Assembly: GCA_016873715.1 (NCBI GenBank)
Contig: VGWF01000009.1
Location: 1 to 59,229, forward strand
Source: Lentisphaerota bacterium
GTDB lineage: Bacteria; Verrucomicrobiota; Kiritimatiellia; PWTM01
Reading direction: 5' to 3'
DNA length: 59,229 nucleotides
A program made the translations under genes and the position numbers. The notes beneath the pieces were generated by a model. The model did not search any database, was not told where the DNA came from, and saw only the letters and a program-made list of their open reading frames with translations. This document shows positions 1-59,229 of the stretch, piece after piece; the first letter of the stretch is position 1; each line of letters starts with the position of its first letter.

Positions 1-44
1 TACACCAGGAAGAGGAGGGGATCGAGAGCATCCCCGACGCTTGA
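1..44 (+). CDS. Possible 3' end of an upstream gene (partial)
   Basis: The third forward frame is open from the window edge to a TGA at 42-44 and would encode a C-terminus ending HQEEEGIESIPDA. Third codon positions are mostly G or C, as in the real genes here, but 13 codons are too few for identification. If real, it converges on the minus-strand gene ending at 200. The 155 bases between them hold a short GC-rich inverted repeat (144-157) and nothing else I recognise. Confidence 0.25.
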   Translation, partial: HQEEEGIESIPDA

Positions 45-143
45 ACAGCGGGCGCATCGCGGAAGGTGGAATGCCACGGAAGCCTGACGATCGGCTGGCC
101 CGGGAGTCCGGCCCTGCCATCCGTTCCATGATGAGGGCGAGGT

Positions 144-157
144 GGGCCGGACGGCCC
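144..157. terminator. Short GC-rich hairpin, possible bidirectional terminator
   Basis: GGGCCG and CGGCCC form perfect 6-bp arms around a 2-base loop, between the 3' ends of two apparently convergent reading frames. There is no T-tract, so an intrinsic terminator is only suggested by position. Confidence 0.2.
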
Positions 158-199
158 GCCCGGCCGATCGGGAATCCCGTGCGAAGCGTATCCAGCCCC

Positions 200-1630
200 T
201 CACCCGTCGCGCCCCGCAGGCTGCCCCGGCGGCGGGAAGCTGCGGGTGGCGTCGTCGAGGACGAGAACCCAATCGAGCTGCTCGCCGGGATCGGGCGGCG
301 TGAAGGTGCGTTCGCCCTTGTTCGGGAACTCGCCGGCCTTCTCCGCGACGCCGGTGCGCGGGTTGAACCACCAGGCGCGGACCGTGCCGCCGGAGATCTT
401 GTCCATCCGCACGCCGAACGGCCGGCCGCAGGGGGCGTAGACCATCGCGCAGGCGCCGTCGGAGGCGCGTGTCGCGACGAACCGCTTGAGCCCCGCGCCG
501 GGGACCAGGTTCGGCACGGCGGACGGAACGATGACCGAGTCGTCGGGGACGCGCGTGAAGAAGGGCCGCGACTCGATCAGCCGCCGCGCGTGCTGCATCT
601 GGCGCGCGCCGGGCTCCAGGATCGCCTCCGTCCACGGCAGGATCGGGTTGTTCACCGGCTCGCGCTTCGCCGTCCACATCTGCCACACCGAGTGGTGCCC
701 GTAGGTGTGGCCGCACGCGCCGCTGAAGAGGTCCCAGTAGATCGGCCGGCGCACGTCGGCGGCAATCGAGATGCCGTGGTCCGCCGCCTTGAACGCGATC
801 GGATGCCCCTCGTAGACCGGCTCGCCGTCGATGACCGGTTTCGGAGACGCCAGCCGGTAGTCGGCCAGCGTCTTCTCGTAGGTCGGATTGAACGTCGCCC
901 CGTGCCCGTTCTGCCGCATGTGGAAGTCGAGCCACTGGGCGTCGTGGAACCACTCGGCGGACCCGTGCCCGCCCATCGGATGGAACGTCCGCAGGTGCCG
1001 CCCGCCGTCGCCCTCGGCGAGGCCCTCGGCCATGGCGGTCACGATCGCGCGGTGGCGGTCGTTCTCGATCGGCCGGTCACCGCCGAGGATCCAGACGAGC
1101 GCCGCGTCGCGGTAGCGCCGCCCGAGCCACGCGCCGTAGACGCGCGCGTTCTCCGGCGTGAAGATCTCGGGCCCCTGCCCCCACTTCTTGTTCCACTTGT
1201 CGCCCCACGTCGGCAGGAAGCCGACGACAAGGCCGCGGCCGTTCGCGGCCTTCACGATGAAGTCGACGTGGTCCCAGTAGTCGTTCGCGGGGCCGTCCTT
1301 CACATCCGGCCGCGCGGGGTCGTCCCCGACAAGCGGCGTGTGCCCGTAGGCGTTCGGCGCGCGCAGTCCGTCGAACTCCGCCAGCGCCACCGCCTGGATC
1401 GCGGTGAACCCCTGCGAGGTCCTGACATCGAGATAGCGCTCCGCCTCCGCGCGGTCGAGCCGGTGGAACAGTTCCCACGCCGTGTCCGCCAGCCAGAAGA
1501 ACGGCGCGCCGTCCGCGCGCTGCAGGAAGCGCCGGTTCTCGCTGATCTTCAAATCGCGCGGCGCCTCCCCCGCCCCCGCCGCCACGACCGCTGCACCCGC
1601 CGCCGCAAGCATCCACCCGTGGAGTCTCAT
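200..1630 (-). CDS. GH140-like secreted glycoside hydrolase (DUF4038)
   Basis: Predicted secreted glycosidase of the DUF4038/GH140 type; characterised GH140 members are apiosidases acting on rhamnogalacturonan II. Residues 1-22 form a signal peptide. The body carries family-typical stretches: [15 protein letters not shown] near residue 45, VWILGGDRP near 179 and [12 protein letters not shown] near 267. By position Asp185 and Glu270 could be the catalytic pair, which is inferred rather than shown. The C-terminal part, roughly from residue 370, resembles the small beta domain of the family. I start at the second ATG (476 aa) because GGGGGG then lies 6 bases upstream; the ATG at 1636 leaves no spacer. 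Last gene of the run DUF885, GH71/99-like, this; 52 bases separate it from its neighbour. Apiose specificity is not certain. Confidence 0.8.
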
Positions 1631-1682
1631 CTTCATCCCCCCAGCATGCCCCGGCCGGCGGAAAGACGCCAGCCCGTAGCGC

Positions 1683-3044
1683 CTACCGCCGGGCCGGCAA
1701 CGCGTCGGTCGCGGGGAGGGCGCCGCGGAGGAGGAGGCCGGCCTGGCCGGCGAGGCGGAGGTAGTGGTCCGCGGGGACGTCGCCGACCTTGACGAAGGCG
1801 CTGGCGCCGACGGGGGGATTGCCGGAGCACTTGAAGATCGCGGTGCCCTCGTCGAGTTCGTCGAACATCGCGATGTAGAGCCCGCGCGCACCGGCCCGCT
1901 GCGCCGCGACGGCCTGGGACCACAGGAACGCGCCGCCGCGCCGCGGGACCTGGTCGAGGGCCGCGGTCTCGCCCCGCCCCTTCTTCAGGTTCTGCCAGCT
2001 GAAGCCCGGGAACGCCACGGGCAGGTACGTCAGCCCCGCCTCCCGGCACCACGCGAGGTCGTCGGCCCAGTGTCTCTGGACCGTTTTGGCCACCTGCGCC
2101 GGGTCGCGGTAGCGGCCGACGGACCACGGCGAGACGACGTCGGCGCTGCGGATCAGCGCATGCCACCCGGGATCGGGCAGCGAATCGCGGTTGAGCGTCC
2201 GCCAGCCGAACGGCACGCCGAGCATCACCGCGCATCCGCCGCCGGCGTCGGACTTGAGGAACGCGACCAGCTTCCGCCAGTCGTCGAGCGACGGCCGGTT
2301 CTTGTCGTCGTTGAATCCCGCGCCCCACGCCGCGACGAGCGGGCGGCCGCGATGACGCATGCAGCCCGGCGCCGTCGTGATGTTCCGTTCGCGGATCAGC
2401 GCGGTCCAGTCGTCGATCACGCGGTCGATCCGGCCCTTCGCGAGGCCGGACAGGTCGTACATCACCGCCCATTTCCGCCCGTGCGCCACGGCGCCGGCCC
2501 GGCAGTGGTCGAGAACCGTGTTGAGCGATCCGATGCGCTTGGAGCTGGTGGCGGACGCGAAGCGCTGGATGAAGGCGCCGTCGATGCCGTACTCCTTCAT
2601 CCACCGGAAATGGCGGTCCACCGTCTTCCGGTTGTGCGAGCTGAACACGTGCGCGACCGAGCCGTCGGCGTGGCGGAACTCCGTCGGTATCCGCTCGTCC
2701 GCGTCGAGCTCCGCCACGTCGGGCCACAGGTCGATGCTGCACGAGCCGGGCTTGAAGCCGCCGCGAGAGGCATAATGCACCCACCCCTCGTTCGAACCGT
2801 CGCCGGGCGTGCGGAACCAGCCCTGGTAGCCGCACATCACCGCGCCGTCGAGATCCGACACCGCGGCCGCGGCCGCCGGTGCGGCAGCCGCGCAGAACGC
2901 CAGGGCCGCCCCGGCGGCGGAAGCACGCAATCCCGAGCGCAAAGCACGAAACAAACACGAAATGCGAAACCGAGAAGCTCCAAACAGGCCGGACCGTACG
3001 GGACTTGGTGCATCCGTGGGGGGATTCGTTTCGTGCTTCGTCAT
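1683..3044 (-). CDS. GH71/GH99-like glycoside hydrolase
   Basis: Putative secreted endo-acting glycosidase of the GH71/99-like group (GH99 members are endo-alpha-mannosidases). After a long basic N-terminus, residues about 30-62 form an Ala-rich signal or membrane segment. The mature part begins with the typical [12 protein letters not shown] and continues with W-rich TIM-barrel strands, including [22 protein letters not shown] and [16 protein letters not shown]. Length is 453 aa. The ATG shares its first bases with the TGA of the DUF885 gene (ATGA overlap), implying translational coupling and supporting this start. The N-terminal 30 residues ([18 protein letters not shown]...) are unlike a normal signal peptide, so a shorter product starting at an alternative codon is possible. 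Substrate unknown; the gene context is degradation of a complex sulfated polysaccharide. Confidence 0.75.
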
Positions 3045-4849
3045 CGCGCCGCCGCCTCCCACCGCCACGACGGCTTGGCGTCGCGCGAGAGGGGCTGGCC
3101 CTGCAACTCGGCGCGGAGAAGCTCGACCGGGATCGGGCCGGCGCGGAGGAGTGCGTCGTTGAAGTCGATCTCCTTCATCCGCCCGCGGCCGGTCATCTCG
3201 GTGCGCAGCGCGAGGAGTTGCAGGCTGCCGATCGTGTAGCTGACCGGCTGCAGCGCGCCCATCGGACCGATGAAGCGCCGCACCTCGCTCGTGGCGCCGT
3301 ACTTCTCGTGGCCGACGCGGTCGACGAGGAACGTCACCATCTCGTCCGGCTTCATCTGCCCGAGCTGGAACTTGAGCGCGACGACCACGCGCGCGGCGCG
3401 ATGGAGGCGCCAGAAGAGCATGCCGACGCGCTCCTCCGGCGTCCGCGCCCAACCGAGGTCCCACAGGCGGCGTTCGCAGTAGAGCGCCCAGCCCTCGATG
3501 AAGAACGCGGTCGAGAAGGCGCGGCGGTGCGGGCTGTGGCGGGCGCTCTGGAAGATCTGGAGGTGATGGCCCGGGATCAGTTCATGCGGGGTGGTCAGCC
3601 GCGTGGCGTGGCGGTTGTTGCCGCGCATCACCATCAGCTTGTCCTCCTGCTTCATGTCCTCGCGGGCGAAGGCGACGAGCATCTCCTGCCACGAATAGGC
3701 CGCGTACGGCACGGTCCGCATCGCCTCGGGCGAGAGCATCGTCATCCGCCACGTCTCCTCGCACAGCGGCGGCACGGTGACGAACGCCTTCTTCTTCACG
3801 AACCCGATCGCCTCGCGGCCGATGGCGGCGACGAGCGCGTCCTGCTGACCCGGCGGGACGTGGTCGGCCTTGACCTTCGCCAGCGCGGCCTTCCAGTCGT
3901 CGCCGCACTTCATCGCCTTCGCCTCGGCCTTGAGCGCAGCCTCGCACAGCGCCATCTCGCGCTCGCCGATCGCGATCAGTTCCTCCGCCGACTGCGGCAG
4001 GAACTCGAAGCGGATCGCATCGGCCAGCGCCGCGGCGCCGAGGGGCTCTCCGACCAGCGGGTCCTCGTCCTTGCCCTTCTGGCCCGCGACCTCCTCCTTC
4101 AGAAGCTTGGCGAACTCGTCGAGTTCCTTCCCGGCCTCCTCGTAGGGGGTCTTCATCCACCACGTGAAGTCGGGCTGGTAGCCGGACTGGGCCTCGTACC
4201 AGCGCTTGAGCACGGCGCGCGCCTCCGCAACGACCCCCGCCGCGCGCAGGGCGGGCGCGGGCTCGAGGGCGATCGGCGGCGTCTCGTTGGTCGGGGACGC
4301 CTGGCCGGCCGGCTTCGCGCCTTTGTCCGCCGCCGGATCCGTCTTCGACTCCGCGGGCTTCGGGGCCTTCGCCTTGAGTCCTGCCGCGACGCCTTCGCGC
4401 AGCTTCTTCACGTCCTTCGCGATCGCGCCCAGGCTGGAAGCCGCGGCCGGACCGTCGACCGGCTCGGCGCGCCAGCGGGCGCGTTCGAGGTCGACGATGG
4501 TGCCGCGGAAGGCCACGAGATTCGTGATCGCGTTCAGCCGCGACCGTTCCAGCGCGAGGCCCGCGAGGGACTGCTCGCAGTCGTTCCGGAGGAGCACGTA
4601 GTCGACGCGCCCCGTGGCGTCGAGCGCGTCGAATGCGACGGCATCGAGGCGGCTCATCCAGTCCCGGTGGAAGCGCTCGATGCGGTCGAGCCGCGACTCC
4701 GCGCAGCGGATGTTGTGGAAGGCGTGCAGGCTCTCCGAGTCCGCCTGGTATTCGCGCACCAGCGGCGCCAGCGGCGACTCCGCCGACTCGACGGCGGCCC
4801 CGATCGACATGCCAGCAGCCAGCGAAAGAAGGAAGCGATGCCGGTTCAT
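3041..4849 (-). CDS. DUF885 family putative metallohydrolase
   Basis: 602-aa protein of the DUF885 family. These are large helical proteins, some annotated as metallopeptidase-like; the substrate is unknown. The family signature is visible as HELIPGHHLQ at residues 422-431: an H-E pair followed by PGHH, consistent with a zinc site. An N-terminal signal peptide covers roughly residues 1-22. A low-complexity Lys/Ala/Pro linker at about 160-200 is probably a lineage-specific insertion. The start is placed at the ATG that opens MNRHRFLLSL, because it gives a proper signal sequence; an upstream in-frame start at 4885 would add 12 residues with no signal character. It is translationally coupled to the downstream GH71/99-like gene by a 4-bp overlap. 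Whether it acts on peptides or another ester or amide bond cannot be told from sequence. Confidence 0.75.
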   Translation of the reverse strand: MNRHRFLLSLAAGMSIGAAVESAESPLAPLVREYQADSESLHAFHNIRCAESRLDRIERFHRDWMSRLDAVAFDALDATGRVDYVLLRNDCEQSLAGLALERSRLNAITNLVAFRGTIVDLERARWRAEPVDGPAAASSLGAIAKDVKKLREGVAAGLKAKAPKPAESKTDPAADKGAKPAGQASPTNETPPIALEPAPALRAAGVVAEARAVLKRWYEAQSGYQPDFTWWMKTPYEEAGKELDEFAKLLKEEVAGQKGKDEDPLVGEPLGAAALADAIRFEFLPQSAEELIAIGEREMALCEAALKAEAKAMKCGDDWKAALAKVKADHVPPGQQDALVAAIGREAIGFVKKKAFVTVPPLCEETWRMTMLSPEAMRTVPYAAYSWQEMLVAFAREDMKQEDKLMVMRGNNRHATRLTTPHELIPGHHLQIFQSARHSPHRRAFSTAFFIEGWALYCERRLWDLGWARTPEERVGMLFWRLHRAARVVVALKFQLGQMKPDEMVTFLVDRVGHEKYGATSEVRRFIGPMGALQPVSYTIGSLQLLALRTEMTGRGRMKEIDFNDALLRAGPIPVELLRAELQGQPLSRDAKPSWRWEAAAR

Positions 4850-4906
4850 GCAGCGCAGTCTACGGCCCCACCCGGCCGATCTCAACCCGGGGGCCCCGTG
4901 ACCCGC

Positions 4907-5749
4907 CTACTTTCTGCCCCCGCCCTGCGCGGCCGGCATGCGGACCTTGAGCTTCTGGCCGACCTTGAGCAGCTTCGCGTCCGTGAGCCCGTTGCGCTCC
5001 ACGATGCCCTTCACCGTGTCGGCGCCGCCGGTCTTCCGCGCGATGGACGACAGGGTCTCGCCCGGCTTCACGACGTGGTCGCGGACCTCCGTCGCCCGCG
5101 GCTCCGGCTCCTCCGCGATCATGGGCGGGGCCTCGCGCACCTCGATCGGCGGCATGGGGGGTGCGGGCGGCGCTTCACGGACTTCGATCGGCTTCGGCGG
5201 AGGAGGCGGAACCGGCGGCGTGGCGCGGACCTCGATGGGCGGGGGCGGCGGGGGCGGAGGCGCGACCTTGGGGGGCGCATCGCGCACCTCCACCGCGCCC
5301 GCGGCCGCCATGGAGCCGATCACCGTCGCCGCGGCGGCGGCGCGTGCCGAGCGACCCCCAGGGCGCGGTACGGGCGTGACGTCGACGGGGGCCGGCGGAC
5401 GGACGGCGGGCGCGGCGCCATGGATGTGCACGCGCAGACGCCGCGAACCGATCCGGATTCCGTCGCCCGCCAGCAGCACGACCGGCTTCTCGGGGGGCAC
5501 CCGGAGTCCGCGGCCGGCGCGGGTCACCGTCACCGGCGGCGCGCCGTCCCGGCGGTACAGGATGAGGCACTCGTCCATCGACACCCACAGTTCGCACGCC
5601 GGCGGCACCGGGCTCTTCCAGAGCACGTCGCCGTCAGGTCCGAGACCGAGGCCCTCCTCGCGGCCGGCCACGGCCGTGCATGACAGATAGCGCGGGCACC
5701 CTCGCCCGGGTTTCAGGTCCTCGATGCAGATCGCCTTCGGTGTCGGCAT
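4907..5749 (-). CDS. FHA-like / EVR-repeat / LysM membrane protein
   Basis: 280-aa protein of unrecognised function with three parts. Residues 1-112 contain five cysteines (8, 18, 24, 52, 61) and end in an FHA-like beta segment (PVVLLAGDGIRIGSRRLRVH). Residues 135-153 (ARAAAAATVIGSMAAAGAV) could be a membrane helix. Residues 153-224 are proline-rich and carry five spaced copies of (I/V/T)EVR, most followed by xxPP (EVR at 154, 173, 189, 203, 221). Residues 225-270 form a LysM domain (VVKPGETLSSIARKTGG...), a peptidoglycan- or chitin-binding module. The start at 5749 is chosen because AAGGAG lies 6 bases upstream; an ATG at 5767 is possible. The gene lies 154 bases downstream of a radical SAM/SPASM enzyme on the same strand, which makes the EVR repeats a conceivable modification substrate. 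That link is inference only. Confidence 0.65.
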   Translation of the reverse strand: MPTPKAICIEDLKPGRGCPRYLSCTAVAGREEGLGLGPDGDVLWKSPVPPACELWVSMDECLILYRRDGAPPVTVTRAGRGLRVPPEKPVVLLAGDGIRIGSRRLRVHIHGAAPAVRPPAPVDVTPVPRPGGRSARAAAAATVIGSMAAAGAVEVRDAPPKVAPPPPPPPPIEVRATPPVPPPPPKPIEVREAPPAPPMPPIEVREAPPMIAEEPEPRATEVRDHVVKPGETLSSIARKTGGADTVKGIVERNGLTDAKLLKVGQKLKVRMPAAQGGGRK

Positions 5750-5903
5750 GGTCGTCTCCTTGGTCATGGTCTCCCGTCGAGACCGGATCCACCGGCCGGG
5801 AGGGTCGCCGGCCCCGGCGACCGGACGTGCGATACCCGCGGCATCGGGCCGCGGGGCCGCAGCCCCTCCGCATCCTCGTCCCGGTTCGGTGATTTGTCAC
5901 GGT

Positions 5904-7226
5904 TCAAACATCCCTCATGTGCCGCGACGTCGTCCGCGGCGCCACGTCGTCCGGCGTCTCGATCCCGCGTGCCCGCGCCTCGGCGAGCAGGAACGCCACG
6001 GGCCATTCGAGCGCGGACCCGCGGTCCTCCGCCAGCAACTCGGACACCACGCGCACGCGCCACGGGCCGCAGGGCGGCACGTCGGGATCGCCGCTGTAGA
6101 GCAGGTTCTCCGAACGGCATCCGCCGCCGCAGATGGTCGCCAGCGGGCAGTCGCGGCATACGGCGAGATCGGCCGCGCGGTGCGGGTGGCCGCGAACCTC
6201 GCGCACGGCGGCCTCGAAGCCGGTGCCCGCGAGGTCGCCCACCTTCTCCTCCATCTTGAAGCAGTTGAAGAGCGCGCCGTCGCTGCGGACGTGGACGTGG
6301 TGACCGAGCGCGCAGGTGCACCCCTCGCGACGGTCGACGAGCGGAGCCGGGTCCATCGCCGGGATCGTCTCGCCGGTCTCCAGCGCGATGCGGTCGAGCG
6401 CCGCCTCCAGTTCCGCCCGGCTTCCGAACATGTGCGCGCCGGTCTCGCGACCGCTGTGGTAGAGGACGCCGAGGCTGAGCGGGATCCCGGGCGGCAGGCG
6501 CCGGCGGAGGCCCGGCAGTTCGCGGGCGACATCGTCGAGCTGCCCGGGCACGAGCATGAGGTCGAGCGTCGGAAGGCCGCCGAAGCGGACGAGGTTGCGG
6601 ACGGCCGCAAGGACCGCATCGTAGCGCAGGGCGCCGGAGATCGCGTCGCAGGTTCCCGCCCCGGGTCCGCCCAGGCTGATCCGGACCTTGGCGCCGCGCG
6701 ACATGAGGCCCGCGACGCGGTGCGCGAGGGTCTCGTCCGCCAGCGGGACCCCGTTGGTGAAGATCGTGAGGTCGAGGCCGAGCGCGAGGATTTCGTCCGC
6801 CAGGTCCGCCGCCCACGGCACCAGCAGCGGCTCGCCGCCGAGCAGCGCGACGCGCGTGCGGGGGCCGAGGGCGGCCGGAATGCGGCGCACGACGTCGAGC
6901 ATGCCCTCGTACGTCACCTCCCGCGCGCGGGCGCGGCCGGAATTGGTGCAGCAGTACTCGCACGATAGGTTGCACGCATTGGTCAGCTGGATCTGCACGC
7001 TGGGGTTCTCGGGCTTCGCCGCGCGCGGGGAACCGAAGAAGCCGTGCCGGTCGAGATCCCTCCGCAGGCCCGGCCGGACCGCCGCGGCGTCGTGTCCGTC
7101 GGCCAGCACACGCCGCACCGCGGGGACATCGCGCGGCGGGATCCGGCAGAAGACGGCGTGGCCCCGCGAGACGAGCAGCGCCCCGCGGGCGAGCGGGAGC
7201 AGGACGCTGTCGGCGGGGAGGCGCAC
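5904..7226 (-). CDS. Radical SAM/SPASM enzyme, peptide- or sulfatase-modifying type
   Basis: 440-aa radical SAM enzyme. The 4Fe-4S motif is CNLSCEYC (Cys85, 89, 92). A C-terminal SPASM domain has cysteines at 303, 305, 322, 357, 360, 366, 370 and 386, including the CX2CX5CX3C core (CRDCPLATICGGGC), so two auxiliary clusters are likely. Residues 1-65 form an extra N-terminal domain of the kind seen in peptide-modifying radical SAM proteins, where it resembles a PqqD-like leader-binding fold. It starts with GTG 9 bases after the stop of a sulfatase gene and has GAAGGG as ribosome binding site, so the two are co-expressed. Two roles fit: anaerobic maturase converting the sulfatase active-site Cys to formylglycine, or maturase of a ribosomal peptide or repeat protein such as the EVR-repeat protein downstream. 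The classical anSME CxYCFY context is absent, which weakens the first. Confidence 0.8.
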   Translation of the reverse strand: MRLPADSVLLPLARGALLVSRGHAVFCRIPPRDVPAVRRVLADGHDAAAVRPGLRRDLDRHGFFGSPRAAKPENPSVQIQLTNACNLSCEYCCTNSGRARAREVTYEGMLDVVRRIPAALGPRTRVALLGGEPLLVPWAADLADEILALGLDLTIFTNGVPLADETLAHRVAGLMSRGAKVRISLGGPGAGTCDAISGALRYDAVLAAVRNLVRFGGLPTLDLMLVPGQLDDVARELPGLRRRLPPGIPLSLGVLYHSGRETGAHMFGSRAELEAALDRIALETGETIPAMDPAPLVDRREGCTCALGHHVHVRSDGALFNCFKMEEKVGDLAGTGFEAAVREVRGHPHRAADLAVCRDCPLATICGGGCRSENLLYSGDPDVPPCGPWRVRVVSELLAEDRGSALEWPVAFLLAEARARGIETPDDVAPRTTSRHMRDV

Positions 7227-7235
7227 GGTGCCCTT

Positions 7236-8831
7236 CTACGGCTGTTTCCGCGCCGGTTTCGCGCGCGGCCGGGCGGCCGGAGCCGCCGGCTTGCGGATCT
7301 CCACGGGCACGTCGTTCGTCTGCTTCGCGCCGGGCGTGCTGCGGCCGGCGTCGATCCATCCCTGCAGCAGCGCGGTCAGTTCGGCGACCTTGTCGGGGTT
7401 CGATCCGTAGAGATTCTCCTTCTCGCCAAGGTCCGCGGCCAGGTTGTAGAGCTGGCCCGGCGCCGCGTTGGACGACGGTTCGCTCCAGTTTCCGCCCCCG
7501 CCGGGCGCCGGGATCAGCTTCCACGAACCCTTGCGTACGGCGAAGATGCCGCCGGCGCTCGCGCTCACCGCGCCCTCGCGGACCGGCTCGCCGCCGCCGC
7601 GCAGCAGCGGCATCAGGCTGAAGCTGTCCTCCGCCGCCGTCTCCGGCAGCTTGACGCCGAGCGCATCGGCGAAGGTTGCGATGAGATCGGCCTGATGGAC
7701 GAGCTGGCCGCACACTCCGCCCGGCTTCACGACGCCCGGCCAGCGGACGATGAACGGCACGCGGTGCCCGCCCTCCCACGCGTCGGCCTTGTAGCCGCGC
7801 AGCGGGCCGCTCGGGAAGTGGCCCTTCGCCTCCATCTCCTTCGCGCCGATGTAGGGCGCGCAGCCGTTGTCGCTCGTCAGCACGACCAGCGTGCGGTCCG
7901 CGGCGCCGGCCTTCGCCAGCGCGTCGAGGACCCGGCCGATCGCGGCGTCGGTCTCCATGACGAAGTCCGCGTAGGGGATCAGGCCGCTCTTCCCCCTCCA
8001 TTCCGGGTTGACCGCGATCGGCGTGTGCGGCGCGGTCAGCGGCATGTAGAGGAAGAAGGGCTTCCCGGCCTTCGACTCGCGTTCGACGAACGCGCAGGCG
8101 CGGTCGGCGAGGGCCGGGAGGATCTTGGACAGGTCCCAGCCGGGCAGCGCCGGCCCGCCGAGGCTGGCGAGATGGTTCTGGAACAGCTCCTTCGGAAGAA
8201 ACTCCGTCGGGATGCCGACGGTCCGCTCGTTCTCGATGAAGCAGTACGGCGGCCAGTTGGGCACGTCGGTGCCGAAGTACTCGTCGAACCCGCGCGATGT
8301 CGGCCCGCCGGAGAACGGCTTTGAGAAGACCGCACGCCACGCCGCACGGTGGGTGTCGGTGACCTCGGCCGCCGCGCCGCCCTTCCCGCTGAAGAGCTTC
8401 GCCTCGCCCTCCGGGACGCCCCAATCGCGGCCGAGATGCCACTTGCCGATGCACGCGGTCGCGTAGCCCTTCGGCTTGAGCATCCCGGCGATCGTCAGGC
8501 GATCCGGCGCGATCAGCGGATCGCCGAAGACACCGACGATGCCGCGCTGGAGCCGCGTGCGCCAGTGGTAGCGGCCGGTCAGCAGCGCGTAGCGCGACGG
8601 CGAGCAGACGCCGGAACTCGAGTGGGCATCGGTGAAGCGCATGCCCTCCGCGGCCAGCCCGTCCATGCGCGGCGTGGGGATCTTCCCGCGCTCCGGGTTG
8701 TAGCAATGCACGTCGCCGTAGCCGAGGTCGTCGGCGAGGATCACGACGATGTTCGGCGTCGACGGCGCCGCGACAACCGTTGTTGCGACGAGGGCGGCCG
8801 CCCCCGCAAGAATCCGCACGAGTCCGTTCAT
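7236..8831 (-). CDS. Sulfatase 1 (formylglycine-dependent, S1 type)
   Basis: 531-aa secreted sulfatase of the alkaline-phosphatase superfamily, removing sulfate esters from carbohydrate. Residues 1-22 are a signal peptide. The metal-binding start NIVVILADDLGYGD follows, then the formylglycine motif CSPSR with Cys76 as the residue to be oxidised. GKWHLG, LTAPHTP and TSDNG complete the active-site set. C-terminal sulfatase features (LYNLAADLGEKENLY) are present, and the tail is Ala/Lys/Arg-rich. The start at 8831 gives the signal peptide and has GGAGGG upstream. A sigma70-like promoter precedes it (8871-8899) and the radical SAM gene follows 9 bases after its stop. The sequence around the metal site (NPERGKIPTPRMD) closely resembles that of the sulfatase at 52-54 kb, suggesting a shared subfamily. 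Confidence 0.92.
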   Translation of the reverse strand: MNGLVRILAGAAALVATTVVAAPSTPNIVVILADDLGYGDVHCYNPERGKIPTPRMDGLAAEGMRFTDAHSSSGVCSPSRYALLTGRYHWRTRLQRGIVGVFGDPLIAPDRLTIAGMLKPKGYATACIGKWHLGRDWGVPEGEAKLFSGKGGAAAEVTDTHRAAWRAVFSKPFSGGPTSRGFDEYFGTDVPNWPPYCFIENERTVGIPTEFLPKELFQNHLASLGGPALPGWDLSKILPALADRACAFVERESKAGKPFFLYMPLTAPHTPIAVNPEWRGKSGLIPYADFVMETDAAIGRVLDALAKAGAADRTLVVLTSDNGCAPYIGAKEMEAKGHFPSGPLRGYKADAWEGGHRVPFIVRWPGVVKPGGVCGQLVHQADLIATFADALGVKLPETAAEDSFSLMPLLRGGGEPVREGAVSASAGGIFAVRKGSWKLIPAPGGGGNWSEPSSNAAPGQLYNLAADLGEKENLYGSNPDKVAELTALLQGWIDAGRSTPGAKQTNDVPVEIRKPAAPAARPRAKPARKQP

Positions 8832-8870
8832 TCCGAAGCCCTCCGTCCGGCGCCGGCCGGTCCGCCGCAC

Positions 8871-8899
8871 ATCATGCGCCTCCCGTCGGCCGGGCTCAA
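8871..8899 (-). promoter_or_regulatory. Predicted sigma70-like promoter of sulfatase 1
   Basis: On the minus strand TTGAGC and CATGAT are separated by exactly 17 bases, about 40 bases upstream of the sulfatase start codon. Four of six positions match the consensus in each box. Prediction from sequence only. Confidence 0.4.
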
Positions 8900-8918
8900 G
8901 CAGGGTGTCCCCCCGGGG

Positions 8919-8946
8919 GGTGTCGGTGTTAATTAAGTCCGACACC
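8919..8946. repeat. Palindrome GGTGTCGG-N12-CCGACACC
   Basis: Perfect 8-bp arms around a 12-base AT-rich loop containing TTAATTAA, in otherwise GC-rich DNA. It lies between the stop of sulfatase 2 (9028) and the promoter of sulfatase 1. It directly adjoins CCCCCCGGGGGG (8909-8920). It may act as a terminator for the upstream gene or may be a REP-like mobile palindrome; I recall such GGTGT...ACACC palindromes in genomes with REP-associated transposases, but no transposase is present here. Confidence 0.6.
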
Positions 8947-9027
8947 ATGGTTCCGGGCGGTTAGGCGGGCTTCCCGCTGGCGGATGCAGCCCGGGGGGAC
9001 CGGCGCGGCAGGAGGTCGGGCGCGCCA

Positions 9028-10455
<1,428 letters not shown>

Positions 10456-10468
10456 GGGACGTCCCACC

Positions 10469-12472
10469 TCACCGCCCCGCGGGCAGCCAGACGGACATGT
10501 CGCCGGGGCCGCGGTTGCACCATGCGTAGTACGGGACCATGCGCAGGCGGAACGGCCGGCCGCCAGCGCGGGCCGGACGGTAGAGCTCCTGCGCCGCGCC
10601 GCCGGACGGCAGCACGCGCGCCTCGCATTCGAGCACCGTGACGCCGCCGAGAAGGTCCGGCTCGGGGCGGACCGTCCATGCCGCCGCGACGGGCAGCACG
10701 ACGTCGTCGATGTCGATGTCCTCCGGAAGATCCGCAGATTCGACGCAGTAGACCAGCGGCCCGCGCATCACCGCCACCTGTCCGCGGTTCTGTTCGACAA
10801 CCGGGTTCGCCTCGACGAGGCGCGGCGCCATCGGCAGCGCCAGGGCGACCGTGTCGCCCGCCTTCCACGCGCGGCGGATCTCCGCGTAGGCACCCGCCGC
10901 GGGCGCAGGCTCCACCGCCTCGCCGTTGACCGCGAGCGTCGCGCCCGCCGACCATTCCGGGATCCGGACTCGCAGCGCCCATGGGGCGGCCGGCGTGGCG
11001 TCGATGCGGACCGCGACGTTCCCGTCCCACGGGTAGCGCGACGCCTGCGCGAGGCACACCGCGCCGCTCGCGACCTTCCCCGTCATCGTGCCGGTGCCGA
11101 AAAGGTGCAGCCAGACCGCGTCGTCCGACAGCCCCCATGCCCACTCGCCCAGTCCCGCGATCGTGCGCGCGACGCTCGGCGGACAGCAGAAGCACGGCCA
11201 CGCCGGCCATCGTTCCATCGCGTCCTGCCACTCCAGCGGCACGTCGGTGCGGCGTTCGAGCGGGTTCGTGTAGAAGAACCGCGTGCCGTCGAGGCTCATC
11301 GCCGAGAGCATGCTGTTGTGGAGCACGCGTTCCATCGTGTCGGCGTACCGCGCGGAACCCGTGAGCGCGAGCATCCGTCGGCTGAACATCGCGTGGCCGA
11401 TGTTGGCGCAGGTCTCGTTGTACGCTGTCCGCTGCGGCAGGTCGAAGGCGGCGCCGTAGGCCTCGTGGACGCGGTCATTCCGCACGGAGAGACCGTGGTG
11501 GTAGGCGGCGGTGCCGCCGGTCACGTACATCTTGCGGCCCGAGATGTCCTCCCAGATCCGCTCGACGGCTTCGCGCAGGGCCGCCTCCCCGGTCTCGGCG
11601 ACGACATCCGCCGCGCCGGAGTAGAGGTACGCCCCGGTGACCGCGTGGCCGACCGCCTGCGTTTCCTTCCGCAGCGCGACGCGGTCCTGCGTCTGGTCGC
11701 CGGGATCCCTGTCCTTCACGTCCGGCACGTTGGGCCCCGGCCAGGGCTGCGAACCGCGCATGGTGACGAAGATCCCGGCCAGTTCGAGATGGCGCGGGTC
11801 GGCGGTGACGCGATGGAGGTCGACCAGCCCCATGATGTTCGACGGGTTCCAACCGAAGTGAGCCAGTTCCTTCGGCCGCGGCTGGAAGGTGCGGTAGAGG
11901 TAGTCGGCGCACTTCCGCGCCACGTCCAGCAGCGAGGCCTTGCCGGTGGCGCGGTGGTGAACCGCCGCCGCCGTCAGCAGATGCCCCATGTTGTAAAGCT
12001 CGTGGTAGTTCCGCATCCCCCAGCGCTTCTTCTCCGGATTGAACTGCGTCTGGGTGCCGAGGTAACCGTCCTCCGCCTGCGTCCGGGCGATGCGCGCGAT
12101 CCATTCGTCCATCTTGCGATCCAGCGCCGGGTCGCGCGTGAGTGCGTAGACGCGCGCCATCGACTCGATCCACTTGTAGACGTCGCCGTCGCTCCAGTTG
12201 TTCCCCTTGTGGCGGGCGCCGTCGACCCCGGCCAGCTCGAAGTTGCAGAGCTGCGCGCCGTTCGTCGGGCAGCGCATGGCCGCCTCCATCGCGTCGAGCG
12301 TCCGCGTGCGGCACAGCTCCACGCGCGCGCCCCAGAACCCGCCGGTCCAGCGCGCCGCCGCCATCTCCGGCGGCTCCATGCACGTGTGTGGACTGCCCGC
12401 CCCCGCCGACGCAACCCACGCGCCAACGACCGCCAGAATCCACCCGCCCCGGCGCCGCATGCTGCTCTTCAT
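10469..12472 (-). CDS. GH127 beta-L-arabinofuranosidase (DUF1680)
   Basis: 667-aa secreted glycoside hydrolase of family GH127; characterised members release beta-L-arabinofuranose. A signal peptide covers residues 1-26. The catalytic residues known from HypBA1 line up: NETC at 352-355 gives Glu353 and Cys355, and CFCC at 427-430 gives the zinc-ligand and nucleophile cysteines. Glu337 lies 16 residues before Glu353, the same spacing as the acid/base and zinc-ligand glutamates in HypBA1. The (alpha/alpha)6 barrel is followed by beta domains containing LRVRIPEW and YCVESADLP. Start at 12472 has GGAGAAGG as ribosome binding site. It sits downstream of an IclR regulator with a 44-bp palindrome between them, and sulfatase 2 follows in the same transcript. 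Confidence 0.92.
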   Translation of the reverse strand: MKSSMRRRGGWILAVVGAWVASAGAGSPHTCMEPPEMAAARWTGGFWGARVELCRTRTLDAMEAAMRCPTNGAQLCNFELAGVDGARHKGNNWSDGDVYKWIESMARVYALTRDPALDRKMDEWIARIARTQAEDGYLGTQTQFNPEKKRWGMRNYHELYNMGHLLTAAAVHHRATGKASLLDVARKCADYLYRTFQPRPKELAHFGWNPSNIMGLVDLHRVTADPRHLELAGIFVTMRGSQPWPGPNVPDVKDRDPGDQTQDRVALRKETQAVGHAVTGAYLYSGAADVVAETGEAALREAVERIWEDISGRKMYVTGGTAAYHHGLSVRNDRVHEAYGAAFDLPQRTAYNETCANIGHAMFSRRMLALTGSARYADTMERVLHNSMLSAMSLDGTRFFYTNPLERRTDVPLEWQDAMERWPAWPCFCCPPSVARTIAGLGEWAWGLSDDAVWLHLFGTGTMTGKVASGAVCLAQASRYPWDGNVAVRIDATPAAPWALRVRIPEWSAGATLAVNGEAVEPAPAAGAYAEIRRAWKAGDTVALALPMAPRLVEANPVVEQNRGQVAVMRGPLVYCVESADLPEDIDIDDVVLPVAAAWTVRPEPDLLGGVTVLECEARVLPSGGAAQELYRPARAGGRPFRLRMVPYYAWCNRGPGDMSVWLPAGR

Positions 12473-12492
12473 GATCCTTCTCCTCGGGTCCG

Positions 12493-12536
12493 GGTGTAAC
12501 ATTATCGAGTGCGACCGCATCCGATAATGTTACACC
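12493..12536. repeat. 44-bp perfect palindrome between iclR-type gene and GH127
   Basis: Arms of 15 bp (GGTGTAACATTATCG and its exact complement) around a 14-base GC-rich loop. The right arm includes the TAA stop of the IclR gene, and the left arm ends 20 bases before the GH127 start codon. It could be an operator for the adjacent regulator, a terminator/attenuator in the GH127 leader, or a REP-like element. It shares its outer GGTGT...ACACC with the palindrome at 8919-8946. Confidence 0.75.
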
Positions 12537-13372
12537 TCGGCCTTGGGCTTCCGTTCATCCCCTGCGTCCGACCCCCGCCCCGGCGCGCCGCCGAGACGCT
12601 CCGTGATCGCGTCGGCGCACGCCTTCACGCGGGCGCCGAGACGAGCGAACTGCGACCGCGGCATCCGCTCCGCCGGCCCCGTCACCCACACCGCGGCGGC
12701 CGGATGGCCGTGCAGGTCGCGCACGGCCGCGCCGACGCAGTGAACGCCTTCGAACTCCTCGGCCCGGTCCACGGCGTACCCGTCGCGCCGAACGCGATCC
12801 AGCTCGCGTTCGAAGGACGCGCGGGATGCCAGGGTCCGCGGGGTCAGCCGCGGAAACGACATCCCCGCCAGCACCGGGTCGCGCTCCGCGGCCGGAAGCG
12901 CCGCCAGGATCGCCTTCGCCGGCGCAGCCGTATGGAGGCTGTGAAACACCCCGGCGTCGACCGTGTAGCGGAACTGGTGCAGCCCCGGGATCTGCGCGAG
13001 GATCACCCCCTCGCCGCCGCGCAGCGCCCCGACGAGGACCGTCTCCCGCAGGTCGTCGCGCAGCGGACGCATCGCCTCCAGCGCCACCTCGACCAGGTGC
13101 TGTCCCCCCATCGCCGCGTAGCCGAGCCGCAGCAGCGCCGGCGTGAGGAAGAACCTCCGGGACGCCTCGTCGCGACGCAGGTAGCCCCGCGCCTGCAACA
13201 GCGCCGCCAGCCGGTGCGTGCTCCCCGCCGGCGCCCCGATCGCCTCCGCCAGGTCCTGCAGCCGCAGCCCGTTCGGCTCGCGCGCCAGCTTCTCGAAGAT
13301 GTCCAGCGTCCGGTCCGTGCTCGGAGCGGGCGACGAGGGCGGAGCGGAGCGGGAGGATTGTGACTTTCGCAT
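12530..13372 (-). CDS. IclR family transcriptional regulator
   Basis: 280-aa cytoplasmic DNA-binding regulator. Residues about 18-80 are a winged helix-turn-helix (LRLQDLAEAIGAPAGSTHRLAALLQARGYL as the recognition region), and residues about 95-260 are the IclR effector domain with its typical HSLHTAAPAKAILAALPA and VGAAVRD.HGHPAAAVWVTG stretches. The N-terminus and the last 25 residues are low-complexity. It lies directly upstream of GH127 on the same strand, so it probably controls this polysaccharide locus in response to a small sugar or aromatic ligand. The start at 13372 is preceded within 12 bases by a -10-like box, so the mRNA may carry almost no leader. An 11-bp palindrome over that -10 box suggests autorepression. 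Confidence 0.88.
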   Translation of the reverse strand: MRKSQSSRSAPPSSPAPSTDRTLDIFEKLAREPNGLRLQDLAEAIGAPAGSTHRLAALLQARGYLRRDEASRRFFLTPALLRLGYAAMGGQHLVEVALEAMRPLRDDLRETVLVGALRGGEGVILAQIPGLHQFRYTVDAGVFHSLHTAAPAKAILAALPAAERDPVLAGMSFPRLTPRTLASRASFERELDRVRRDGYAVDRAEEFEGVHCVGAAVRDLHGHPAAAVWVTGPAERMPRSQFARLGARVKACADAITERLGGAPGRGSDAGDERKPKAEV

Positions 13373-13380
13373 ATGTAAGT

Positions 13381-13413
13381 CTATTTCATAGCTGGAATCT
13401 TGGACGACGTCAA
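13381..13413 (-). promoter_or_regulatory. IclR-gene promoter with overlapping palindromic operator
   Basis: Minus-strand TTGACG and TATGAA are separated by 17 bases (boxes at 13408-13413 and 13385-13390). The palindrome CTATGAAATAG (13381-13391) covers the -10 box, which fits autoregulation. Transcription would start only a few bases before the ATG at 13372, giving a nearly leaderless mRNA without a Shine-Dalgarno. Confidence 0.5.
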
Positions 13414-13478
13414 TCCCGGGCCGGCCCCCCTGCCGGCCGTCCACGCATCCCCCCGACGGGTGGCGCCACCGCGGAAGG

Positions 13479-16232
13479 TCACCGGGACCCGGGGGCGGCG
13501 AACCGGATCTCGATCCGCGCGGGCGCGCCGGGCGGCAGCGGAACCGCGTCGCCGGCGACGGGCGCGCCGTTGAGGCGGACCGACTCCGCCGCGCGGCCGA
13601 AGGACTCAAGGTGCAGGACCACGCGCGCCGCCGGCTCGCGCGCGGGCGGCGTGAATGCAACCGTCGCCGTCCGGCCGTCGGCCGCGACGCGCCCCTCGAG
13701 GTCGACGGGGCCGAACGCGGTCGGGATCCCCACGAGCCGGTTCACGGCACCCGGCCGGCACCACGCGCGGGGCATGCCCTGGAGCAGATGCAGGTCGTCG
13801 CCGCGCTCGAGGATCATCAGGTGGGTTGCGAGCCGGATGAACTCCGCGCTGGCCCAGTTGTGCGGCATGTCGCCGACGTAGCCGGGCTTCTCCCCCACCG
13901 GCCGTTGCTCCTCGCGCCAGCACAGGAGCGGGCTCGCGTGGTTGCCGAAGGCGTACAGCGTCGCCGCCGCCTTCGGCCCATGGCCCAGCCAGAGCCATGC
14001 GTGGCCGTAGAACGAGCCGAAGTAGTTCCAGAGTCCCTCGGCCAGCCAGCCGGTGTCTCGCACGAGCCCCTCGCACTCGCAGGCCGCCAGCATGGCCATG
14101 TTCCCGCGGACGATCGGGTCGTCGGACGCAAACACGCCGCCGGGGTGCACGGCGTGCAGGAAGGCCCACTGCGCCTTCTGCGGCAGGAGGTCGGCGGGCG
14201 CGTTCATGACGGTCGGCAGGCACCGGTTGCCGCGGCCGTCGTCGCGGAGGTCGCGCGCGGCGGCGCGGCGGAAGGCCGCGACGAAATCCTCGTACTCACG
14301 CGCCCACGCGGCGGACTGCTCCGCGCGACCGAGCCAGCGCGCGGCGTCGGCCGCGGCACGCAGGCCCACCATCGTCCAGTGGATGTTCGTGTACTCGTAC
14401 GCGGGGCCGCTGAGACCGCCGTCGCTGAACCCGATCGGGATCAGTCCCGCGGACGGCGAGCCCGGCTCGGCGGAGGCGCGCGCCCGCAGGCCGCGGATGT
14501 ACTCGAACCCGCGCTCGACCTTCGGCCACATCGCCGCGAGCCACGCCCGGTCGCCGGTCAGGCGCGCGTGGCGCGTGACGGCCCACAGCACGATGCCGGT
14601 CTCCTTCCAGTGGCCGTCAATCAGCATGAACCCGCCGTCGGGTTTCTGGAAGCTCATCAGGTAGTCGATGCCGCGGCGCGCCTCGTCCGCGCGGCCGAGC
14701 ATCGCGGCGGCCTCGAGGATGAAGGACCCGTCGACCACCCACAGGCCGCGGTAGGTTGTCGGCCCGACCTGGAACGCGGGCAGGCCGTCCTTGATCTCCC
14801 GCGCCTGCCAGATGTTGCGCACGCACGAGTCGAGCAGGCCCTGCACCGCGGGATCGGCGACCTCGATCCGGCCGTACGGCAGCGATGCGGACTCCCAGCG
14901 CGCGATCGTCCCGCTCAGCGAGGCCCCGGCATCGGCCGGCGCCGCGTCCCGCCGCGCGGCGGCGCCCTGGGGCACGGTCACGACCAGCTCGCGGACTTCA
15001 CCCGGCGGGATCGGGCCGAGGTCCCATCCGACGACCAGCGGCTTCGGCATCGCCGGCCCGTGGTCCGCATCGACGACCACGACCGCCGGGCCGGTGGCCG
15101 CGCCGGAGAGAACCTTCGCCGCATCGGCCGTCGCCCCGGCCGGGAACACCCAGATCCCGCTGAGGACCGCGTTCCGGTCCTGCGCCTCCGGCGCGGTGCC
15201 GACGGAGATCGCGAGCCGCCCGTCGCGGTCCGCGTCGACCGCCTGCATCACCAGCACGACCGGCTGGTTCGTCCCCCGCTCGCCCACCGGGTCGACGGCG
15301 CGGACCGGCGCGCCCTCGACGCGCACCTCGAGCGGCCGCTTCCCGGGCTCCTTGTGCCAGCCCTCGATCAGGCCGACGGCAACTTCGCGGCGCCCGCCGG
15401 GTTCGCACGCGACATCGATCTCGATCGGATCGCGATGGGACACGAAGGCATGGCGGAAGGCGTCCGCGCCCGGCACGGCCGGCCGCGCCCAGTTCCTGTT
15501 GAGAGAGAGCGCATGCCGCGAGACCGCGCCGCCCGTCGGCGCTTGCGCAACGGCCGCGGGCTCGCAGGGACGGGAGAAGAGGCACAGCGGGAGCCCGTCC
15601 GCCGCCACGATGCGCGTGCGCGAATCGTCGGGTCGCAGCGCGACCGTCGCGCCGGCCTCGAGCCGCAGGCGGGCGGGCGTCGCGAGGGCGCCCGCGTTGC
15701 TGACGGCGATGCGCAGGACGTCCACGCGGCCCGGGCTCCATGCCTCCGGCACGGCGCCCTCAGGCGCGGCAGCCCACGCAACCTGCGTCATCTCCAGGCT
15801 CCCATGCCGCGCGCCGGTGGTCACGACCGGAACGCGCGGGGCGTGCAACGCCTGGCGAAGGGGGCCGTTCGTGCCCACCGCTTCGAGCGTGACGAGGAGG
15901 CGCGTGCCGAAGCGTCCGGCGCCGAGGGAGTAGTTCCCGGGGCCGGACTTGCCGTAGTCGTAGTACAGGCCGCCGTCGCTGCCGACGATCGTCTTGAACG
16001 GGTCGTCCGGCAGCCCGATGCACGTCTGCCAGCTCGCGGGCGGATAGCGATGGTCGAGCACCTCGGGCTCGAGCCCGCCCGGCGCGGCCGGGGCCGGCTC
16101 ACGGTGGAGGACGAGCGTTGTCGCCGCCGCGGCGGCCGCGGCGGCGGACGGAAGGACGCAAGACGGAAAGACGGAAGCCAACGCGAGGAGAGCGGCCCAC
16201 GGCGCGCAGGACGGGCGGCGGAAACGTTGCAT
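13479..16232 (-). CDS. Large secreted six-hairpin glycosidase-like protein
   Basis: 917-aa secreted protein. Residues 1-38 are a signal peptide with a low-complexity Ala tail. The N-terminal ~400 residues are beta-rich; one stretch (LEVRVEGAPVRAVDPVGERG... to ISVGTAPEAQDRNAVLSGIWVF) resembles a malectin-like carbohydrate-binding fold. From about residue 440 an (alpha/alpha)6 barrel follows, of the six-hairpin glycosidase clan that includes GH15, GH63 and GH78. Typical stretches are YRGLWVVDGSFILEAAAMLG, FMLIDGHWKETGIVLWAV and GMPRAWC near the C-terminus. The C-terminal beta domain carries RVVLHLESFG. The exact GH family is not clear to me; rhamnosidase-like activity is one option. GGAGG lies 7 bases before the ATG, and its own predicted promoter is at 16261-16289. 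Confidence 0.75.
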   Translation of the reverse strand: MQRFRRPSCAPWAALLALASVFPSCVLPSAAAAAAAATTLVLHREPAPAAPGGLEPEVLDHRYPPASWQTCIGLPDDPFKTIVGSDGGLYYDYGKSGPGNYSLGAGRFGTRLLVTLEAVGTNGPLRQALHAPRVPVVTTGARHGSLEMTQVAWAAAPEGAVPEAWSPGRVDVLRIAVSNAGALATPARLRLEAGATVALRPDDSRTRIVAADGLPLCLFSRPCEPAAVAQAPTGGAVSRHALSLNRNWARPAVPGADAFRHAFVSHRDPIEIDVACEPGGRREVAVGLIEGWHKEPGKRPLEVRVEGAPVRAVDPVGERGTNQPVVLVMQAVDADRDGRLAISVGTAPEAQDRNAVLSGIWVFPAGATADAAKVLSGAATGPAVVVVDADHGPAMPKPLVVGWDLGPIPPGEVRELVVTVPQGAAARRDAAPADAGASLSGTIARWESASLPYGRIEVADPAVQGLLDSCVRNIWQAREIKDGLPAFQVGPTTYRGLWVVDGSFILEAAAMLGRADEARRGIDYLMSFQKPDGGFMLIDGHWKETGIVLWAVTRHARLTGDRAWLAAMWPKVERGFEYIRGLRARASAEPGSPSAGLIPIGFSDGGLSGPAYEYTNIHWTMVGLRAAADAARWLGRAEQSAAWAREYEDFVAAFRRAAARDLRDDGRGNRCLPTVMNAPADLLPQKAQWAFLHAVHPGGVFASDDPIVRGNMAMLAACECEGLVRDTGWLAEGLWNYFGSFYGHAWLWLGHGPKAAATLYAFGNHASPLLCWREEQRPVGEKPGYVGDMPHNWASAEFIRLATHLMILERGDDLHLLQGMPRAWCRPGAVNRLVGIPTAFGPVDLEGRVAADGRTATVAFTPPAREPAARVVLHLESFGRAAESVRLNGAPVAGDAVPLPPGAPARIEIRFAAPGSR

Positions 16233-16260
16233 GCGGCTGCCTCCGGGTTCGCTCCGCCGC

Positions 16261-16289
16261 ATCGTTTCGCGAATACCCCGATGCGTCAA
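16261..16289 (-). promoter_or_regulatory. Predicted promoter of the six-hairpin glycosidase gene
   Basis: Minus-strand TTGACG and AACGAT are 17 bases apart, 28 bases upstream of the start codon, in the 114-base gap after the stop-side of sulfatase 3. Confidence 0.4.
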
Positions 16290-16346
16290 GTGCCACCCCC
16301 CGGCCGGCCGGCGTGGCAGCCGGCCCTCCCGCTGCACGACGGGGGC

Positions 16347-17717
16347 CTACTCGCGGTTCTTCGGCGCGGCGGCCTCGCGGGCGAGCTGCTCGTAGCGCGC
16401 GAGAAGTTCCTTCCGCTTCTCCGGGTTCGAGGCGGCGAGGTCCCTCGTCTCCCCGAGGTCGTCGCGCAGGTTGTAGAGCTCGACCGCCGGATCCGCCTCC
16501 GCCGCTGCGGCGCGCGCCCCGGCCTTCTTCCCGCCGGCCTTCGCGGGCGCGGCGGCCCGGCGGCCCGGGCTGACAACGATCTTCCAGTCGCCCATGCGCA
16601 GCGCACCGCCGTTGGGCGTCGTGTTGCACAGGACCTCGCTGCGCGCGGACGGCCTGCCCTCGGCGATCATCGGCCATGCGTCGACGCCGTCGAGCGGCAA
16701 CGGCTGGTCCAGCGGGGCGCCGGCCAGTTTCAGCAGCGTCGGGTACCAGTCGACCATGTGCATGAGGCCGTCGCGGGTGGTCCCGGCCGGGATGCGACCG
16801 TCCCACGTCGCGAACCCGCACACGCGCACGCCGCCCTCGTAGACGGTCCCCTTCCCCGCCCGCAGCGGGCCGTTGTCGGTGATCTTGCCCGGGCCCGGAC
16901 CGCCGTTGTCGCTGGAGAAGACGAAGAGCGTGTTGGGCCGCCGGCCGGCCTTCTCCACCGCGCCGGCGATGCGGCCGATGGCCTCGTCGACCGCGGCCAG
17001 CATGCCCGCGTAGGTGCCGCGCGGGTTTCCGAGCGAGGCGTAGGGCTTCGCGTAGGCCTCCGGCACCTGCCACGGCGAGTGGACGCCGTTGAACGGGACG
17101 TAGAGGAAGAGCGGCTTGTCCTTCGGCTGCCGCTCGACCACGCGCACGGCCTCGTCGGCGATCAGCGTCGTCGAGTAGCCCTCCTCCTTCAGCGGCTCGC
17201 CGTTGCGGTACCAGTCCGGCTTCCCGTCGCGCACGTGGGTGAAGTAGTCGATCATCCCGAACAGGTGCCCGTAGGCATGGTCGAAGCCGCGCGCGTTCGG
17301 CCAGTAGGCCTTGTCGAAGCTTCCCACGTGCCACTTGCCGCAGATCGCCGTCGTGTAGCCGGCCTCCTTCATCGCCTTCGGCAGCATGCGCTCCTCGAGC
17401 GGCAGGCCGTAGGTCGCGTCGGGGCGGACGACGCCGACCTGGAGCCCGTAGCGCATCGGGTAGCGGCCGGTCAGCAGCGACGCGCGCGTCGGCGAGCAGA
17501 CCGGCTGCACGTAGAACTGGGTCAGCACCGCGCCGGCCTTCGCGAGCCGGTCGATCTGCGGCGTGCGGATCTGCGAGCCGCCCATGAAGCCGACGTCCGC
17601 GCGGCCGAGGTCGTCGACGACGAAGAAGACGACGTCCGGCCGCCCCTCCGCCGCCCCCGCCGCACCGGCCAGGCCGAACAACAGCGCCGTCGTTGCGATC
17701 CGCATCCCATGCTTCAT
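16347..17717 (-). CDS. Sulfatase 3 (formylglycine-dependent, S1 type)
   Basis: 456-aa secreted sulfatase of the arylsulfatase B-like kind. A signal peptide (1-22) precedes PDVVFFVVDDLGRADVGFMG, and the formylglycine motif CSPTR has Cys74. The spacing, GGSQIRTPQIDRLAKAGAVLTQFYV and PMRYGLQ are characteristic of the arylsulfatase B/GalNAc-4-sulfatase-like group. GKWHVGSFDKAYWP, FNGVHSPWQVP and SSDNGGPGPG supply the remaining active-site residues. A Lys/Ala-rich insertion of about 30 residues lies before LYNLRDDLGETRDLAAS near the C-terminus. AAGGGGAG is the ribosome binding site. It follows the ADP-ribosylglycohydrolase gene by 45 bases, so the two may share a transcript. Confidence 0.92.
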   Translation of the reverse strand: MKHGMRIATTALLFGLAGAAGAAEGRPDVVFFVVDDLGRADVGFMGGSQIRTPQIDRLAKAGAVLTQFYVQPVCSPTRASLLTGRYPMRYGLQVGVVRPDATYGLPLEERMLPKAMKEAGYTTAICGKWHVGSFDKAYWPNARGFDHAYGHLFGMIDYFTHVRDGKPDWYRNGEPLKEEGYSTTLIADEAVRVVERQPKDKPLFLYVPFNGVHSPWQVPEAYAKPYASLGNPRGTYAGMLAAVDEAIGRIAGAVEKAGRRPNTLFVFSSDNGGPGPGKITDNGPLRAGKGTVYEGGVRVCGFATWDGRIPAGTTRDGLMHMVDWYPTLLKLAGAPLDQPLPLDGVDAWPMIAEGRPSARSEVLCNTTPNGGALRMGDWKIVVSPGRRAAAPAKAGGKKAGARAAAAEADPAVELYNLRDDLGETRDLAASNPEKRKELLARYEQLAREAAAPKNRE

Positions 17718-17762
17718 GGCGTCTCCCCTTCCGTTCCGCCATCCAACGGGCGGGCCGGGCCG

Positions 17763-18698
17763 TTATTGCCGCCGCGCGGCGGCGAGGCGGTCGGCGAGGC
17801 CGAGGACGAGATCGCGCTTCGCGAGCCCCTCGCGCCATTCGGACGGGATGCCGTCGAAGCCGTAGTGCGCGCCGGCCAGCTGCCCGCAGATCGCGCCGGT
17901 CGTGTCCGCATCGTCGCCGAGGTTGACCGCGTGCAGCACCGCGTCGCGGAAGTTCCAACCCTTGGAAAACGCCCAGAGCGCGGCTTCCAAGGATTGGACG
18001 ACGTAGCCCGTCCCGCGGATCTCCGGCGGCTCGCGCCGCAGGAACGAGCCTCGCGCCACCGCTTCGATCTCCGGCGCGAGCGGCGCGGCATCCCACAGGC
18101 CGGGCGCGGGCGCGTACATCGGCGAGAGCAGCTCCTCGCGCGACGCCCCGCGCAACGCGCCGGCGATCAGGCCGCCGTAGTAGCGGCACGCGTCGACACA
18201 CACCACCGCGGCGTGGGTCGTGCGCGAGCTGTCGCCCGAGCGCGCCACCGCCGCCGCCGGATCGGCCGCGAAGAAGACCGGCGCCGGCGCCAGCCGCATC
18301 AGGCTGCCGTTCCCCGCCGCGCGCGGATCGGTCGAGCCGCTGTAAGGCTCGCGCGTCCGCTCGAACCGCCCGAGCGCTCCCGCCGTGGTCCCGCCGATGT
18401 CGAAGCACGTGCCCGTGACGCTGAGGTGGCCCTTGCGGTACCAGCGGAGGTAGCGCTCCATCTGGTCGAGCGGATCGAACGCACCGCGCTCGACGAGGCT
18501 CTCGGCGAGGCACAGCGCCATCGAGGTGTCGTCCGTCCACTGCCCCGGCGCCAGCCCGAACGCCCCGCCGCCGCGGTAGCCCGTCACCGGCGCGAACGTC
18601 CCCCGCCCCTTGAACTCGACCGCCGCCCCCAGCGCATCCCCGACCGCCAGACCGGCGATCGCCCCGCGGGCGCGGGCGGGGAAACTCACGTCGTTCAT
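17763..18698 (-). CDS. ADP-ribosylglycohydrolase family protein
   Basis: 311-aa cytoplasmic enzyme of the DraG/ADP-ribosylglycohydrolase family, which cleaves ADP-ribose from proteins or related N-/O-glycosidic substrates. The di-magnesium site is visible: GQWTDDTSM (residues 52-60) and NLGDDADTTGAI (259-270). GSLMRLAP (131-138) and GLAVGDALGAAVEF (16-29) are typical. Length matches the family. The coding stretch for QSLEAALWAFSKGWNF (235-250) contains two TTCCAA-N3-TTGGAA palindromes, with AT-rich codons such as TTG and TTT that are unusual beside the G/C-ending codons around it. Members in polysaccharide loci sometimes act on sugar metabolites, so the target here is open. It is the upstream gene of a pair with sulfatase 3. 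Confidence 0.85.
   Translation of the reverse strand: MNDVSFPARARGAIAGLAVGDALGAAVEFKGRGTFAPVTGYRGGGAFGLAPGQWTDDTSMALCLAESLVERGAFDPLDQMERYLRWYRKGHLSVTGTCFDIGGTTAGALGRFERTREPYSGSTDPRAAGNGSLMRLAPAPVFFAADPAAAVARSGDSSRTTHAAVVCVDACRYYGGLIAGALRGASREELLSPMYAPAPGLWDAAPLAPEIEAVARGSFLRREPPEIRGTGYVVQSLEAALWAFSKGWNFRDAVLHAVNLGDDADTTGAICGQLAGAHYGFDGIPSEWREGLAKRDLVLGLADRLAAARRQ
17953..17998. repeat. Paired TTCCAA-N3-TTGGAA palindromes inside a coding sequence
   Basis: TTCCAACCCTTGGAA at 17953-17967 and TTCCAAGGATTGGA(C) at 17985-17999 start 32 bases apart. The same pair at the same spacing occurs at 46074-46120. Here it encodes part of a conserved helix of the ADP-ribosylglycohydrolase. Confidence 0.7.
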
Positions 18699-18735
18699 CC
18701 GATCGCCTCTCGCTGGTGGTTCGGGCTTCCGTGTG

Positions 18736-18963
18736 TCACGCGGGCGATTCCTTCAGGCGTTCCGAGATCCACACCTTGATGACGGACTGGCGGGTGACAC
18801 CAAGGCGGCCGGCCTCCCGATCCAGGGAGTCCACCATCCACGACGGGAAATCGACGTTGACCCGACGGGGGGCCAGGTTGATTCGTCGCGCCTTGGCGAG
18901 ATCCAGCCACGCCGACACATCCTCTCCCGCCTCGAACTTCCGATCGAACTGGCTAGCCTTCAT
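18736..18963 (-). CDS. brnA: BrnA-like antitoxin
   Basis: 75-aa antitoxin of a BrnT/BrnA type II toxin-antitoxin pair. The C-terminal half (RRVNVDFPSWMVDSLDREAGRLGVTRQSVIKVWISERL) is a ribbon-helix-helix DNA-binding domain; the N-terminal half (KASQFDRKFEAGEDVSAWLDL) is the toxin-binding segment typical of BrnA. The start at 18963 overlaps the end of the toxin gene by 11 bases, the usual toxin-first arrangement with translational coupling. BrnA should neutralise the toxin and, with it, repress the promoter at 19217-19253. Confidence 0.88.
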   Translation of the reverse strand: MKASQFDRKFEAGEDVSAWLDLAKARRINLAPRRVNVDFPSWMVDSLDREAGRLGVTRQSVIKVWISERLKESPA

Positions 18964-19213
18964 ATAACGCCTTCTCCTCGTCCCGGGATCGCCGGACGGA
19001 GATGATCCGGACACGGTGGCCGCGATAGGTGACAACGGCCGTCCAGAGAACCCCGCCGACAGCTCCGATCACCAACCATCGCGGCTCGTCGACGGTTCGC
19101 GCCGGGATCTCCAACAGGTCCGCATCATCCCAGAGCGCCCGGGCACCCGCGAAGTCGATACCGTGCTTCGCCCGATTCGCCGCGCTCTTACGGTCGTCGA
19201 ACTCGAATTCCAT
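18953..19213 (-). CDS. brnT: BrnT family toxin (putative ribonuclease)
   Basis: 86-aa toxin of the BrnT family, small RelE-like fold proteins that act as ribonucleases and halt translation. Family hallmarks are FEFDDRKSAANRAKHGIDFAGA at the N-terminus (FDpxKaxxNxxKHGIxF pattern), LWDDADLLEIPA, and the C-terminal RVRIISVRRSRDEEKALYE with its conserved arginines. It starts with ATG only four bases beyond a TATACT sequence and lacks a Shine-Dalgarno, suggesting a nearly leaderless transcript. It precedes and overlaps brnA. Flanking sequence is distinctly AT-rich compared with the surroundings, consistent with acquisition by transfer. Confidence 0.88.
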   Translation of the reverse strand: MEFEFDDRKSAANRAKHGIDFAGARALWDDADLLEIPARTVDEPRWLVIGAVGGVLWTAVVTYRGHRVRIISVRRSRDEEKALYEG

Positions 19214-19216
19214 AAC

Positions 19217-19253
19217 AGTATACTTACTATACTCTTTCTATAGATGCCATCAA
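19217..19253 (-). promoter_or_regulatory. brnTA promoter with palindromic operator
   Basis: Minus-strand TTGATG (19248-19253) and TATAGT (19226-19231) are 16 bases apart. The inverted repeat AGTATA-N5-TATACT (19217-19233) covers the -10 box and the predicted start, the expected binding site for a BrnA dimer. Confidence 0.6.
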
Positions 19254-19267
19254 CTCCCACTCATCGC

Positions 19268-20725
19268 TCATCCCTCATCGTTCATCGCTTCCCGGATCCA
19301 CCGCGGCGGCCGCGCGGGGGTCGGAGGGCGGTCGTGAAGGAGCGCGGCGGCGGCGCGGGCGGGCGGGATGCCGCAGGCGCCGGTGAGGTGGTCGAAGAGC
19401 AGGCGCGCGAGGACCTCCGGGTCGAGGGCGTGGGCGCGGCCGAGGCGTGCGTGGAGCGCCTCGCTGAACGCGGCGAAGGCCGCGAACGGCGAGGCGCCGC
19501 CCGCCCAGAGCAGCGGCAACGCGGTGCGGAAGCGGCCGCGGTTGTGCGTGGCCTCCCAGTAGCGCGCGAAGCGGCGGGCCGCGTCCATCGCGCCGGCGGA
19601 CCACGTGCGCGTCTCCCGCACCTCGTAGGGAGCGTCGGGCGCGTAGCGCATGCCCCACTCCGCGTCGTGGCGGTCGATGGGCGCGCCGCGGAGGCGCTTG
19701 AGGATGCCGAACTGGAGTTCGTCGGGGCCGAGCGCGAGCAGCCGGTCGAAGCCGGCGGCGAAGGACTCCGGCGTCTCGCCGGGCAGCCCGGCGATCAGGT
19801 CCGCGTGGACGACCGCCCCGGCACCGCGCAACGCACCGATCATCGCCGCGGCGCCGCCGTCGTCCGGCCGCCGGCCGATCCGCGCGGCGACGCCGGGCGT
19901 GAAGGTCTGCACGCCGACCTCGACGCGCAGCGCGCCGGGGCGGAAGGCCCGGAAGACGTCGGCAAGGACCGCGGGCGGCGCGACGGGGGTCATCTCGACC
20001 TGCACGATGCCGTCCGGCGGCAGCCGCGCGGCGAGAAACCGAAGCAGAAGGGCGGCGCGGGCGGGGTCGAGGTTGAACGTGCGATCGACGACCTTGAGGC
20101 GCCGCGCGCCGCGATCCAGCAGCCTGCCCCACGACGCGAGCACGGCCTCGAGCGGCCACGGGCGCACGCGGCGGTCGACGGCGGAGAGGCAGTACTCGCA
20201 GCCGTGCGGACACCCTCGCGCGCTTTCGACGTACGCGATGCGCCGCTGCAGATCGTCGTCCGTGTATTCCCCGTCCGCCATGGACAGGGCATCCAGCGCC
20301 GGGGGCGGAGCGTGCACCACGGGAGGCGGACGGCATCCGGCGATCGCCCCCGCGCAGAGGGCGCGAAAGGCATCCTCGCCCTCGCCTTCCACGATGCAGT
20401 CGGCGATGCCTGCGATGCGGAGGCCGTCCGTGCCGTGGCTGACCTCGGGGCCGCCGAGGACGATCCACAGGCCGGGCCGCGCGGCCTTCAGGATCTCCGC
20501 GGCGCGCGTCAGCGTACCGACGTTCCAGATGTAGACGCCGAGCCCGCAGACCGCCGGCTGCGCAACGAGGATCCGCGCCGCGACATCCTCCGCGGCGGCA
20601 TGGCCGTCGAACTCCTGAATCTCCGCCCGCTCCCGCAGCGCTCCGAGGTTCGCGCGCAGCGACCTCAGCCCGAGCGACGCGTGCGCGTAGCCGGCGTTGA
20701 CGGTGGCGAGGACGATGTCGGCCAT
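19268..20725 (-). CDS. B12-binding radical SAM protein (DUF4080-like)
   Basis: 485-aa cytoplasmic enzyme. Residues 1-130 form a cobalamin-binding-like Rossmann domain (DIVLATVNAGYAHASLGLRSLRANL, IVLGGPEVSHG). The radical SAM core begins at residue ~163 with CPHGCEYC (Cys172, 176, 179). The TIM-barrel continues through VEVGVQTF and ADLIAGLPGET. The C-terminal ~130 residues match the DUF4080 region often attached to such proteins. The reaction is unknown; B12 radical SAM enzymes commonly methylate unreactive carbons or rearrange rings. The DXHXXG cobalamin motif is not seen, so the B12-binding domain may be base-on or degenerate. The start at MADIV is preferred; a 9-bp-arm palindrome sits 14 bases upstream. 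GH53 lies upstream on the same strand. Confidence 0.82.
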   Translation of the reverse strand: MADIVLATVNAGYAHASLGLRSLRANLGALRERAEIQEFDGHAAAEDVAARILVAQPAVCGLGVYIWNVGTLTRAAEILKAARPGLWIVLGGPEVSHGTDGLRIAGIADCIVEGEGEDAFRALCAGAIAGCRPPPVVHAPPPALDALSMADGEYTDDDLQRRIAYVESARGCPHGCEYCLSAVDRRVRPWPLEAVLASWGRLLDRGARRLKVVDRTFNLDPARAALLLRFLAARLPPDGIVQVEMTPVAPPAVLADVFRAFRPGALRVEVGVQTFTPGVAARIGRRPDDGGAAAMIGALRGAGAVVHADLIAGLPGETPESFAAGFDRLLALGPDELQFGILKRLRGAPIDRHDAEWGMRYAPDAPYEVRETRTWSAGAMDAARRFARYWEATHNRGRFRTALPLLWAGGASPFAAFAAFSEALHARLGRAHALDPEVLARLLFDHLTGACGIPPARAAAALLHDRPPTPARPPRWIREAMNDEG

Positions 20726-20738
20726 GGGTCCCATCTTA

Positions 20739-20768
20739 CCTTGGATGCAACGATCGTCCCATCCAAGG
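20739..20768. promoter_or_regulatory. Nested palindrome between GH53 and B12 radical SAM gene
   Basis: CCTTGGATG and CATCCAAGG are perfect 9-bp arms around 12 bases that themselves contain the palindrome ACGATCGT. It lies 9 bases after the GH53 stop and 13 bases before the next start codon. It may be a terminator of GH53 or an operator/leader hairpin of the following gene. There is no T-tract. Confidence 0.45.
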
Positions 20769-20777
20769 CAGGATCGC

Positions 20778-21740
20778 TCAGGGGGGTGGATACTGGTCGA
20801 GGGCCGGGAGGGCGCGGCCCTGCGCGTCGAAGAGGCCGCCGTGCTTCGGGTCCGTCGGCTCCCAGATGAAGGCGCCGAGGCCGAGCCCGTCCGGCACCGC
20901 GCGGGTCACGGCATGCACGTCGCGCACGCCGGGCGATGTGTGTTCGGCGACGAGGACGGGTTTGCGGTAGCGACGGGCGAGGTCATCGAGGTTCGCGCCG
21001 AGGTCGGCGGCCGTGCCGTGCCATTTCGGGTAGTAGGACTGCCCGATGACGTCGAACGGCACGCCGCGTCCGATCGCCCGGTCGAGGAACCATCGCGACT
21101 TCGCGTTGTCGCCGCCGTTGGCGATGTGAAGGACGATGCGGGCGCCGGGCGCTCCGGCGCGGACGCCCGCGGCGGCGGCGCGAAGGATGGCGGCGAGACC
21201 GTCCCAGTTCTTCGAGCTCCCCGCCGGCCACATCATGCCGTTGTTGATCTCGTTTCCGATCTGAACCATGTCGGGGGCGACCCGGCGGCGCGCGAACTCC
21301 GCCAGCGTGTCCCGCGTGTAGGCGAACACGGCATTCGTGAGCGCGTCGGGGCCGAGATCACGCCACGCCGCGGGCATGACCTGGTGGCCGGGATCGGCCC
21401 AAGTGTCGCTGTAGTGGAAGTCGAGCAGGAAGGCCATGTCCGCGGCCTTCACGCGCGCCGCCATGGCCAGCGTCGACTCGAGGCCGCAGAAGCCCTTCGC
21501 CGAGTAGCCGCCCTCCGCGGCCGGATCGTGGAACAGGCGCAGGCGGGCGGCGTTGAAGCCGTGGTCGCGAAGGATGGCCAGGATGTCGCGCTCGCCGCGG
21601 GCGTCCGAGAAGCGCCGGCCCCCGGCCTCCTGCTGCGGAACCCACGAGACGTCCGCGCCGACGAGGAGCCCCGCCCCGGCGCCTGCGCGGAGGGCAAGAG
21701 CGAGGGTGGCGAAGGCTGCGCAGACCGACGGGGCGTTCAT
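20778..21740 (-). CDS. GH53 arabinogalactan endo-beta-1,4-galactanase
   Basis: 320-aa secreted enzyme of glycoside hydrolase family 53, which cleaves beta-1,4-galactan in pectic arabinogalactan. A signal peptide covers about residues 1-23. Family features follow: LVGADVSWVPQQE, DFHYSDTWADPG (108-119), and the acid/base glutamate in QIGNEINNGMMWP (Glu164). The nucleophile is Glu266 in PVLVAEHTSP. In many GH53 enzymes this reads VAETAYP, so the following residues are unusual. Length agrees with single-domain GH53. It follows the phosphohexomutase gene after 24 bases, so both can be on one transcript. Confidence 0.9.
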   Translation of the reverse strand: MNAPSVCAAFATLALALRAGAGAGLLVGADVSWVPQQEAGGRRFSDARGERDILAILRDHGFNAARLRLFHDPAAEGGYSAKGFCGLESTLAMAARVKAADMAFLLDFHYSDTWADPGHQVMPAAWRDLGPDALTNAVFAYTRDTLAEFARRRVAPDMVQIGNEINNGMMWPAGSSKNWDGLAAILRAAAAGVRAGAPGARIVLHIANGGDNAKSRWFLDRAIGRGVPFDVIGQSYYPKWHGTAADLGANLDDLARRYRKPVLVAEHTSPGVRDVHAVTRAVPDGLGLGAFIWEPTDPKHGGLFDAQGRALPALDQYPPP

Positions 21741-21764
21741 TCGGGATCCGGGCGGGCCGGCCGG

Positions 21765-23087
21765 TCAGGTCCGGATGGCGGCGAGGAGTTCGTCGCGGCG
21801 GGACTCCATCATCTCGCGCGTCTTCGCCTCGAGGTTGAGGCGGATCAGCGGCTCGGTGTTGGAGGCGCGGACATTGAACCACCAGTCGGCGAACTCGACG
21901 GTGACGCCGTCGAGGCGGATGACCGTGCCTCCCGGATACGCCGCGAGGAGCCGGTCGAGGACGGCCTGGGTGTCGGCGACGCGCGAGTTGATCTCGCCGC
22001 TGGCGTGGTAGCGCCGGAGCGGCTTGATCATGTCCGAAAGCGGCTTGCCGGACGCGCTGACGAGGTTGGCGACGTAGAGCACGGCCATCGAACTGCTCTC
22101 GGCGTAGAAGTTGTCGCGGAAGTAGTAATGGCCCGAGAGCTCGCCGGCGAAGACGGCATCGGCCTCGCGCATCTGCTGCTTGATGAAGGCGTGGCCGACG
22201 CGCGACATCATGGGCCTGCCGCCGTTCTCCTCGATGACCTCCTTCACGGCCCAGCTGCTGCGCAGGTCGTAGAAGATCGCCGCCCCCTTGTGCGTCTGCA
22301 GCAGGGACTGCGCGATCAGGGCGGTGATCATGTCCATCGGGATCACGGCACCGGTCTCGTCGATGAAGCCGGCGCGGTCGGCGTCGCCGTCGTAGGCCAC
22401 GCCGAAGTCGAAGGACCCCTCGCGGACCTTCGCCTGCAGCGCGTGCAGCGTCTCGAGTTCGAGCGGGTTGGCCTCGTGGTTCGGGAAGGAGCCGTCGAGC
22501 GTGTCGAAGAGGCAGTCGGCCTCGATCACGCCGCGCAGGGCCTCGGCCTCGATGATGCCCATCGCGTTGGCGTAGTCGACGGCGACCTTCACGGGGCGCT
22601 TCAGGGCGGCGACGGTGCGGACGTGTTCCCCGTAGACCTTGAGGATGTCGTGCTTGCGGATCGTGCCCGGCTTCGCGGCGGGGGCGTCGAAGGCGTTGGC
22701 CATGGCGATCCGCTCGACGTCGGCGATGCCCGAGGCGCCGCTGATCGGGATGGCCTTCTCGCGGCAGAGCTTGAACCCGTTCCACTGCTTCGGGTTGTGC
22801 GAGGCGGTGATCATGATGCTCGCGTCGGCGCCGAGGACGCCGTTGGCGTGGTAGGACATCGGCGTGCTGCAGAGGCCGAGGTCGATCACGTCGGCGCCCT
22901 GGGTGGTGAGGCCGCGGGACAACGCCTCGAACAGCGGGACCGAGTGCGGACGGATGTCGCGGCCGACGACGACGGTGCGGGGCCGCAGGAAGGTGCCGAA
23001 GGCCCGGCCGATCCGGTAGGCCAGGTCATCGGTCAGGGTGTCGCCGTAGATGCCCCGGATGTCGTATGCCTTGAAGATTCCGCCCAT
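21765..23087 (-). CDS. Phosphomannomutase/phosphoglucomutase
   Basis: 440-aa cytoplasmic alpha-D-phosphohexomutase interconverting hexose 1- and 6-phosphates, for example mannose-6-P and mannose-1-P. The phosphoserine loop is TASHNP with Ser96. The metal-binding loop is DGDADR (233-238), the sugar-binding loop is GELSGHYYF, and the phosphate-binding loop near the C-terminus is RASNTEPLIR. All four active-site loops of the family are intact. The start at 23087 has GGAGGAG as a strong ribosome binding site. The long upstream open frame is not coding. The gene faces the exonuclease gene across a short divergent promoter region. Confidence 0.93.
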   Translation of the reverse strand: MGGIFKAYDIRGIYGDTLTDDLAYRIGRAFGTFLRPRTVVVGRDIRPHSVPLFEALSRGLTTQGADVIDLGLCSTPMSYHANGVLGADASIMITASHNPKQWNGFKLCREKAIPISGASGIADVERIAMANAFDAPAAKPGTIRKHDILKVYGEHVRTVAALKRPVKVAVDYANAMGIIEAEALRGVIEADCLFDTLDGSFPNHEANPLELETLHALQAKVREGSFDFGVAYDGDADRAGFIDETGAVIPMDMITALIAQSLLQTHKGAAIFYDLRSSWAVKEVIEENGGRPMMSRVGHAFIKQQMREADAVFAGELSGHYYFRDNFYAESSSMAVLYVANLVSASGKPLSDMIKPLRRYHASGEINSRVADTQAVLDRLLAAYPGGTVIRLDGVTVEFADWWFNVRASNTEPLIRLNLEAKTREMMESRRDELLAAIRT

Positions 23088-23129
23088 GTCCGTCTCCTCC
23101 GGCCTTGGATTCCACGGCCGGGTTGCGAT

Positions 23130-23158
23130 ACGGTACAGGCCGGCCGCGGGCCTGTAAA
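23130..23158 (-). promoter_or_regulatory. Divergent promoter region with palindrome (phosphohexomutase side)
   Basis: Minus-strand TTTACA and TACCGT are 17 bases apart. A perfect palindrome TACAGGCC-N7-GGCCTGTA (23134-23156) fills the space between the two boxes and could bind a regulator affecting both divergent genes. Confidence 0.4.
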
Positions 23159-23189
23159 GGACGCGGCCTTGGAAAGGCGGACGAAGGGC

Positions 23190-23876
23190 GTGGGCACGAA
23201 GAAGGCGAGGGCGGGACGGGATCTGTCGACGTTCCTGGTGTGGTTCGACACGGAATACACGACGCTGGACCTCGATCGGGCGCGGCTGCTGCAGGTGGCG
23301 ATGATGATCACGGACGGCGACCTCCGGCGCGTCGGTCCGCCGGAGAGCGACGTGCGCCTGGCGATCCGTCTGCCGCCATCGGCGCGCCTGAGCCCGTGGG
23401 TGGAGGAGAATCTCCAGCCGCTCGTCGCGACGTGCCGGTCCGCGGAGGCCGTCACCGCCGCCGAGGCCGACCGCCGCCTGGTCGCGGCCCTGGAGAAGGC
23501 GCTCGGCCCCGATGTGGACAAGGTCACGAAGCGGCCGGTGCTCGCGGGCAACAGCGTCCACGCCGACTGGTGGCTCGCGCGCCGGTTCCTGCCGGGCTTC
23601 CTCGCGCGGCTGCACTACCGGCAGATGGACGTGACCGCGCTGAAGCTCGAGTGGCTGCGCCGCGACCCGTCGTTCGACTTCGAGAAGGAATCCGGCGAGA
23701 TCGTGCGGCGCTACTTCCCCGGCGCGCTGATCGGGCCGGACGAGCGGCACGACGCCCACTACGATGCGCAGGCGTCGGCCGCGGAGCTCGCGTTTTACCG
23801 GAAGCACCTGCTGTCCCGCCCGCCGCGCCCGGCGCGCGGCCCGGGCGGCGCGGCGAAGAAAGGAAGAAGGGCATGA
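23190..23876 (+). CDS. orn: Oligoribonuclease-like 3'-5' exonuclease (DEDDh)
   Basis: 228-aa exonuclease resembling oligoribonuclease, which degrades 2-5-nt RNAs including pGpG. DEDDh residues are present: WFDTEYTTLD gives Asp20 and Glu22, GNSVHADWW gives Asp126, and HDAHYDAQASAAEL gives His187 and Asp192. The HYRQMDVTALKLEWLRR stretch matches the Orn pattern HYRxxDVSTLKELARRW. It is longer than typical Orn (about 180 aa), mainly through an insertion at 45-120. The start is uncertain: GTG at 23190 with GAAGG nearby, or TTG at 23169. The stop overlaps the ATG of the next gene (ATGA). Confidence 0.8.
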   Translation: MGTKKARAGRDLSTFLVWFDTEYTTLDLDRARLLQVAMMITDGDLRRVGPPESDVRLAIRLPPSARLSPWVEENLQPLVATCRSAEAVTAAEADRRLVAALEKALGPDVDKVTKRPVLAGNSVHADWWLARRFLPGFLARLHYRQMDVTALKLEWLRRDPSFDFEKESGEIVRRYFPGALIGPDERHDAHYDAQASAAELAFYRKHLLSRPPRPARGPGGAAKKGRRA

Positions 23877-24310
23877 TCGGATTCCGAACCGCTTGCGCGT
23901 GCCTGGCGGCGCTGGCCCTCGACGGGGCGGCGCGGGCCGCCGACGCGGCCACCACCAACGCTCCGGCCGCCCCGCCGGCGGTCGCCGGCGCGGTGGACTA
24001 CGCGAAACTCGACTGGAGGAACGAGCTGTTCATGCTCGACGGCAAGCCGTTCAACGGGACCGCGGAGCAGCGGCACCGCGAAGGCAAGCTCAAGGCTCGC
24101 TACCGCTATCTCGACGGCAAGATCCACGGGCTCGTCGAGGAGTGGTACGCGAACGGGCAGAAGAGCACCGAGACGAACTTCGAGAACAACCAGCGGCACG
24201 GCGCCAACACCTACTGGGACCAGGCGGGCAAGGTGATCAAGAAGCAGCGCTGGGAGCACGACAAGCTCGTCGAGAGCTCCGACCCGCACGAGGTCGAGGG
24301 CAAGCCGTGA
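23873..24310 (+). CDS. Secreted MORN-repeat (YwqK-like) protein
   Basis: 145-aa protein with a signal peptide (residues 1-23) and three MORN-like repeats: PFNGTAEQRHREGKLKARYRYLDGKIHGLVEEWYANGQKSTETNFENNQRHGANTYWDQAGKVIKKQRW is the repeat region, quoted here only as landmarks G.KP.NG, DGKIHGLVEEWY and NNQRHGANTYWD. MORN repeats form beta-hairpin ladders and mediate binding to proteins or lipids; YwqK-type proteins are often annotated as antitoxins without good evidence. GGAAGAAGG precedes the ATG, which overlaps the exonuclease stop by 4 bases, so the two are translationally coupled. Exact function unknown. Confidence 0.7.
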   Translation: MIGFRTACACLAALALDGAARAADAATTNAPAAPPAVAGAVDYAKLDWRNELFMLDGKPFNGTAEQRHREGKLKARYRYLDGKIHGLVEEWYANGQKSTETNFENNQRHGANTYWDQAGKVIKKQRWEHDKLVESSDPHEVEGKP

Positions 24311-24328
24311 CCGGAGAGGGGGAGGCGA

Positions 24329-24409
24329 CGGGGTTCAGGTGCCGGTTCCGGCGAGCTTGAACCCTGGAACCGGATGCTCCTCCCCTCCTCCCCTGACACC
24401 TGAAACCCG
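24329..24409. repeat. Nested inverted repeat of TGAAACC/CTGACACC type
   Basis: Outer arms of 13 bp (CGGGGTTCAGGTG and CACCTGAAACCCG, one mismatch) enclose perfect 8-bp inner arms (CCGGTTCC / GGAACCGG at 24342-24349 and 24366-24373). The whole sits in the 109-base gap between the MORN and zinc-ribbon genes. The wording CTGACACCTGAAACC is like low-complexity intergenic repeats I recall from related genomes. It could fold as a terminator or RNA hairpin. Confidence 0.5.
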
Positions 24410-24419
24410 ACACCTCCCC

Positions 24420-24632
24420 ATGCCCCGCCAATTCGAGAACCTCCGCGCCTCCGAGCTGTTCTGCCCCCGGTGCCGCGTCGCGCAGCCGGTGCGCGAGCGC
24501 CTGCTGCTCGTGCTGCCGCAGGGCGACCTGATGGATTACCGATGCCAGGCGTGCGGAACCTCGTGCGGCACGCGCGAGGTGCGCCACCCGCCCCAACCGC
24601 CGCCGATGATGCGGCCGCCGCGAGGGCCGTGA
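24420..24632 (+). CDS. Small zinc-ribbon protein
   Basis: 70-aa protein with two CXXC knuckles (CPRC and CQAC, residues 16-19 and 45-48) separated by a beta-hairpin, the layout of a zinc ribbon, and a proline-rich tail. No function recognised. It starts at the ATG of MPRQFENLRASE; the sequence upstream in frame is repeat DNA. Its TGA overlaps the GTG of the glycosyltransferase gene by 4 bases, so it is probably co-translated with it. Confidence 0.65.
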   Translation: MPRQFENLRASELFCPRCRVAQPVRERLLLVLPQGDLMDYRCQACGTSCGTREVRHPPQPPPMMRPPRGP

Positions 24633-25858
24633 AGGTCCTCTTCGTCACGCCGCAGCTGCCGCACAGCCGGGTGCTGAGCGGGCACCGGATCGTCTACGAA
24701 CGGATCCGCCGCCTCGCCGCGCGCGGGCACGAGATCGGCGTCGCGTGCTTCGACCGCACGGGCGACGGGGCCGCGGCGGCGGAGTGGGACGGCGTGCTGC
24801 GCGAACTGGAGCGGGTGCCGCCGGAGTCGGCGGGCGGCGGCGGACGGCTGGCGGCGTGGATCGAGGGCGTGCCCTCCCCCTTCCGCGACGTCCGGTCCGC
24901 TGCCATGGCCCGGCGCATCGGCGACATGGTGGAGCGCACGCGCTACGATGTGGTCGTCGCCGAGTTCTCGGTGATGGCCCCCTTCCTCCATTGGAACCCC
25001 TGGCTTCCGGCGGTGCGGCGGGTGGTGTCGGTGCACCAGTGCGAGACCGTGGCCAGCCGCAAGCGCGCCGAGCTGCTCGGCTACACCCCGGCGGGCCTGT
25101 GGGAGCGCCGCCGCCGCGAGCGGCTGCAGCGCTACGAATTCGGTCTCTACCGCGCGGCGGACTGCGTCCTCGTCCTTACGCCGCAGGAACGCTACCAGCT
25201 CCTGCAATACGCGCCCGACCTGCGCACCGTCGTGATCCCGAGCGGCGTCGACACGGCCCGGTTCCGTCCGGCCGAGCGCGCGGCGCCGCCGGACGGCCTC
25301 ATCTTCACGGGCTACTACTCCCACGAGCAGAACCGCGACGCGGTGCGATGGTTCCTCGCGAACGTGTGGCCGCGCGTCCGCGTGCGGCACCCGAACCTGT
25401 TCTTCTACATCGTCGGCCCCGATCCGCCCCCGGACATCCGCGACAGCCCGTGGAAGGACCCCCGCATCATCGTCACGGGCGAGGTGGACGACGTCCGCCC
25501 CTACCTCCAGCGCGCCGCCGTCTTCGTGAGCCCGACGCGCATGGGCTCGGGCATGCGCGGCAAGCTTCTCGAGGCGATGGCCAGCGAGGTGCCGGTCGTG
25601 ACCACGACGGTCGGCGTCGAGGGGATCCCCGTCCAGCCGGGCGGCGACTGCCTTCTGGCGGACAGCGCGGACGTGATGGTTGAGCAGGTGTGCCTGCTCC
25701 TGGAGGACGAGCCGCTGCGCCAGCGCATCGCGCGGCGCGGCCGCGACCTCGTGCTCCGGCGGCTCTCCTGGGACCGCAGCGTCGAGCGGCTCGAGGCGAC
25801 CCTCGCCGGGCTCACCGGGCGGACGCCGGCGCGGCGCGGCGCTCGATCCGAGGCCTGA
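24629..25858 (+). CDS. GT4-family glycosyltransferase
   Basis: 409-aa cytoplasmic or peripheral membrane glycosyltransferase of the GT-B fold, family GT4. It transfers a sugar from a nucleotide sugar to a lipid or polysaccharide acceptor. The N-terminal domain opens with KVLFVTPQLPHSRVLSGH. The C-terminal domain has VIPSGVDTARFRP, FTGYYSHEQNRDAV and the nucleotide-sugar site in SPTRMGSGMRGKLLEAMASEVPVVTT, where the usual E-X7-E reads GSGMRGKLLEAMA. It begins with GTG in a GTGA overlap with the zinc-ribbon stop. The 3' end overlaps the tail of the convergent pseudopilin gene by 47 bases. Confidence 0.88.
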   Translation: MKVLFVTPQLPHSRVLSGHRIVYERIRRLAARGHEIGVACFDRTGDGAAAAEWDGVLRELERVPPESAGGGGRLAAWIEGVPSPFRDVRSAAMARRIGDMVERTRYDVVVAEFSVMAPFLHWNPWLPAVRRVVSVHQCETVASRKRAELLGYTPAGLWERRRRERLQRYEFGLYRAADCVLVLTPQERYQLLQYAPDLRTVVIPSGVDTARFRPAERAAPPDGLIFTGYYSHEQNRDAVRWFLANVWPRVRVRHPNLFFYIVGPDPPPDIRDSPWKDPRIIVTGEVDDVRPYLQRAAVFVSPTRMGSGMRGKLLEAMASEVPVVTTTVGVEGIPVQPGGDCLLADSADVMVEQVCLLLEDEPLRQRIARRGRDLVLRRLSWDRSVERLEATLAGLTGRTPARRGARSEA

Positions 25859-26486
25859 CCGGAACGCCGGCTTGGACCACGGTCTCGACCCGGGCGGTCG
25901 CGGGACCGGACGCCCCCCCGTACGCGACCGAAATCCGGACCGCGCGCGGCAGGCGCTCCCCGCCCGGGGCGGGCCAGGCGGCGAGCCAGTTCGTTCCGTC
26001 GAACGCCTCGATCGAGATCGCCTCCGCGCGCGCGACCAGCGCGTTCGTCGTCCCCATGCCCATCGCGCCGGGGCCTGCGGCGGGGCGGCGGATGCGGACC
26101 ATCCGCGGCTGCGCGGTCTCGTCGCGCGCCACCTCGTAGCGCAGCTCCGCCATCTCCGGCGCCCCGCCGTCCGTCCCGTCCGTCGCGGCCGCCACGGAGC
26201 AGAACCGGAGGGCGGTCCCGACCGCGGCGCGCTTGTCGGACTGGAGTTCGAACGCCGGGCCCGAGGCGGGCTCGCACGCGCACTCGAGGTCGGTGGCCAT
26301 CCGGCGCAGGGCATCCGCCACCGACGCCGCCCGGGTGACGCGCGCCCCGCGCCCCCTCAGGACGCGGTGGACGGTCATCCAGGTGGACAGGACGACGGCG
26401 GCAAGGACCGCGGTCAGGGCGACCGCGACCAGGGTTTCGATCAGCGTCCATCCGCCGCCCGGACGGCGGCGGGCGGAGCGCGTCAC
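25812..26486 (-). CDS. Pseudopilin-like protein (GspJ-type, prepilin N-terminus)
   Basis: 224-aa protein with a type IV prepilin/pseudopilin N-terminus: a basic leader (TRSARRRPGG) followed by GWTLIETLVAVALTAVLAAVVLSTW, with the Glu at +5 of the mature protein. The rest is beta-rich, including LRYEVARDETAQPRMVRIRRPA, which resembles GspJ/PulJ minor pseudopilins of type II secretion. No other secretion gene is nearby, so it may work with components encoded elsewhere. GTG start overlaps the FHA gene stop (GTGA), showing translational coupling. The 3' end overlaps the glycosyltransferase tail on the other strand. Confidence 0.75.
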   Translation of the reverse strand: MTRSARRRPGGGWTLIETLVAVALTAVLAAVVLSTWMTVHRVLRGRGARVTRAASVADALRRMATDLECACEPASGPAFELQSDKRAAVGTALRFCSVAAATDGTDGGAPEMAELRYEVARDETAQPRMVRIRRPAAGPGAMGMGTTNALVARAEAISIEAFDGTNWLAAWPAPGGERLPRAVRISVAYGGASGPATARVETVVQAGVPVRPRIERRAAPASAR

Positions 26487-26986
26487 CCGGCGCGCAGGAT
26501 CGTGATGACGAACCACGCGATGCCCGCGAGCGCCAGGATGCCGATCACGATGATCAGCGTGTACCACAGCCCCGTGTTCTCCTTCCGGCGGGCGCCGAAG
26601 GGCGAGATGCTGCCGAACGAGATCGGGGCCGTGGCGGGACCGGAGGTGACTTCCACCTTCGCCTGCGAGAACGTGGGCGCCTCGGCGGCGGCCTCCGCCC
26701 CCTCCGCGTCGAAAAGAAACTCGATCGAGCCGACCTGGACGAGGTCCTTCGGGTGGAGATCCGCCTCCTTGATCTCCTTCGAGTTCACCCGCGTGCCGTT
26801 CGTCGACCCGAGGTCCACGAGCGAGAAGTGGTTCCCGCTCTTCATCACGCAGCAGTGCCGGCCGGAGACCGTGGCGTGATCGATCACGATCATGTTCGTG
26901 GCATTGCGCCCGATCGAGACCTTGTCACGGTCCAGTTCGTAGTTCTTGCCCTTCACCTCGGGCGACATTCCGATCAAGACGGCCAT
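26483..26986 (-). CDS. C-tail-anchored FHA-domain protein
   Basis: 167-aa protein with an FHA phosphothreonine-binding domain at residues 1-90: VSIGRNATNMIVIDHATVSGRHC contains the conserved GR and SxxH, and DLGSTNGTRVN the NG loop. A flexible linker follows, then one C-terminal membrane helix (LWYTLIIVIGILALAGIAWFVITIL, about 139-163), so the domain faces the cytoplasm from the membrane. It probably recruits a phosphorylated partner, perhaps linked to the pseudopilin it is coupled with. GGGGAG is the ribosome binding site, and a promoter with a perfect TTGACA box is predicted upstream. Confidence 0.88.
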   Translation of the reverse strand: MAVLIGMSPEVKGKNYELDRDKVSIGRNATNMIVIDHATVSGRHCCVMKSGNHFSLVDLGSTNGTRVNSKEIKEADLHPKDLVQVGSIEFLFDAEGAEAAAEAPTFSQAKVEVTSGPATAPISFGSISPFGARRKENTGLWYTLIIVIGILALAGIAWFVITILRAG

Positions 26987-27016
26987 GGCGCATCTCCCCG
27001 CGGGTTGCTTGTCCGC

Positions 27017-27046
27017 AGGATGGCCCACCCCCCCGCCGCTTGTCAA
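27017..27046 (-). promoter_or_regulatory. Predicted promoter of the FHA-pseudopilin operon
   Basis: Minus-strand TTGACA (perfect -35) and CATCCT are 18 bases apart, 30 bases upstream of the FHA start codon. The left target-duplication copy of a transposable element begins 16 bases further upstream. Confidence 0.45.
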
Positions 27047-27061
27047 TGCCGCGGACGACCG

Positions 27062-27475
27062 GACCGCGGCCCAGGGCAGACGCATCTTGATTCCTGTCGA
27101 AACCGGGCCGTGTGCGCGGGATCCTCAGGATTCCCCTTCCATCGCCGGGAAAGGGAGATCCCAGCCGAACGATCCTTGAATCAAGGCGAAGGCGATGCCG
27201 CGGCGCGCACCGGGTGGCCCCGAGCCCGCGAGGGGCCCGGCCGGGAACGCGGCAGACCGCCCCGGATGCAAGGCGACGAAGGGGGCGCTGGACTCGTGTC
27301 CGCGCCCCCTTCGGCAACGCCGCAGGCGGGGCGGGATCCCGCGCGATCCGGCCGGCCTGGTGCGCGTCGCACCCCCGCAACCGCAAGGGCTCCTGCGTCC
27401 ACCCGCGACTCCGCGCCCCGCCGACCGAAAGGCGCCGCGACCTCGAGGAAGATGCGTCTGCCCTGGACCGCGGCC
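27062..27475. mobile_element. MITE-like element, copy 1, with 10-bp target duplication
   Basis: Non-coding element of 394 bp (27072-27465) bounded by perfect 17-bp terminal inverted repeats, CAGGGCAGACGCATCTT and its complement. It is flanked by exact direct repeats GACCGCGGCC (27062-27071 and 27466-27475), a 10-bp target duplication. A second copy lies in inverse orientation at 45569-45980. The two agree closely over the outer ~170 and ~190 bases and differ in the middle. No transposase is encoded. Ten-base duplications are seen with IS4-type elements, so an IS4-like transposase elsewhere could mobilise it. It fills most of the 541-base gap between the FHA gene and rbsD. Confidence 0.85.
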
Positions 27476-27504
27476 TTGTCCCCCCTCCGCCGCGACGGTA
27501 CGAT
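27476..27504 (+). promoter_or_regulatory. Predicted promoter of rbsD, abutting the MITE
   Basis: TTGTCC and TACGAT are 17 bases apart. The -35 box starts at the very base after the element's right target duplication. Transcription would start about 18 bases before the rbsD ATG. Confidence 0.45.
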
Positions 27505-27527
27505 GGCGCTCGTCACAAGGAGCCGGC

Positions 27528-27917
27528 ATGCTGAAACACGGAATCCTGAATCCCGCGGTCAACTCGCTGCTGAGCCGCGTGCGGCACACGAACACGCTCG
27601 TGATCGCCGACCGCGGGTTCCCGTTCTGGCCGCAGGTCGAGACGGTCGACCTCTCGCTCGTCGACGACATCCCGACGGTCCTGCAGGTCCTGGCCGCGGT
27701 CCGTCCGAACTTCGTCATCGGCCAGGCCTTCATGGCGGAGGAGTTCCGGGCGCACAACACGGCCCGCACGCGGAAGTCCTTCGACGCCGCCCTCGCGGGC
27801 ATCCCGGTCGCCTTCGAGCCGCACGTCGAGTTCAAGCGGCGCATCCCGGCCGCCATCGGCCTGGTCCGGACCGGCGACACGACCCCGTACGCCAACCTGG
27901 TTCTCGTTTCGGCGTAG
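27528..27917 (+). CDS. rbsD: RbsD/FucU family sugar mutarotase
   Basis: 129-aa cytoplasmic protein of the RbsD/FucU family, which interconverts anomers or ring forms of ribose, fucose or similar sugars. The N-terminal MLKHGILNPAVNSLLSRVRHTNTLVIADRGFPFWPQ carries the conserved His20 and Asp of ADRGFPFW. The C-terminus FKRRIPAAIGLVRTGDTTPYANLVLVS is the sugar-binding end with its conserved Tyr/Asn pair. AAGGAG lies 6 bases before the ATG. It is the first gene downstream of MITE copy 1. The ABC-transporter operon begins 69 bases later; whether rbsD belongs to it is uncertain. Confidence 0.9.
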   Translation: MLKHGILNPAVNSLLSRVRHTNTLVIADRGFPFWPQVETVDLSLVDDIPTVLQVLAAVRPNFVIGQAFMAEEFRAHNTARTRKSFDAALAGIPVAFEPHVEFKRRIPAAIGLVRTGDTTPYANLVLVSA

Positions 27918-27986
27918 CGGCCCTTGCGTTCGGCGCGGACCGGGGCGAACATACGGGCGCACCGGCGCACGCCGGACGGAGACACC

Positions 27987-29120
27987 ATGCGAAGCACGCG
28001 ACTTCTGGCCCTCGCGACCGCCATCCTCGGGATGGCCGCCCTGCCGTCGCACGCGTGCAACGTGCCGGTCTTCCGCTACGCGCTGGAGCGATGGCCGGCG
28101 GACCGCTACCTCCTGACCCTCCTTCACCGCGGGCCGCTGGCGGCGGACGCCGCGGCCGTGGTGGAGGCGCTGGAACAGACGGCGTCGGACGGCTTCGCCA
28201 ATGTCGCCGTCCGCCGCGTCGATCTCGCCGACCCGAAGCCCTCGCCCTATCGCGACGTGCCGGGCGGCATCCCGGAGACCGAACTGCCATGCCTCGTGCT
28301 CCAGGATCCCGTCGAGCCCGGCGCCGCGGGCGTCGTCTGGCGCGGCCCGCCCGCCGCGGACGGCATCCGCCCCCTGCTCGATTCCCCGGCGCGCCGGGAC
28401 CTGCGCAAACGTCTTCTCGGCGGCGACTCGGCGGTCTGGCTTCTGCTCGAGGGCGGCGACGCGAAGGCGGACGATGCCGTCGCCGCGCGGCTGGCGAAGG
28501 AGTCGAAGCGGATCGCCGCGGACCTCGAGATCCCGGAGATGGATCCCTCCGACCCGCGAACCCGGGTCAACGAATCCCTGACCATCGCCTTCTCGACCTT
28601 GCGCCTCTCGCGCAGCGATCCCGCCGAGCGCTTCCTCCTCGCCCAGATCTTCCACCTGTTCCCGACGCTGCGGGAGACGAGCGACCCGGTGATCCTGCCC
28701 GTCTTCGGCCGCGGTCGCGTACTGTGCAAGCTGCCGGGGGACGGGCTGGACGACGGCACGCTGGACGAGGTCGCCGTGTTCCTGACCGGCGCCTGCTCGT
28801 GCGAGGTGAAGTCGATGAACCCGGGCCATGATCTCCTGATGGCGGCGGACTGGGACGCCCTGATCGAGGAGCGTGTCGTCGAGGAACCCGCCCTCCCCCC
28901 CCTGGTCAGCCTCTCCGGCCTCGCCGAGCAGGCCGCGAAGCCATCCGCCACCCCGGCCGCGGGGCCGGCCCTCCGGGCCGCCCCGGCCCCGGCTCCGGAC
29001 GCCCGGCCCGATGCGGAACGGTCCCCGCTCCGCCGCAACCTCCTCGCCGTCGGGGCCGCCGGCCTGGCCGCCCTCGCCGCCGGCACGCTGTGGCTGATGC
29101 GCCGGAGACCTCCGTCGTGA
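27987..29120 (+). CDS. Cys-motif membrane-anchored protein of the dual ABC operon
   Basis: 377-aa protein without a recognised domain. Residues 1-23 are a signal peptide ending SHA, so Cys24 (CNVPVFRYALERW) would be at the mature N-terminus. A Trp/Tyr-rich domain follows that could be thioredoxin-like (residues 25-110), then a second domain with CSCEVKSMNPGHD at 270-282. A Pro/Ala linker leads to a C-terminal membrane helix (about 352-370) and an Arg-rich cytoplasmic tail. So the protein is exported and anchored at its C-terminus. The CXC and Met suggest soft-metal or thiol chemistry, which is inference. I recall similar CN-VPVFRYALERW proteins beside MacB-like transporters in planctomycetes. 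Its stop overlaps the permease GTG. Confidence 0.65.
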   Translation: MRSTRLLALATAILGMAALPSHACNVPVFRYALERWPADRYLLTLLHRGPLAADAAAVVEALEQTASDGFANVAVRRVDLADPKPSPYRDVPGGIPETELPCLVLQDPVEPGAAGVVWRGPPAADGIRPLLDSPARRDLRKRLLGGDSAVWLLLEGGDAKADDAVAARLAKESKRIAADLEIPEMDPSDPRTRVNESLTIAFSTLRLSRSDPAERFLLAQIFHLFPTLRETSDPVILPVFGRGRVLCKLPGDGLDDGTLDEVAVFLTGACSCEVKSMNPGHDLLMAADWDALIEERVVEEPALPPLVSLSGLAEQAAKPSATPAAGPALRAAPAPAPDARPDAERSPLRRNLLAVGAAGLAALAAGTLWLMRRRPPS

Positions 29121-30385
29121 CGCTGACGCGGATCGTCCTTCGCGAGATCCGGCACCGCCGGACCGGCTTCCTCGTCGGCGTCGTCTCGGTGGCGGCGGCG
29201 GCCGCCTGCTCGATCGCCGCGATGACCGTCCTGCGACGCCACGATCTGGAAACGACCCGGCTCGTCGCCGCCAAGGAGGCCGAGACGCAGGCCAAGATGG
29301 AGGCGTACGAGGACGATGTCCGCAAGCTGACCGTCGCGATGGGCTTCAACGTGCTGATCCTTCCGAAGGACCAGGACCTGGCGGACCTCTACGCGGACGA
29401 CTACGCCACGCGCTTCATGCCCGAGGCCTACGCGACGCGTCTGGCCGAGAGCCGCGTGGCCACGATCAACCACGTCCTCCCGAGCCTCCAGCAGAAGATC
29501 AAGTGGCCCGAACGGCAGCGCACGGTCATTCTGATGGGCGTCCGCGGCGAGGTCTACCTTCACAGCGCGAAGCAGAAGCCGATCCTCGACGCGGTCACGC
29601 CCGGCACCGTCGTCGTCGGCCACGAACTGCATTCCGGCCTCGGCCTCAAGGCCGGCGACCCGCTGCAGATCCTCGGCCGCACGTTCACCGTCGCCCGGCT
29701 GAACCCCGAGCGCGGAACCAAGGACGACATCACGCTGTGGATCGATCTCGGCGAGGCGCAGGCGATGCTCGACAAGCCCGGCCTCATCAACGCGATCCTG
29801 GCGCTCGACTGCACCTGCGCGGCGGACCGGCTGAGCCTGATCCGCGCGGAGATCCTCAAGATCCTGCCCGACACGCAGGTCATCGAGTTCGCCTCCCAGG
29901 CCATCGCGCGCGCCGAGGCCCGGCGCCGGGCCGCGGAGGAGGCCGCCGCCGCGATCGCGGCGGAGAAGGCGCAGCGCGACCGGCTGCGCAACGCGCGGGA
30001 GACGATGGCCGCGATCCTCGTGCCCGCGGTGGCCGCGGTCTGCGCGGTCTGGATCGGCCTCCTCGCCCTCGCCAACGTCCGCGAGCGCCGCGCCGAGATC
30101 GGCATCTACCGGGCCGTCGGCCTGTCCACGCGCCAGATCCTCCTCGTCTTCCTCGGCCGGGCGGCGGCCGTCGGGTTCGCCGGCGCGGCGCTCGGCATCG
30201 CCGCGGCGCTGGCCTTCGCCGCGGCCTCGGGCGGCGCGACCGGCAGCGGCGTCCGGACCGGTATCGACGGGCGCTGGCTCGCCTGGGCGGTCGCGGCGGC
30301 GCCCCTGCTCTCCGTCTTCGCGAGCTGGCTGCCCGCGCTGGCCGCCGCGCAGCAGGATCCGGCCGACATCCTGAGGGAGTCCTGA
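29117..30385 (+). CDS. MacB/FtsX-type ABC transporter permease
   Basis: 422-aa membrane protein: one N-terminal helix (about 17-38), a large extracytoplasmic domain of about 260 residues, then three helices near 305-330, 345-375 and 390-415, the FtsX/MacB topology used by mechanotransmission or export ABC systems. The cytoplasmic turn ANVRERRAEIGIYRAVGLSTRQI is the family hallmark. Within the extracytoplasmic domain LDCTCAADRL places Cys232 and Cys234 in a CXC motif. A coiled segment rich in Ala, Arg and Glu precedes the second helix. GTG start in a GTGA overlap with the previous gene. The ATPase follows one base after its stop. Confidence 0.85.
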   Translation: MTLTRIVLREIRHRRTGFLVGVVSVAAAAACSIAAMTVLRRHDLETTRLVAAKEAETQAKMEAYEDDVRKLTVAMGFNVLILPKDQDLADLYADDYATRFMPEAYATRLAESRVATINHVLPSLQQKIKWPERQRTVILMGVRGEVYLHSAKQKPILDAVTPGTVVVGHELHSGLGLKAGDPLQILGRTFTVARLNPERGTKDDITLWIDLGEAQAMLDKPGLINAILALDCTCAADRLSLIRAEILKILPDTQVIEFASQAIARAEARRRAAEEAAAAIAAEKAQRDRLRNARETMAAILVPAVAAVCAVWIGLLALANVRERRAEIGIYRAVGLSTRQILLVFLGRAAAVGFAGAALGIAAALAFAAASGGATGSGVRTGIDGRWLAWAVAAAPLLSVFASWLPALAAAQQDPADILRES

Positions 30386-30386
30386 C

Positions 30387-31055
30387 GTGGCGCTGCTCGA
30401 ACTCCAGGATCTCGGCCGGACGCACGCGGGACCCGGCGGCCCCGTGCGCGCGCTCGACGGCGTCACGCTGCACCTGGAAGCGGGCGAGTTCGTCGCCGTC
30501 CGCGGCCCGAGCGGCTGCGGGAAGACGACCCTCCTCCTCGCCGCCGGCGCGCTGCTCCGTCCCGATCGCGGCACCGTGCGTTTCGGCGGCGCGGATCCCT
30601 ACGCGATGCCGCCCGGGCCGCGCTCCGCCCTGCGCGCTGCCGGCATCGGCTTCGTCTTCCAGCAGTTCCACCTCGTCCCCTACCTGGACGTCCTCGACAA
30701 CATCCTCGTGCCCTCGCTGGCCGGCGCGCCTCCCGCGGACGCGCGCGGACGCGCGGTCGAGCTTGCGGAGCGCCTCGGCCTGTCCGGCCGGCTCCGTCAC
30801 GTGCCGGCCGCGCTCAGCGTCGGCGAGCGCCAGCGCACCGCCCTGGCCCGCGCGCTGCTGAACCGGCCGAGGCTGCTGCTGGCGGACGAACCCACCGGCA
30901 ACCTCGATCCGGACAACGGCCGCATCGTGCTCGACCATCTCGCGGCCTTCGCCCGCGACGGGGGCGCGGTGCTGCTCGTCACGCACGACGCCGGGGCCGC
31001 CGCGCGCGCCGGGCGCGTCGTGGCGATGCGGGACGGCCGCCTCGCGGAGCAATAA
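30387..31055 (+). CDS. MacB/LolD-like ABC transporter ATPase
   Basis: 222-aa cytoplasmic ATPase of the LolD/MacB class, partner of the permease just upstream. Walker A is GPSGCGKTT (40-48) and the Q-loop is VFQQFHLVPYLD. The signature reads LSVGERQR instead of LSGGQ, Walker B is LLLADEPTGNLD, and the switch histidine is in LVTHD. GTG start with GAGGGAG ahead. It probably powers lipoprotein or substrate movement across the envelope together with the FtsX-like permease. Confidence 0.9.
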   Translation: MALLELQDLGRTHAGPGGPVRALDGVTLHLEAGEFVAVRGPSGCGKTTLLLAAGALLRPDRGTVRFGGADPYAMPPGPRSALRAAGIGFVFQQFHLVPYLDVLDNILVPSLAGAPPADARGRAVELAERLGLSGRLRHVPAALSVGERQRTALARALLNRPRLLLADEPTGNLDPDNGRIVLDHLAAFARDGGAVLLVTHDAGAAARAGRVVAMRDGRLAEQ

Positions 31056-31113
31056 TCCGCGCCGCATGCCGTTCGTCCTGCTATCCTGTCCGCCTCCGGG
31101 GAAGCGCATCGAG

Positions 31114-32652
31114 ATGAACGCACAACGCACGCAGGGGAGCACGGGCGCCGCGCGGAATGCCTGGGTGGTCACCCTGGCCTCCCTGGCGGCGATCGCGGTC
31201 CTCGTCGCCCTCCTGCGCGACCGCGGACCGGCGCGCGGGCCGTCCACGGACGCAACGAACCCGCTGCTCGTCTTCTGCGCCGCGGGGATCAAGGTCCCGG
31301 TCGAGGCCGCCGCCCGCGACTTCGAGCGCGAGACCGGCGAGCGCGTCCAACTGCAGTACGGCGGCTCGGGCACGCTGCTGGGCAACCTGCGGGTGGCGGA
31401 GGCGGGGGACGTCTATGTTCCCGCGGACGCGAGCTACATCGAGGCGGGCCGGGGCTTCGGCGTGCTGGCCGAGGTCGTCCCCCTTGCGCGCCAGCGCCCC
31501 GTGATCCTGGTCGCGAAGGGCAATCCGAAGGGCATCCGCGCGATCGAGGACCTCGGACGCGACGGCGTCCGCGTTTCGTTCGCCAATCCCGAGGCGGCCT
31601 CCGTGGGGCGCTCCGTCCGCGCGCTGCTGCAGGCCTCGGGCCGGTGGACGGCCCTGGAGGCGCGCATCGCCGTCTTCAAGCCGACGGTGAACGACGTCGC
31701 CAACGACGTGAAGCTCGGCGCGGTGGACGCGGGAATCGTCTGGGATGCGCTCGCCGCCCAGTATCCCGACCTCGACGTCGTGCGGGTGCCCGCGTTCGAC
31801 GACGCCGCCGAGACGCTCCACGCCGCCGTGCTGAAATCGTCCCGGCGCCCCACGGTGGCGTTGCGCTTCCTGCGTTTCCTCGCCGCGCGCGACCGCGGAG
31901 CGGGGATCTTCGCCGCGAGCGGCTACGAGGCGCTTCCCGGCGACGCCTGGGTTCTCGCCCCCGAGATCAGCCTCTTCAGCGGCTCGATGCTGCGCCCCGG
32001 CGTCGAGGCGACGCTCAAGGAGTTCGAGGCGCGCGAGGGCTGCCGCATCACCACCGTCTACAACGGCTGCGGCATCCTCTGCGCTCAGATGCGCGCCGGG
32101 GAGCGGCCGGACGCCTATCTCGCGTGCGACACCACGTTCATGGACAGCGTCGCCGACCTCTACGGGCCCCCGGCGGACGTCGTGGACAACAGCCTCATGA
32201 TCATCGTCCAGAAGGGCAATCCGAAGGGCATCGCGACACCCGCCGACCTCGCGAAGCCGGGCGTGCGCGTCGGCCTGCCGCACCACGACAAGTCCGCGAT
32301 GGGCAACGTCGCGTGGAGGATGCTCGTGGCGATGGGCCTCTACGACGCGATCGCGGCGAACCTGGCCGTCGAGTCGCCCACCGGCGACTTCCTCGTGAAC
32401 CAGCTCCGCACCGGCTCGCTCGATGCCATCCTCGCGTGCCGCACGAACTACAGGCAGGTCAGCGACACGCTCGACGCCCTCCCGATCGACCATCCCATGG
32501 CCACCATGACCCAGCCCTTCGCCGTCGGAAAGGACACGCCCCACGCCCAGATGGTGCGGCGGCTGCTCGACGCGATGGTCTCCGGCACGGGCCGCGAACG
32601 CTTCGAGAAGGCCGGGTTCGGCTGGCGCTACCGGGGCCCGGCGGAGAAGTGA
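31114..32652 (+). CDS. Membrane-anchored tandem ModA-like substrate-binding protein
   Basis: 512-aa protein with a membrane anchor (about 17-35) and two fused type 2 periplasmic-binding domains of the molybdate/tungstate-binding kind. Domain 1 is about 49-275 (LLVFCAAGIKVPVEAAARDF, YGGSGTLLGNL, RPVILVAKGNPKGI). Domain 2 is about 283-510 (ISLFSGSMLRPGVEATLKEF, LMIIVQKGNPKGIATPADLA). The GGSG anion-binding loop of domain 1 is intact. In domain 2 it is replaced by NGCGILC (Cys319, Cys323), which would not bind an oxyanion in the usual way and may bind a metal or disulfide. Cys310 and Cys338 are near. Single ModA proteins are about 250 aa, so this is a fusion. The stop overlaps the permease GTG. 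Confidence 0.85.
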   Translation: MNAQRTQGSTGAARNAWVVTLASLAAIAVLVALLRDRGPARGPSTDATNPLLVFCAAGIKVPVEAAARDFERETGERVQLQYGGSGTLLGNLRVAEAGDVYVPADASYIEAGRGFGVLAEVVPLARQRPVILVAKGNPKGIRAIEDLGRDGVRVSFANPEAASVGRSVRALLQASGRWTALEARIAVFKPTVNDVANDVKLGAVDAGIVWDALAAQYPDLDVVRVPAFDDAAETLHAAVLKSSRRPTVALRFLRFLAARDRGAGIFAASGYEALPGDAWVLAPEISLFSGSMLRPGVEATLKEFEAREGCRITTVYNGCGILCAQMRAGERPDAYLACDTTFMDSVADLYGPPADVVDNSLMIIVQKGNPKGIATPADLAKPGVRVGLPHHDKSAMGNVAWRMLVAMGLYDAIAANLAVESPTGDFLVNQLRTGSLDAILACRTNYRQVSDTLDALPIDHPMATMTQPFAVGKDTPHAQMVRRLLDAMVSGTGRERFEKAGFGWRYRGPAEK

Positions 32653-33488
32653 GCGCCGCCCCCTCCAGCGACGGCGCCCGCGGGATCCCGCGCAACCGGC
32701 CCGACTGGCCCTTCTACACGGGCCTGGCGATCCTCGGCGGCGCGTACGTGGTCCTGATCGTGGCGCTGGTCGTGGCCGACGCCTCGTTCACCACGCCGTC
32801 GCACATCGCGAAGGCCCTCGCGAGCCCGGAGATCCGCTTCGCGATGCGGCTGAGCCTGCTTTCCTGCACGCTGACCGCCCTGCTCTCGCTGTGGGTCGCC
32901 GTTCCGACCGGCTACCTGCTGGCGCGCCACCGCTTCCCCGGCCGCCGGCTCGTCAACGCGATCCTCGACGTGCCGATCGTCCTCCCCCCGCTCGTGCTGG
33001 GCATCAGCCTGCTGATCCTGTTCCAGACGCCCCCCGGCCGGGCCCTGCAGCGCGTCGTGCCGGTGACCTACACGGTCGGCGCGGTGGTCCTCGCCCAGTT
33101 CGTCGTGGCCTGCGCCTTCGCGGTCCGCACGATGCTCGTCACGTTCGAGCAGATCAGCCCGCGCGCCGAACAGGTCGCGCTGACGCTCGGATGCAGCCGC
33201 GCCCAGGCCTTCTGGCAGGTCGTCCTGCCGGAGGCGCGCCGGGGCATCCTGACGGCGGCCACGCTCTCGTGGGCGCGCGCGCTCGGCGAGTTCGGCCCGA
33301 TCCTCGTCTTCGCGGGCGCGACGCGCCTGCGGACGGAGGTGCTGCCGACCACGGTCTTCCTCGAGCTCAGCGTCGGCAACATCGAGGCCGCGGCGGCGGT
33401 CTCGCTGGTCATGATCGTCGCGGCCCTGGCGGTGCTGGCGATCGCCCGCGTCTTCGGCCTCGGCACATCGTCGGAAGGGGTGCTGTGA
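32649..33488 (+). CDS. ModB-like ABC importer permease
   Basis: 279-aa inner-membrane permease of the molybdate/tungstate importer type with about six helices. Typical features are FAMRLSLLSCTLTALLSLWVAVPTGYLLAR, the PLVLGISLLILF helix and the coupling EAA loop ALTLGCSRAQAFWQVVLPEARRGI. ALGEFGPILVFAGATR near the C-terminus is very close to ModB/TupB. GTG start in a GTGA overlap with the binding-protein stop. It must pair with the tandem binding protein and the ATPase that starts 2 bases after its stop. Confidence 0.9.
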   Translation: MSAAPSSDGARGIPRNRPDWPFYTGLAILGGAYVVLIVALVVADASFTTPSHIAKALASPEIRFAMRLSLLSCTLTALLSLWVAVPTGYLLARHRFPGRRLVNAILDVPIVLPPLVLGISLLILFQTPPGRALQRVVPVTYTVGAVVLAQFVVACAFAVRTMLVTFEQISPRAEQVALTLGCSRAQAFWQVVLPEARRGILTAATLSWARALGEFGPILVFAGATRLRTEVLPTTVFLELSVGNIEAAAAVSLVMIVAALAVLAIARVFGLGTSSEGVL

Positions 33489-33489
33489 G

Positions 33490-34128
33490 ATGATCGCCGT
33501 GGACCATCTCGCGGTGCGCGCCGGCGGCTTCGAGCTCCGCGACGTCTCCTTCCGCGTGCCGCAGGGCGCCTACGCCGTGCTGATGGGCCGCACGGGGTCC
33601 GGCAAGACGACGCTGCTGGAGGCGCTCTGCGGCCTGCGCGCGGCGGCGGCGGGGACGATCCGTCTCGACGGGCGCGACGTGACGCGCTGGAAGCCGGCGG
33701 CGCGCGGCATCGGCTACGTGCCGCAGGACGGCGCCCTCTTTCCGACGATGACCGTGCGCGGACACCTCGCCTTCCCGCTGGCCATCCGCGACCGCCCGCG
33801 CGCGGAGATCGACGCGCGCGTCGCCGAACTCGCCGGGCTTCTCGGCCTCGCGCAGCTTCTCGACCGCCGCCCGCGCGGCCTCAGCGGGGGTGAGGTGCAA
33901 CGCGTCGCCCTCGGCCGCGCCCTTTCGTTCCGACCGCGGATCCTCTGCCTCGACGAACCGCTCAGCGCCCTCGACGAGGCCACGCGGGGCGAGATGTACG
34001 GCGTGCTCGACGCCGCCCGGCGGGCGGAAGGCGTCACGGCGCTGCACGTGACGCACAACCGCGAGGATGCCGACCGGCTGGCGACGATCCGGCTCCGCAT
34101 CGAAGACGGCCGGGTCGTCGAAGGGTAG
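33490..34128 (+). CDS. ModC-like ABC importer ATPase
   Basis: 212-aa cytoplasmic ATPase. Walker A is GRTGSGKTT (33-41), the Q-loop is YVPQDGALFPTMTV, the signature is LSGGEVQR, Walker B is ILCLDEPLSALDE, and the switch histidine is in HVTHN. It resembles ModC/TupC but lacks the C-terminal MOP regulatory domain, as in tungstate and related systems. Last gene of the plus-strand operon; its stop is only 5 bases from the stop of the convergent propeller gene. Confidence 0.9.
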   Translation: MIAVDHLAVRAGGFELRDVSFRVPQGAYAVLMGRTGSGKTTLLEALCGLRAAAAGTIRLDGRDVTRWKPAARGIGYVPQDGALFPTMTVRGHLAFPLAIRDRPRAEIDARVAELAGLLGLAQLLDRRPRGLSGGEVQRVALGRALSFRPRILCLDEPLSALDEATRGEMYGVLDAARRAEGVTALHVTHNREDADRLATIRLRIEDGRVVEG

Positions 34129-34133
34129 GCGTA

Positions 34134-37100
34134 TCAGCGACCGGCGAAGCAGGTCACGGCGCCGTCCTCGGTTGCGAGGAGAACGCACCCGCGCGCCAGG
34201 GCGATCCCGTTGAACACCGGCGGCGACGGAAGCTGCGTCTCCATCCGCTTCGCGCCCGAGAGGGAGTCCGCCACGATCAGCCGCCCGCCCTTGCGTCCCT
34301 CGAACGCGCCGAGCGGGTCCTTCGGGTCGACGACGTCCGGCGGCCCCGCGACGACCAGGCTCCCCTTCGCCAGGGCCATCGCGCGGATGCGCACCGGCAC
34401 GCGCTCCATCCACGAGTTCTTCCCGCCCTCCAGGTTCCTGGCGAACAGGAGGTATCCCTTGGCGCCGGGCGTGAAGAAGACCGTCGGATCGAGCCCCTTG
34501 AGCGAGTCGAACATGCGCACGTAGTAGGCGGACGTGCGGTCCCGGACGAGCAGCCGGGCGTGCTCGCCGCCGGCCGTCCACGGCGTGCGCTTGAAGTAGG
34601 TGTCGTCGAGGTAGCCGGCCGGGGCCTCGACCTCGGGCTTCCCGCCCACGGGTTCGAGCGCCGGGCTGAAGATCTCCGACCTCATCGCGATCCGGTCGTC
34701 GACGGCGACGAGGATGTCCGCCAGCGCCCCCTGCGGCAACCCGAGGTTCTGCGCCATCTCCGAGACATCGACCTCCGGCCCCTCCAGCCGGCGCTCGTGG
34801 CGCAGTTCGCCGGTGGCCGCGTCGACCGCCACGATCCGCAGTCCGCCGTCGAGGTGCGACGACCGCCCCGCGACGGCGTAGGCGAGACCCGCGCGCACGA
34901 GCACGCTGCCGCTGACCGGCCACGGCGACTCGAGCTGGCCGAAGGCGCCGATGCGGCGTTCCTCCGGCGCCGCGCGGAACCGCCAGGCGAGCGCCCCGTC
35001 GGCCGCGCGCACGCAGTAGATCCATCCGTCGGAGGAACCGAACAGGACGGCCCCCTTCTCGACCGTCGGCGGCGAGTCGATTCGCGCGCCGGCGGCGAAC
35101 GTCCACAGCGTGCGGCCGTCCTTCGCGTCGAGACACGCCACCCGGTGTTCGTCGATCAGCGACACGAACACCCGCCCGCCCGCGGCGACGGGCGCCGAGA
35201 CCCGCCGGCCCGGCGTGACGCGCCACGCCTCGCGGATCGACGCGTCGAGACGGGTCGACGAGGCGCCGGAGCGCGTGGCGTCGGACCGGAACGTCGGCCA
35301 GTCCTCCCCGTCCGCCGCGGGTCCGTCGCAGGCGCCGAAGGCCGGGCCGCGCTCGACGACGGGCCCAGGGGCGGCCGGGGGCGCCCGCGCCGGCTCCGCG
35401 GCTGCGAGGGCGTTCATGCCCGTCAGCTTCTCCTCGATGTAGCACTGGCACGGGTGCGGCGGCGCGTAGTGCAGGCCGTTGGCGGGCATCATGCCGACGT
35501 GGCAGGTGCCGCGGACCCAGTTGTTCACCGAGTGCGGTCCGCCCTCGAGGTTCACGAACTCGGTGCCGCGGCGGCTGGCAAGGATGTAGCGCTCCGTCGC
35601 CTTGTTGCGGTAGCAGCGGTGATGGTGGTTGGCCTTGAACAGCGTCCCGAGCGGCACGCTCTTCTTCCGTTCGCCGGTCCGCAGGTCGTAGCCGTGGGCT
35701 TCGTCCGGGAAGACCGAGGATTCGTTTCGCTTCCCGCCCCCCGCGAGGGCCTCCTTCTTCAGATCCGGGGTCCAGGTCCAGACCAGGCCGTCGATGACGA
35801 ACACGTCCTTCCACTCGTACCACAGGTGGCCGATGTACTTCTTCGGCTGCCGCCAGAGGACGCGGCCGGTGGCGGCGTCGAACGCGGCCAGGCTGTTGGG
35901 GCTTGCGTGCAGCACGACGCCGTCGGTGACGATCATCGTCCCGTTCCACAGGTTGCTCGACGCGCTCTGGCCGCCGGCGTTCGCATCGGCCGGGTCCATC
36001 GGGAAGGCCGCGCGCCACCGCTCGGCGCCGCTGCCCGCGTCGAGCGCGACCAGCGCGTCGCCGTCGATCAGCGCCACGGTCCTCCCGTCCGTCGAGAGAT
36101 TCAGCGCCGGGTCGAGCGGCACCGGATCCGTCCCGCCGCCGGACTCTTTCCACTTGATGTAGTCCGTGATGCTGCCGCGGTAGGCCTTGGCGGAGGTCCA
36201 CAGCCGCCGCCCGGAGGCCGCGTCGACCGCCGCGACGCGCCCGCCCGCCTGGCGTTCGAGGCCGAGCGCGAGGATCAGCCGGCCCCCGGCGGCCAGGATC
36301 TCGCCGGTCCGTTCCGTGCCCGCGTAGGTCTGCAGGATCGCGCCCGTGCGGGCGTCGAGCTCGGAGACCGGCGCGGTGTAGCCGAGCGTGACGTAGACGC
36401 GGTCGGCGGCGACGACGAGCCGCTTCTGGATGTTGAGGGGGATGTCGCTCGGCCGCGGGCTGAACCAGTGGCCGCGCCATTCGCGCCAGCCCCAGCGGCG
36501 GATCGGCACCTTCCACAGGTCCACGCCGTTGAAGGCGTCGCGCGCGGCGAGAAACCACTGGTCGGGAAGCCCGTGATCGCCCTCGAGACTATTGGGGGCC
36601 TCGTCGACGATGTAGAAGAGCCGCCCCTGCGCGGTGACGAGCGTGCTGATGCTCGAGTCCGTCTCGTGCGAACGCTGCCACAGGGGGCCGGCGACCCACT
36701 GGTAGCGGACGGGCGGGCCGACGACGCGGTCGCGCGCGACGGGGTTGCCGTCGGCGCCGTGAAGGTAGTGCGTCCATTCGTCGATATCCTCCGGCCATGC
36801 CTTGCGCGCGCGGACCCAGACGCCGCCCGCCTCGACGATCCCGACATCCGCCGCACCCAGCGCCCGAAGCCGCTCCGCCAGCGGCTCCGCGGCCTCGCGC
36901 GACCCCGCGGCGATCCAGACCGCCCCGAGAGGAGCGACAACGCGCAAGGCCTCGTCCGGCGAGGGCGTGAGGGCGTGGGGAGGTGTGGCGGTGTGGCGGT
37001 ATGGCGGTGTGGCGGTGTGGCTGTATGGCTGTGTGGAGGTGGGGCCGTGTGGCGGTGTGGCAGTGGGGATGTGTGGGGGTGTGGCGGTGGGGACGTGTGG

Positions 37101-37556
37101 CGGTGGGGCGGTGGGGATGTGTGGAGGTGTGGCGGTGGGTCGGTTGTCTACCGGCCGTGGGTTGTTGGATGTTGGTTGTTGGCTGTTGGATGTTCGATGT
37201 TCGCTTCTGGCATCGATCACGAGCAGGTTGACGAGGTTGGCGACGTACGGCAGCCGGCCGTCCGCGAGCGTCTCCGCCGAGACGGTGCCGCAAAGTCCCT
37301 TCGCCCGGATCTCCGCACGGAGCGCGTCGCGGGATGGCGCATCGGCCGCGAGGCAATGCACGACGAACGGACCCTGCGCCGCGAGATCGACGGCGAGGGC
37401 CGCGTTCGGCGAGCCAACCACCGAGCACACGCCCCCCGCCGCACCGCTCCATTTCACCATCTCCGCCGCCGAGGGCCCCGCCGCATCGCCGCGGCCGGCC
37501 TGAAGGCCCAGCGCGAGCAGGACGGCCGGAACCCACCCTCCGACCCGGATCGTCAT
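34134..37556 (-). CDS. Secreted methyltransferase-like/PQQ-propeller protein A, with repeat insertion
   Basis: 1140-aa exported protein. A signal peptide (1-26) is followed by a degenerate methyltransferase-like domain (30-230; motif I reads SVVGSPNAALA, lacking glycines). The rest is PQQ-binding-like beta-propeller blades, recognised by repeated YVTLGYTAPVSELDARTG-type units. A conserved core HHHRCYRNKATERYI, RGTCHVGMMPANGL and PPHPCQCY is shared with the other three paralogs here. Residues 117-199 are a low-complexity insertion (SNSQQPTSNNP, then TATPPHIPTAPPPH-type repeats) within the methyltransferase-like part, between strands that are contiguous in the paralogs. It encodes DNA repeats at 36979-37207. 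ATG overlaps the HEAT-LamG stop (ATGA). Function unknown; such proteins could bind sugars or a cofactor outside the membrane. Confidence 0.85.
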   Translation of the reverse strand: MTIRVGGWVPAVLLALGLQAGRGDAAGPSAAEMVKWSGAAGGVCSVVGSPNAALAVDLAAQGPFVVHCLAADAPSRDALRAEIRAKGLCGTVSAETLADGRLPYVANLVNLLVIDARSEHRTSNSQQPTSNNPRPVDNRPTATPPHIPTAPPPHVPTATPPHIPTATPPHGPTSTQPYSHTATPPYRHTATPPHALTPSPDEALRVVAPLGAVWIAAGSREAAEPLAERLRALGAADVGIVEAGGVWVRARKAWPEDIDEWTHYLHGADGNPVARDRVVGPPVRYQWVAGPLWQRSHETDSSISTLVTAQGRLFYIVDEAPNSLEGDHGLPDQWFLAARDAFNGVDLWKVPIRRWGWREWRGHWFSPRPSDIPLNIQKRLVVAADRVYVTLGYTAPVSELDARTGAILQTYAGTERTGEILAAGGRLILALGLERQAGGRVAAVDAASGRRLWTSAKAYRGSITDYIKWKESGGGTDPVPLDPALNLSTDGRTVALIDGDALVALDAGSGAERWRAAFPMDPADANAGGQSASSNLWNGTMIVTDGVVLHASPNSLAAFDAATGRVLWRQPKKYIGHLWYEWKDVFVIDGLVWTWTPDLKKEALAGGGKRNESSVFPDEAHGYDLRTGERKKSVPLGTLFKANHHHRCYRNKATERYILASRRGTEFVNLEGGPHSVNNWVRGTCHVGMMPANGLHYAPPHPCQCYIEEKLTGMNALAAAEPARAPPAAPGPVVERGPAFGACDGPAADGEDWPTFRSDATRSGASSTRLDASIREAWRVTPGRRVSAPVAAGGRVFVSLIDEHRVACLDAKDGRTLWTFAAGARIDSPPTVEKGAVLFGSSDGWIYCVRAADGALAWRFRAAPEERRIGAFGQLESPWPVSGSVLVRAGLAYAVAGRSSHLDGGLRIVAVDAATGELRHERRLEGPEVDVSEMAQNLGLPQGALADILVAVDDRIAMRSEIFSPALEPVGGKPEVEAPAGYLDDTYFKRTPWTAGGEHARLLVRDRTSAYYVRMFDSLKGLDPTVFFTPGAKGYLLFARNLEGGKNSWMERVPVRIRAMALAKGSLVVAGPPDVVDPKDPLGAFEGRKGGRLIVADSLSGAKRMETQLPSPPVFNGIALARGCVLLATEDGAVTCFAGR
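36979..37207. repeat. In-frame low-complexity tandem repeat tract
   Basis: Degenerate tandem copies of GTGTGGCGG and GTGGGGATGTGTGG (36979-37139) followed by TTGGATGTTGGTTGTTGG and TTCGATGTTCG units (37155-37207). It is read in frame in propeller protein A as TATPPH and SNIQHP-like repeats. The same two repeat families appear twice in sulfatase 4. Confidence 0.85.
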
Positions 37557-38812
37557 GGCATCCTCCCGCCGGCCTGCGCGGCGATCTCGGCGGCCGGCAA
37601 CGCCGCGTGAAACACCTTCACCTCGTCGATCAGGCCCTCGAAGGGGTCCGTGATCTCGCAGGGACTGTTCGAGACGTCGAAGCCGATCTCCATGCCCTGC
37701 CCGCCGTTGCCCGGGATGAAGCCCGGCGACTTCGTCTCCGCGACCTTCGCCCCGTTCACGAAGAGCTCCAGCCGGTCGTCCCGCACGACGCCCGCGAGGT
37801 GGGTCCAGCCGTCGCCCACGGGCGCGGAACCCGTGGCGAGAACGGGCGCTTCTTCCTGGGCGCGCCGGATGCCGAAGCGCGGCGCGCCATCCTTGAGGTG
37901 GAGCGAGAAGCCGCAGGCCGCCCCGCCGCGGGCGACGACGACGCCGTTCGATCCCTCGGCCCGGATCCAGGCCATGACGGTGACCGGCTGGCCGCCCATC
38001 GAGAACGCGGACGGCTTGCCCAATTCGACGTAGCGCCCCTTCCCGAACCGCAGCGCCTTCCCCACCCGGCCCTCGACGACCTCGCAGCCGCGGATCTGGC
38101 CATCGTTTCCTCGGCCGGTCGCGTCGCGCGCGGTCGTCGTCCCGCCATCGTCGAAGCTCCAGTGCGCGGCCGGGGCGACAGGCGGCGGCGGGGGCGGAAG
38201 GATCGCCTCGGCCGCGGCGCGCACCGCGGTGTCCTTCTCGCGCGCGAGAACTCCGCGGACCGTCTCGACCGCCTGGGAGCCGTTCAGCATGCCGAGCGCC
38301 TGCACGGCCTGCAGGCGGACGGCCGCCTCCGGGGCGGCGGACAGCGGCGCGAGCAGCGAGGGCGCGGCGTCGCGCGCGGTCTCCCGCAGGATCCACGCGA
38401 TGTGCGGCACATCCGCCCCGGGCACAGCCAGCGCCTTCACGAGCGCCCCGGCGAGCGCCGGATCCCGCAATTCCCGCAGCGCCCAGGCGGCCTGGTCGCG
38501 CACGACCCACTCGGGGTCCGCAAGCGCGCCGAGCAACGCGGTCGCGGCGGCCGGATCCCTGATCTCGCCCAGCGCCCAGGCGGCGTGGAAGCGGACGTTG
38601 ACGTCCGGGTCCTTCAGCGCGGCCGTCAGCGCCGGCACCGCCCGCGCGTCGCGCGCCCCGCCCAGCGCCCGCGCCGTCCGGGCACGGGCCGCCGCATCGG
38701 CCGGGGCCAGGGCCGCGGCCGCCTTGCCGGGTGACGGCGCGGCGTTCCCGGCGACGGCCGCCATCCCGAGCGCGGCGGCGACAAGCGAGCGGCATTTCAT
38801 CTTCGCGTTCAT
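37553..38812 (-). CDS. HEAT-repeat and LamG-domain secreted protein
   Basis: 419-aa secreted protein. A signal peptide covers residues 1-24. Residues about 40-205 are five or six HEAT/PBS-lyase-like repeats, each with ALxDPDVNVRFHAAWALGEI-type pattern. After a Pro stretch, residues about 215-415 are a concanavalin A-like (LamG) jelly roll: HWSFDDGG, VTVMAWIRAEGSNGVVVARGG, DGWTHLAGVVRDDRLELFVNG and GLIDEVKVFHAALPAAEI. LamG domains usually bind carbohydrate or proteins. It precedes propeller gene A with a 4-bp overlap. A related LamG domain is inserted near the C-terminus of propeller D. Confidence 0.85.
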   Translation of the reverse strand: MNAKMKCRSLVAAALGMAAVAGNAAPSPGKAAAALAPADAAARARTARALGGARDARAVPALTAALKDPDVNVRFHAAWALGEIRDPAAATALLGALADPEWVVRDQAAWALRELRDPALAGALVKALAVPGADVPHIAWILRETARDAAPSLLAPLSAAPEAAVRLQAVQALGMLNGSQAVETVRGVLAREKDTAVRAAAEAILPPPPPPVAPAAHWSFDDGGTTTARDATGRGNDGQIRGCEVVEGRVGKALRFGKGRYVELGKPSAFSMGGQPVTVMAWIRAEGSNGVVVARGGAACGFSLHLKDGAPRFGIRRAQEEAPVLATGSAPVGDGWTHLAGVVRDDRLELFVNGAKVAETKSPGFIPGNGGQGMEIGFDVSNSPCEITDPFEGLIDEVKVFHAALPAAEIAAQAGGRMP

Positions 38813-38826
38813 GGTGTCCCGCCGGG

Positions 38827-38855
38827 TTTGTACGGCAGCGGCGGTGTGCGATCAA
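38827..38855 (-). promoter_or_regulatory. Predicted promoter of the HEAT-LamG/propeller A operon
   Basis: Minus-strand TTGATC and TACAAA are 17 bases apart, about 14 bases from the start codon. The 15-base wording GCTGCCGTACAAACC around the -10 recurs in front of propeller C (45532-45560), a shared promoter word. The 140-base gap also holds the palindrome GCCCCGCGCGGGGC (38884-38897). Confidence 0.55.
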
Positions 38856-38952
38856 TGCCGCATGGCCGGTTCGAGTCCCCCCTGCCCCGCGCGGGGCGGC
38901 GGTCGGAGCGGTGCGAGGGAGCATCCACAGGCCGCACGGCGCACCGTTCGAA

Positions 38953-41900
38953 TCAGCGGTCGCCGTAACAAAGCACCCGGCCATCCCGGGTGGAAAGGTA
39001 GAGGGCCCCGCCGGCGGCGGACATGCCGTCGAAGACGGGCATCGACGGAAGGTCGCATTCGGACACCGTCTTCCCGTCCGACACGGACACCACGCGCAGC
39101 CGGACGCCCTTCTCCCCGCGGAACCCCGCGAGCGCTTCGTCGGGATTCTCGAATGCCAGCACCTGCGGATCCTTCCGTGCCACATCGGGCGGACCTGCAA
39201 CGACAATCTGGTCGGGAGTCAGAACCATGGCGCGAACGATCAACGAGGCCTTGTCGCTCCAGGTTGCCTCCGGTTTCGACGATCGGGCCGATGGACTCGC
39301 CGCCGTCTTCGTCCGCGCTTTGCGACGGCCCTCGGTGGAATCGGGGGCGGCGACCGCCGGCGTCTCCGACGGCCGGGGCATCCGGAACAGATGGTAGGCG
39401 TCCGCCCGATGGCCGGTCGGTCCGCCGCTGATCGTCACGCGTCCGTAGCCGAACGCGTCGGTCTCGTTGAAGCACAGGATGCGACCGAACGGGACCTTTG
39501 CGGCCGCGCGCGCCCATCCGCCCCAGCCGGCGCCGACCTCGTCGCCGATCAGCCAGTACGAACGGACAAACCACTCCTCGCCGAGGAAGCCCATGATGGA
39601 GAAGAGGTGCGGTTTCGCCTCGGTCACCTGGTTCAGCTCGAGATCGAAGCGGCAATGCTTCAGGAAGACGGACTCGCCGTCGCCGCTGAGCAGGTCGGTC
39701 GTCGTGCCTTCCATGTCGAAGCCTCTCGCCCCTTCCTTGCCGGTCTGGCGGCCGGTCTCGGGATCCAGCAGGGAAACGACCTGATGCGACAACGCCTTCC
39801 CCGTCGCCGGATCGATCCGGTAGAACGCGAGGCCCCCGTCGAGGTACGTCGAGCGGCCCGCCGTGGCGTAGACGGCGTCGTTCTGCACGAGGACGGCGCC
39901 GTGCACGGGCCAGGCCGATTCGAGCTGGTCATAGGCGGCGGCGCGACGGTCCCTGGGCGCCGCGCGAAACCGCCAGGCGAGCCGGCCGTCGGAGGCGCGC
40001 AGGCAGTAGACCCAGCCGTCCGCGGCCCCGAAGAGGACCCGGCCCCGGTACAACGCGGGCGCGCTGTCAATCCGTCCGCCGGCGGTGAAGTGCCACTGCG
40101 CCTTCCCGTCCGCGGCGTTCAGCGCGTACACCGTGTGCGCGTCGATCGACGCGACGCAGACCCGGCCGCCGGCGATCACCGGCTGCGTGAGCCGCCCGCC
40201 GATCGCGGCGGTCCAGCGGGGGGAGGGCGACGGCGACACGGAGGCGGTCGCGGCCCCGCTGCGGGCCGCGTCGCGACGGTACGCCGGCCAGTCCGCCGGG
40301 TCCGGCGCGACGGAATCCGCCTCCGCCATCTCCGCGTAGGCCGGCCCCTTCTCGAGCGCGGGGGCCTCGTCGAACGTCATCCGCGCGACCGGCCCGCGCT
40401 GCGGCGCCGCGGCGAAGAAGCCCTCGAGTTTCACGCGCGAGAAGCAGGCGCACGCGTTGGGCGGGGCGTAGAGCAGCCCGTTGCACGGCAGGATCCCGTA
40501 CTGGCAGGTGCCGCGGATCCAGCTGTTGTTGCCGAGCCATCCCCGGTCCAGGCTGACGACCTCGATCCCGGAGCGCCCGGTGTAGATGTTCCGTTCGGTC
40601 GCCTTGTTCCGGTAGCAGCGGTGATGCGCCATGGCCACCGGCGCGCCCTTCCATTCGAGCGCCTGCTTCAGCTCCCCCGTCCGGAGATCGTAGCCCTTGA
40701 AGTTGGAGCCGACCCATGCCGTGTCGCCCACGACGAAGAGGTCCACGGGAGAGTTGTAGCCCTCGCTGCAGTCGGCCGACCAGAGCTCGCGCCCGGTGTC
40801 GGCCGCGTACGCGCGCAGCACGCTCTTCCCGCTCCGGTCGAACCCGGCCTCGTTCCACCCGTTGATGCCCCAGTCGATGCCGTGGGTCGCGGGCGACGCG
40901 GCGGAGGCGACCCGGTCGGCGCACAGCAGCACGCCGCCGGCGGCGACGACCGTCGGGGCCGAGAAGGACATGCGCCGGGTGAGGGTCGTCCGCGGGGTCC
41001 GCCACACTTCCCGGCCCGTTCGCGCGTCGAGGCGGACGGCGCTGTCCGTGCCCAGGAAGAACACGCCGCCGTCCTTCACCGCCAGCGACAGCGGCATGAC
41101 GAAGTCGGCGCCGTCGCCGTCGTGCCGCCAGAGCATCCGGCCGGTATCCGCCTCGACCGCGGCGATGAACCGGAAGCCGCTCGGCGGCGGCTCCCCGCGA
41201 TCGAACAGCCCCCCGCCCTCGCGACGGACCTCCGAGGTGCCGACCACGAGGTACAGGATCCCGCCGTCCAGCACGATCTCCTCGGTCCGCCCGGTGCCCT
41301 CGTAGACCCGCAGCAGCCGGCCCGTCGCCGCGTCGAGGGCGCTGACGGGCGCGGAGAGGCCGAGCGTGACGAAGACGCGCTCCCCATCGGTCGCCAGCCG
41401 GCGCGGCAGGTGGACCGGGCCGGAGCGGAAGTGGCGCAACGTGTCCGACCAGTCGGGGATCGCCTGCTTCCACAGCAGCGTCCCGTTGAACGCATCGCGG
41501 GCGGCGAGCGTCCACTGGCCCTCGAACCGGATCGAGGCCAGCGGGGCCTCGTCCGCAATGAAGAAAAGCCGGCCCTTCGCGGAGACCGCGGCGCTCATGC
41601 TGGCGAGTTCCTCGTGGCTCCGGCCCCACCGCGGCGACGCCACCCACTGAATGGAGCGCGGCTCGGCGCAGACCCGGTCCGCCGCGACGGCGTTGTTGTC
41701 CGGACCGTGGAGGTACTGGGGCCATCCGTCGATGTCCGCGGGCCACGGCTTGACGATCTTCTCGCCGCCGAGCAGCGCCACCCCCAGCGGGGCGAGCACG
41801 CGCAGGATCTCGGCGCGGGGCACGCCGACCGGCTGCGGGGAGACGATCAGGTTCACGAGGTTGTCGACGTAGGGCAGATGCGTCCCGTCATACCGGTCGA

Positions 41901-42177
41901 CGGACACGGCGCCGTAGCCGCCCGCGGCCAGGAGGGTCTCCCGCGCCGCCGCCACGCGGGCCGGGTCGGTGTCCAGCGCATGGACCAGGTACCGCTCGTT
42001 CACCCGCAGGGCGGCCGCAAGCCGCCCGTCGCCGCACCCGAGCTGCACGACCAGGCCCCCTTGGACACCGGAGGCCGCGAGAAGCGCCCCCGCCTCGTCC
42101 TGCACCGTCGCGGCGCCGGCCTGCAGGCACAAGGCCAGCGCGATGAACCCCGCCAGGATCCGTTCGCGTCGTCTCAC
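38953..42177 (-). CDS. Secreted methyltransferase-like/PQQ-propeller protein B
   Basis: 1074-aa exported protein. A signal peptide (1-22; RRRERILAGFIALALCLQAG) precedes a methyltransferase-like domain with intact glycine motif I (VVQLGCGDGRLAAALR) and acidic motif II (HALDTDPARVAAARE). LPYVDNLVNLIV follows as motif IV-like. PQQ-propeller blades make up the remainder with HHRCYRNKATERN, RGTCQYGILPCNGL and PPNACACF conserved. S-adenosylmethionine is not known outside the membrane, so the fold may have another ligand. I start at GTG 42177 (GGGGAGG 8 bases upstream). A GTG at 42198 overlaps the previous stop (GTGA) and would add 7 residues. C-terminal ~100 residues include a Lys/Arg-rich linker. 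Confidence 0.85.
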   Translation of the reverse strand: MRRRERILAGFIALALCLQAGAATVQDEAGALLAASGVQGGLVVQLGCGDGRLAAALRVNERYLVHALDTDPARVAAARETLLAAGGYGAVSVDRYDGTHLPYVDNLVNLIVSPQPVGVPRAEILRVLAPLGVALLGGEKIVKPWPADIDGWPQYLHGPDNNAVAADRVCAEPRSIQWVASPRWGRSHEELASMSAAVSAKGRLFFIADEAPLASIRFEGQWTLAARDAFNGTLLWKQAIPDWSDTLRHFRSGPVHLPRRLATDGERVFVTLGLSAPVSALDAATGRLLRVYEGTGRTEEIVLDGGILYLVVGTSEVRREGGGLFDRGEPPPSGFRFIAAVEADTGRMLWRHDGDGADFVMPLSLAVKDGGVFFLGTDSAVRLDARTGREVWRTPRTTLTRRMSFSAPTVVAAGGVLLCADRVASAASPATHGIDWGINGWNEAGFDRSGKSVLRAYAADTGRELWSADCSEGYNSPVDLFVVGDTAWVGSNFKGYDLRTGELKQALEWKGAPVAMAHHRCYRNKATERNIYTGRSGIEVVSLDRGWLGNNSWIRGTCQYGILPCNGLLYAPPNACACFSRVKLEGFFAAAPQRGPVARMTFDEAPALEKGPAYAEMAEADSVAPDPADWPAYRRDAARSGAATASVSPSPSPRWTAAIGGRLTQPVIAGGRVCVASIDAHTVYALNAADGKAQWHFTAGGRIDSAPALYRGRVLFGAADGWVYCLRASDGRLAWRFRAAPRDRRAAAYDQLESAWPVHGAVLVQNDAVYATAGRSTYLDGGLAFYRIDPATGKALSHQVVSLLDPETGRQTGKEGARGFDMEGTTTDLLSGDGESVFLKHCRFDLELNQVTEAKPHLFSIMGFLGEEWFVRSYWLIGDEVGAGWGGWARAAAKVPFGRILCFNETDAFGYGRVTISGGPTGHRADAYHLFRMPRPSETPAVAAPDSTEGRRKARTKTAASPSARSSKPEATWSDKASLIVRAMVLTPDQIVVAGPPDVARKDPQVLAFENPDEALAGFRGEKGVRLRVVSVSDGKTVSECDLPSMPVFDGMSAAGGALYLSTRDGRVLCYGDR

Positions 42178-42194
42178 CGCGGTTGCCTCCCCGT

Positions 42195-45100
42195 TCACGG
42201 CCCGCCCGTCCCCAAACACCGCAGGCTGCCGTCCTCCATCGAAACATACAGGCGGCCGGCGGCGGCGATGAGGCCGTCGAAGACCGGCGGGGCATCGAGG
42301 GCGAGTTCGGCGAGCTGCTTCCCGTCCTTCGCGGCGAAGGTCAGGAGTTTCGCGCCCTTGCGTCCCTCGAACGCCGCGTACGGGTCCTTCTCGTCGAACT
42401 CGTCCGGCGGACCGGCGGCGAAGAGCGCGTCGCCGGCCTTGACGAGGGCCCGGATGCGCACCGGGATCCACGTCTTCCACAGGGGCGGCTCGGCGCGCGT
42501 GTAGCCGGTCATCTTGTCGAGGCCGAAGGCGGGGTTCCCGAGCGTCTCGACGGCCCGGCCCCCGCCGCGCTCGTACGCCGACTGCGGCAGCCATTCGACG
42601 GGCGGCCGCGAGCCCTCCTCGCCGACGATCTGCGGCTCGTTGCCGTTGCGGTCCGCGTAGAGCAGGTAGCCGTCCTTGCCGGGAAAGAACATCGGGCTGT
42701 GGACGTTCCGGCGGACGAACGGCTGCACCGCGTAGGTGGCGGTCTCGCCGACCGCAAGGATCTGGCCGCTCTTCGGCGCCTGGATGGCGAGCTGGAAGCC
42801 GGGCCATCGTTTCGCGTACATCCAGAACGCGCGGTTGTACCACGATCCGTCGAGCAGGCCGGCGGTGGAGAAGACGTGCAGGCCGACGTCCGCCTCGCCC
42901 TTGGACGACAGGTCGGGGTAGTCCTTCTCCTCAAGCGACGCCGTCAGCCGCTTGTGGCGCATGTAGAGGAACCCGCCTTCGGCGACGAGCACGTCGGAGT
43001 TGGCGCCGCGGATGTAGAAGGCGACGTCGCGCACGAGGTTCGTGCCGTCCGGGAAGGGGCCGGACAGCGTCGCGCGGTGCACGATGCGGCCGGTGGCCGG
43101 GTCGAGACCCCACACGCGGATGCCGCCGTCGAGGTAGGTCGAGCGCCCCGCCGTCGCGTAGGCGACGCCGTCGTGGACGAGCACGCTGCCGTGAACCGGC
43201 CACGCCGACTCCACCTGGTCGAAGCTGCCGATCCGGCGGTCCGCCGGCGCGGCGAGGAAGCTCCAGGCCAGGGCCCCGTCCGTTGCGCGAAGGCAGTAGA
43301 CCCGGCCGTCCGCGCTGCCGAAGAGCACACGCCCGCCGCTGACGGTGGGCGGCGAGTCGATGCGGCCGCCGGCGACGAAGGTCCACGCCGGCGCTCCGGT
43401 CGCCGCGTCGAACGCGTGCAGCGTGTGGGCGTCGACCGCGGCCGCATAGACCCGACCGCCCGCGCACACCGGCTGGGTCAGGCGTCCGCCGATCTTCGCG
43501 CGCCAGCGTTCGGCCACGTCCGTTCCCACCGGCGCGGCCGTGGCGCCATGGCGCGCGGCATCGCGCCGGTACGTCGGCCAGTCCGCCGCGCCGTCCCCGG
43601 GCGATCCGTCGGCCACCGCGCCATAGGCGGGACCCGTTTCGATCCGCCGCGCATCCGGGACCGGCGTCACGGCCGCGGCGGCCTCCGCGGAGGCGAGGGC
43701 CGTGAAGCCGAGCTGCTTCGCGCCGGGCTGGCAGAAGCACTGGTCCGGCGGCACGTACAGGAGGCCGTTGCACGGGACCATCCCCATCCGGCACGCCCCG
43801 CGCACGAAGTTGTTCTGCACGTGCGCGGCGCCGCGGAGGTCGAGGAATTCGGCGCCCTCCATCGAGGCGATGAGGTAGCGGTCCGTCGCCTTGTTGCGGT
43901 AGCAGCGGTGATGATGCTCGGGGCTCAGAAGGTCGGGCGCGAAGATCCGTTTCCGCTCCTCGCCGGTGCGGAGATCGAATCCGACGGCCAGGACGTGCGC
44001 GCTCTTGCGGCCGCCGGGCGAGCGGTCCTTCTCGACGTGGAACATGCCGGGCCAGACGGTCCCGTCGACGACGAAGAGGTCCGTTCCGAAGACCGCCTCG
44101 CCGAACTCCGTCTCCTTCCGCCACAACCGGCCCCCCGTGGCCGCATCGAGCGCTTCGACGCCCTTGCCGGCGCGCAGGACGATGACCCCGTCCTTCACGA
44201 CCAGGGTCTGCACGCCGCGGGCCGACCCCGACGCCTTCCACAGATCGCGCCCGGTCCTCAGGTCCGCCGCCGCCAGACCGGGGCCGGCGTCGTAGATCAC
44301 GCGGCCGCCCCCGATCACCAGCGAGAGGCCGCGCAACGTGCCGAGTTCCTTCCGCCAAAGCACGTCCCCCTTCGCCCCGTCGACCGCGGTCAGCACGCCG
44401 CCGCCATCCTCCGCCTGCGCCTTCCCCTTCCGCTTCGCCGGGGCGTCGTCGCCCGTCTTGGAATACGCGAGGACGACGCCGTCCGCGGCGACGATCTGCC
44501 GCACGGGTTCCGTGCCTTCGACCGTGGCGAGGGTCGTCCCCGTCGCGGCGTCGAGGATGGTCAGCGGGGCGCGGTAGCCCAGGGTGACGTAGAGCCGGTC
44601 GCCCTGCACGACCACGCGACGGTGGTTCTCGTCGGGCACGACCGTCCGCCCGCCGGTGATCGTCGTCCAGTCCTTGCCCTCGAACCGGTCCGCCGCCCAC
44701 TCCGGCCAGCCCCAGGGCCCGACCGGCCGCTTCCACAGCAGCGTCCCGTTGAACGCGTCGCGGCAGACGAGCGACCACCGCTCCGGAAGCCGCTGGTCGG
44801 TGATGCCGACCAGGCCCTCGTCGAGCAGGTAGAACACGCGACCCCCTCCGGAGACCATCGCCTCGAAGCCGGACGGCGTCTCGTGGCTGCGGAGCCAGAG
44901 CGGGGGGGCCATCCACTGCATGACCCTCGGCGGGCCGACGCGCTCGTCGGCGGCCACCGCGTTGTTGCCGGCGTCGTGCAGGAAATGCGTCCATTCGTCG
45001 ATGTCCGCCGGCCGCGGCTTGACCGTCCGCTTCCCGCCGACCCATGCGACGCCCCCGGGGGCAAGGACGCGAAGGATCTCCGGCATCGGCGCGACGGCGG

Positions 45101-45479
45101 GGTCGCCCGCGACGACCAGGTTGACCAGGTTGTCGGCATACGGCAGGCGCGCGGGGTCGGCCCGGCGGTCGACGGACACCGGCCCGTAGGATCCCCGCCC
45201 CGCGATCTCCGCGCGCGCCGCGGCGACCTTTGCGGGATCGGTGTCCAGCGCATGCACGACCCATGCGTCGCCCGCCCGAAGCCCCGCGAGCAGGGCGGCA
45301 TCGTCGCAGCCGATCACCGCGACGAGTCCTCCCTTCACGCCGGTCTCCTGAAGGATCCGCCGGGCCAGCGCGGCCCCCGTCTCCGTCCCGGCGGCGGTCG
45401 CATCGCCCGGGGCCGTCGCCGCGTGGCCCGAAGCGGCCAGCGCCGCCAACACCATCACGAGGGAAAGGCGGAGGCTCAT
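42195..45479 (-). CDS. Secreted methyltransferase-like/PQQ-propeller protein C
   Basis: 1094-aa exported paralog of A and B. A signal peptide (1-21) leads to a methyltransferase-like domain whose motif I is degenerate (AVIGCDDAALLAGLR) while motif II (HALDTDPAKVAAARAE) and LPYADNLVNLVV are kept. Propeller blades (LYVTLGYRAPLTILDAATG and similar) follow, with HHHRCYRNKATDRYL, RGACRMGMVPCNGL and PPDQCFCQ in the same order as in the paralogs. GGAG lies before the start. It is transcribed ahead of propeller B, with the stop overlapping a possible GTG of B. The promoter at 45532-45560 sits next to MITE copy 2. Confidence 0.87.
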   Translation of the reverse strand: MSLRLSLVMVLAALAASGHAATAPGDATAAGTETGAALARRILQETGVKGGLVAVIGCDDAALLAGLRAGDAWVVHALDTDPAKVAAARAEIAGRGSYGPVSVDRRADPARLPYADNLVNLVVAGDPAVAPMPEILRVLAPGGVAWVGGKRTVKPRPADIDEWTHFLHDAGNNAVAADERVGPPRVMQWMAPPLWLRSHETPSGFEAMVSGGGRVFYLLDEGLVGITDQRLPERWSLVCRDAFNGTLLWKRPVGPWGWPEWAADRFEGKDWTTITGGRTVVPDENHRRVVVQGDRLYVTLGYRAPLTILDAATGTTLATVEGTEPVRQIVAADGVVLAYSKTGDDAPAKRKGKAQAEDGGGVLTAVDGAKGDVLWRKELGTLRGLSLVIGGGRVIYDAGPGLAAADLRTGRDLWKASGSARGVQTLVVKDGVIVLRAGKGVEALDAATGGRLWRKETEFGEAVFGTDLFVVDGTVWPGMFHVEKDRSPGGRKSAHVLAVGFDLRTGEERKRIFAPDLLSPEHHHRCYRNKATDRYLIASMEGAEFLDLRGAAHVQNNFVRGACRMGMVPCNGLLYVPPDQCFCQPGAKQLGFTALASAEAAAAVTPVPDARRIETGPAYGAVADGSPGDGAADWPTYRRDAARHGATAAPVGTDVAERWRAKIGGRLTQPVCAGGRVYAAAVDAHTLHAFDAATGAPAWTFVAGGRIDSPPTVSGGRVLFGSADGRVYCLRATDGALAWSFLAAPADRRIGSFDQVESAWPVHGSVLVHDGVAYATAGRSTYLDGGIRVWGLDPATGRIVHRATLSGPFPDGTNLVRDVAFYIRGANSDVLVAEGGFLYMRHKRLTASLEEKDYPDLSSKGEADVGLHVFSTAGLLDGSWYNRAFWMYAKRWPGFQLAIQAPKSGQILAVGETATYAVQPFVRRNVHSPMFFPGKDGYLLYADRNGNEPQIVGEEGSRPPVEWLPQSAYERGGGRAVETLGNPAFGLDKMTGYTRAEPPLWKTWIPVRIRALVKAGDALFAAGPPDEFDEKDPYAAFEGRKGAKLLTFAAKDGKQLAELALDAPPVFDGLIAAAGRLYVSMEDGSLRCLGTGGP

Positions 45480-45531
45480 GTCTTCATCTCCTGTGCCCGA
45501 TTCCGGCGGCGGACGCCGGGTCGGGCTCCCG

Positions 45532-45560
45532 TTTGTACGGCAGCCGCGGGGCTTCTTCAA
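45532..45560 (-). promoter_or_regulatory. Predicted promoter of propeller C/B operon, abutting MITE copy 2
   Basis: Minus-strand TTGAAG and TACAAA are exactly 17 bases apart. The element's target duplication begins inside the -35 box (45559). The TGCCGTACAAAC wording matches the HEAT-LamG promoter. Confidence 0.55.
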
Positions 45561-45990
45561 CCCGCGACCAGGGCAGAAGCATCTTCCTCGAGGTCGTGGC
45601 ACCTTTCGGTCGGCGGGGCGCGGAGTCGCTGGTGGACGCAGGAGCCCTTGCGGTTGCGGGGGTGCGACGCGCACCAGGCCGGCCGGATCGCGCGGGATCC
45701 CGCCCCGCCTGCGGCGTTGCCGAAGGGGGCGCGGACACGAGTCCCGCCTTCGCCCCCGCAGGGCGGGGCTCCGGCGTGGCACGCCAGCCTTCGGCACGAT
45801 GCGCGTTCCCGGCCGGGCCCCTCGCGGGCTCGGGGCCACCTGGTGCGCGCCGCGGCAGCGCCATGGCCTTGATTCGAGGATCGTTCGGCTGGGATCTCCC
45901 TTTCCCGGCGATGGAAGGGGAATCCTGAGGATCCCGAGCACACGGCTCGGTTTCGACAGGAACAAGATGCGTCGGCCCTGAACCCGCGAC
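45559..45990. mobile_element. MITE-like element, copy 2, with 10-bp target duplication
   Basis: 412-bp non-coding element (45569-45980), the inverted counterpart of the copy at 27072-27465. Its ends read CAGGGCAGAAGCATCTTC and, complementary at the other side, CAGGGCCGACGCATCTTG. It is flanked by exact direct repeats AACCCGCGAC (45559-45568 and 45981-45990). The middle differs from copy 1 and contains CCGCCCTGCGGGGGCG-like palindromic sequence. The end facing propeller C is the same end that faces rbsD in copy 1. Together with the next three features it fills the 693-base gap between propeller C and the ThiF-like gene. Confidence 0.85.
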
Positions 45991-45997
45991 TTCCAAG

Positions 45998-46073
45998 GGG
46001 GCGCATCTCCGGTCCTGTGCAGCGATAACGAAGGCGCCCGCACGATCAGGTCAGTGAATCGGAGATGCGCCCC
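45998..46073. mobile_element. 76-bp palindrome-ended mini-element
   Basis: Perfect 14-bp inverted repeats GGGGCGCATCTCCG / CGGAGATGCGCCCC bound 76 bases. It is flanked by the direct repeat TTCCAAG (45991-45997 and 46074-46080), as if inserted into the first TTCCAAGGGTTGGAA palindrome and duplicating its half. Probably a small mobile or REP-like element; no coding capacity. Confidence 0.55.
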
Positions 46074-46120
46074 TTCCAAGGGTTGGAAGCCCCGGGCGCC
46101 GCCACTTCCAAGGATTGGAA
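46074..46120. repeat. Paired TTCCAA-N3-TTGGAA palindromes upstream of ThiF-like gene
   Basis: TTCCAAGGGTTGGAA (46074-46088) and TTCCAAGGATTGGAA (46106-46120) start 32 bases apart, about three helical turns, 53 bases before the ThiF-like gene. The same pair at the same spacing occurs inside the gene at 17763-18698. It could be a dimeric operator or a dispersed repeat. Confidence 0.7.
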
Positions 46121-46137
46121 ACCGCGGCCCATCCGCA

Positions 46138-46166
46138 TTGAATCCGGGCGGGCGGGCGCGTAGGTT
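46138..46166 (+). promoter_or_regulatory. Predicted promoter of the E1-like operon, leaderless type
   Basis: TTGAAT and TAGGTT are 17 bases apart, and only six bases separate the -10 box from the GTG start codon. Transcription would then begin at or near the GTG, giving a leaderless mRNA. Confidence 0.4.
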
Positions 46167-46172
46167 CCGCCC

Positions 46173-46994
46173 GTGCCACGCATCCGGATGAACGAGAGGC
46201 CGCTCGCCGTCGAGGACGGCCTCACGCTGCTGGGCCTGCGCGACCGCGAGAAGCCCGACGCCGACGTCGTGACGCTGAACGGCGGGCTGCCCGCCGGCGA
46301 TTCCGTCCTGCGCGAGGGCGATTCCGTGTGTCTCATCCGTCGCGGCGAGATCCCCGACCCGGCGGAACTCGACGCGCTGATGGCCGCTCGCCACACGCCC
46401 GGCGTACACCGCCGCCTGGCGCAGGCCTCCGTCGGCATCGCCGGGCTGGGCGGACTGGGATCCGCCGTCGCCGTCGCACTCGCCCGCGTCGGCATCGGCC
46501 GGCTGGTCCTTGCGGACTTCGACGTCGTCGAGCCGAGCAACCTGAACCGCCAGCAGTACTTCACCGACCAGATCGGCATGCGGAAGACGGAAGCGCTGGC
46601 GGCCAACCTCGCGCGCATCCATCCGCGGGTCCGGTGCGAGACCCACGCGGTCCGGCTCGTCCCGGACAACCTCGCATCGGTCTTCGCCACGGTCGATGTC
46701 CTCGTCGAGGCCTTCGACCGCGCCGACCAGAAGGTCATGCTGCTCCAGGCGTTCGCCGCCGCGCGGCCGGACATCCCGATCGTCGGCGCGTCGGGTCTCG
46801 CGGGTCACGGCGACGAGTCGGGCCTCGCGGTCCGCCGCCTCGGGCCGAACCTGTACATCGTGGGCGACCTCGAAACCGCGGCCCGGCCGGGCTGCGGCCT
46901 GATGGCGCCGCGCGTCGGCATCGCCGCGCACATGCAGGCGAATGTCGTGCTGCGGCTGCTGGTCGACGGCGCGGACCGAGGAGGGCGGACATGA
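46173..46994 (+). CDS. thiF: ThiF-type adenylyltransferase with fused N-terminal ThiS-like domain
   Basis: 273-aa cytoplasmic E1-like enzyme. Residues 1-58 look like a ThiS/ubiquitin-like fold (IRMNERPLAVEDGLTLLGLRDREKP, LNGGLPAGDSVLREGDSVCLI) lacking a C-terminal GG. Residues 75-270 are an adenylyltransferase: nucleotide loop GLGGLGSAVAVALARVGIGRLVLADFD, the conserved Arg of NLNRQQYF and the FATVDVLVEAFDRADQK strand. This matches the ThiF type seen in anaerobes, which activates ThiS by adenylation. Starts with GTG at 46173 without a clear Shine-Dalgarno. Its stop overlaps the MoaD-like ATG. Confidence 0.85.
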   Translation: MPRIRMNERPLAVEDGLTLLGLRDREKPDADVVTLNGGLPAGDSVLREGDSVCLIRRGEIPDPAELDALMAARHTPGVHRRLAQASVGIAGLGGLGSAVAVALARVGIGRLVLADFDVVEPSNLNRQQYFTDQIGMRKTEALAANLARIHPRVRCETHAVRLVPDNLASVFATVDVLVEAFDRADQKVMLLQAFAAARPDIPIVGASGLAGHGDESGLAVRRLGPNLYIVGDLETAARPGCGLMAPRVGIAAHMQANVVLRLLVDGADRGGRT

Positions 46995-47257
46995 AGATCA
47001 CGATGGTCTATCACGCGCAGATCCGGCGGCTGGCCGGCATCGCCGAGGAGGGCGTCGAGCTGTCCGACGGGGCGACCGTGGCGGACGCCATGCGCCGCGC
47101 GCCGGGGGCCGCCGCGGCGGCGGAGCTTCTGTTCGACGCGGAGGGCCGCCTGCAGCCGGTGATCCTGACCGTCCTCAACGGGGTCCCGGCCGGGCCCGGA
47201 CACGCGCTGCGCGACGGCGACACGCTGGCGCTGTTCTCGCCCGTCGCCGGAGGATGA
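46991..47257 (+). CDS. MoaD/ThiS-family sulfur carrier protein
   Basis: 88-aa ubiquitin-like protein. It has the expected beta-grasp pattern (VYHAQIRRLAG, GATVADAMRR, LTVLNGVPAGPGHALRDGDTLALF) and ends in VAGG, the diglycine that is adenylated and thiocarboxylated by an E1-like enzyme. Molybdopterin synthase small subunits and ThiS both look like this, so the pathway cannot be decided. ATG in a 4-bp overlap with thiF, and its stop overlaps the next ATG, so all three are translated together. Confidence 0.88.
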   Translation: MKITMVYHAQIRRLAGIAEEGVELSDGATVADAMRRAPGAAAAAELLFDAEGRLQPVILTVLNGVPAGPGHALRDGDTLALFSPVAGG

Positions 47258-48027
47258 CCGCCGCCATGGATGCGCGACGCAGGCCGCTGACGGACGAGGA
47301 CCGGGCCGTCCACGAGTGGCAGATGTGGATCGACGGCTTCGGCGAGGCCGCGCAGGAGCGGCTGAAGGGGGCCACCGCGCTCGTCAGCCGCTGCGGCGGG
47401 CTCGGCGGGCCGCTGTGCTACCACCTCGCCTCGGCCGGGATTGGGCGGCTCATCCTCGCCCACGCCGGCGTCGTGCGACCGTCGGACCTCAACCGCCAGA
47501 TCCTGATGACGCACGACTGGATCGGCCGCCCGCGCGTTGAAAGCGCGCGCCGCCGGCTGCTCGAGTTGAACCCGCGGATGGAGATCGAGGCCGTCGCGGA
47601 GAACGTGACCGAGGCCAACGCCGCGGCCCTCGTCGGCCGGGCGGACATCGTTTTCGACTGCGCCCCGCTCTTCCGCGAGCGCTTCCTGATGAACCGCGAG
47701 TGCGTCCGGCAGCGGAAGCCGATGATCGAGGCCGCGGTGTTCGAGATGGAGGGGCAGGTCACGACCGTCCTGCCCGGCGGGACCCCGTGCCTCGCGTGCC
47801 TCTATCCCGCCGATCCGCCGCAATGGAACAGGCGGTTCCCCGTCCTCGGGGCCGTCTCCGCCATGGCCGCCGCCATCGCGGCGACGGAAGGGATCAAGAT
47901 CCTGGCGGGGCTCGGCGCAGGGCTGGCGGGCACGCTGCTCCACTTCGACGGCCGGTCGATGACTTTCCAACGCATCCCCATCGCCCGCCGGCCCGACTGC
48001 GCGGTGTGCTCATCCCCCGCCGGCTGA
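47254..48027 (+). CDS. MoeB/HesA-like adenylyltransferase
   Basis: 257-aa E1-like enzyme. The nucleotide loop is SRCGGLGGPLCYHLASAGIGRL, the conserved Arg is in DLNRQILMT and the adenylate-binding strand is ADIVFDCAPLFRERF. Zinc cysteines CLAC (near 180) and CAVC (near the C-terminus) are present. In this class it activates MoaD-type carriers. The GGAGG overlaps the start codon closely, and the ATG overlaps the carrier's stop. With ThiF and the carrier it forms a compact Ubl-activation operon of the kind seen in molybdenum/tungsten cofactor or thiamin pathways. Confidence 0.86.
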   Translation: MTAAMDARRRPLTDEDRAVHEWQMWIDGFGEAAQERLKGATALVSRCGGLGGPLCYHLASAGIGRLILAHAGVVRPSDLNRQILMTHDWIGRPRVESARRRLLELNPRMEIEAVAENVTEANAAALVGRADIVFDCAPLFRERFLMNRECVRQRKPMIEAAVFEMEGQVTTVLPGGTPCLACLYPADPPQWNRRFPVLGAVSAMAAAIAATEGIKILAGLGAGLAGTLLHFDGRSMTFQRIPIARRPDCAVCSSPAG

Positions 48028-48045
48028 AGACCCGCGCCAGGAGAG

Positions 48046-51000
48046 CTACTCCGGCTTCCCGTAGCACTGGACCTTGCCGTCGAGCGTGCAGACGTAGAGG
48101 CGGCCGCGGGCGACGGCCATGCCGTCCCAGACCGGCGGCTGCTCCAGCTTGAACTCGCCGGCGGGCTCCCCGGTCTCCGCATCGATGAGCTGCATGATGC
48201 CGCCGCGCTTCCCGTCGAGCGCGGCGTTCTGCTCGTCGAGGCTTTCCTGCACCGTGGCATCGCGCTGGGTCAGGCGCTCGAACACGTACTCCTCGTCGAT
48301 GACGTCGGGAGGGCCTGCGATGCAGATGCTGCGGCCGGCCATCGCCATCGCGCGGGTGATGATCGGGACCTTGCCGCTCCAGTCGCACTGCACGTACGAG
48401 ACGGCGCCTTTCGCGGGCGCCCCCTTCGCGGCGACGGCGGGACGGGCCTTGCCGAACTCGAGCGCGTCGCCGTTGCGGCCCTTGCCGGCCGTTGCGCCCG
48501 TCACGACGCCCTCGAGACGGCTCGCGCCGGCATCGACCGCCCTGCCGCCGTCGAACGTGCAGGCCAGCACCGCGTCGTTCGCGCTTCGTGCGTCGCCCGC
48601 GGCGGCGCGGGCGCGGATCGCCTCGGCGTCCAGCTCGCGATGGTGCACGACGACCTCGTCGATGAGGCCCGCGAACGGGAACTCGCGGGCGTAGTCGCCG
48701 ACCGACCCGCCCGAGTCGGACCCGATCTCCATCGTCTGCTTCGGCCTCGTCAGCATCCCGGCGGCCCGCGCCTCGCCCGCGAGGCGGCCGTCGACGTAGA
48801 GCCGCATCGACTTGTCGGTGCCGAGCACGGCGGCCACGTGGTGCCAGCCGTCGCCCAGCGGTTCCTTCGCCTCCGCGGCCGCGAGCGTCTTCTCCGCCCG
48901 CACCGCGAACGTCGGCGCGCCGCCGGTGAGATAGAGCGAGTAGCCGGCCTGCGGACCGCCGTGGGAGACGACGACGCCATCGCCTCCGGGCGAGTTCACC
49001 CAGGCCTCGACCGTCAGCGGCTTGCCGGCCGGGTCGAGCGCGTCCGCATCGGGGAACCTCACGCCGGGAACGGAGGCGGGCGCCGCCGGCGCGGGCGCGG
49101 CCTTGCCCTTCCGCTTCGGCCCCTCATCGGGCGGCGGCGCGACGTCCGGCGCGACGCGGCTCGCGGCGAAGAGGCGGTGTTCCATCGTCGTCGTCCACTT
49201 GAGGTACTGCGGCTCGCGGCCGAAGCCGTAGACGGTCGTGCCGTTGTGGACGAGGATCCGCCCCGCCGGCGTGTACTTCCCGGCCTGGTAGTAGCCGTTG
49301 TGGCCGCCGGCGAAGCTCTTTCCGTAGACCCAGTAGCTGCGGTGGAACCACGAGTCGTCGAGGAAGCCCATCGGCGCGAAGATATGGGCGCCCTCGCCCT
49401 TTTGCGCCGCGCCCTGCTCCGCCGCGTTGCCGGAGATCGGGCCGATGTCGATGCGCGTGCCGTCGGCGGCGATCTTCTGCGACCGCAGGTAGATGTGCTT
49501 CCCGTCGCTGGAGAGGATGTCGTTCAGGCCGACCGGCATCTGGAGCGTCTTGTGCCGCATCTGCAGGTCGCCTCCGGTCTCGGGATCGCGGCTGTCGTAG
49601 ACAACCTCGGCGAGTTTCCGCCCGGTCGCGGCGTCGAGACGGATGAACCGCAGGCCGCCGTCGAGGTACATGGACCGGCCAGCGACGCAACTGACGGCGC
49701 CGTCCTCGACGAGCACGCTGCCGTGGACCGGCCAGACGCTCTCCATCTGCTCCCACGCGCCGTGGCGCTGCGGACCGGGCGCGGCGCGGAACCGCCAGAT
49801 CATCGCCCCGTCGGTCGCGCGCAGACAGTAGACCCAGCCGTCCTTGCCGCCGAACAGCACGCGGCCCTTCCAGACCGTCGGCGGCGAGTCGATGCGGGCT
49901 CCGGCCGTGAAATGCCAGCGGCGCGCGCCGCTCCCCGCGTCGAGCGCGTGCAGCGTGTGCGCGTCGACCTGCGCGACGTAGGCCAGCCCGCCGGCGACCA
50001 CCGGCGCGCTGAGCGGGCCGCCCAGGTCGGCGTCCCACGCCTTCCCGAGATCCGCCGCCAGCGGCTGGTCGCTGAAGCCGCTGCGCGCGGCGTCGTGGCG
50101 GTAGGTCGGCCAGTCCTTCGCATCGGCGCCCGATTCGTCGAACGGCTGTCCCCACGCGGGACCGCGCTCGAGGCGCTGTGCGTCGGGCGGCGGCGCGACC
50201 TTCACCGTCGCCCCGGCCGGCGCGAGCGCGTTCATGCCGTCGAGCTTCGCCTCGGGATAGCACGCGCAGTTGTGCGGGCCGGCGTAGACGAGGCCGTTGG
50301 CGGGAAGCACGCCGTAGAGGCACGCGCCGCGGACCCAGTGGTTGATGTCCCAGTGGCTCGCGCCGTGGTCGACGAACTCGATCCCGGTGCGCGACGGCAG
50401 GATGAAGGACTCCGTCGCCTTGGCGATGTAGCAGCGGTGATGGAACCAGTAGCATTCGATGTCGGGCGCGAACTGTTTCACGATCTCGCCCGTCCGCGGA
50501 TCGCGGCCCTTGAACTCGCCGGTCTGGCCGCCGGACAGCGTCCCGGCGTTCCACACGAGCCCGCCCGCCACGAGCAGGTCCTCGGGCGAACGGTAGCCGG
50601 ACTTCTCGTGCGGCGCCTGCCAGAGCCGCTTTCCGGACGCCGCGTCGAAGCCCGACATCGAGCCGTCGCCGCCGGCGTAGAGGACCGTGTCGTCGTTCAG
50701 CAGGAGCCGCGGCCCGTAGTTGAACTCGAAGAGCTTCCGCTTCGTCACCGGCTCGCTGGTCCACGTCTTCTTCCCGGTCGCCGGGTCGATGCACGCCAGC
50801 GCCGTCCCGTCGTGGTACACCACGCGCTTCCCGTCCGCCGCCATCGTCAGCGGCGCGATGCGGTCCTCGACGCGCCACTTCACGCGCCCCGTCGCCGCGT
50901 CGACCGCCAGAAGGACCCGCGCCTTCTCGTCCCAGTTGTACTCCGTCTCCACCCGCCGCTGGTCGCCCGTGTTGTGCAGCGGCGCGAACTCGGCGAGCTG

Positions 51001-51969
51001 CCAGGCGCCGGGGTTGACGAGGACGTACAGGGTGCCGTCGACGTGCAGGATCTCCTCGGCGCCCCGCGTGTCGGCGTAGACGCGGACCGGCTCGCCCGTC
51101 GCCGCGTCGAGGCAGCTTACCGGCTCGCCGAGGCCGAGCGTGACGAAGATGCGGTCGCCGTCGCCGACCAGCCGCCGCGTGAGCTGCGTGGGCCCCGACT
51201 TGAGCGGCCAGAGGTTCGTGTTCCACTTCTCGATCGTCCGCTTCCAGAGGATCGTCCCGTTGAAGGCGTCGCGCGCCATCAACGCCCACTTCGAGGGCAG
51301 CAGGATCGAGATCCTCGATCCCTCGTCGATGACGTAGATCAGCCGGCCGTTGCACGACACCATGGCGCTCAGGCTCGACATGCGGTCGTGATGCCGCGAC
51401 CAGCGCGGACTGCCGACCCATTGCAACCGCTCCGGCGGCGCGACGACCTTGTCCTTCGACACCGCGTTGCCGCGCGCGTCGTAGTAGTAGTGCGTCCAGT
51501 CGTCCAGCGTCTCCGGCCGCGGCTTCCCCGTCCGCACCCACCGTCCGTCCTTCTTCGCCACCACCGCGCCGCCCGGCACAAGCACGCGCAGGGCCTCGGC
51601 GACCGGCACGGTGGCGTCGTCGAGCACGACGAGGTTGACGAGGCCGTCGACGTAGGGCAGCGCGGCGCCTTCGAGGCGGTCGATGCTGACCTCGCCGTAG
51701 GCGCCCGCCGCGAGCAGCGCCTCGCGCGCCGCCGCGACGCGCTTCGGATCCGCGTCGAGCCCCTGCACCTGGAACCGGCCGCCCGCCCGCAGCGCCGCCG
51801 TCATCCGGCCGTCGCCCGCGCCGACGTGCACCACCAGCCCGCCCTTCACCCCCGACGCATCCAAAGCCGCCTTCGCCTCATCCTCCACCGGCCCGGCGCG
51901 CACGGAGGCATGCCCGACGGCCAGCATCAGGACGGCCACCCCGACGATCCTCAGCATTCGACTGGTCAT
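48046..51969 (-). CDS. Secreted methyltransferase-like/PQQ-propeller protein D with LamG domain
   Basis: 1307-aa exported protein, the longest of the four paralogs. A signal peptide (1-25) precedes a methyltransferase-like domain with intact motif I (VVHVGAGDGRMTAALR) and LDADPKRVAAARE. Propeller blades carry HHRCYIAKATESF, RGACLYGVLPANGL and PHNCACY. Unlike the others, a LamG domain is inserted in the C-terminal third: LTVEAWVNSPGGDGVVVSHGG, DGWHHVAAVLGTDKSMRLYVDG, GLIDEVVVHHRELDAEAIRAR. It closely resembles the LamG of the HEAT-LamG protein at 37553-38812, suggesting a shared source. The start at 51969 has GGAGAG 6 bases before (GGAGAGATGAAG-ATG); an ATG at 51975 also fits. Confidence 0.87.
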   Translation of the reverse strand: MTSRMLRIVGVAVLMLAVGHASVRAGPVEDEAKAALDASGVKGGLVVHVGAGDGRMTAALRAGGRFQVQGLDADPKRVAAAREALLAAGAYGEVSIDRLEGAALPYVDGLVNLVVLDDATVPVAEALRVLVPGGAVVAKKDGRWVRTGKPRPETLDDWTHYYYDARGNAVSKDKVVAPPERLQWVGSPRWSRHHDRMSSLSAMVSCNGRLIYVIDEGSRISILLPSKWALMARDAFNGTILWKRTIEKWNTNLWPLKSGPTQLTRRLVGDGDRIFVTLGLGEPVSCLDAATGEPVRVYADTRGAEEILHVDGTLYVLVNPGAWQLAEFAPLHNTGDQRRVETEYNWDEKARVLLAVDAATGRVKWRVEDRIAPLTMAADGKRVVYHDGTALACIDPATGKKTWTSEPVTKRKLFEFNYGPRLLLNDDTVLYAGGDGSMSGFDAASGKRLWQAPHEKSGYRSPEDLLVAGGLVWNAGTLSGGQTGEFKGRDPRTGEIVKQFAPDIECYWFHHRCYIAKATESFILPSRTGIEFVDHGASHWDINHWVRGACLYGVLPANGLVYAGPHNCACYPEAKLDGMNALAPAGATVKVAPPPDAQRLERGPAWGQPFDESGADAKDWPTYRHDAARSGFSDQPLAADLGKAWDADLGGPLSAPVVAGGLAYVAQVDAHTLHALDAGSGARRWHFTAGARIDSPPTVWKGRVLFGGKDGWVYCLRATDGAMIWRFRAAPGPQRHGAWEQMESVWPVHGSVLVEDGAVSCVAGRSMYLDGGLRFIRLDAATGRKLAEVVYDSRDPETGGDLQMRHKTLQMPVGLNDILSSDGKHIYLRSQKIAADGTRIDIGPISGNAAEQGAAQKGEGAHIFAPMGFLDDSWFHRSYWVYGKSFAGGHNGYYQAGKYTPAGRILVHNGTTVYGFGREPQYLKWTTTMEHRLFAASRVAPDVAPPPDEGPKRKGKAAPAPAAPASVPGVRFPDADALDPAGKPLTVEAWVNSPGGDGVVVSHGGPQAGYSLYLTGGAPTFAVRAEKTLAAAEAKEPLGDGWHHVAAVLGTDKSMRLYVDGRLAGEARAAGMLTRPKQTMEIGSDSGGSVGDYAREFPFAGLIDEVVVHHRELDAEAIRARAAAGDARSANDAVLACTFDGGRAVDAGASRLEGVVTGATAGKGRNGDALEFGKARPAVAAKGAPAKGAVSYVQCDWSGKVPIITRAMAMAGRSICIAGPPDVIDEEYVFERLTQRDATVQESLDEQNAALDGKRGGIMQLIDAETGEPAGEFKLEQPPVWDGMAVARGRLYVCTLDGKVQCYGKPE

Positions 51970-52096
51970 CTTCATCTCTCCGCTTGGAACGGCCGCGCCA
52001 CGCTGCCGGATCCGGCGTATCCATGGCAAGCCTGAACCGACGGGTAGAGAACGGCCGGGACTTGCGAAAATTGCTGACACCGCAAGGGGCGGGCCC

Positions 52097-53869
52097 CTAT
52101 CGCCGGCCCTCGCGGGCCGGATCCACGGCGACATCGTTGGCTTGCCGTGCGCCGGGCGTGCTGCGGCCGTCGGCGACGATCCGATCGAGCGCCGCCGTCA
52201 GCCGCGCGACGACCTCCGGGTTCGCCGCCGCGACGTTGGTCGTCTCGCCCGGGTCCGCCGCCATGTCGTAGAGCTGCGGCGACTCCGTCCCCCCGCCCTT
52301 GCTCCATCCGCCGCTCCCGGCGCAGAGACACAGCTTCCAGCGCCCGTCCCGGATCGCGAAGCGCCCGCTGATGCTGTGGTGAACGACCGGTGGACGTGGC
52401 GCCTCCGAACGTGGGGCCGTATGGCTGTGTGGCGGTGTGGCAGAAGGGCTGTGTGGCGGTGGGGCGGTGTGGACGTGTGGCGGTGTGGCCGTGGTTCCGC
52501 GTTGGATGTTGGCTGTTGGTTGTTGGTTGTTGGATGCTGGCTCCGCCGTTCTGCCTTCGGTGTTCGATGTTCGTTGTTCGATGTTCGATGTTCCGTTTAG
52601 GGCGTTCCTCGCCGCGCGCAGCGCGGGGAGCAGGCTCACGCTGTCCTCGCCGGCGTTCTCCGGCAACGTCGCGCCGACGATCTCCGCGCAGGTCGCCATC
52701 AGGTCGGTAAGGCAGACGAGCCCGCCGTTCGTCGAACCGGCCGCGACCACGCCGGGCCAGCGCGCGAGGAACGGCACGCGGTGGCCACCGTCCCAGATGT
52801 CCGCCTTGGTTCCGCGGAACCGCGCGCTCGGGAAATGCCCCTGCTTCTCGAGGTTCCCGATCCCCGCCGCGGGCGAGCAGCCGTTGTCGCTGGTGAAGAT
52901 GACCAGCGTGTTCGACGCGGCGCCCGAGGCGTCCAGCGCCGCCAGCACCTCCCCGACCGCCCCGTCGGTCTGCATCACGAAGTCGCCGTAGTCGCCCAGC
53001 CCGCTCCGTCCCTGCCATTCCTTCGAAGGCACGATCGGCGTGTGCGGCGAGCTGAGCGCCAGGTACAGGAAGAACGGTCCTCCGGATTGGATGTCGGGTG
53101 TTGGATGTTGGGCGTTGGGTGCTGGATCCTGAGTACCAGATGTTCGTCGTTGGATGTTGGATGTTGGGTATTGGGTGTTGGATGTTGGATGCTGCCTCCG
53201 CCCTTCGGTGTTCGGTGTTCGATGTTCGGTGTTCGGTGTTCGCCTCAGGACGTACTCCGCCGCATGCCGCGCCAGCCTCGGCAGCATGTCGACCGGCTCG
53301 ACCAGCTCGGTCACGCGGTCGTCGACGAACAGCGACTTGATCATGCGCGCGTGGTGGAAGCCGTAGAAGTGGTCGAACCCGCGCGAGAGCGGGCCGTCCT
53401 CCGTCCGCGCCCCGACCGCCGCCCCGGCGGAGCCGCCCTTCCCCTTCTTGCCGCTCTTCCCCCCGTCGACCGTGAAGCCCAGGTGCCACTTGCCGACGCA
53501 GGCGGAATGGTAGCCGTGCCGCTTCAGCAGCGACGGGACGGTCAGGCGGTCCGCGGCGATCAGCGGCGTCACGTAGTCGTCCAGCACGCCCTTCTGCAGC
53601 CGCGTCCGCCACGCGTAGCGGCCGGTGAGCACCCCGTAGCGCGTCGGCGTGCAGACCGACGCCCCGGAGTGCGCATCGGTGAATGTCATCCCCTCCCGCG
53701 CGATCCGGTCGAGATTCGGCGTCGGGATCCGTCCGCGCTCGGGATTCAGGCACCGCACGTCGCCGTAGCCGAGGTCATCCGCGAGGATGTACACGATGTT
53801 CGGAGGCGGCGAGGCGGCGGCGGACGCGGCGGCAAGGCCCAGGACGGCGAGCAACGGAAGCCTGCGCAT
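52097..53869 (-). CDS. Sulfatase 4 with two repeat insertions (formylglycine-dependent)
   Basis: 590-aa secreted sulfatase. After a signal peptide (1-19) come NIVYILADDLGYGDV and the formylglycine motif CTPTR (Cys73). GKWHLG, ALSSPHTP and TSDNG supply the active site. Two low-complexity insertions interrupt otherwise normal sequence: residues about 210-262 (NTEHRTPNTE, then QHPTSNTQYP-type repeats), just before the PFFLYLALSSPHTP strand, and about 425-488 (SNIEQRTSNTE, NNQQPTANIQ, TATPPHVHTAPPPH), before HHSISGRFAIRDG. Both keep the frame open. Apart from them length is about 475, normal for the subfamily. Close to sulfatase 1 in its N-terminal half. TAGGAGGG precedes the start; the glycosidase gene ends 11 bases upstream. 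Confidence 0.88.
   Translation of the reverse strand: MRRLPLLAVLGLAAASAAASPPPNIVYILADDLGYGDVRCLNPERGRIPTPNLDRIAREGMTFTDAHSGASVCTPTRYGVLTGRYAWRTRLQKGVLDDYVTPLIAADRLTVPSLLKRHGYHSACVGKWHLGFTVDGGKSGKKGKGGSAGAAVGARTEDGPLSRGFDHFYGFHHARMIKSLFVDDRVTELVEPVDMLPRLARHAAEYVLRRTPNTEHRTPNTEGRRQHPTSNTQYPTSNIQRRTSGTQDPAPNAQHPTPDIQSGGPFFLYLALSSPHTPIVPSKEWQGRSGLGDYGDFVMQTDGAVGEVLAALDASGAASNTLVIFTSDNGCSPAAGIGNLEKQGHFPSARFRGTKADIWDGGHRVPFLARWPGVVAAGSTNGGLVCLTDLMATCAEIVGATLPENAGEDSVSLLPALRAARNALNGTSNIEQRTSNTEGRTAEPASNNQQPTANIQRGTTATPPHVHTAPPPHSPSATPPHSHTAPRSEAPRPPVVHHSISGRFAIRDGRWKLCLCAGSGGWSKGGGTESPQLYDMAADPGETTNVAAANPEVVARLTAALDRIVADGRSTPGARQANDVAVDPAREGRR
52410..52594. repeat. In-frame tandem repeat tract 2 of sulfatase 4
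   Basis: GTGTGGCGGTGTGG-type units (52410-52493), then TTGGATGTTGGCTGTTGG and TTCGATGTTCGTTGTTCG units (52500-52594). Same three-part order as the tract in propeller A. Translated in frame within sulfatase 4. Confidence 0.85.
53084..53243. repeat. In-frame tandem repeat tract 1 of sulfatase 4
   Basis: TTGGATGTTGGGCGTTGGG and TTCGGTGTTCGATGTTCG units without the GTGTGGCGG family, read in frame as QHPTSN and TEHRTPN repeats. It is inserted directly before the conserved PFFLYLALSSPHTP strand. Confidence 0.85.
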
Positions 53870-53880
53870 CGGAATCCCTC

Positions 53881-55653
53881 CTACCGGAACGGCACGGCGC
53901 GGAGCGGCGACGGGGCATCCGCGCCGTTCCACCTCATCGCCTCGTTCGGCCCGAGGGCGACCGCGTGATCCGCGCCGCCCGCGACGGCGACCCTCACGGT
54001 CCGCTTCTCCGCCTCGATGCCCGCGACTTCGATCGGCTCGCCGTCGAGGCCCGTCACCACGCGCACGCCGGCCGTGAACGTGAACCGCTCCCGCCCGTTC
54101 AGGCGCGCGGAGCAGCGCCCGGCCTCACAGACGAGCGTCCATTCGCGGTCGCCCCAGCGCTGCGTGTACGTGAAGTCCGTCCCGTCGACCGCCGACCACC
54201 AGACCCGGCCGGCCGCGACGTCGACGTGGATCCCGTGCATCCGCGAGATGTACTCGAGCGCGGCGAGCATCATCGGTCCGTAGCCGTCGTCCTTCGGCCC
54301 CGACGGACGGCCCGTCTGCGCGTCGAGCTGCTGCGCGAACTTGAACCCGTTCCGGATCAGCACGGGCAGCAGCTTCCGCCCGACCAGCGTCACCTCGGCG
54401 ACGTGCCCGTAGTTCTCCAGCGCCCGGATCGCGCGCTGGTAGGTCAGGCCCTGCGGCTGGCCGCTCCAGCTGTTGCCCTCGTCGTTCCGGTAAAGGGGAT
54501 CCCGGACGGCGATGGAGGGCAGCGGCACGGGCGTCCAGAACTCGTCCGGGTTGAGCAGGTGATGGCGGATGAATGCGTCGGCCATCTCCTGCGTGAAGAC
54601 CCCGTACCACATGCACCGGAGGTTGTTGTGGATCAGCTCGTCCAGCCGCCGCCCCGTGCGGTCGCGGTCGAAGCAGGCGTGGCGGGCGGGATCCCAGAGG
54701 CGTTCGATCAGGCGCCGCCGCACCTCCGCGGCTTCGCGGAGCCAGTGCTCCTCGCGACCGTTGTCCAGTTCGCGGGCGATCCGCGCCAGCGTCGCGCGCC
54801 CCTCGTAGCTGTAGGCCATCACGTCCATCGACGCGAACGGCACGAGCACGTCCTCCCGCCGCGGCGGCGGCAGCTTCGCGTGGGCGTGCTCGCCCCAGTA
54901 GCGCTTCATGTTCGCGGGATCCTGCGGATCCGGCGTGCGCGGGTCGCCCGGCGGGAACTCGAACGGCCAGCGCGTCGGCGCGTTGCGGGTCAGGAGCCGC
55001 GAGCTGTTGTCCTCGCCGGTGTCCCACACGCACCAGGTCTCGAGGATGCCGTCGCCGTTGGAATCGCGCGTGCGCCACAGGTAGGCGTCGTGGGCCTCCA
55101 GCGCCTTGTACAGGCGGAGGAGGTAGTCCCTGTCGCGCCCGGCCCAGACGTACATCCGCCACGCGGGGTCGGGGAAGCAGTAGCCCTGGAACATCTCGAA
55201 GTCGGCGGCGATGCCGTGCGCGGGAAGCCACACGTATCCCTCGGGCGCATTCGTATCGCATCCGCGCTTCAGGGCGGCGGCGGTGGAGACCACCATGCCC
55301 GGCAGCCGCCCGTCGGCGCGCTGGCCATGCAGGAAGATCACCTGGTTGTTCAGCGCGACCTCGATGTCGCGCTTCGCGTACATCTCGCCGCCCATCGGCT
55401 GCGTTTCGATCCACGCGTTGTTGTAGCCGCCGCCCTCGACCAGGATCCGCATCGACGACGTGAATTGCACGACGTTCGACGCGCACTTCGCCTCCGCCGC
55501 GTCGAAGAGCCCCTGCAGGCCCGCGTCCGCCGTGCGGAACGCCACCCCCGTCCGGGGCACGCCGCCCCCGTCCGCGGCCCCCGCTGCCGCCAGCAGCGCC
55601 GCACACGCCACACACGCCGCGGAGACGCCCGCCATCCGTCGAAGTGATGTCAT
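53881..55653 (-). CDS. Secreted six-hairpin (MGH1/GH63-like) glycoside hydrolase
   Basis: 590-aa secreted protein with an (alpha/alpha)6 barrel of the GH63/trehalase-like group. Residues 1-26 are a signal peptide. Family features are NNAWIETQPMGGEMYAKRD, the DSNGDGILETWCVWDTGEDNSSR segment, and SIAVRDPLYRNDEGNSWSGQPQGLTYQRAIRAL near the C-terminal third. A beta domain with FTYTQRWGDREWTLVCEAG follows. The catalytic acids are probably in the DSNGDGxxE and NSWSGQ regions, by analogy. The gene follows the giant beta-helix gene by 46 bases and precedes sulfatase 4 by 11. Substrate unknown; no strong ribosome binding site is seen before the ATG. Confidence 0.78.
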   Translation of the reverse strand: MTSLRRMAGVSAACVACAALLAAAGAADGGGVPRTGVAFRTADAGLQGLFDAAEAKCASNVVQFTSSMRILVEGGGYNNAWIETQPMGGEMYAKRDIEVALNNQVIFLHGQRADGRLPGMVVSTAAALKRGCDTNAPEGYVWLPAHGIAADFEMFQGYCFPDPAWRMYVWAGRDRDYLLRLYKALEAHDAYLWRTRDSNGDGILETWCVWDTGEDNSSRLLTRNAPTRWPFEFPPGDPRTPDPQDPANMKRYWGEHAHAKLPPPRREDVLVPFASMDVMAYSYEGRATLARIARELDNGREEHWLREAAEVRRRLIERLWDPARHACFDRDRTGRRLDELIHNNLRCMWYGVFTQEMADAFIRHHLLNPDEFWTPVPLPSIAVRDPLYRNDEGNSWSGQPQGLTYQRAIRALENYGHVAEVTLVGRKLLPVLIRNGFKFAQQLDAQTGRPSGPKDDGYGPMMLAALEYISRMHGIHVDVAAGRVWWSAVDGTDFTYTQRWGDREWTLVCEAGRCSARLNGRERFTFTAGVRVVTGLDGEPIEVAGIEAEKRTVRVAVAGGADHAVALGPNEAMRWNGADAPSPLRAVPFR

Positions 55654-55699
55654 GGCGGGACGATACCGCGCGGGCCCGCCAAGCGCGACCCGTTCGGCG

Positions 55700-58600
55700 T
55701 CACTCCCTGCGCGCGCGGATGCGATAGAACTGGGTCGGCAAGGGCGAGAGGTCGAGGCAGTTGGTCCATGGGGCGGTCGGCGGGGTGTTCGTGAAGACGG
55801 CCTGCCACGCGGTTCCGGCGAGGAGATCGTTCTTCTTCTCGATGAACTGCCAGGACTGCCGGCCCCCCATCCAGGACATCCGCACGCCGCCGCCCTCCCG
55901 GGTCACGGTGGTGAGGCGAAGCACGGAGGCCGTATCGAGGGGATCCGTGTCGGCGCCGTATTCCGTCGCGGCGTCCGTACCGTCGGTGTCGGTGTCGGAC
56001 GATGCGTCGCCCGCATCGACCGGCGAGAGCCGATATCGAAGCTCCCACTCGTCCGGGATGCCGTCTCCGTCCGAGTCCGCCGCGGGATGGACGCTCTCGA
56101 AGCACCCCATGTCGACCTCGGCGACCGTGTCCGCGTCGCCATCGAGAGGCCACGGCAGGCCGTCCAGGTCCGCGGCGGTCGGACGGACGGACGTCCGGCC
56201 CCGATCGAGACAGGGCGAGGCCAGCGACAGGTGGAAGTCCGAGGCCGACACGAACAAGGGAGGCGCCGCGACATTGCCCTCGCCCCCGGGGTCCGGCGTG
56301 GTGCAACTGTGTGCGATACCGACCACGTCGGCGGTGAAGTTGGAATCGACCGGCGCGACGTTGTACCACGCAATGCAGTTGGACATCGTGCAGCTTGACG
56401 CGGCGCCCCCTCCGCCGTTGGTGGCGGCATTCCCGGCCAGGGTGCAGTTCACAAGATCGCTGAAGTACGCCCCGCCTCCGTATTGGGCCACGTTCCCCGT
56501 CAACAGGCAGGCCCCGAGCGTGCACCCGATGACCCCGCCGCCGTTGCTGGACGTACGGTTGCTGGTCACCCGGCATTGAAGCAGCGTGGCCCCGTGGGCG
56601 CCGCCGCCGCCGTTGGGCGCCGTGTTGCCGTTCAGGACGCACCGGGTCAGCCCGCCCCCGAACGCCCCCCCCCCGACGCTGGCCAGGTTGCCCTCCAGGG
56701 TGCAGCCGATGAGCGTTCCATCCATGGACCCGCCCCCGGCATCCACGGCAGCGTTCGAGGATACGGCACAGTCCAGGAGAGTGCCTGCCAGACTGCCGCC
56801 GCCCTGGAATGCGCTGTTGCCGCGAAGGACGCAGTTGCTGGCCGTGCCGCTGAACAGGCCGCCGCCGAAGTGCGCGGCGCAATCCAGGATCCTCGACCCC
56901 CGGATCAGGGCCCCCGGCGAGCCCCAGAAACCACCCCCGCTTAGCTGGCTCGAGCTTTCGAATCCCGTGTGATGCGTGCAGCCGTTGGTGAGCGTGAACC
57001 CGTCGACGACCACGCCATCGTCGCCCGCATGGATGCAGCGGATCGCATCGAAGCCCTTCGGCCCGTGGCCCGCGATGATGGTGGCTTCGGGCCCGTTGAC
57101 GCTGCGCAGCGTAAGGGGACGGAGGATGACCACCCGGTTGCTGACGCCCCAGGACACGGCGGGCCGCGCACCGGTGGCGTAAACGCCGTTGGTCACCAGA
57201 ACGATGTCGCCAACCCCGGCCGCGTCGACGGCCTGCTGGATCGTGTGACAGGCATTCGACCACTCCAGCCCGGGCCCGTCGGCGGGGCTGTCGGGCCACA
57301 CGTGCCAGACCACCGGAATCCGGGTGCCGACCGTGATGACGATCGAGGTTGCGATTCCCGCGGGATGCGTCTCGTTGAACGCAGTGAGCGTCACGGTGTA
57401 CGTGCCGACGTTTGTCCACGTGTGCGATACAAAGGGGCGATTGTCGATCGTCGTGTCATCCCCGAACGTCCACTGGCTGCCGGTGGTCCGTCCTTCGACA
57501 AGGTTGGTGAAGCAAAGCTCGACACCCTCGGTGCCGTTGGTGTAGCCGACTCCGATGGCGACCCCCAGGGTTCCCGTGACCGAGCCGGACACGAACTCGT
57601 CGCACCCCATCGACGGCGGATCGCTCCACGTCTCGCCGTCAATGTCGAGCCCGGGCAGGGTCCGGGGAGTTCCCTGCCCTGCGCACGGGGAGCCGAACGA
57701 CAGGTGAGAGATGCCGGCCAGGAGGGGGTCGACGGCGAGGTTTCCCTCACCCCCCGGATCGGGCGTCGTGCACGAGTATCGGATGGCGCCGGGTGCGCCC
57801 TGCCAGTTCGGATTCCCGGGAGCCCGATTGAAGTACACGATGCAGTTCTCCAGCACGCTCCCGGCAGAGCCGCCGCCCGAGGAGGAGGCCCCGTTGCCTG
57901 TGAGGGTGCTGTTCCGTGCGATGCTTCCGCCGATGCCCCCTCCGCTCGTGGCGCGGTTGCCCCAGACCGCGCAGGCGTCGAGCGTGCAGTCGTAGGCGCC
58001 ACCTCCGTCGGCCAGGGTCTGGTTGCCGGACAGCGTGCACTGCGACAGCACCGCGCCATAGGCGCCGCCGCCCTTCACAGCGATATTGGCCTTGATCGCG
58101 CACCGGGTGGCCGTGCCCCGGTAGGAACCTCCGCCGACCCAGGCCGCCGAGTTGCTGGCAAGCACACAGGACACGACGTGCGCATCACGCTCGCAGAACA
58201 CGCCGCCTCCGCTCTGCTCATAGGCGGTATCGCCGGTCACCAGAGTGCGTCCCGCGACCAGGCCGAATCCCTCCAGGCGCGCCCCCTCGGCCAGGAACGC
58301 GCATCGCACGGCATTGTGGCCGTGAGGCGCGCCCCCCACGATCACAGCGGCCTCCGCGCCGTGGACGCTGCGGACGACCATCGGCATCAGGATGCAGACG
58401 CGGTTCGTCAGGTTCCGGCCGGGCGCCGGACGGCCGCCGGAATCGTAGGTTCCGTCCGCCACCCGCACGAGCGCGCCGGCAACGGTGACGGCATCCACGG
58501 CCTCCTGGATCGTCACGGCCGCCGTGGCCGAGTTGGTGTAGGGAGGGGCCGGAGTTGCACTGGATGCGTCCACGAAGTGAACCGGCTGATCGACCACATG

Positions 58601-59229
58601 GACGACGGCGGTCGCTGCGACGCCGCCGGGATGGGTCTCGTTGCGCCCGGTCAGGATCACGGGGTAGGTGCCGGCGGAGGTCCATGCGTGGCGCACAACC
58701 GGCGCTCGGGTTGTGGTGACGCCGTCCCCGAAATCCCACTCGCCCTCCGACGTGCGGCCCCCGATCAACGCGGCGAGTTCAAGGTCAAAGCCCGCCACAA
58801 CGTTCGTGAAGGCGGCCGAGATGGCCACATCGAGCCGGCCCGTGACGGCCCCCGCATGAACCTCGTCGCAGCCCATGGACGGCGTGGCCGCCCAGGGTTC
58901 GCCATCGATGTCCGCCCCTGCCGCCCGCGGAGCTCCCTGTCCGATGCACGGGGACATCGATCCGAGATGGGTTGCGCTGGCCAGGCCCGGATCCGCAGCA
59001 ATGTTCCCGGTGCCGCCCGGATCGGGAGCGATGCAACTGTAGGTAATGGCGTTGCTCGCGCCCTCCCAGTTCGGCGAGCGCGGCGCGCGATTCGCCCATA
59101 GAATGCAGTTGGCCACAACGCCCGAACAGGCCCCTCCGCCGAGGTCCGCGATGTTTCCTGCCAGCGTGCAATTCGTCAGGGCGGCCTCCCGGGATCCACC
59201 GCCGATCGACGAGGAGTTCCGCGAGAAAA
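55700..59229 (-). CDS. Giant secreted right-handed beta-helix/PKD protein (5' end beyond window)
   Basis: At least 1175 residues; the frame stays open to the window edge, so the start and signal peptide are missing. At least three modules repeat: a beta-helix of ~20-residue units with GGG(A) turns (NCTLAGNAATNGGGG type), a closing segment ending DIDGETWSDPPSMGCDEF, and a PKD domain (WTFGDDTTIDNRPFVSHTWTNVGTY). Helices start with the sequence TIQQAVDAAGVGDIVLVTNGVY, the wording typical of Kiritimatiellota surface proteins. After the third helix come a thrombospondin type 3-like acidic calcium motif (DSDGDGIPDEWELRY) and a C-terminal beta domain ending QFYRIRARRE, without a PEP-CTERM or LPXTG sorting signal. 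Probably an adhesin or polysaccharide-binding surface protein. It may head the operon of the glycosidase and sulfatase 4. Confidence 0.85.
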   Translation of the reverse strand, partial: FSRNSSSIGGGSREAALTNCTLAGNIADLGGGACSGVVANCILWANRAPRSPNWEGASNAITYSCIAPDPGGTGNIAADPGLASATHLGSMSPCIGQGAPRAAGADIDGEPWAATPSMGCDEVHAGAVTGRLDVAISAAFTNVVAGFDLELAALIGGRTSEGEWDFGDGVTTTRAPVVRHAWTSAGTYPVILTGRNETHPGGVAATAVVHVVDQPVHFVDASSATPAPPYTNSATAAVTIQEAVDAVTVAGALVRVADGTYDSGGRPAPGRNLTNRVCILMPMVVRSVHGAEAAVIVGGAPHGHNAVRCAFLAEGARLEGFGLVAGRTLVTGDTAYEQSGGGVFCERDAHVVSCVLASNSAAWVGGGSYRGTATRCAIKANIAVKGGGAYGAVLSQCTLSGNQTLADGGGAYDCTLDACAVWGNRATSGGGIGGSIARNSTLTGNGASSSGGGSAGSVLENCIVYFNRAPGNPNWQGAPGAIRYSCTTPDPGGEGNLAVDPLLAGISHLSFGSPCAGQGTPRTLPGLDIDGETWSDPPSMGCDEFVSGSVTGTLGVAIGVGYTNGTEGVELCFTNLVEGRTTGSQWTFGDDTTIDNRPFVSHTWTNVGTYTVTLTAFNETHPAGIATSIVITVGTRIPVVWHVWPDSPADGPGLEWSNACHTIQQAVDAAGVGDIVLVTNGVYATGARPAVSWGVSNRVVILRPLTLRSVNGPEATIIAGHGPKGFDAIRCIHAGDDGVVVDGFTLTNGCTHHTGFESSSQLSGGGFWGSPGALIRGSRILDCAAHFGGGLFSGTASNCVLRGNSAFQGGGSLAGTLLDCAVSSNAAVDAGGGSMDGTLIGCTLEGNLASVGGGAFGGGLTRCVLNGNTAPNGGGGAHGATLLQCRVTSNRTSSNGGGVIGCTLGACLLTGNVAQYGGGAYFSDLVNCTLAGNAATNGGGGAASSCTMSNCIAWYNVAPVDSNFTADVVGIAHSCTTPDPGGEGNVAAPPLFVSASDFHLSLASPCLDRGRTSVRPTAADLDGLPWPLDGDADTVAEVDMGCFESVHPAADSDGDGIPDEWELRYRLSPVDAGDASSDTDTDGTDAATEYGADTDPLDTASVLRLTTVTREGGGVRMSWMGGRQSWQFIEKKNDLLAGTAWQAVFTNTPPTAPWTNCLDLSPLPTQFYRIRARRE

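Follow-up and report, generated by a model that had tools for sequence, protein, structure and literature searches.

How can an array of heptanucleotide repeats lie within the reading frame of an enzyme, directly before a strand of its catalytic core, and leave the enzyme apparently intact? The question is raised by a sulfatase gene in the window, the 59,229-nucleotide stretch of DNA analysed here. The original prediction described a repeat insertion in the gene, and the analysis found a second one that it had overlooked.

Repeat inserts in an S1-type sulfatase

The gene and its two inserts are as follows.

52097..53869, minus strand: S1-type sulfatase gene, 590 aa (Pfam PF00884, PDB matches, AlphaFold2)
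53087..53242, minus strand: insert 1, covering residues ~211-261; sense strand (CGAACAN)n followed by (CCAACAN)n
52403..52597, minus strand: insert 2, covering residues ~425-489; sense strand (CGAACAN)n, (CCAACAN)n and finally CCGCCACA-type octamers

The sulfatase starts at ATG 53869 (residue 1), with the frame open upstream to GTG 53932. Its N-terminus resembles a signal peptide and the protein is probably secreted. The PF00884 Sulfatase domain is above the Pfam cut-off (E 2.8e-48), and CTPTR at residues 73-77 is the C-x-P-x-R formylglycine motif. The site residues D31, D32, K127, H129, H276, D328, N329 and K355 are invariant or nearly so in the alignments, and the alignment summary showed that the protein retains all 32 invariant columns of a 60-sequence alignment. 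The AlphaFold2 model has a pTM of 0.84 and a core pLDDT mostly >95. Foldseek with this model returned S1_15 sulfatases, the match to 7oze (E 1.6e-36) placing it in the sulfatase fold, and the PDB sequence matches are also headed by S1_15 sulfatases. The S1_15-type enzymes (PDB 7oze, 6s20, 9bav) are thus the nearest solved structures in both sequence and fold. In the alignments shown, the blocks aligned with them flank the repeat stretches, which fall outside. As predicted, the remainder of the enzyme looks intact. Its catalytic residues are retained, and the enzyme probably still works with the inserts in place.

On the plus strand insert 1 consists of TTGGATG-type 7-bp repeats followed by TTCGGTG-type repeats. 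Tandem Repeats Finder (TRF) reported period 7 at 53087-53191 (15 copies, 69% matches) and again at 53204-53242 (5.6 copies, 93% matches). Translated in the sulfatase frame the insert begins RTPNTEHRTPNTEGRRQHPTSNTQYPTSNIQ, and it stops just short of GGPFFLYLALSSPHTP, the P of PFFLY being residue 265. The repeats therefore lie directly before PFFLY in an open frame, as had been claimed. The claim that this strand bears substrate- and metal-site residues was half right: it leads to the sulfate-site histidine H276, and the metal ligands, in arylsulfatases the equivalents of D31, D32, D328 and N329, lie elsewhere. Insert 2 is also in frame, and the gene has no stop or frameshift.

Both inserts are predicted to be disordered loops. 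In the model insert 1 loops out as coil (pLDDT 43-59) between helix 192-210 and strand 266-271, with flanks mostly >95, which is the outcome that the original prediction had anticipated. Insert 2 is coil (pLDDT 35-62) between helix 414-425 and strand 495-498. No inverted repeats were found in insert 1, and the insert 2 region has a single 11-nt inverted pair, 95 nt apart. A search of insert 1 for RNA structure gave nothing notable (z -0.42), and there was no Rfam family of note.

An ortholog with 65% identity, from an uncultured Lentisphaerae bin (Loclat_bin-07389), lacks both inserts. At the insert 1 site it reads RHAAGYIAERAKSGTPFFLYL where the sulfatase reads RHAAEYVLR-insert-SGGPFFLYL, and at the insert 2 site it reads LLPLLRGADQPVREAVVHHS. 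The alignment fixes the boundaries of insert 1 and shows its flanking strands unbroken. Insert 2 is also missing from a paralog (L091), and none of the other 13 sulfatases of a 14-member alignment has either insert. The comparison with the 65% ortholog suggests insertion rather than loss, and it is also what the timing of the inserts is judged by. The genome of the ortholog has 40 repeat matches elsewhere.

A dispersed heptamer family and its orientation

The repeat is not confined to the sulfatase. The host genome of the window (5.13 Mb, 97.6% complete) has 641 matches to the pattern GTTSGNTGTTSGNTGTTSG, compared with 3 in the reversed control, and 2.67 of the 5.13 Mb contain 84 arrays of at least four units (740 units), compared with 2 in reversed sequence. 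Insert 1 is therefore not a chance occurrence. The single sulfatase loop that had been described is real, but it is one copy of a genome-wide repeat and one of two inserts in the protein. The units are GTTGGNT, in which N can be any base, and GTTCGNT, which has chiefly A or G at that position. Of the 45 arrays with both blocks, 37 have the GG block on the 5' side of the CG block, and a TGTTGANTCCG-like spacer often joins the two. Because of this shared block order and spacer, many arrays seem to be copies of a single composite and not the products of separate local expansion. The lag-7 self-match of array-bearing spacers is 0.49. Where arrays from different contigs align over the greatest length, their identity is only about 76-80%, and no recent near-identical copy or target-site duplication came to light.

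Two side observations concern other repeat arrangements. A second dispersed heptamer family, CCTGAAA, has 97 genome matches (at most 2 mismatches) and 0 in the control, and heptamers of this type occur at 24392-24414 of the window, between called genes. At C26:14275-15308 and C32:23671-24528 of the host genome (G000), arrays recur every ~160-260 bp, a possible higher-order repeat.

About 90% of the arrays lie outside genes though 89% of the DNA is coding. An automatic classifier that used our own codon-based gene caller, which missed at least one intragenic case, placed 72 of the 84 arrays between genes, 5 at contig ends and 7 inside genes. With 8 of 84 taken as inside and a coding fraction of 0.89, the binomial p is about 1e-63. 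Inside genes the C-rich strand was the sense strand in 9 of 9 arrays at a lower threshold, and likewise in the array at 36971-37205, which was found by hand. Arrays between codirectional genes split into 22 in the same and 15 in the opposite orientation (Fisher p 0.004 against the 8 intragenic arrays), so the intragenic orientation is not a DNA-level preference. The intragenic strand rule agrees with selection at the protein level: the C-rich strand is translated into a polar peptide of the EHRTSNIQHPTSN type and the other strand into a Cys/Trp/hydrophobic one (FDVRCSM or LDVGCWM). Every intragenic array that was found keeps the frame, a statistic that is weaker than it appears because calling an array intragenic required an open frame.

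The opposite-oriented arrays between codirectional genes mostly start no more than about 25 nt from a stop codon. The idea that intergenic arrays mark the join between two frameshifted halves of one gene was rejected, as by Pfam the neighbours look distinct in the pairs examined; the flanking genes include two of SufBD type, ResB and cytochrome c assembly genes, and glycosyltransferases and MurJ. At L067:5907-6060, ~150 bp between two SufBD-family genes are more than half repeats, beginning directly after a stop codon.

Other host genes, relatives and phages

Further genes of the host carry in-frame arrays, one of them in the window and overlooked by the original prediction.

34134..37556, minus strand: PQQ beta-propeller gene with insert 3 (Pfam PQQ_2, 7.2e-36; paralog comparison)
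36971..37205, minus strand: insert 3, octamer array and heptamer array, in frame after LPYVANLVNLLVIDAR
38953-42219 and 42195-45479: paralogs of the PQQ gene
L105:1554-2804: lysine 2,3-aminomutase-like (KamA-like) radical SAM gene, same genome as the sulfatase

The octamers of insert 3 encode TATPPH-type repeats. The paralogs align as far as NLVNLLV and then again downstream of the insert. The KamA-like protein has an insert of ~48 aa directly after CRHCTRR, its CxxxCxxC motif, and PDB 2a5h aligns on either side. Arrays were also found in an NTP-transferase/phosphotransferase fusion, the tail of a GH57-like protein, a DUF6259-containing protein, two proteins with no Pfam match and one short ORF.

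In a sample of the phylum, 65 of the 388 genomes have at least one repeat match, but just a few show strong amplification. Genes with a similar heptamer-encoded peptide in frame also occur on IMG/VR contigs, which may contain prophage or misassigned host DNA. Four are portal-type phage proteins with the peptide.

L332:1430-4486 (IMG/VR)
L398:2904-5279 (IMG/VR)
L276:847-2460 (IMG/VR)
L374:3590-5167 (IMG/VR)

In the first three, PHROG or Pfam matches flank or span the peptide, which in L332 and L398 lies between the portal and head-morphogenesis (Mu-F-like) regions; in L374 it is close to the C-terminus. Three primosomal-type phage proteins (L320, L347, L368), on contigs that differ in G+C, have NSQQPTANSQQ or NNQQPTTN around residues 133-176, where interdomain linkers may lie. 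Of ten IMG/VR candidates scanned with the G-rich strand as sense, only two have a PHROG match, one to tail sheath and one, a short match, to portal protein. The LFVVR match in the tail sheath looks like chance.

Origin of the inserts and known repeat systems

How did the repeat enter the sulfatase? The likely answer is that copies of the heptamer repeat entered the gene twice, were filtered by selection and are tolerated as disordered passengers. The source would be the dispersed heptanucleotide repeat, normally intergenic, with the sense units CGAACAN then CCAACAN, usually in that order. Because 7 is coprime to 3, all three frames of a strand read as one and the same cyclic heptapeptide. Neither strand of the heptamer units contains a stop, although the TGTTGA spacer can supply one on the G-rich strand. 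With the C-rich strand as sense, an insertion would produce a stop-free polar peptide rich in Pro, Thr, Asn, Ser and Gln. The survivors of selection would be frame-restoring insertions in the polar orientation, located in surface loops between secondary-structure elements. If selection kept such insertions, the inserts would be passengers that are tolerated and disordered. Movement of repeat copies is thereby implied, and the sulfatase loops presumably have no selected role.

Several other sources were considered and rejected. A loop specific to the sulfatase does not agree with a repeat that is genome-wide and with an insert that no aligned relative has. Adenine-directed mutagenesis by a retroelement would target the free position, the only A of GTTGGAT, but a search for reverse transcriptase (PF00078) found no match in the 97.6% complete genome, whereas a diversity-generating retroelement would include one. 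A Y1 (REP-associated) transposase as mobiliser has three weak matches with no link shown. A palindromic mobile element (RPE, MITE or REPIN) would have inverted repeats, and insert 1 has none. It is conceivable, though doubtful, that an uncharacterised mobile heptamer system is spreading among bacteria of this class (perhaps Kiritimatiellia, to judge from the relatives retrieved) and to phages, and by repeated in-frame insertion goes on supplying unrelated proteins with new disordered loops and linkers.

The original prediction had left open whether the loop is tolerated or functional. A functional loop, rich in Pro, Thr, Asn and His and near the mouth of the active site, might assist polysaccharide binding, anchor the enzyme at the cell surface or adjust the range of substrates that it accepts. 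Only some 15 residues separate the end of insert 1 from the sulfate-site His, the enzyme is probably secreted and both inserts are in frame. However, the insert is missing from the 65% ortholog and the rest of the 14-member alignment, and the same peptide occurs in genes as unrelated as lysine 2,3-aminomutase and phage portal proteins. A function for the loop is thus unlikely, and tolerance is far better supported. It is still less probable that the insertions inactivated the sulfatase and that the gene is decaying, with stops and frameshifts yet to accumulate. Redundancy would be plausible, as the host genome has 14 strong matches to the sulfatase, but both inserts kept the frame, no stop or frameshift is present, the 32 invariant columns are all retained, and the modelled core is confident and complete. 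Phase variation, in which gain or loss of one 7-bp unit toggles the sulfatase, can be argued from the unit length, since 7 does not divide evenly by 3 and slippage by a single unit would shift the frame. It is very improbable, as the arrays are interrupted, adjacent units are mostly unlike, which disfavours slippage, and the arrays of the family are mostly intergenic. Misjoining of repeats from elsewhere into the gene during draft assembly hardly merits belief: the 5 of 84 arrays at contig ends indicate that assemblers break on arrays, but inserts 1 and 2 lie inside a 59-kb contig, and on either side of them the gene has the sequence that the ortholog leads one to expect, in the same frame after the insert.

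Entry of the repeat followed by selection describes a route by which non-coding repeats can become parts of enzymes. Since the peptide does not depend on the frame in which the 7-bp unit is read, an insertion in one orientation contains no stop, and frame and fold are all that it has to satisfy. The sulfatase, the aminomutase, the other host enzymes and the phage proteins form a testable natural series of similar disordered inserts. ORF segments of this kind are repeat-derived, and labelling them as domains should be avoided.

Dispersed heptamers are known and in-frame repeat insertions are known; no case of the two together turned up in the literature searched. Among the matches listed for peptide and heptamer strings in the open-licence literature, only GTTGGATGTTGG appeared, apparently as primers of unrelated genotyping or detection studies, and a query for Verrucomicrobi- with heptanucleotide tandem repeat gave no match in that literature. 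Three known systems are the closest. First, the GGGNATC heptamers of Xanthomonas and Nostoc are dispersed (PMC4692102). Like these and the cyanobacterial STRR, the repeat described here is a dispersed 7-bp unit with one free position, enriched outside genes and in many cases located close to a stop codon or between two codirectional genes. Its unit, however, is GTTGGNT/GTTCGNT, without the GGG tract that underlies the quadruplex model (PMC4692102); GGG is present only where a GTTGG unit has N = G (56 of 351). It also differs from both in joining two heptamer blocks into a composite, to which octamers are sometimes added, and in forming stop-free insertions within enzyme cores. Second, the TAACTGA direct repeats of Beggiatoaceae make stops in one orientation and lie mostly just upstream of start codons, the in-gene cases being mostly at protein ends (PMC4679880). 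The two share dispersed heptamers in distant lineages and a single orientation inside genes. In contrast to TAACTGA, GTTGGNT/GTTCGNT is stop-free on both strands, yet is read in genes only from the strand that encodes the polar peptide, and it occurs in protein interiors too. Third, the Rickettsia palindromic elements, as described in PMC10969869, are palindromic, about 150 bp long and encode a conserved peptide; there too, in-frame repeats occur in unrelated genes and are thought compatible with protein function. Insert 1 differs from them in being a direct heptamer array, without inverted repeats or notable RNA structure.
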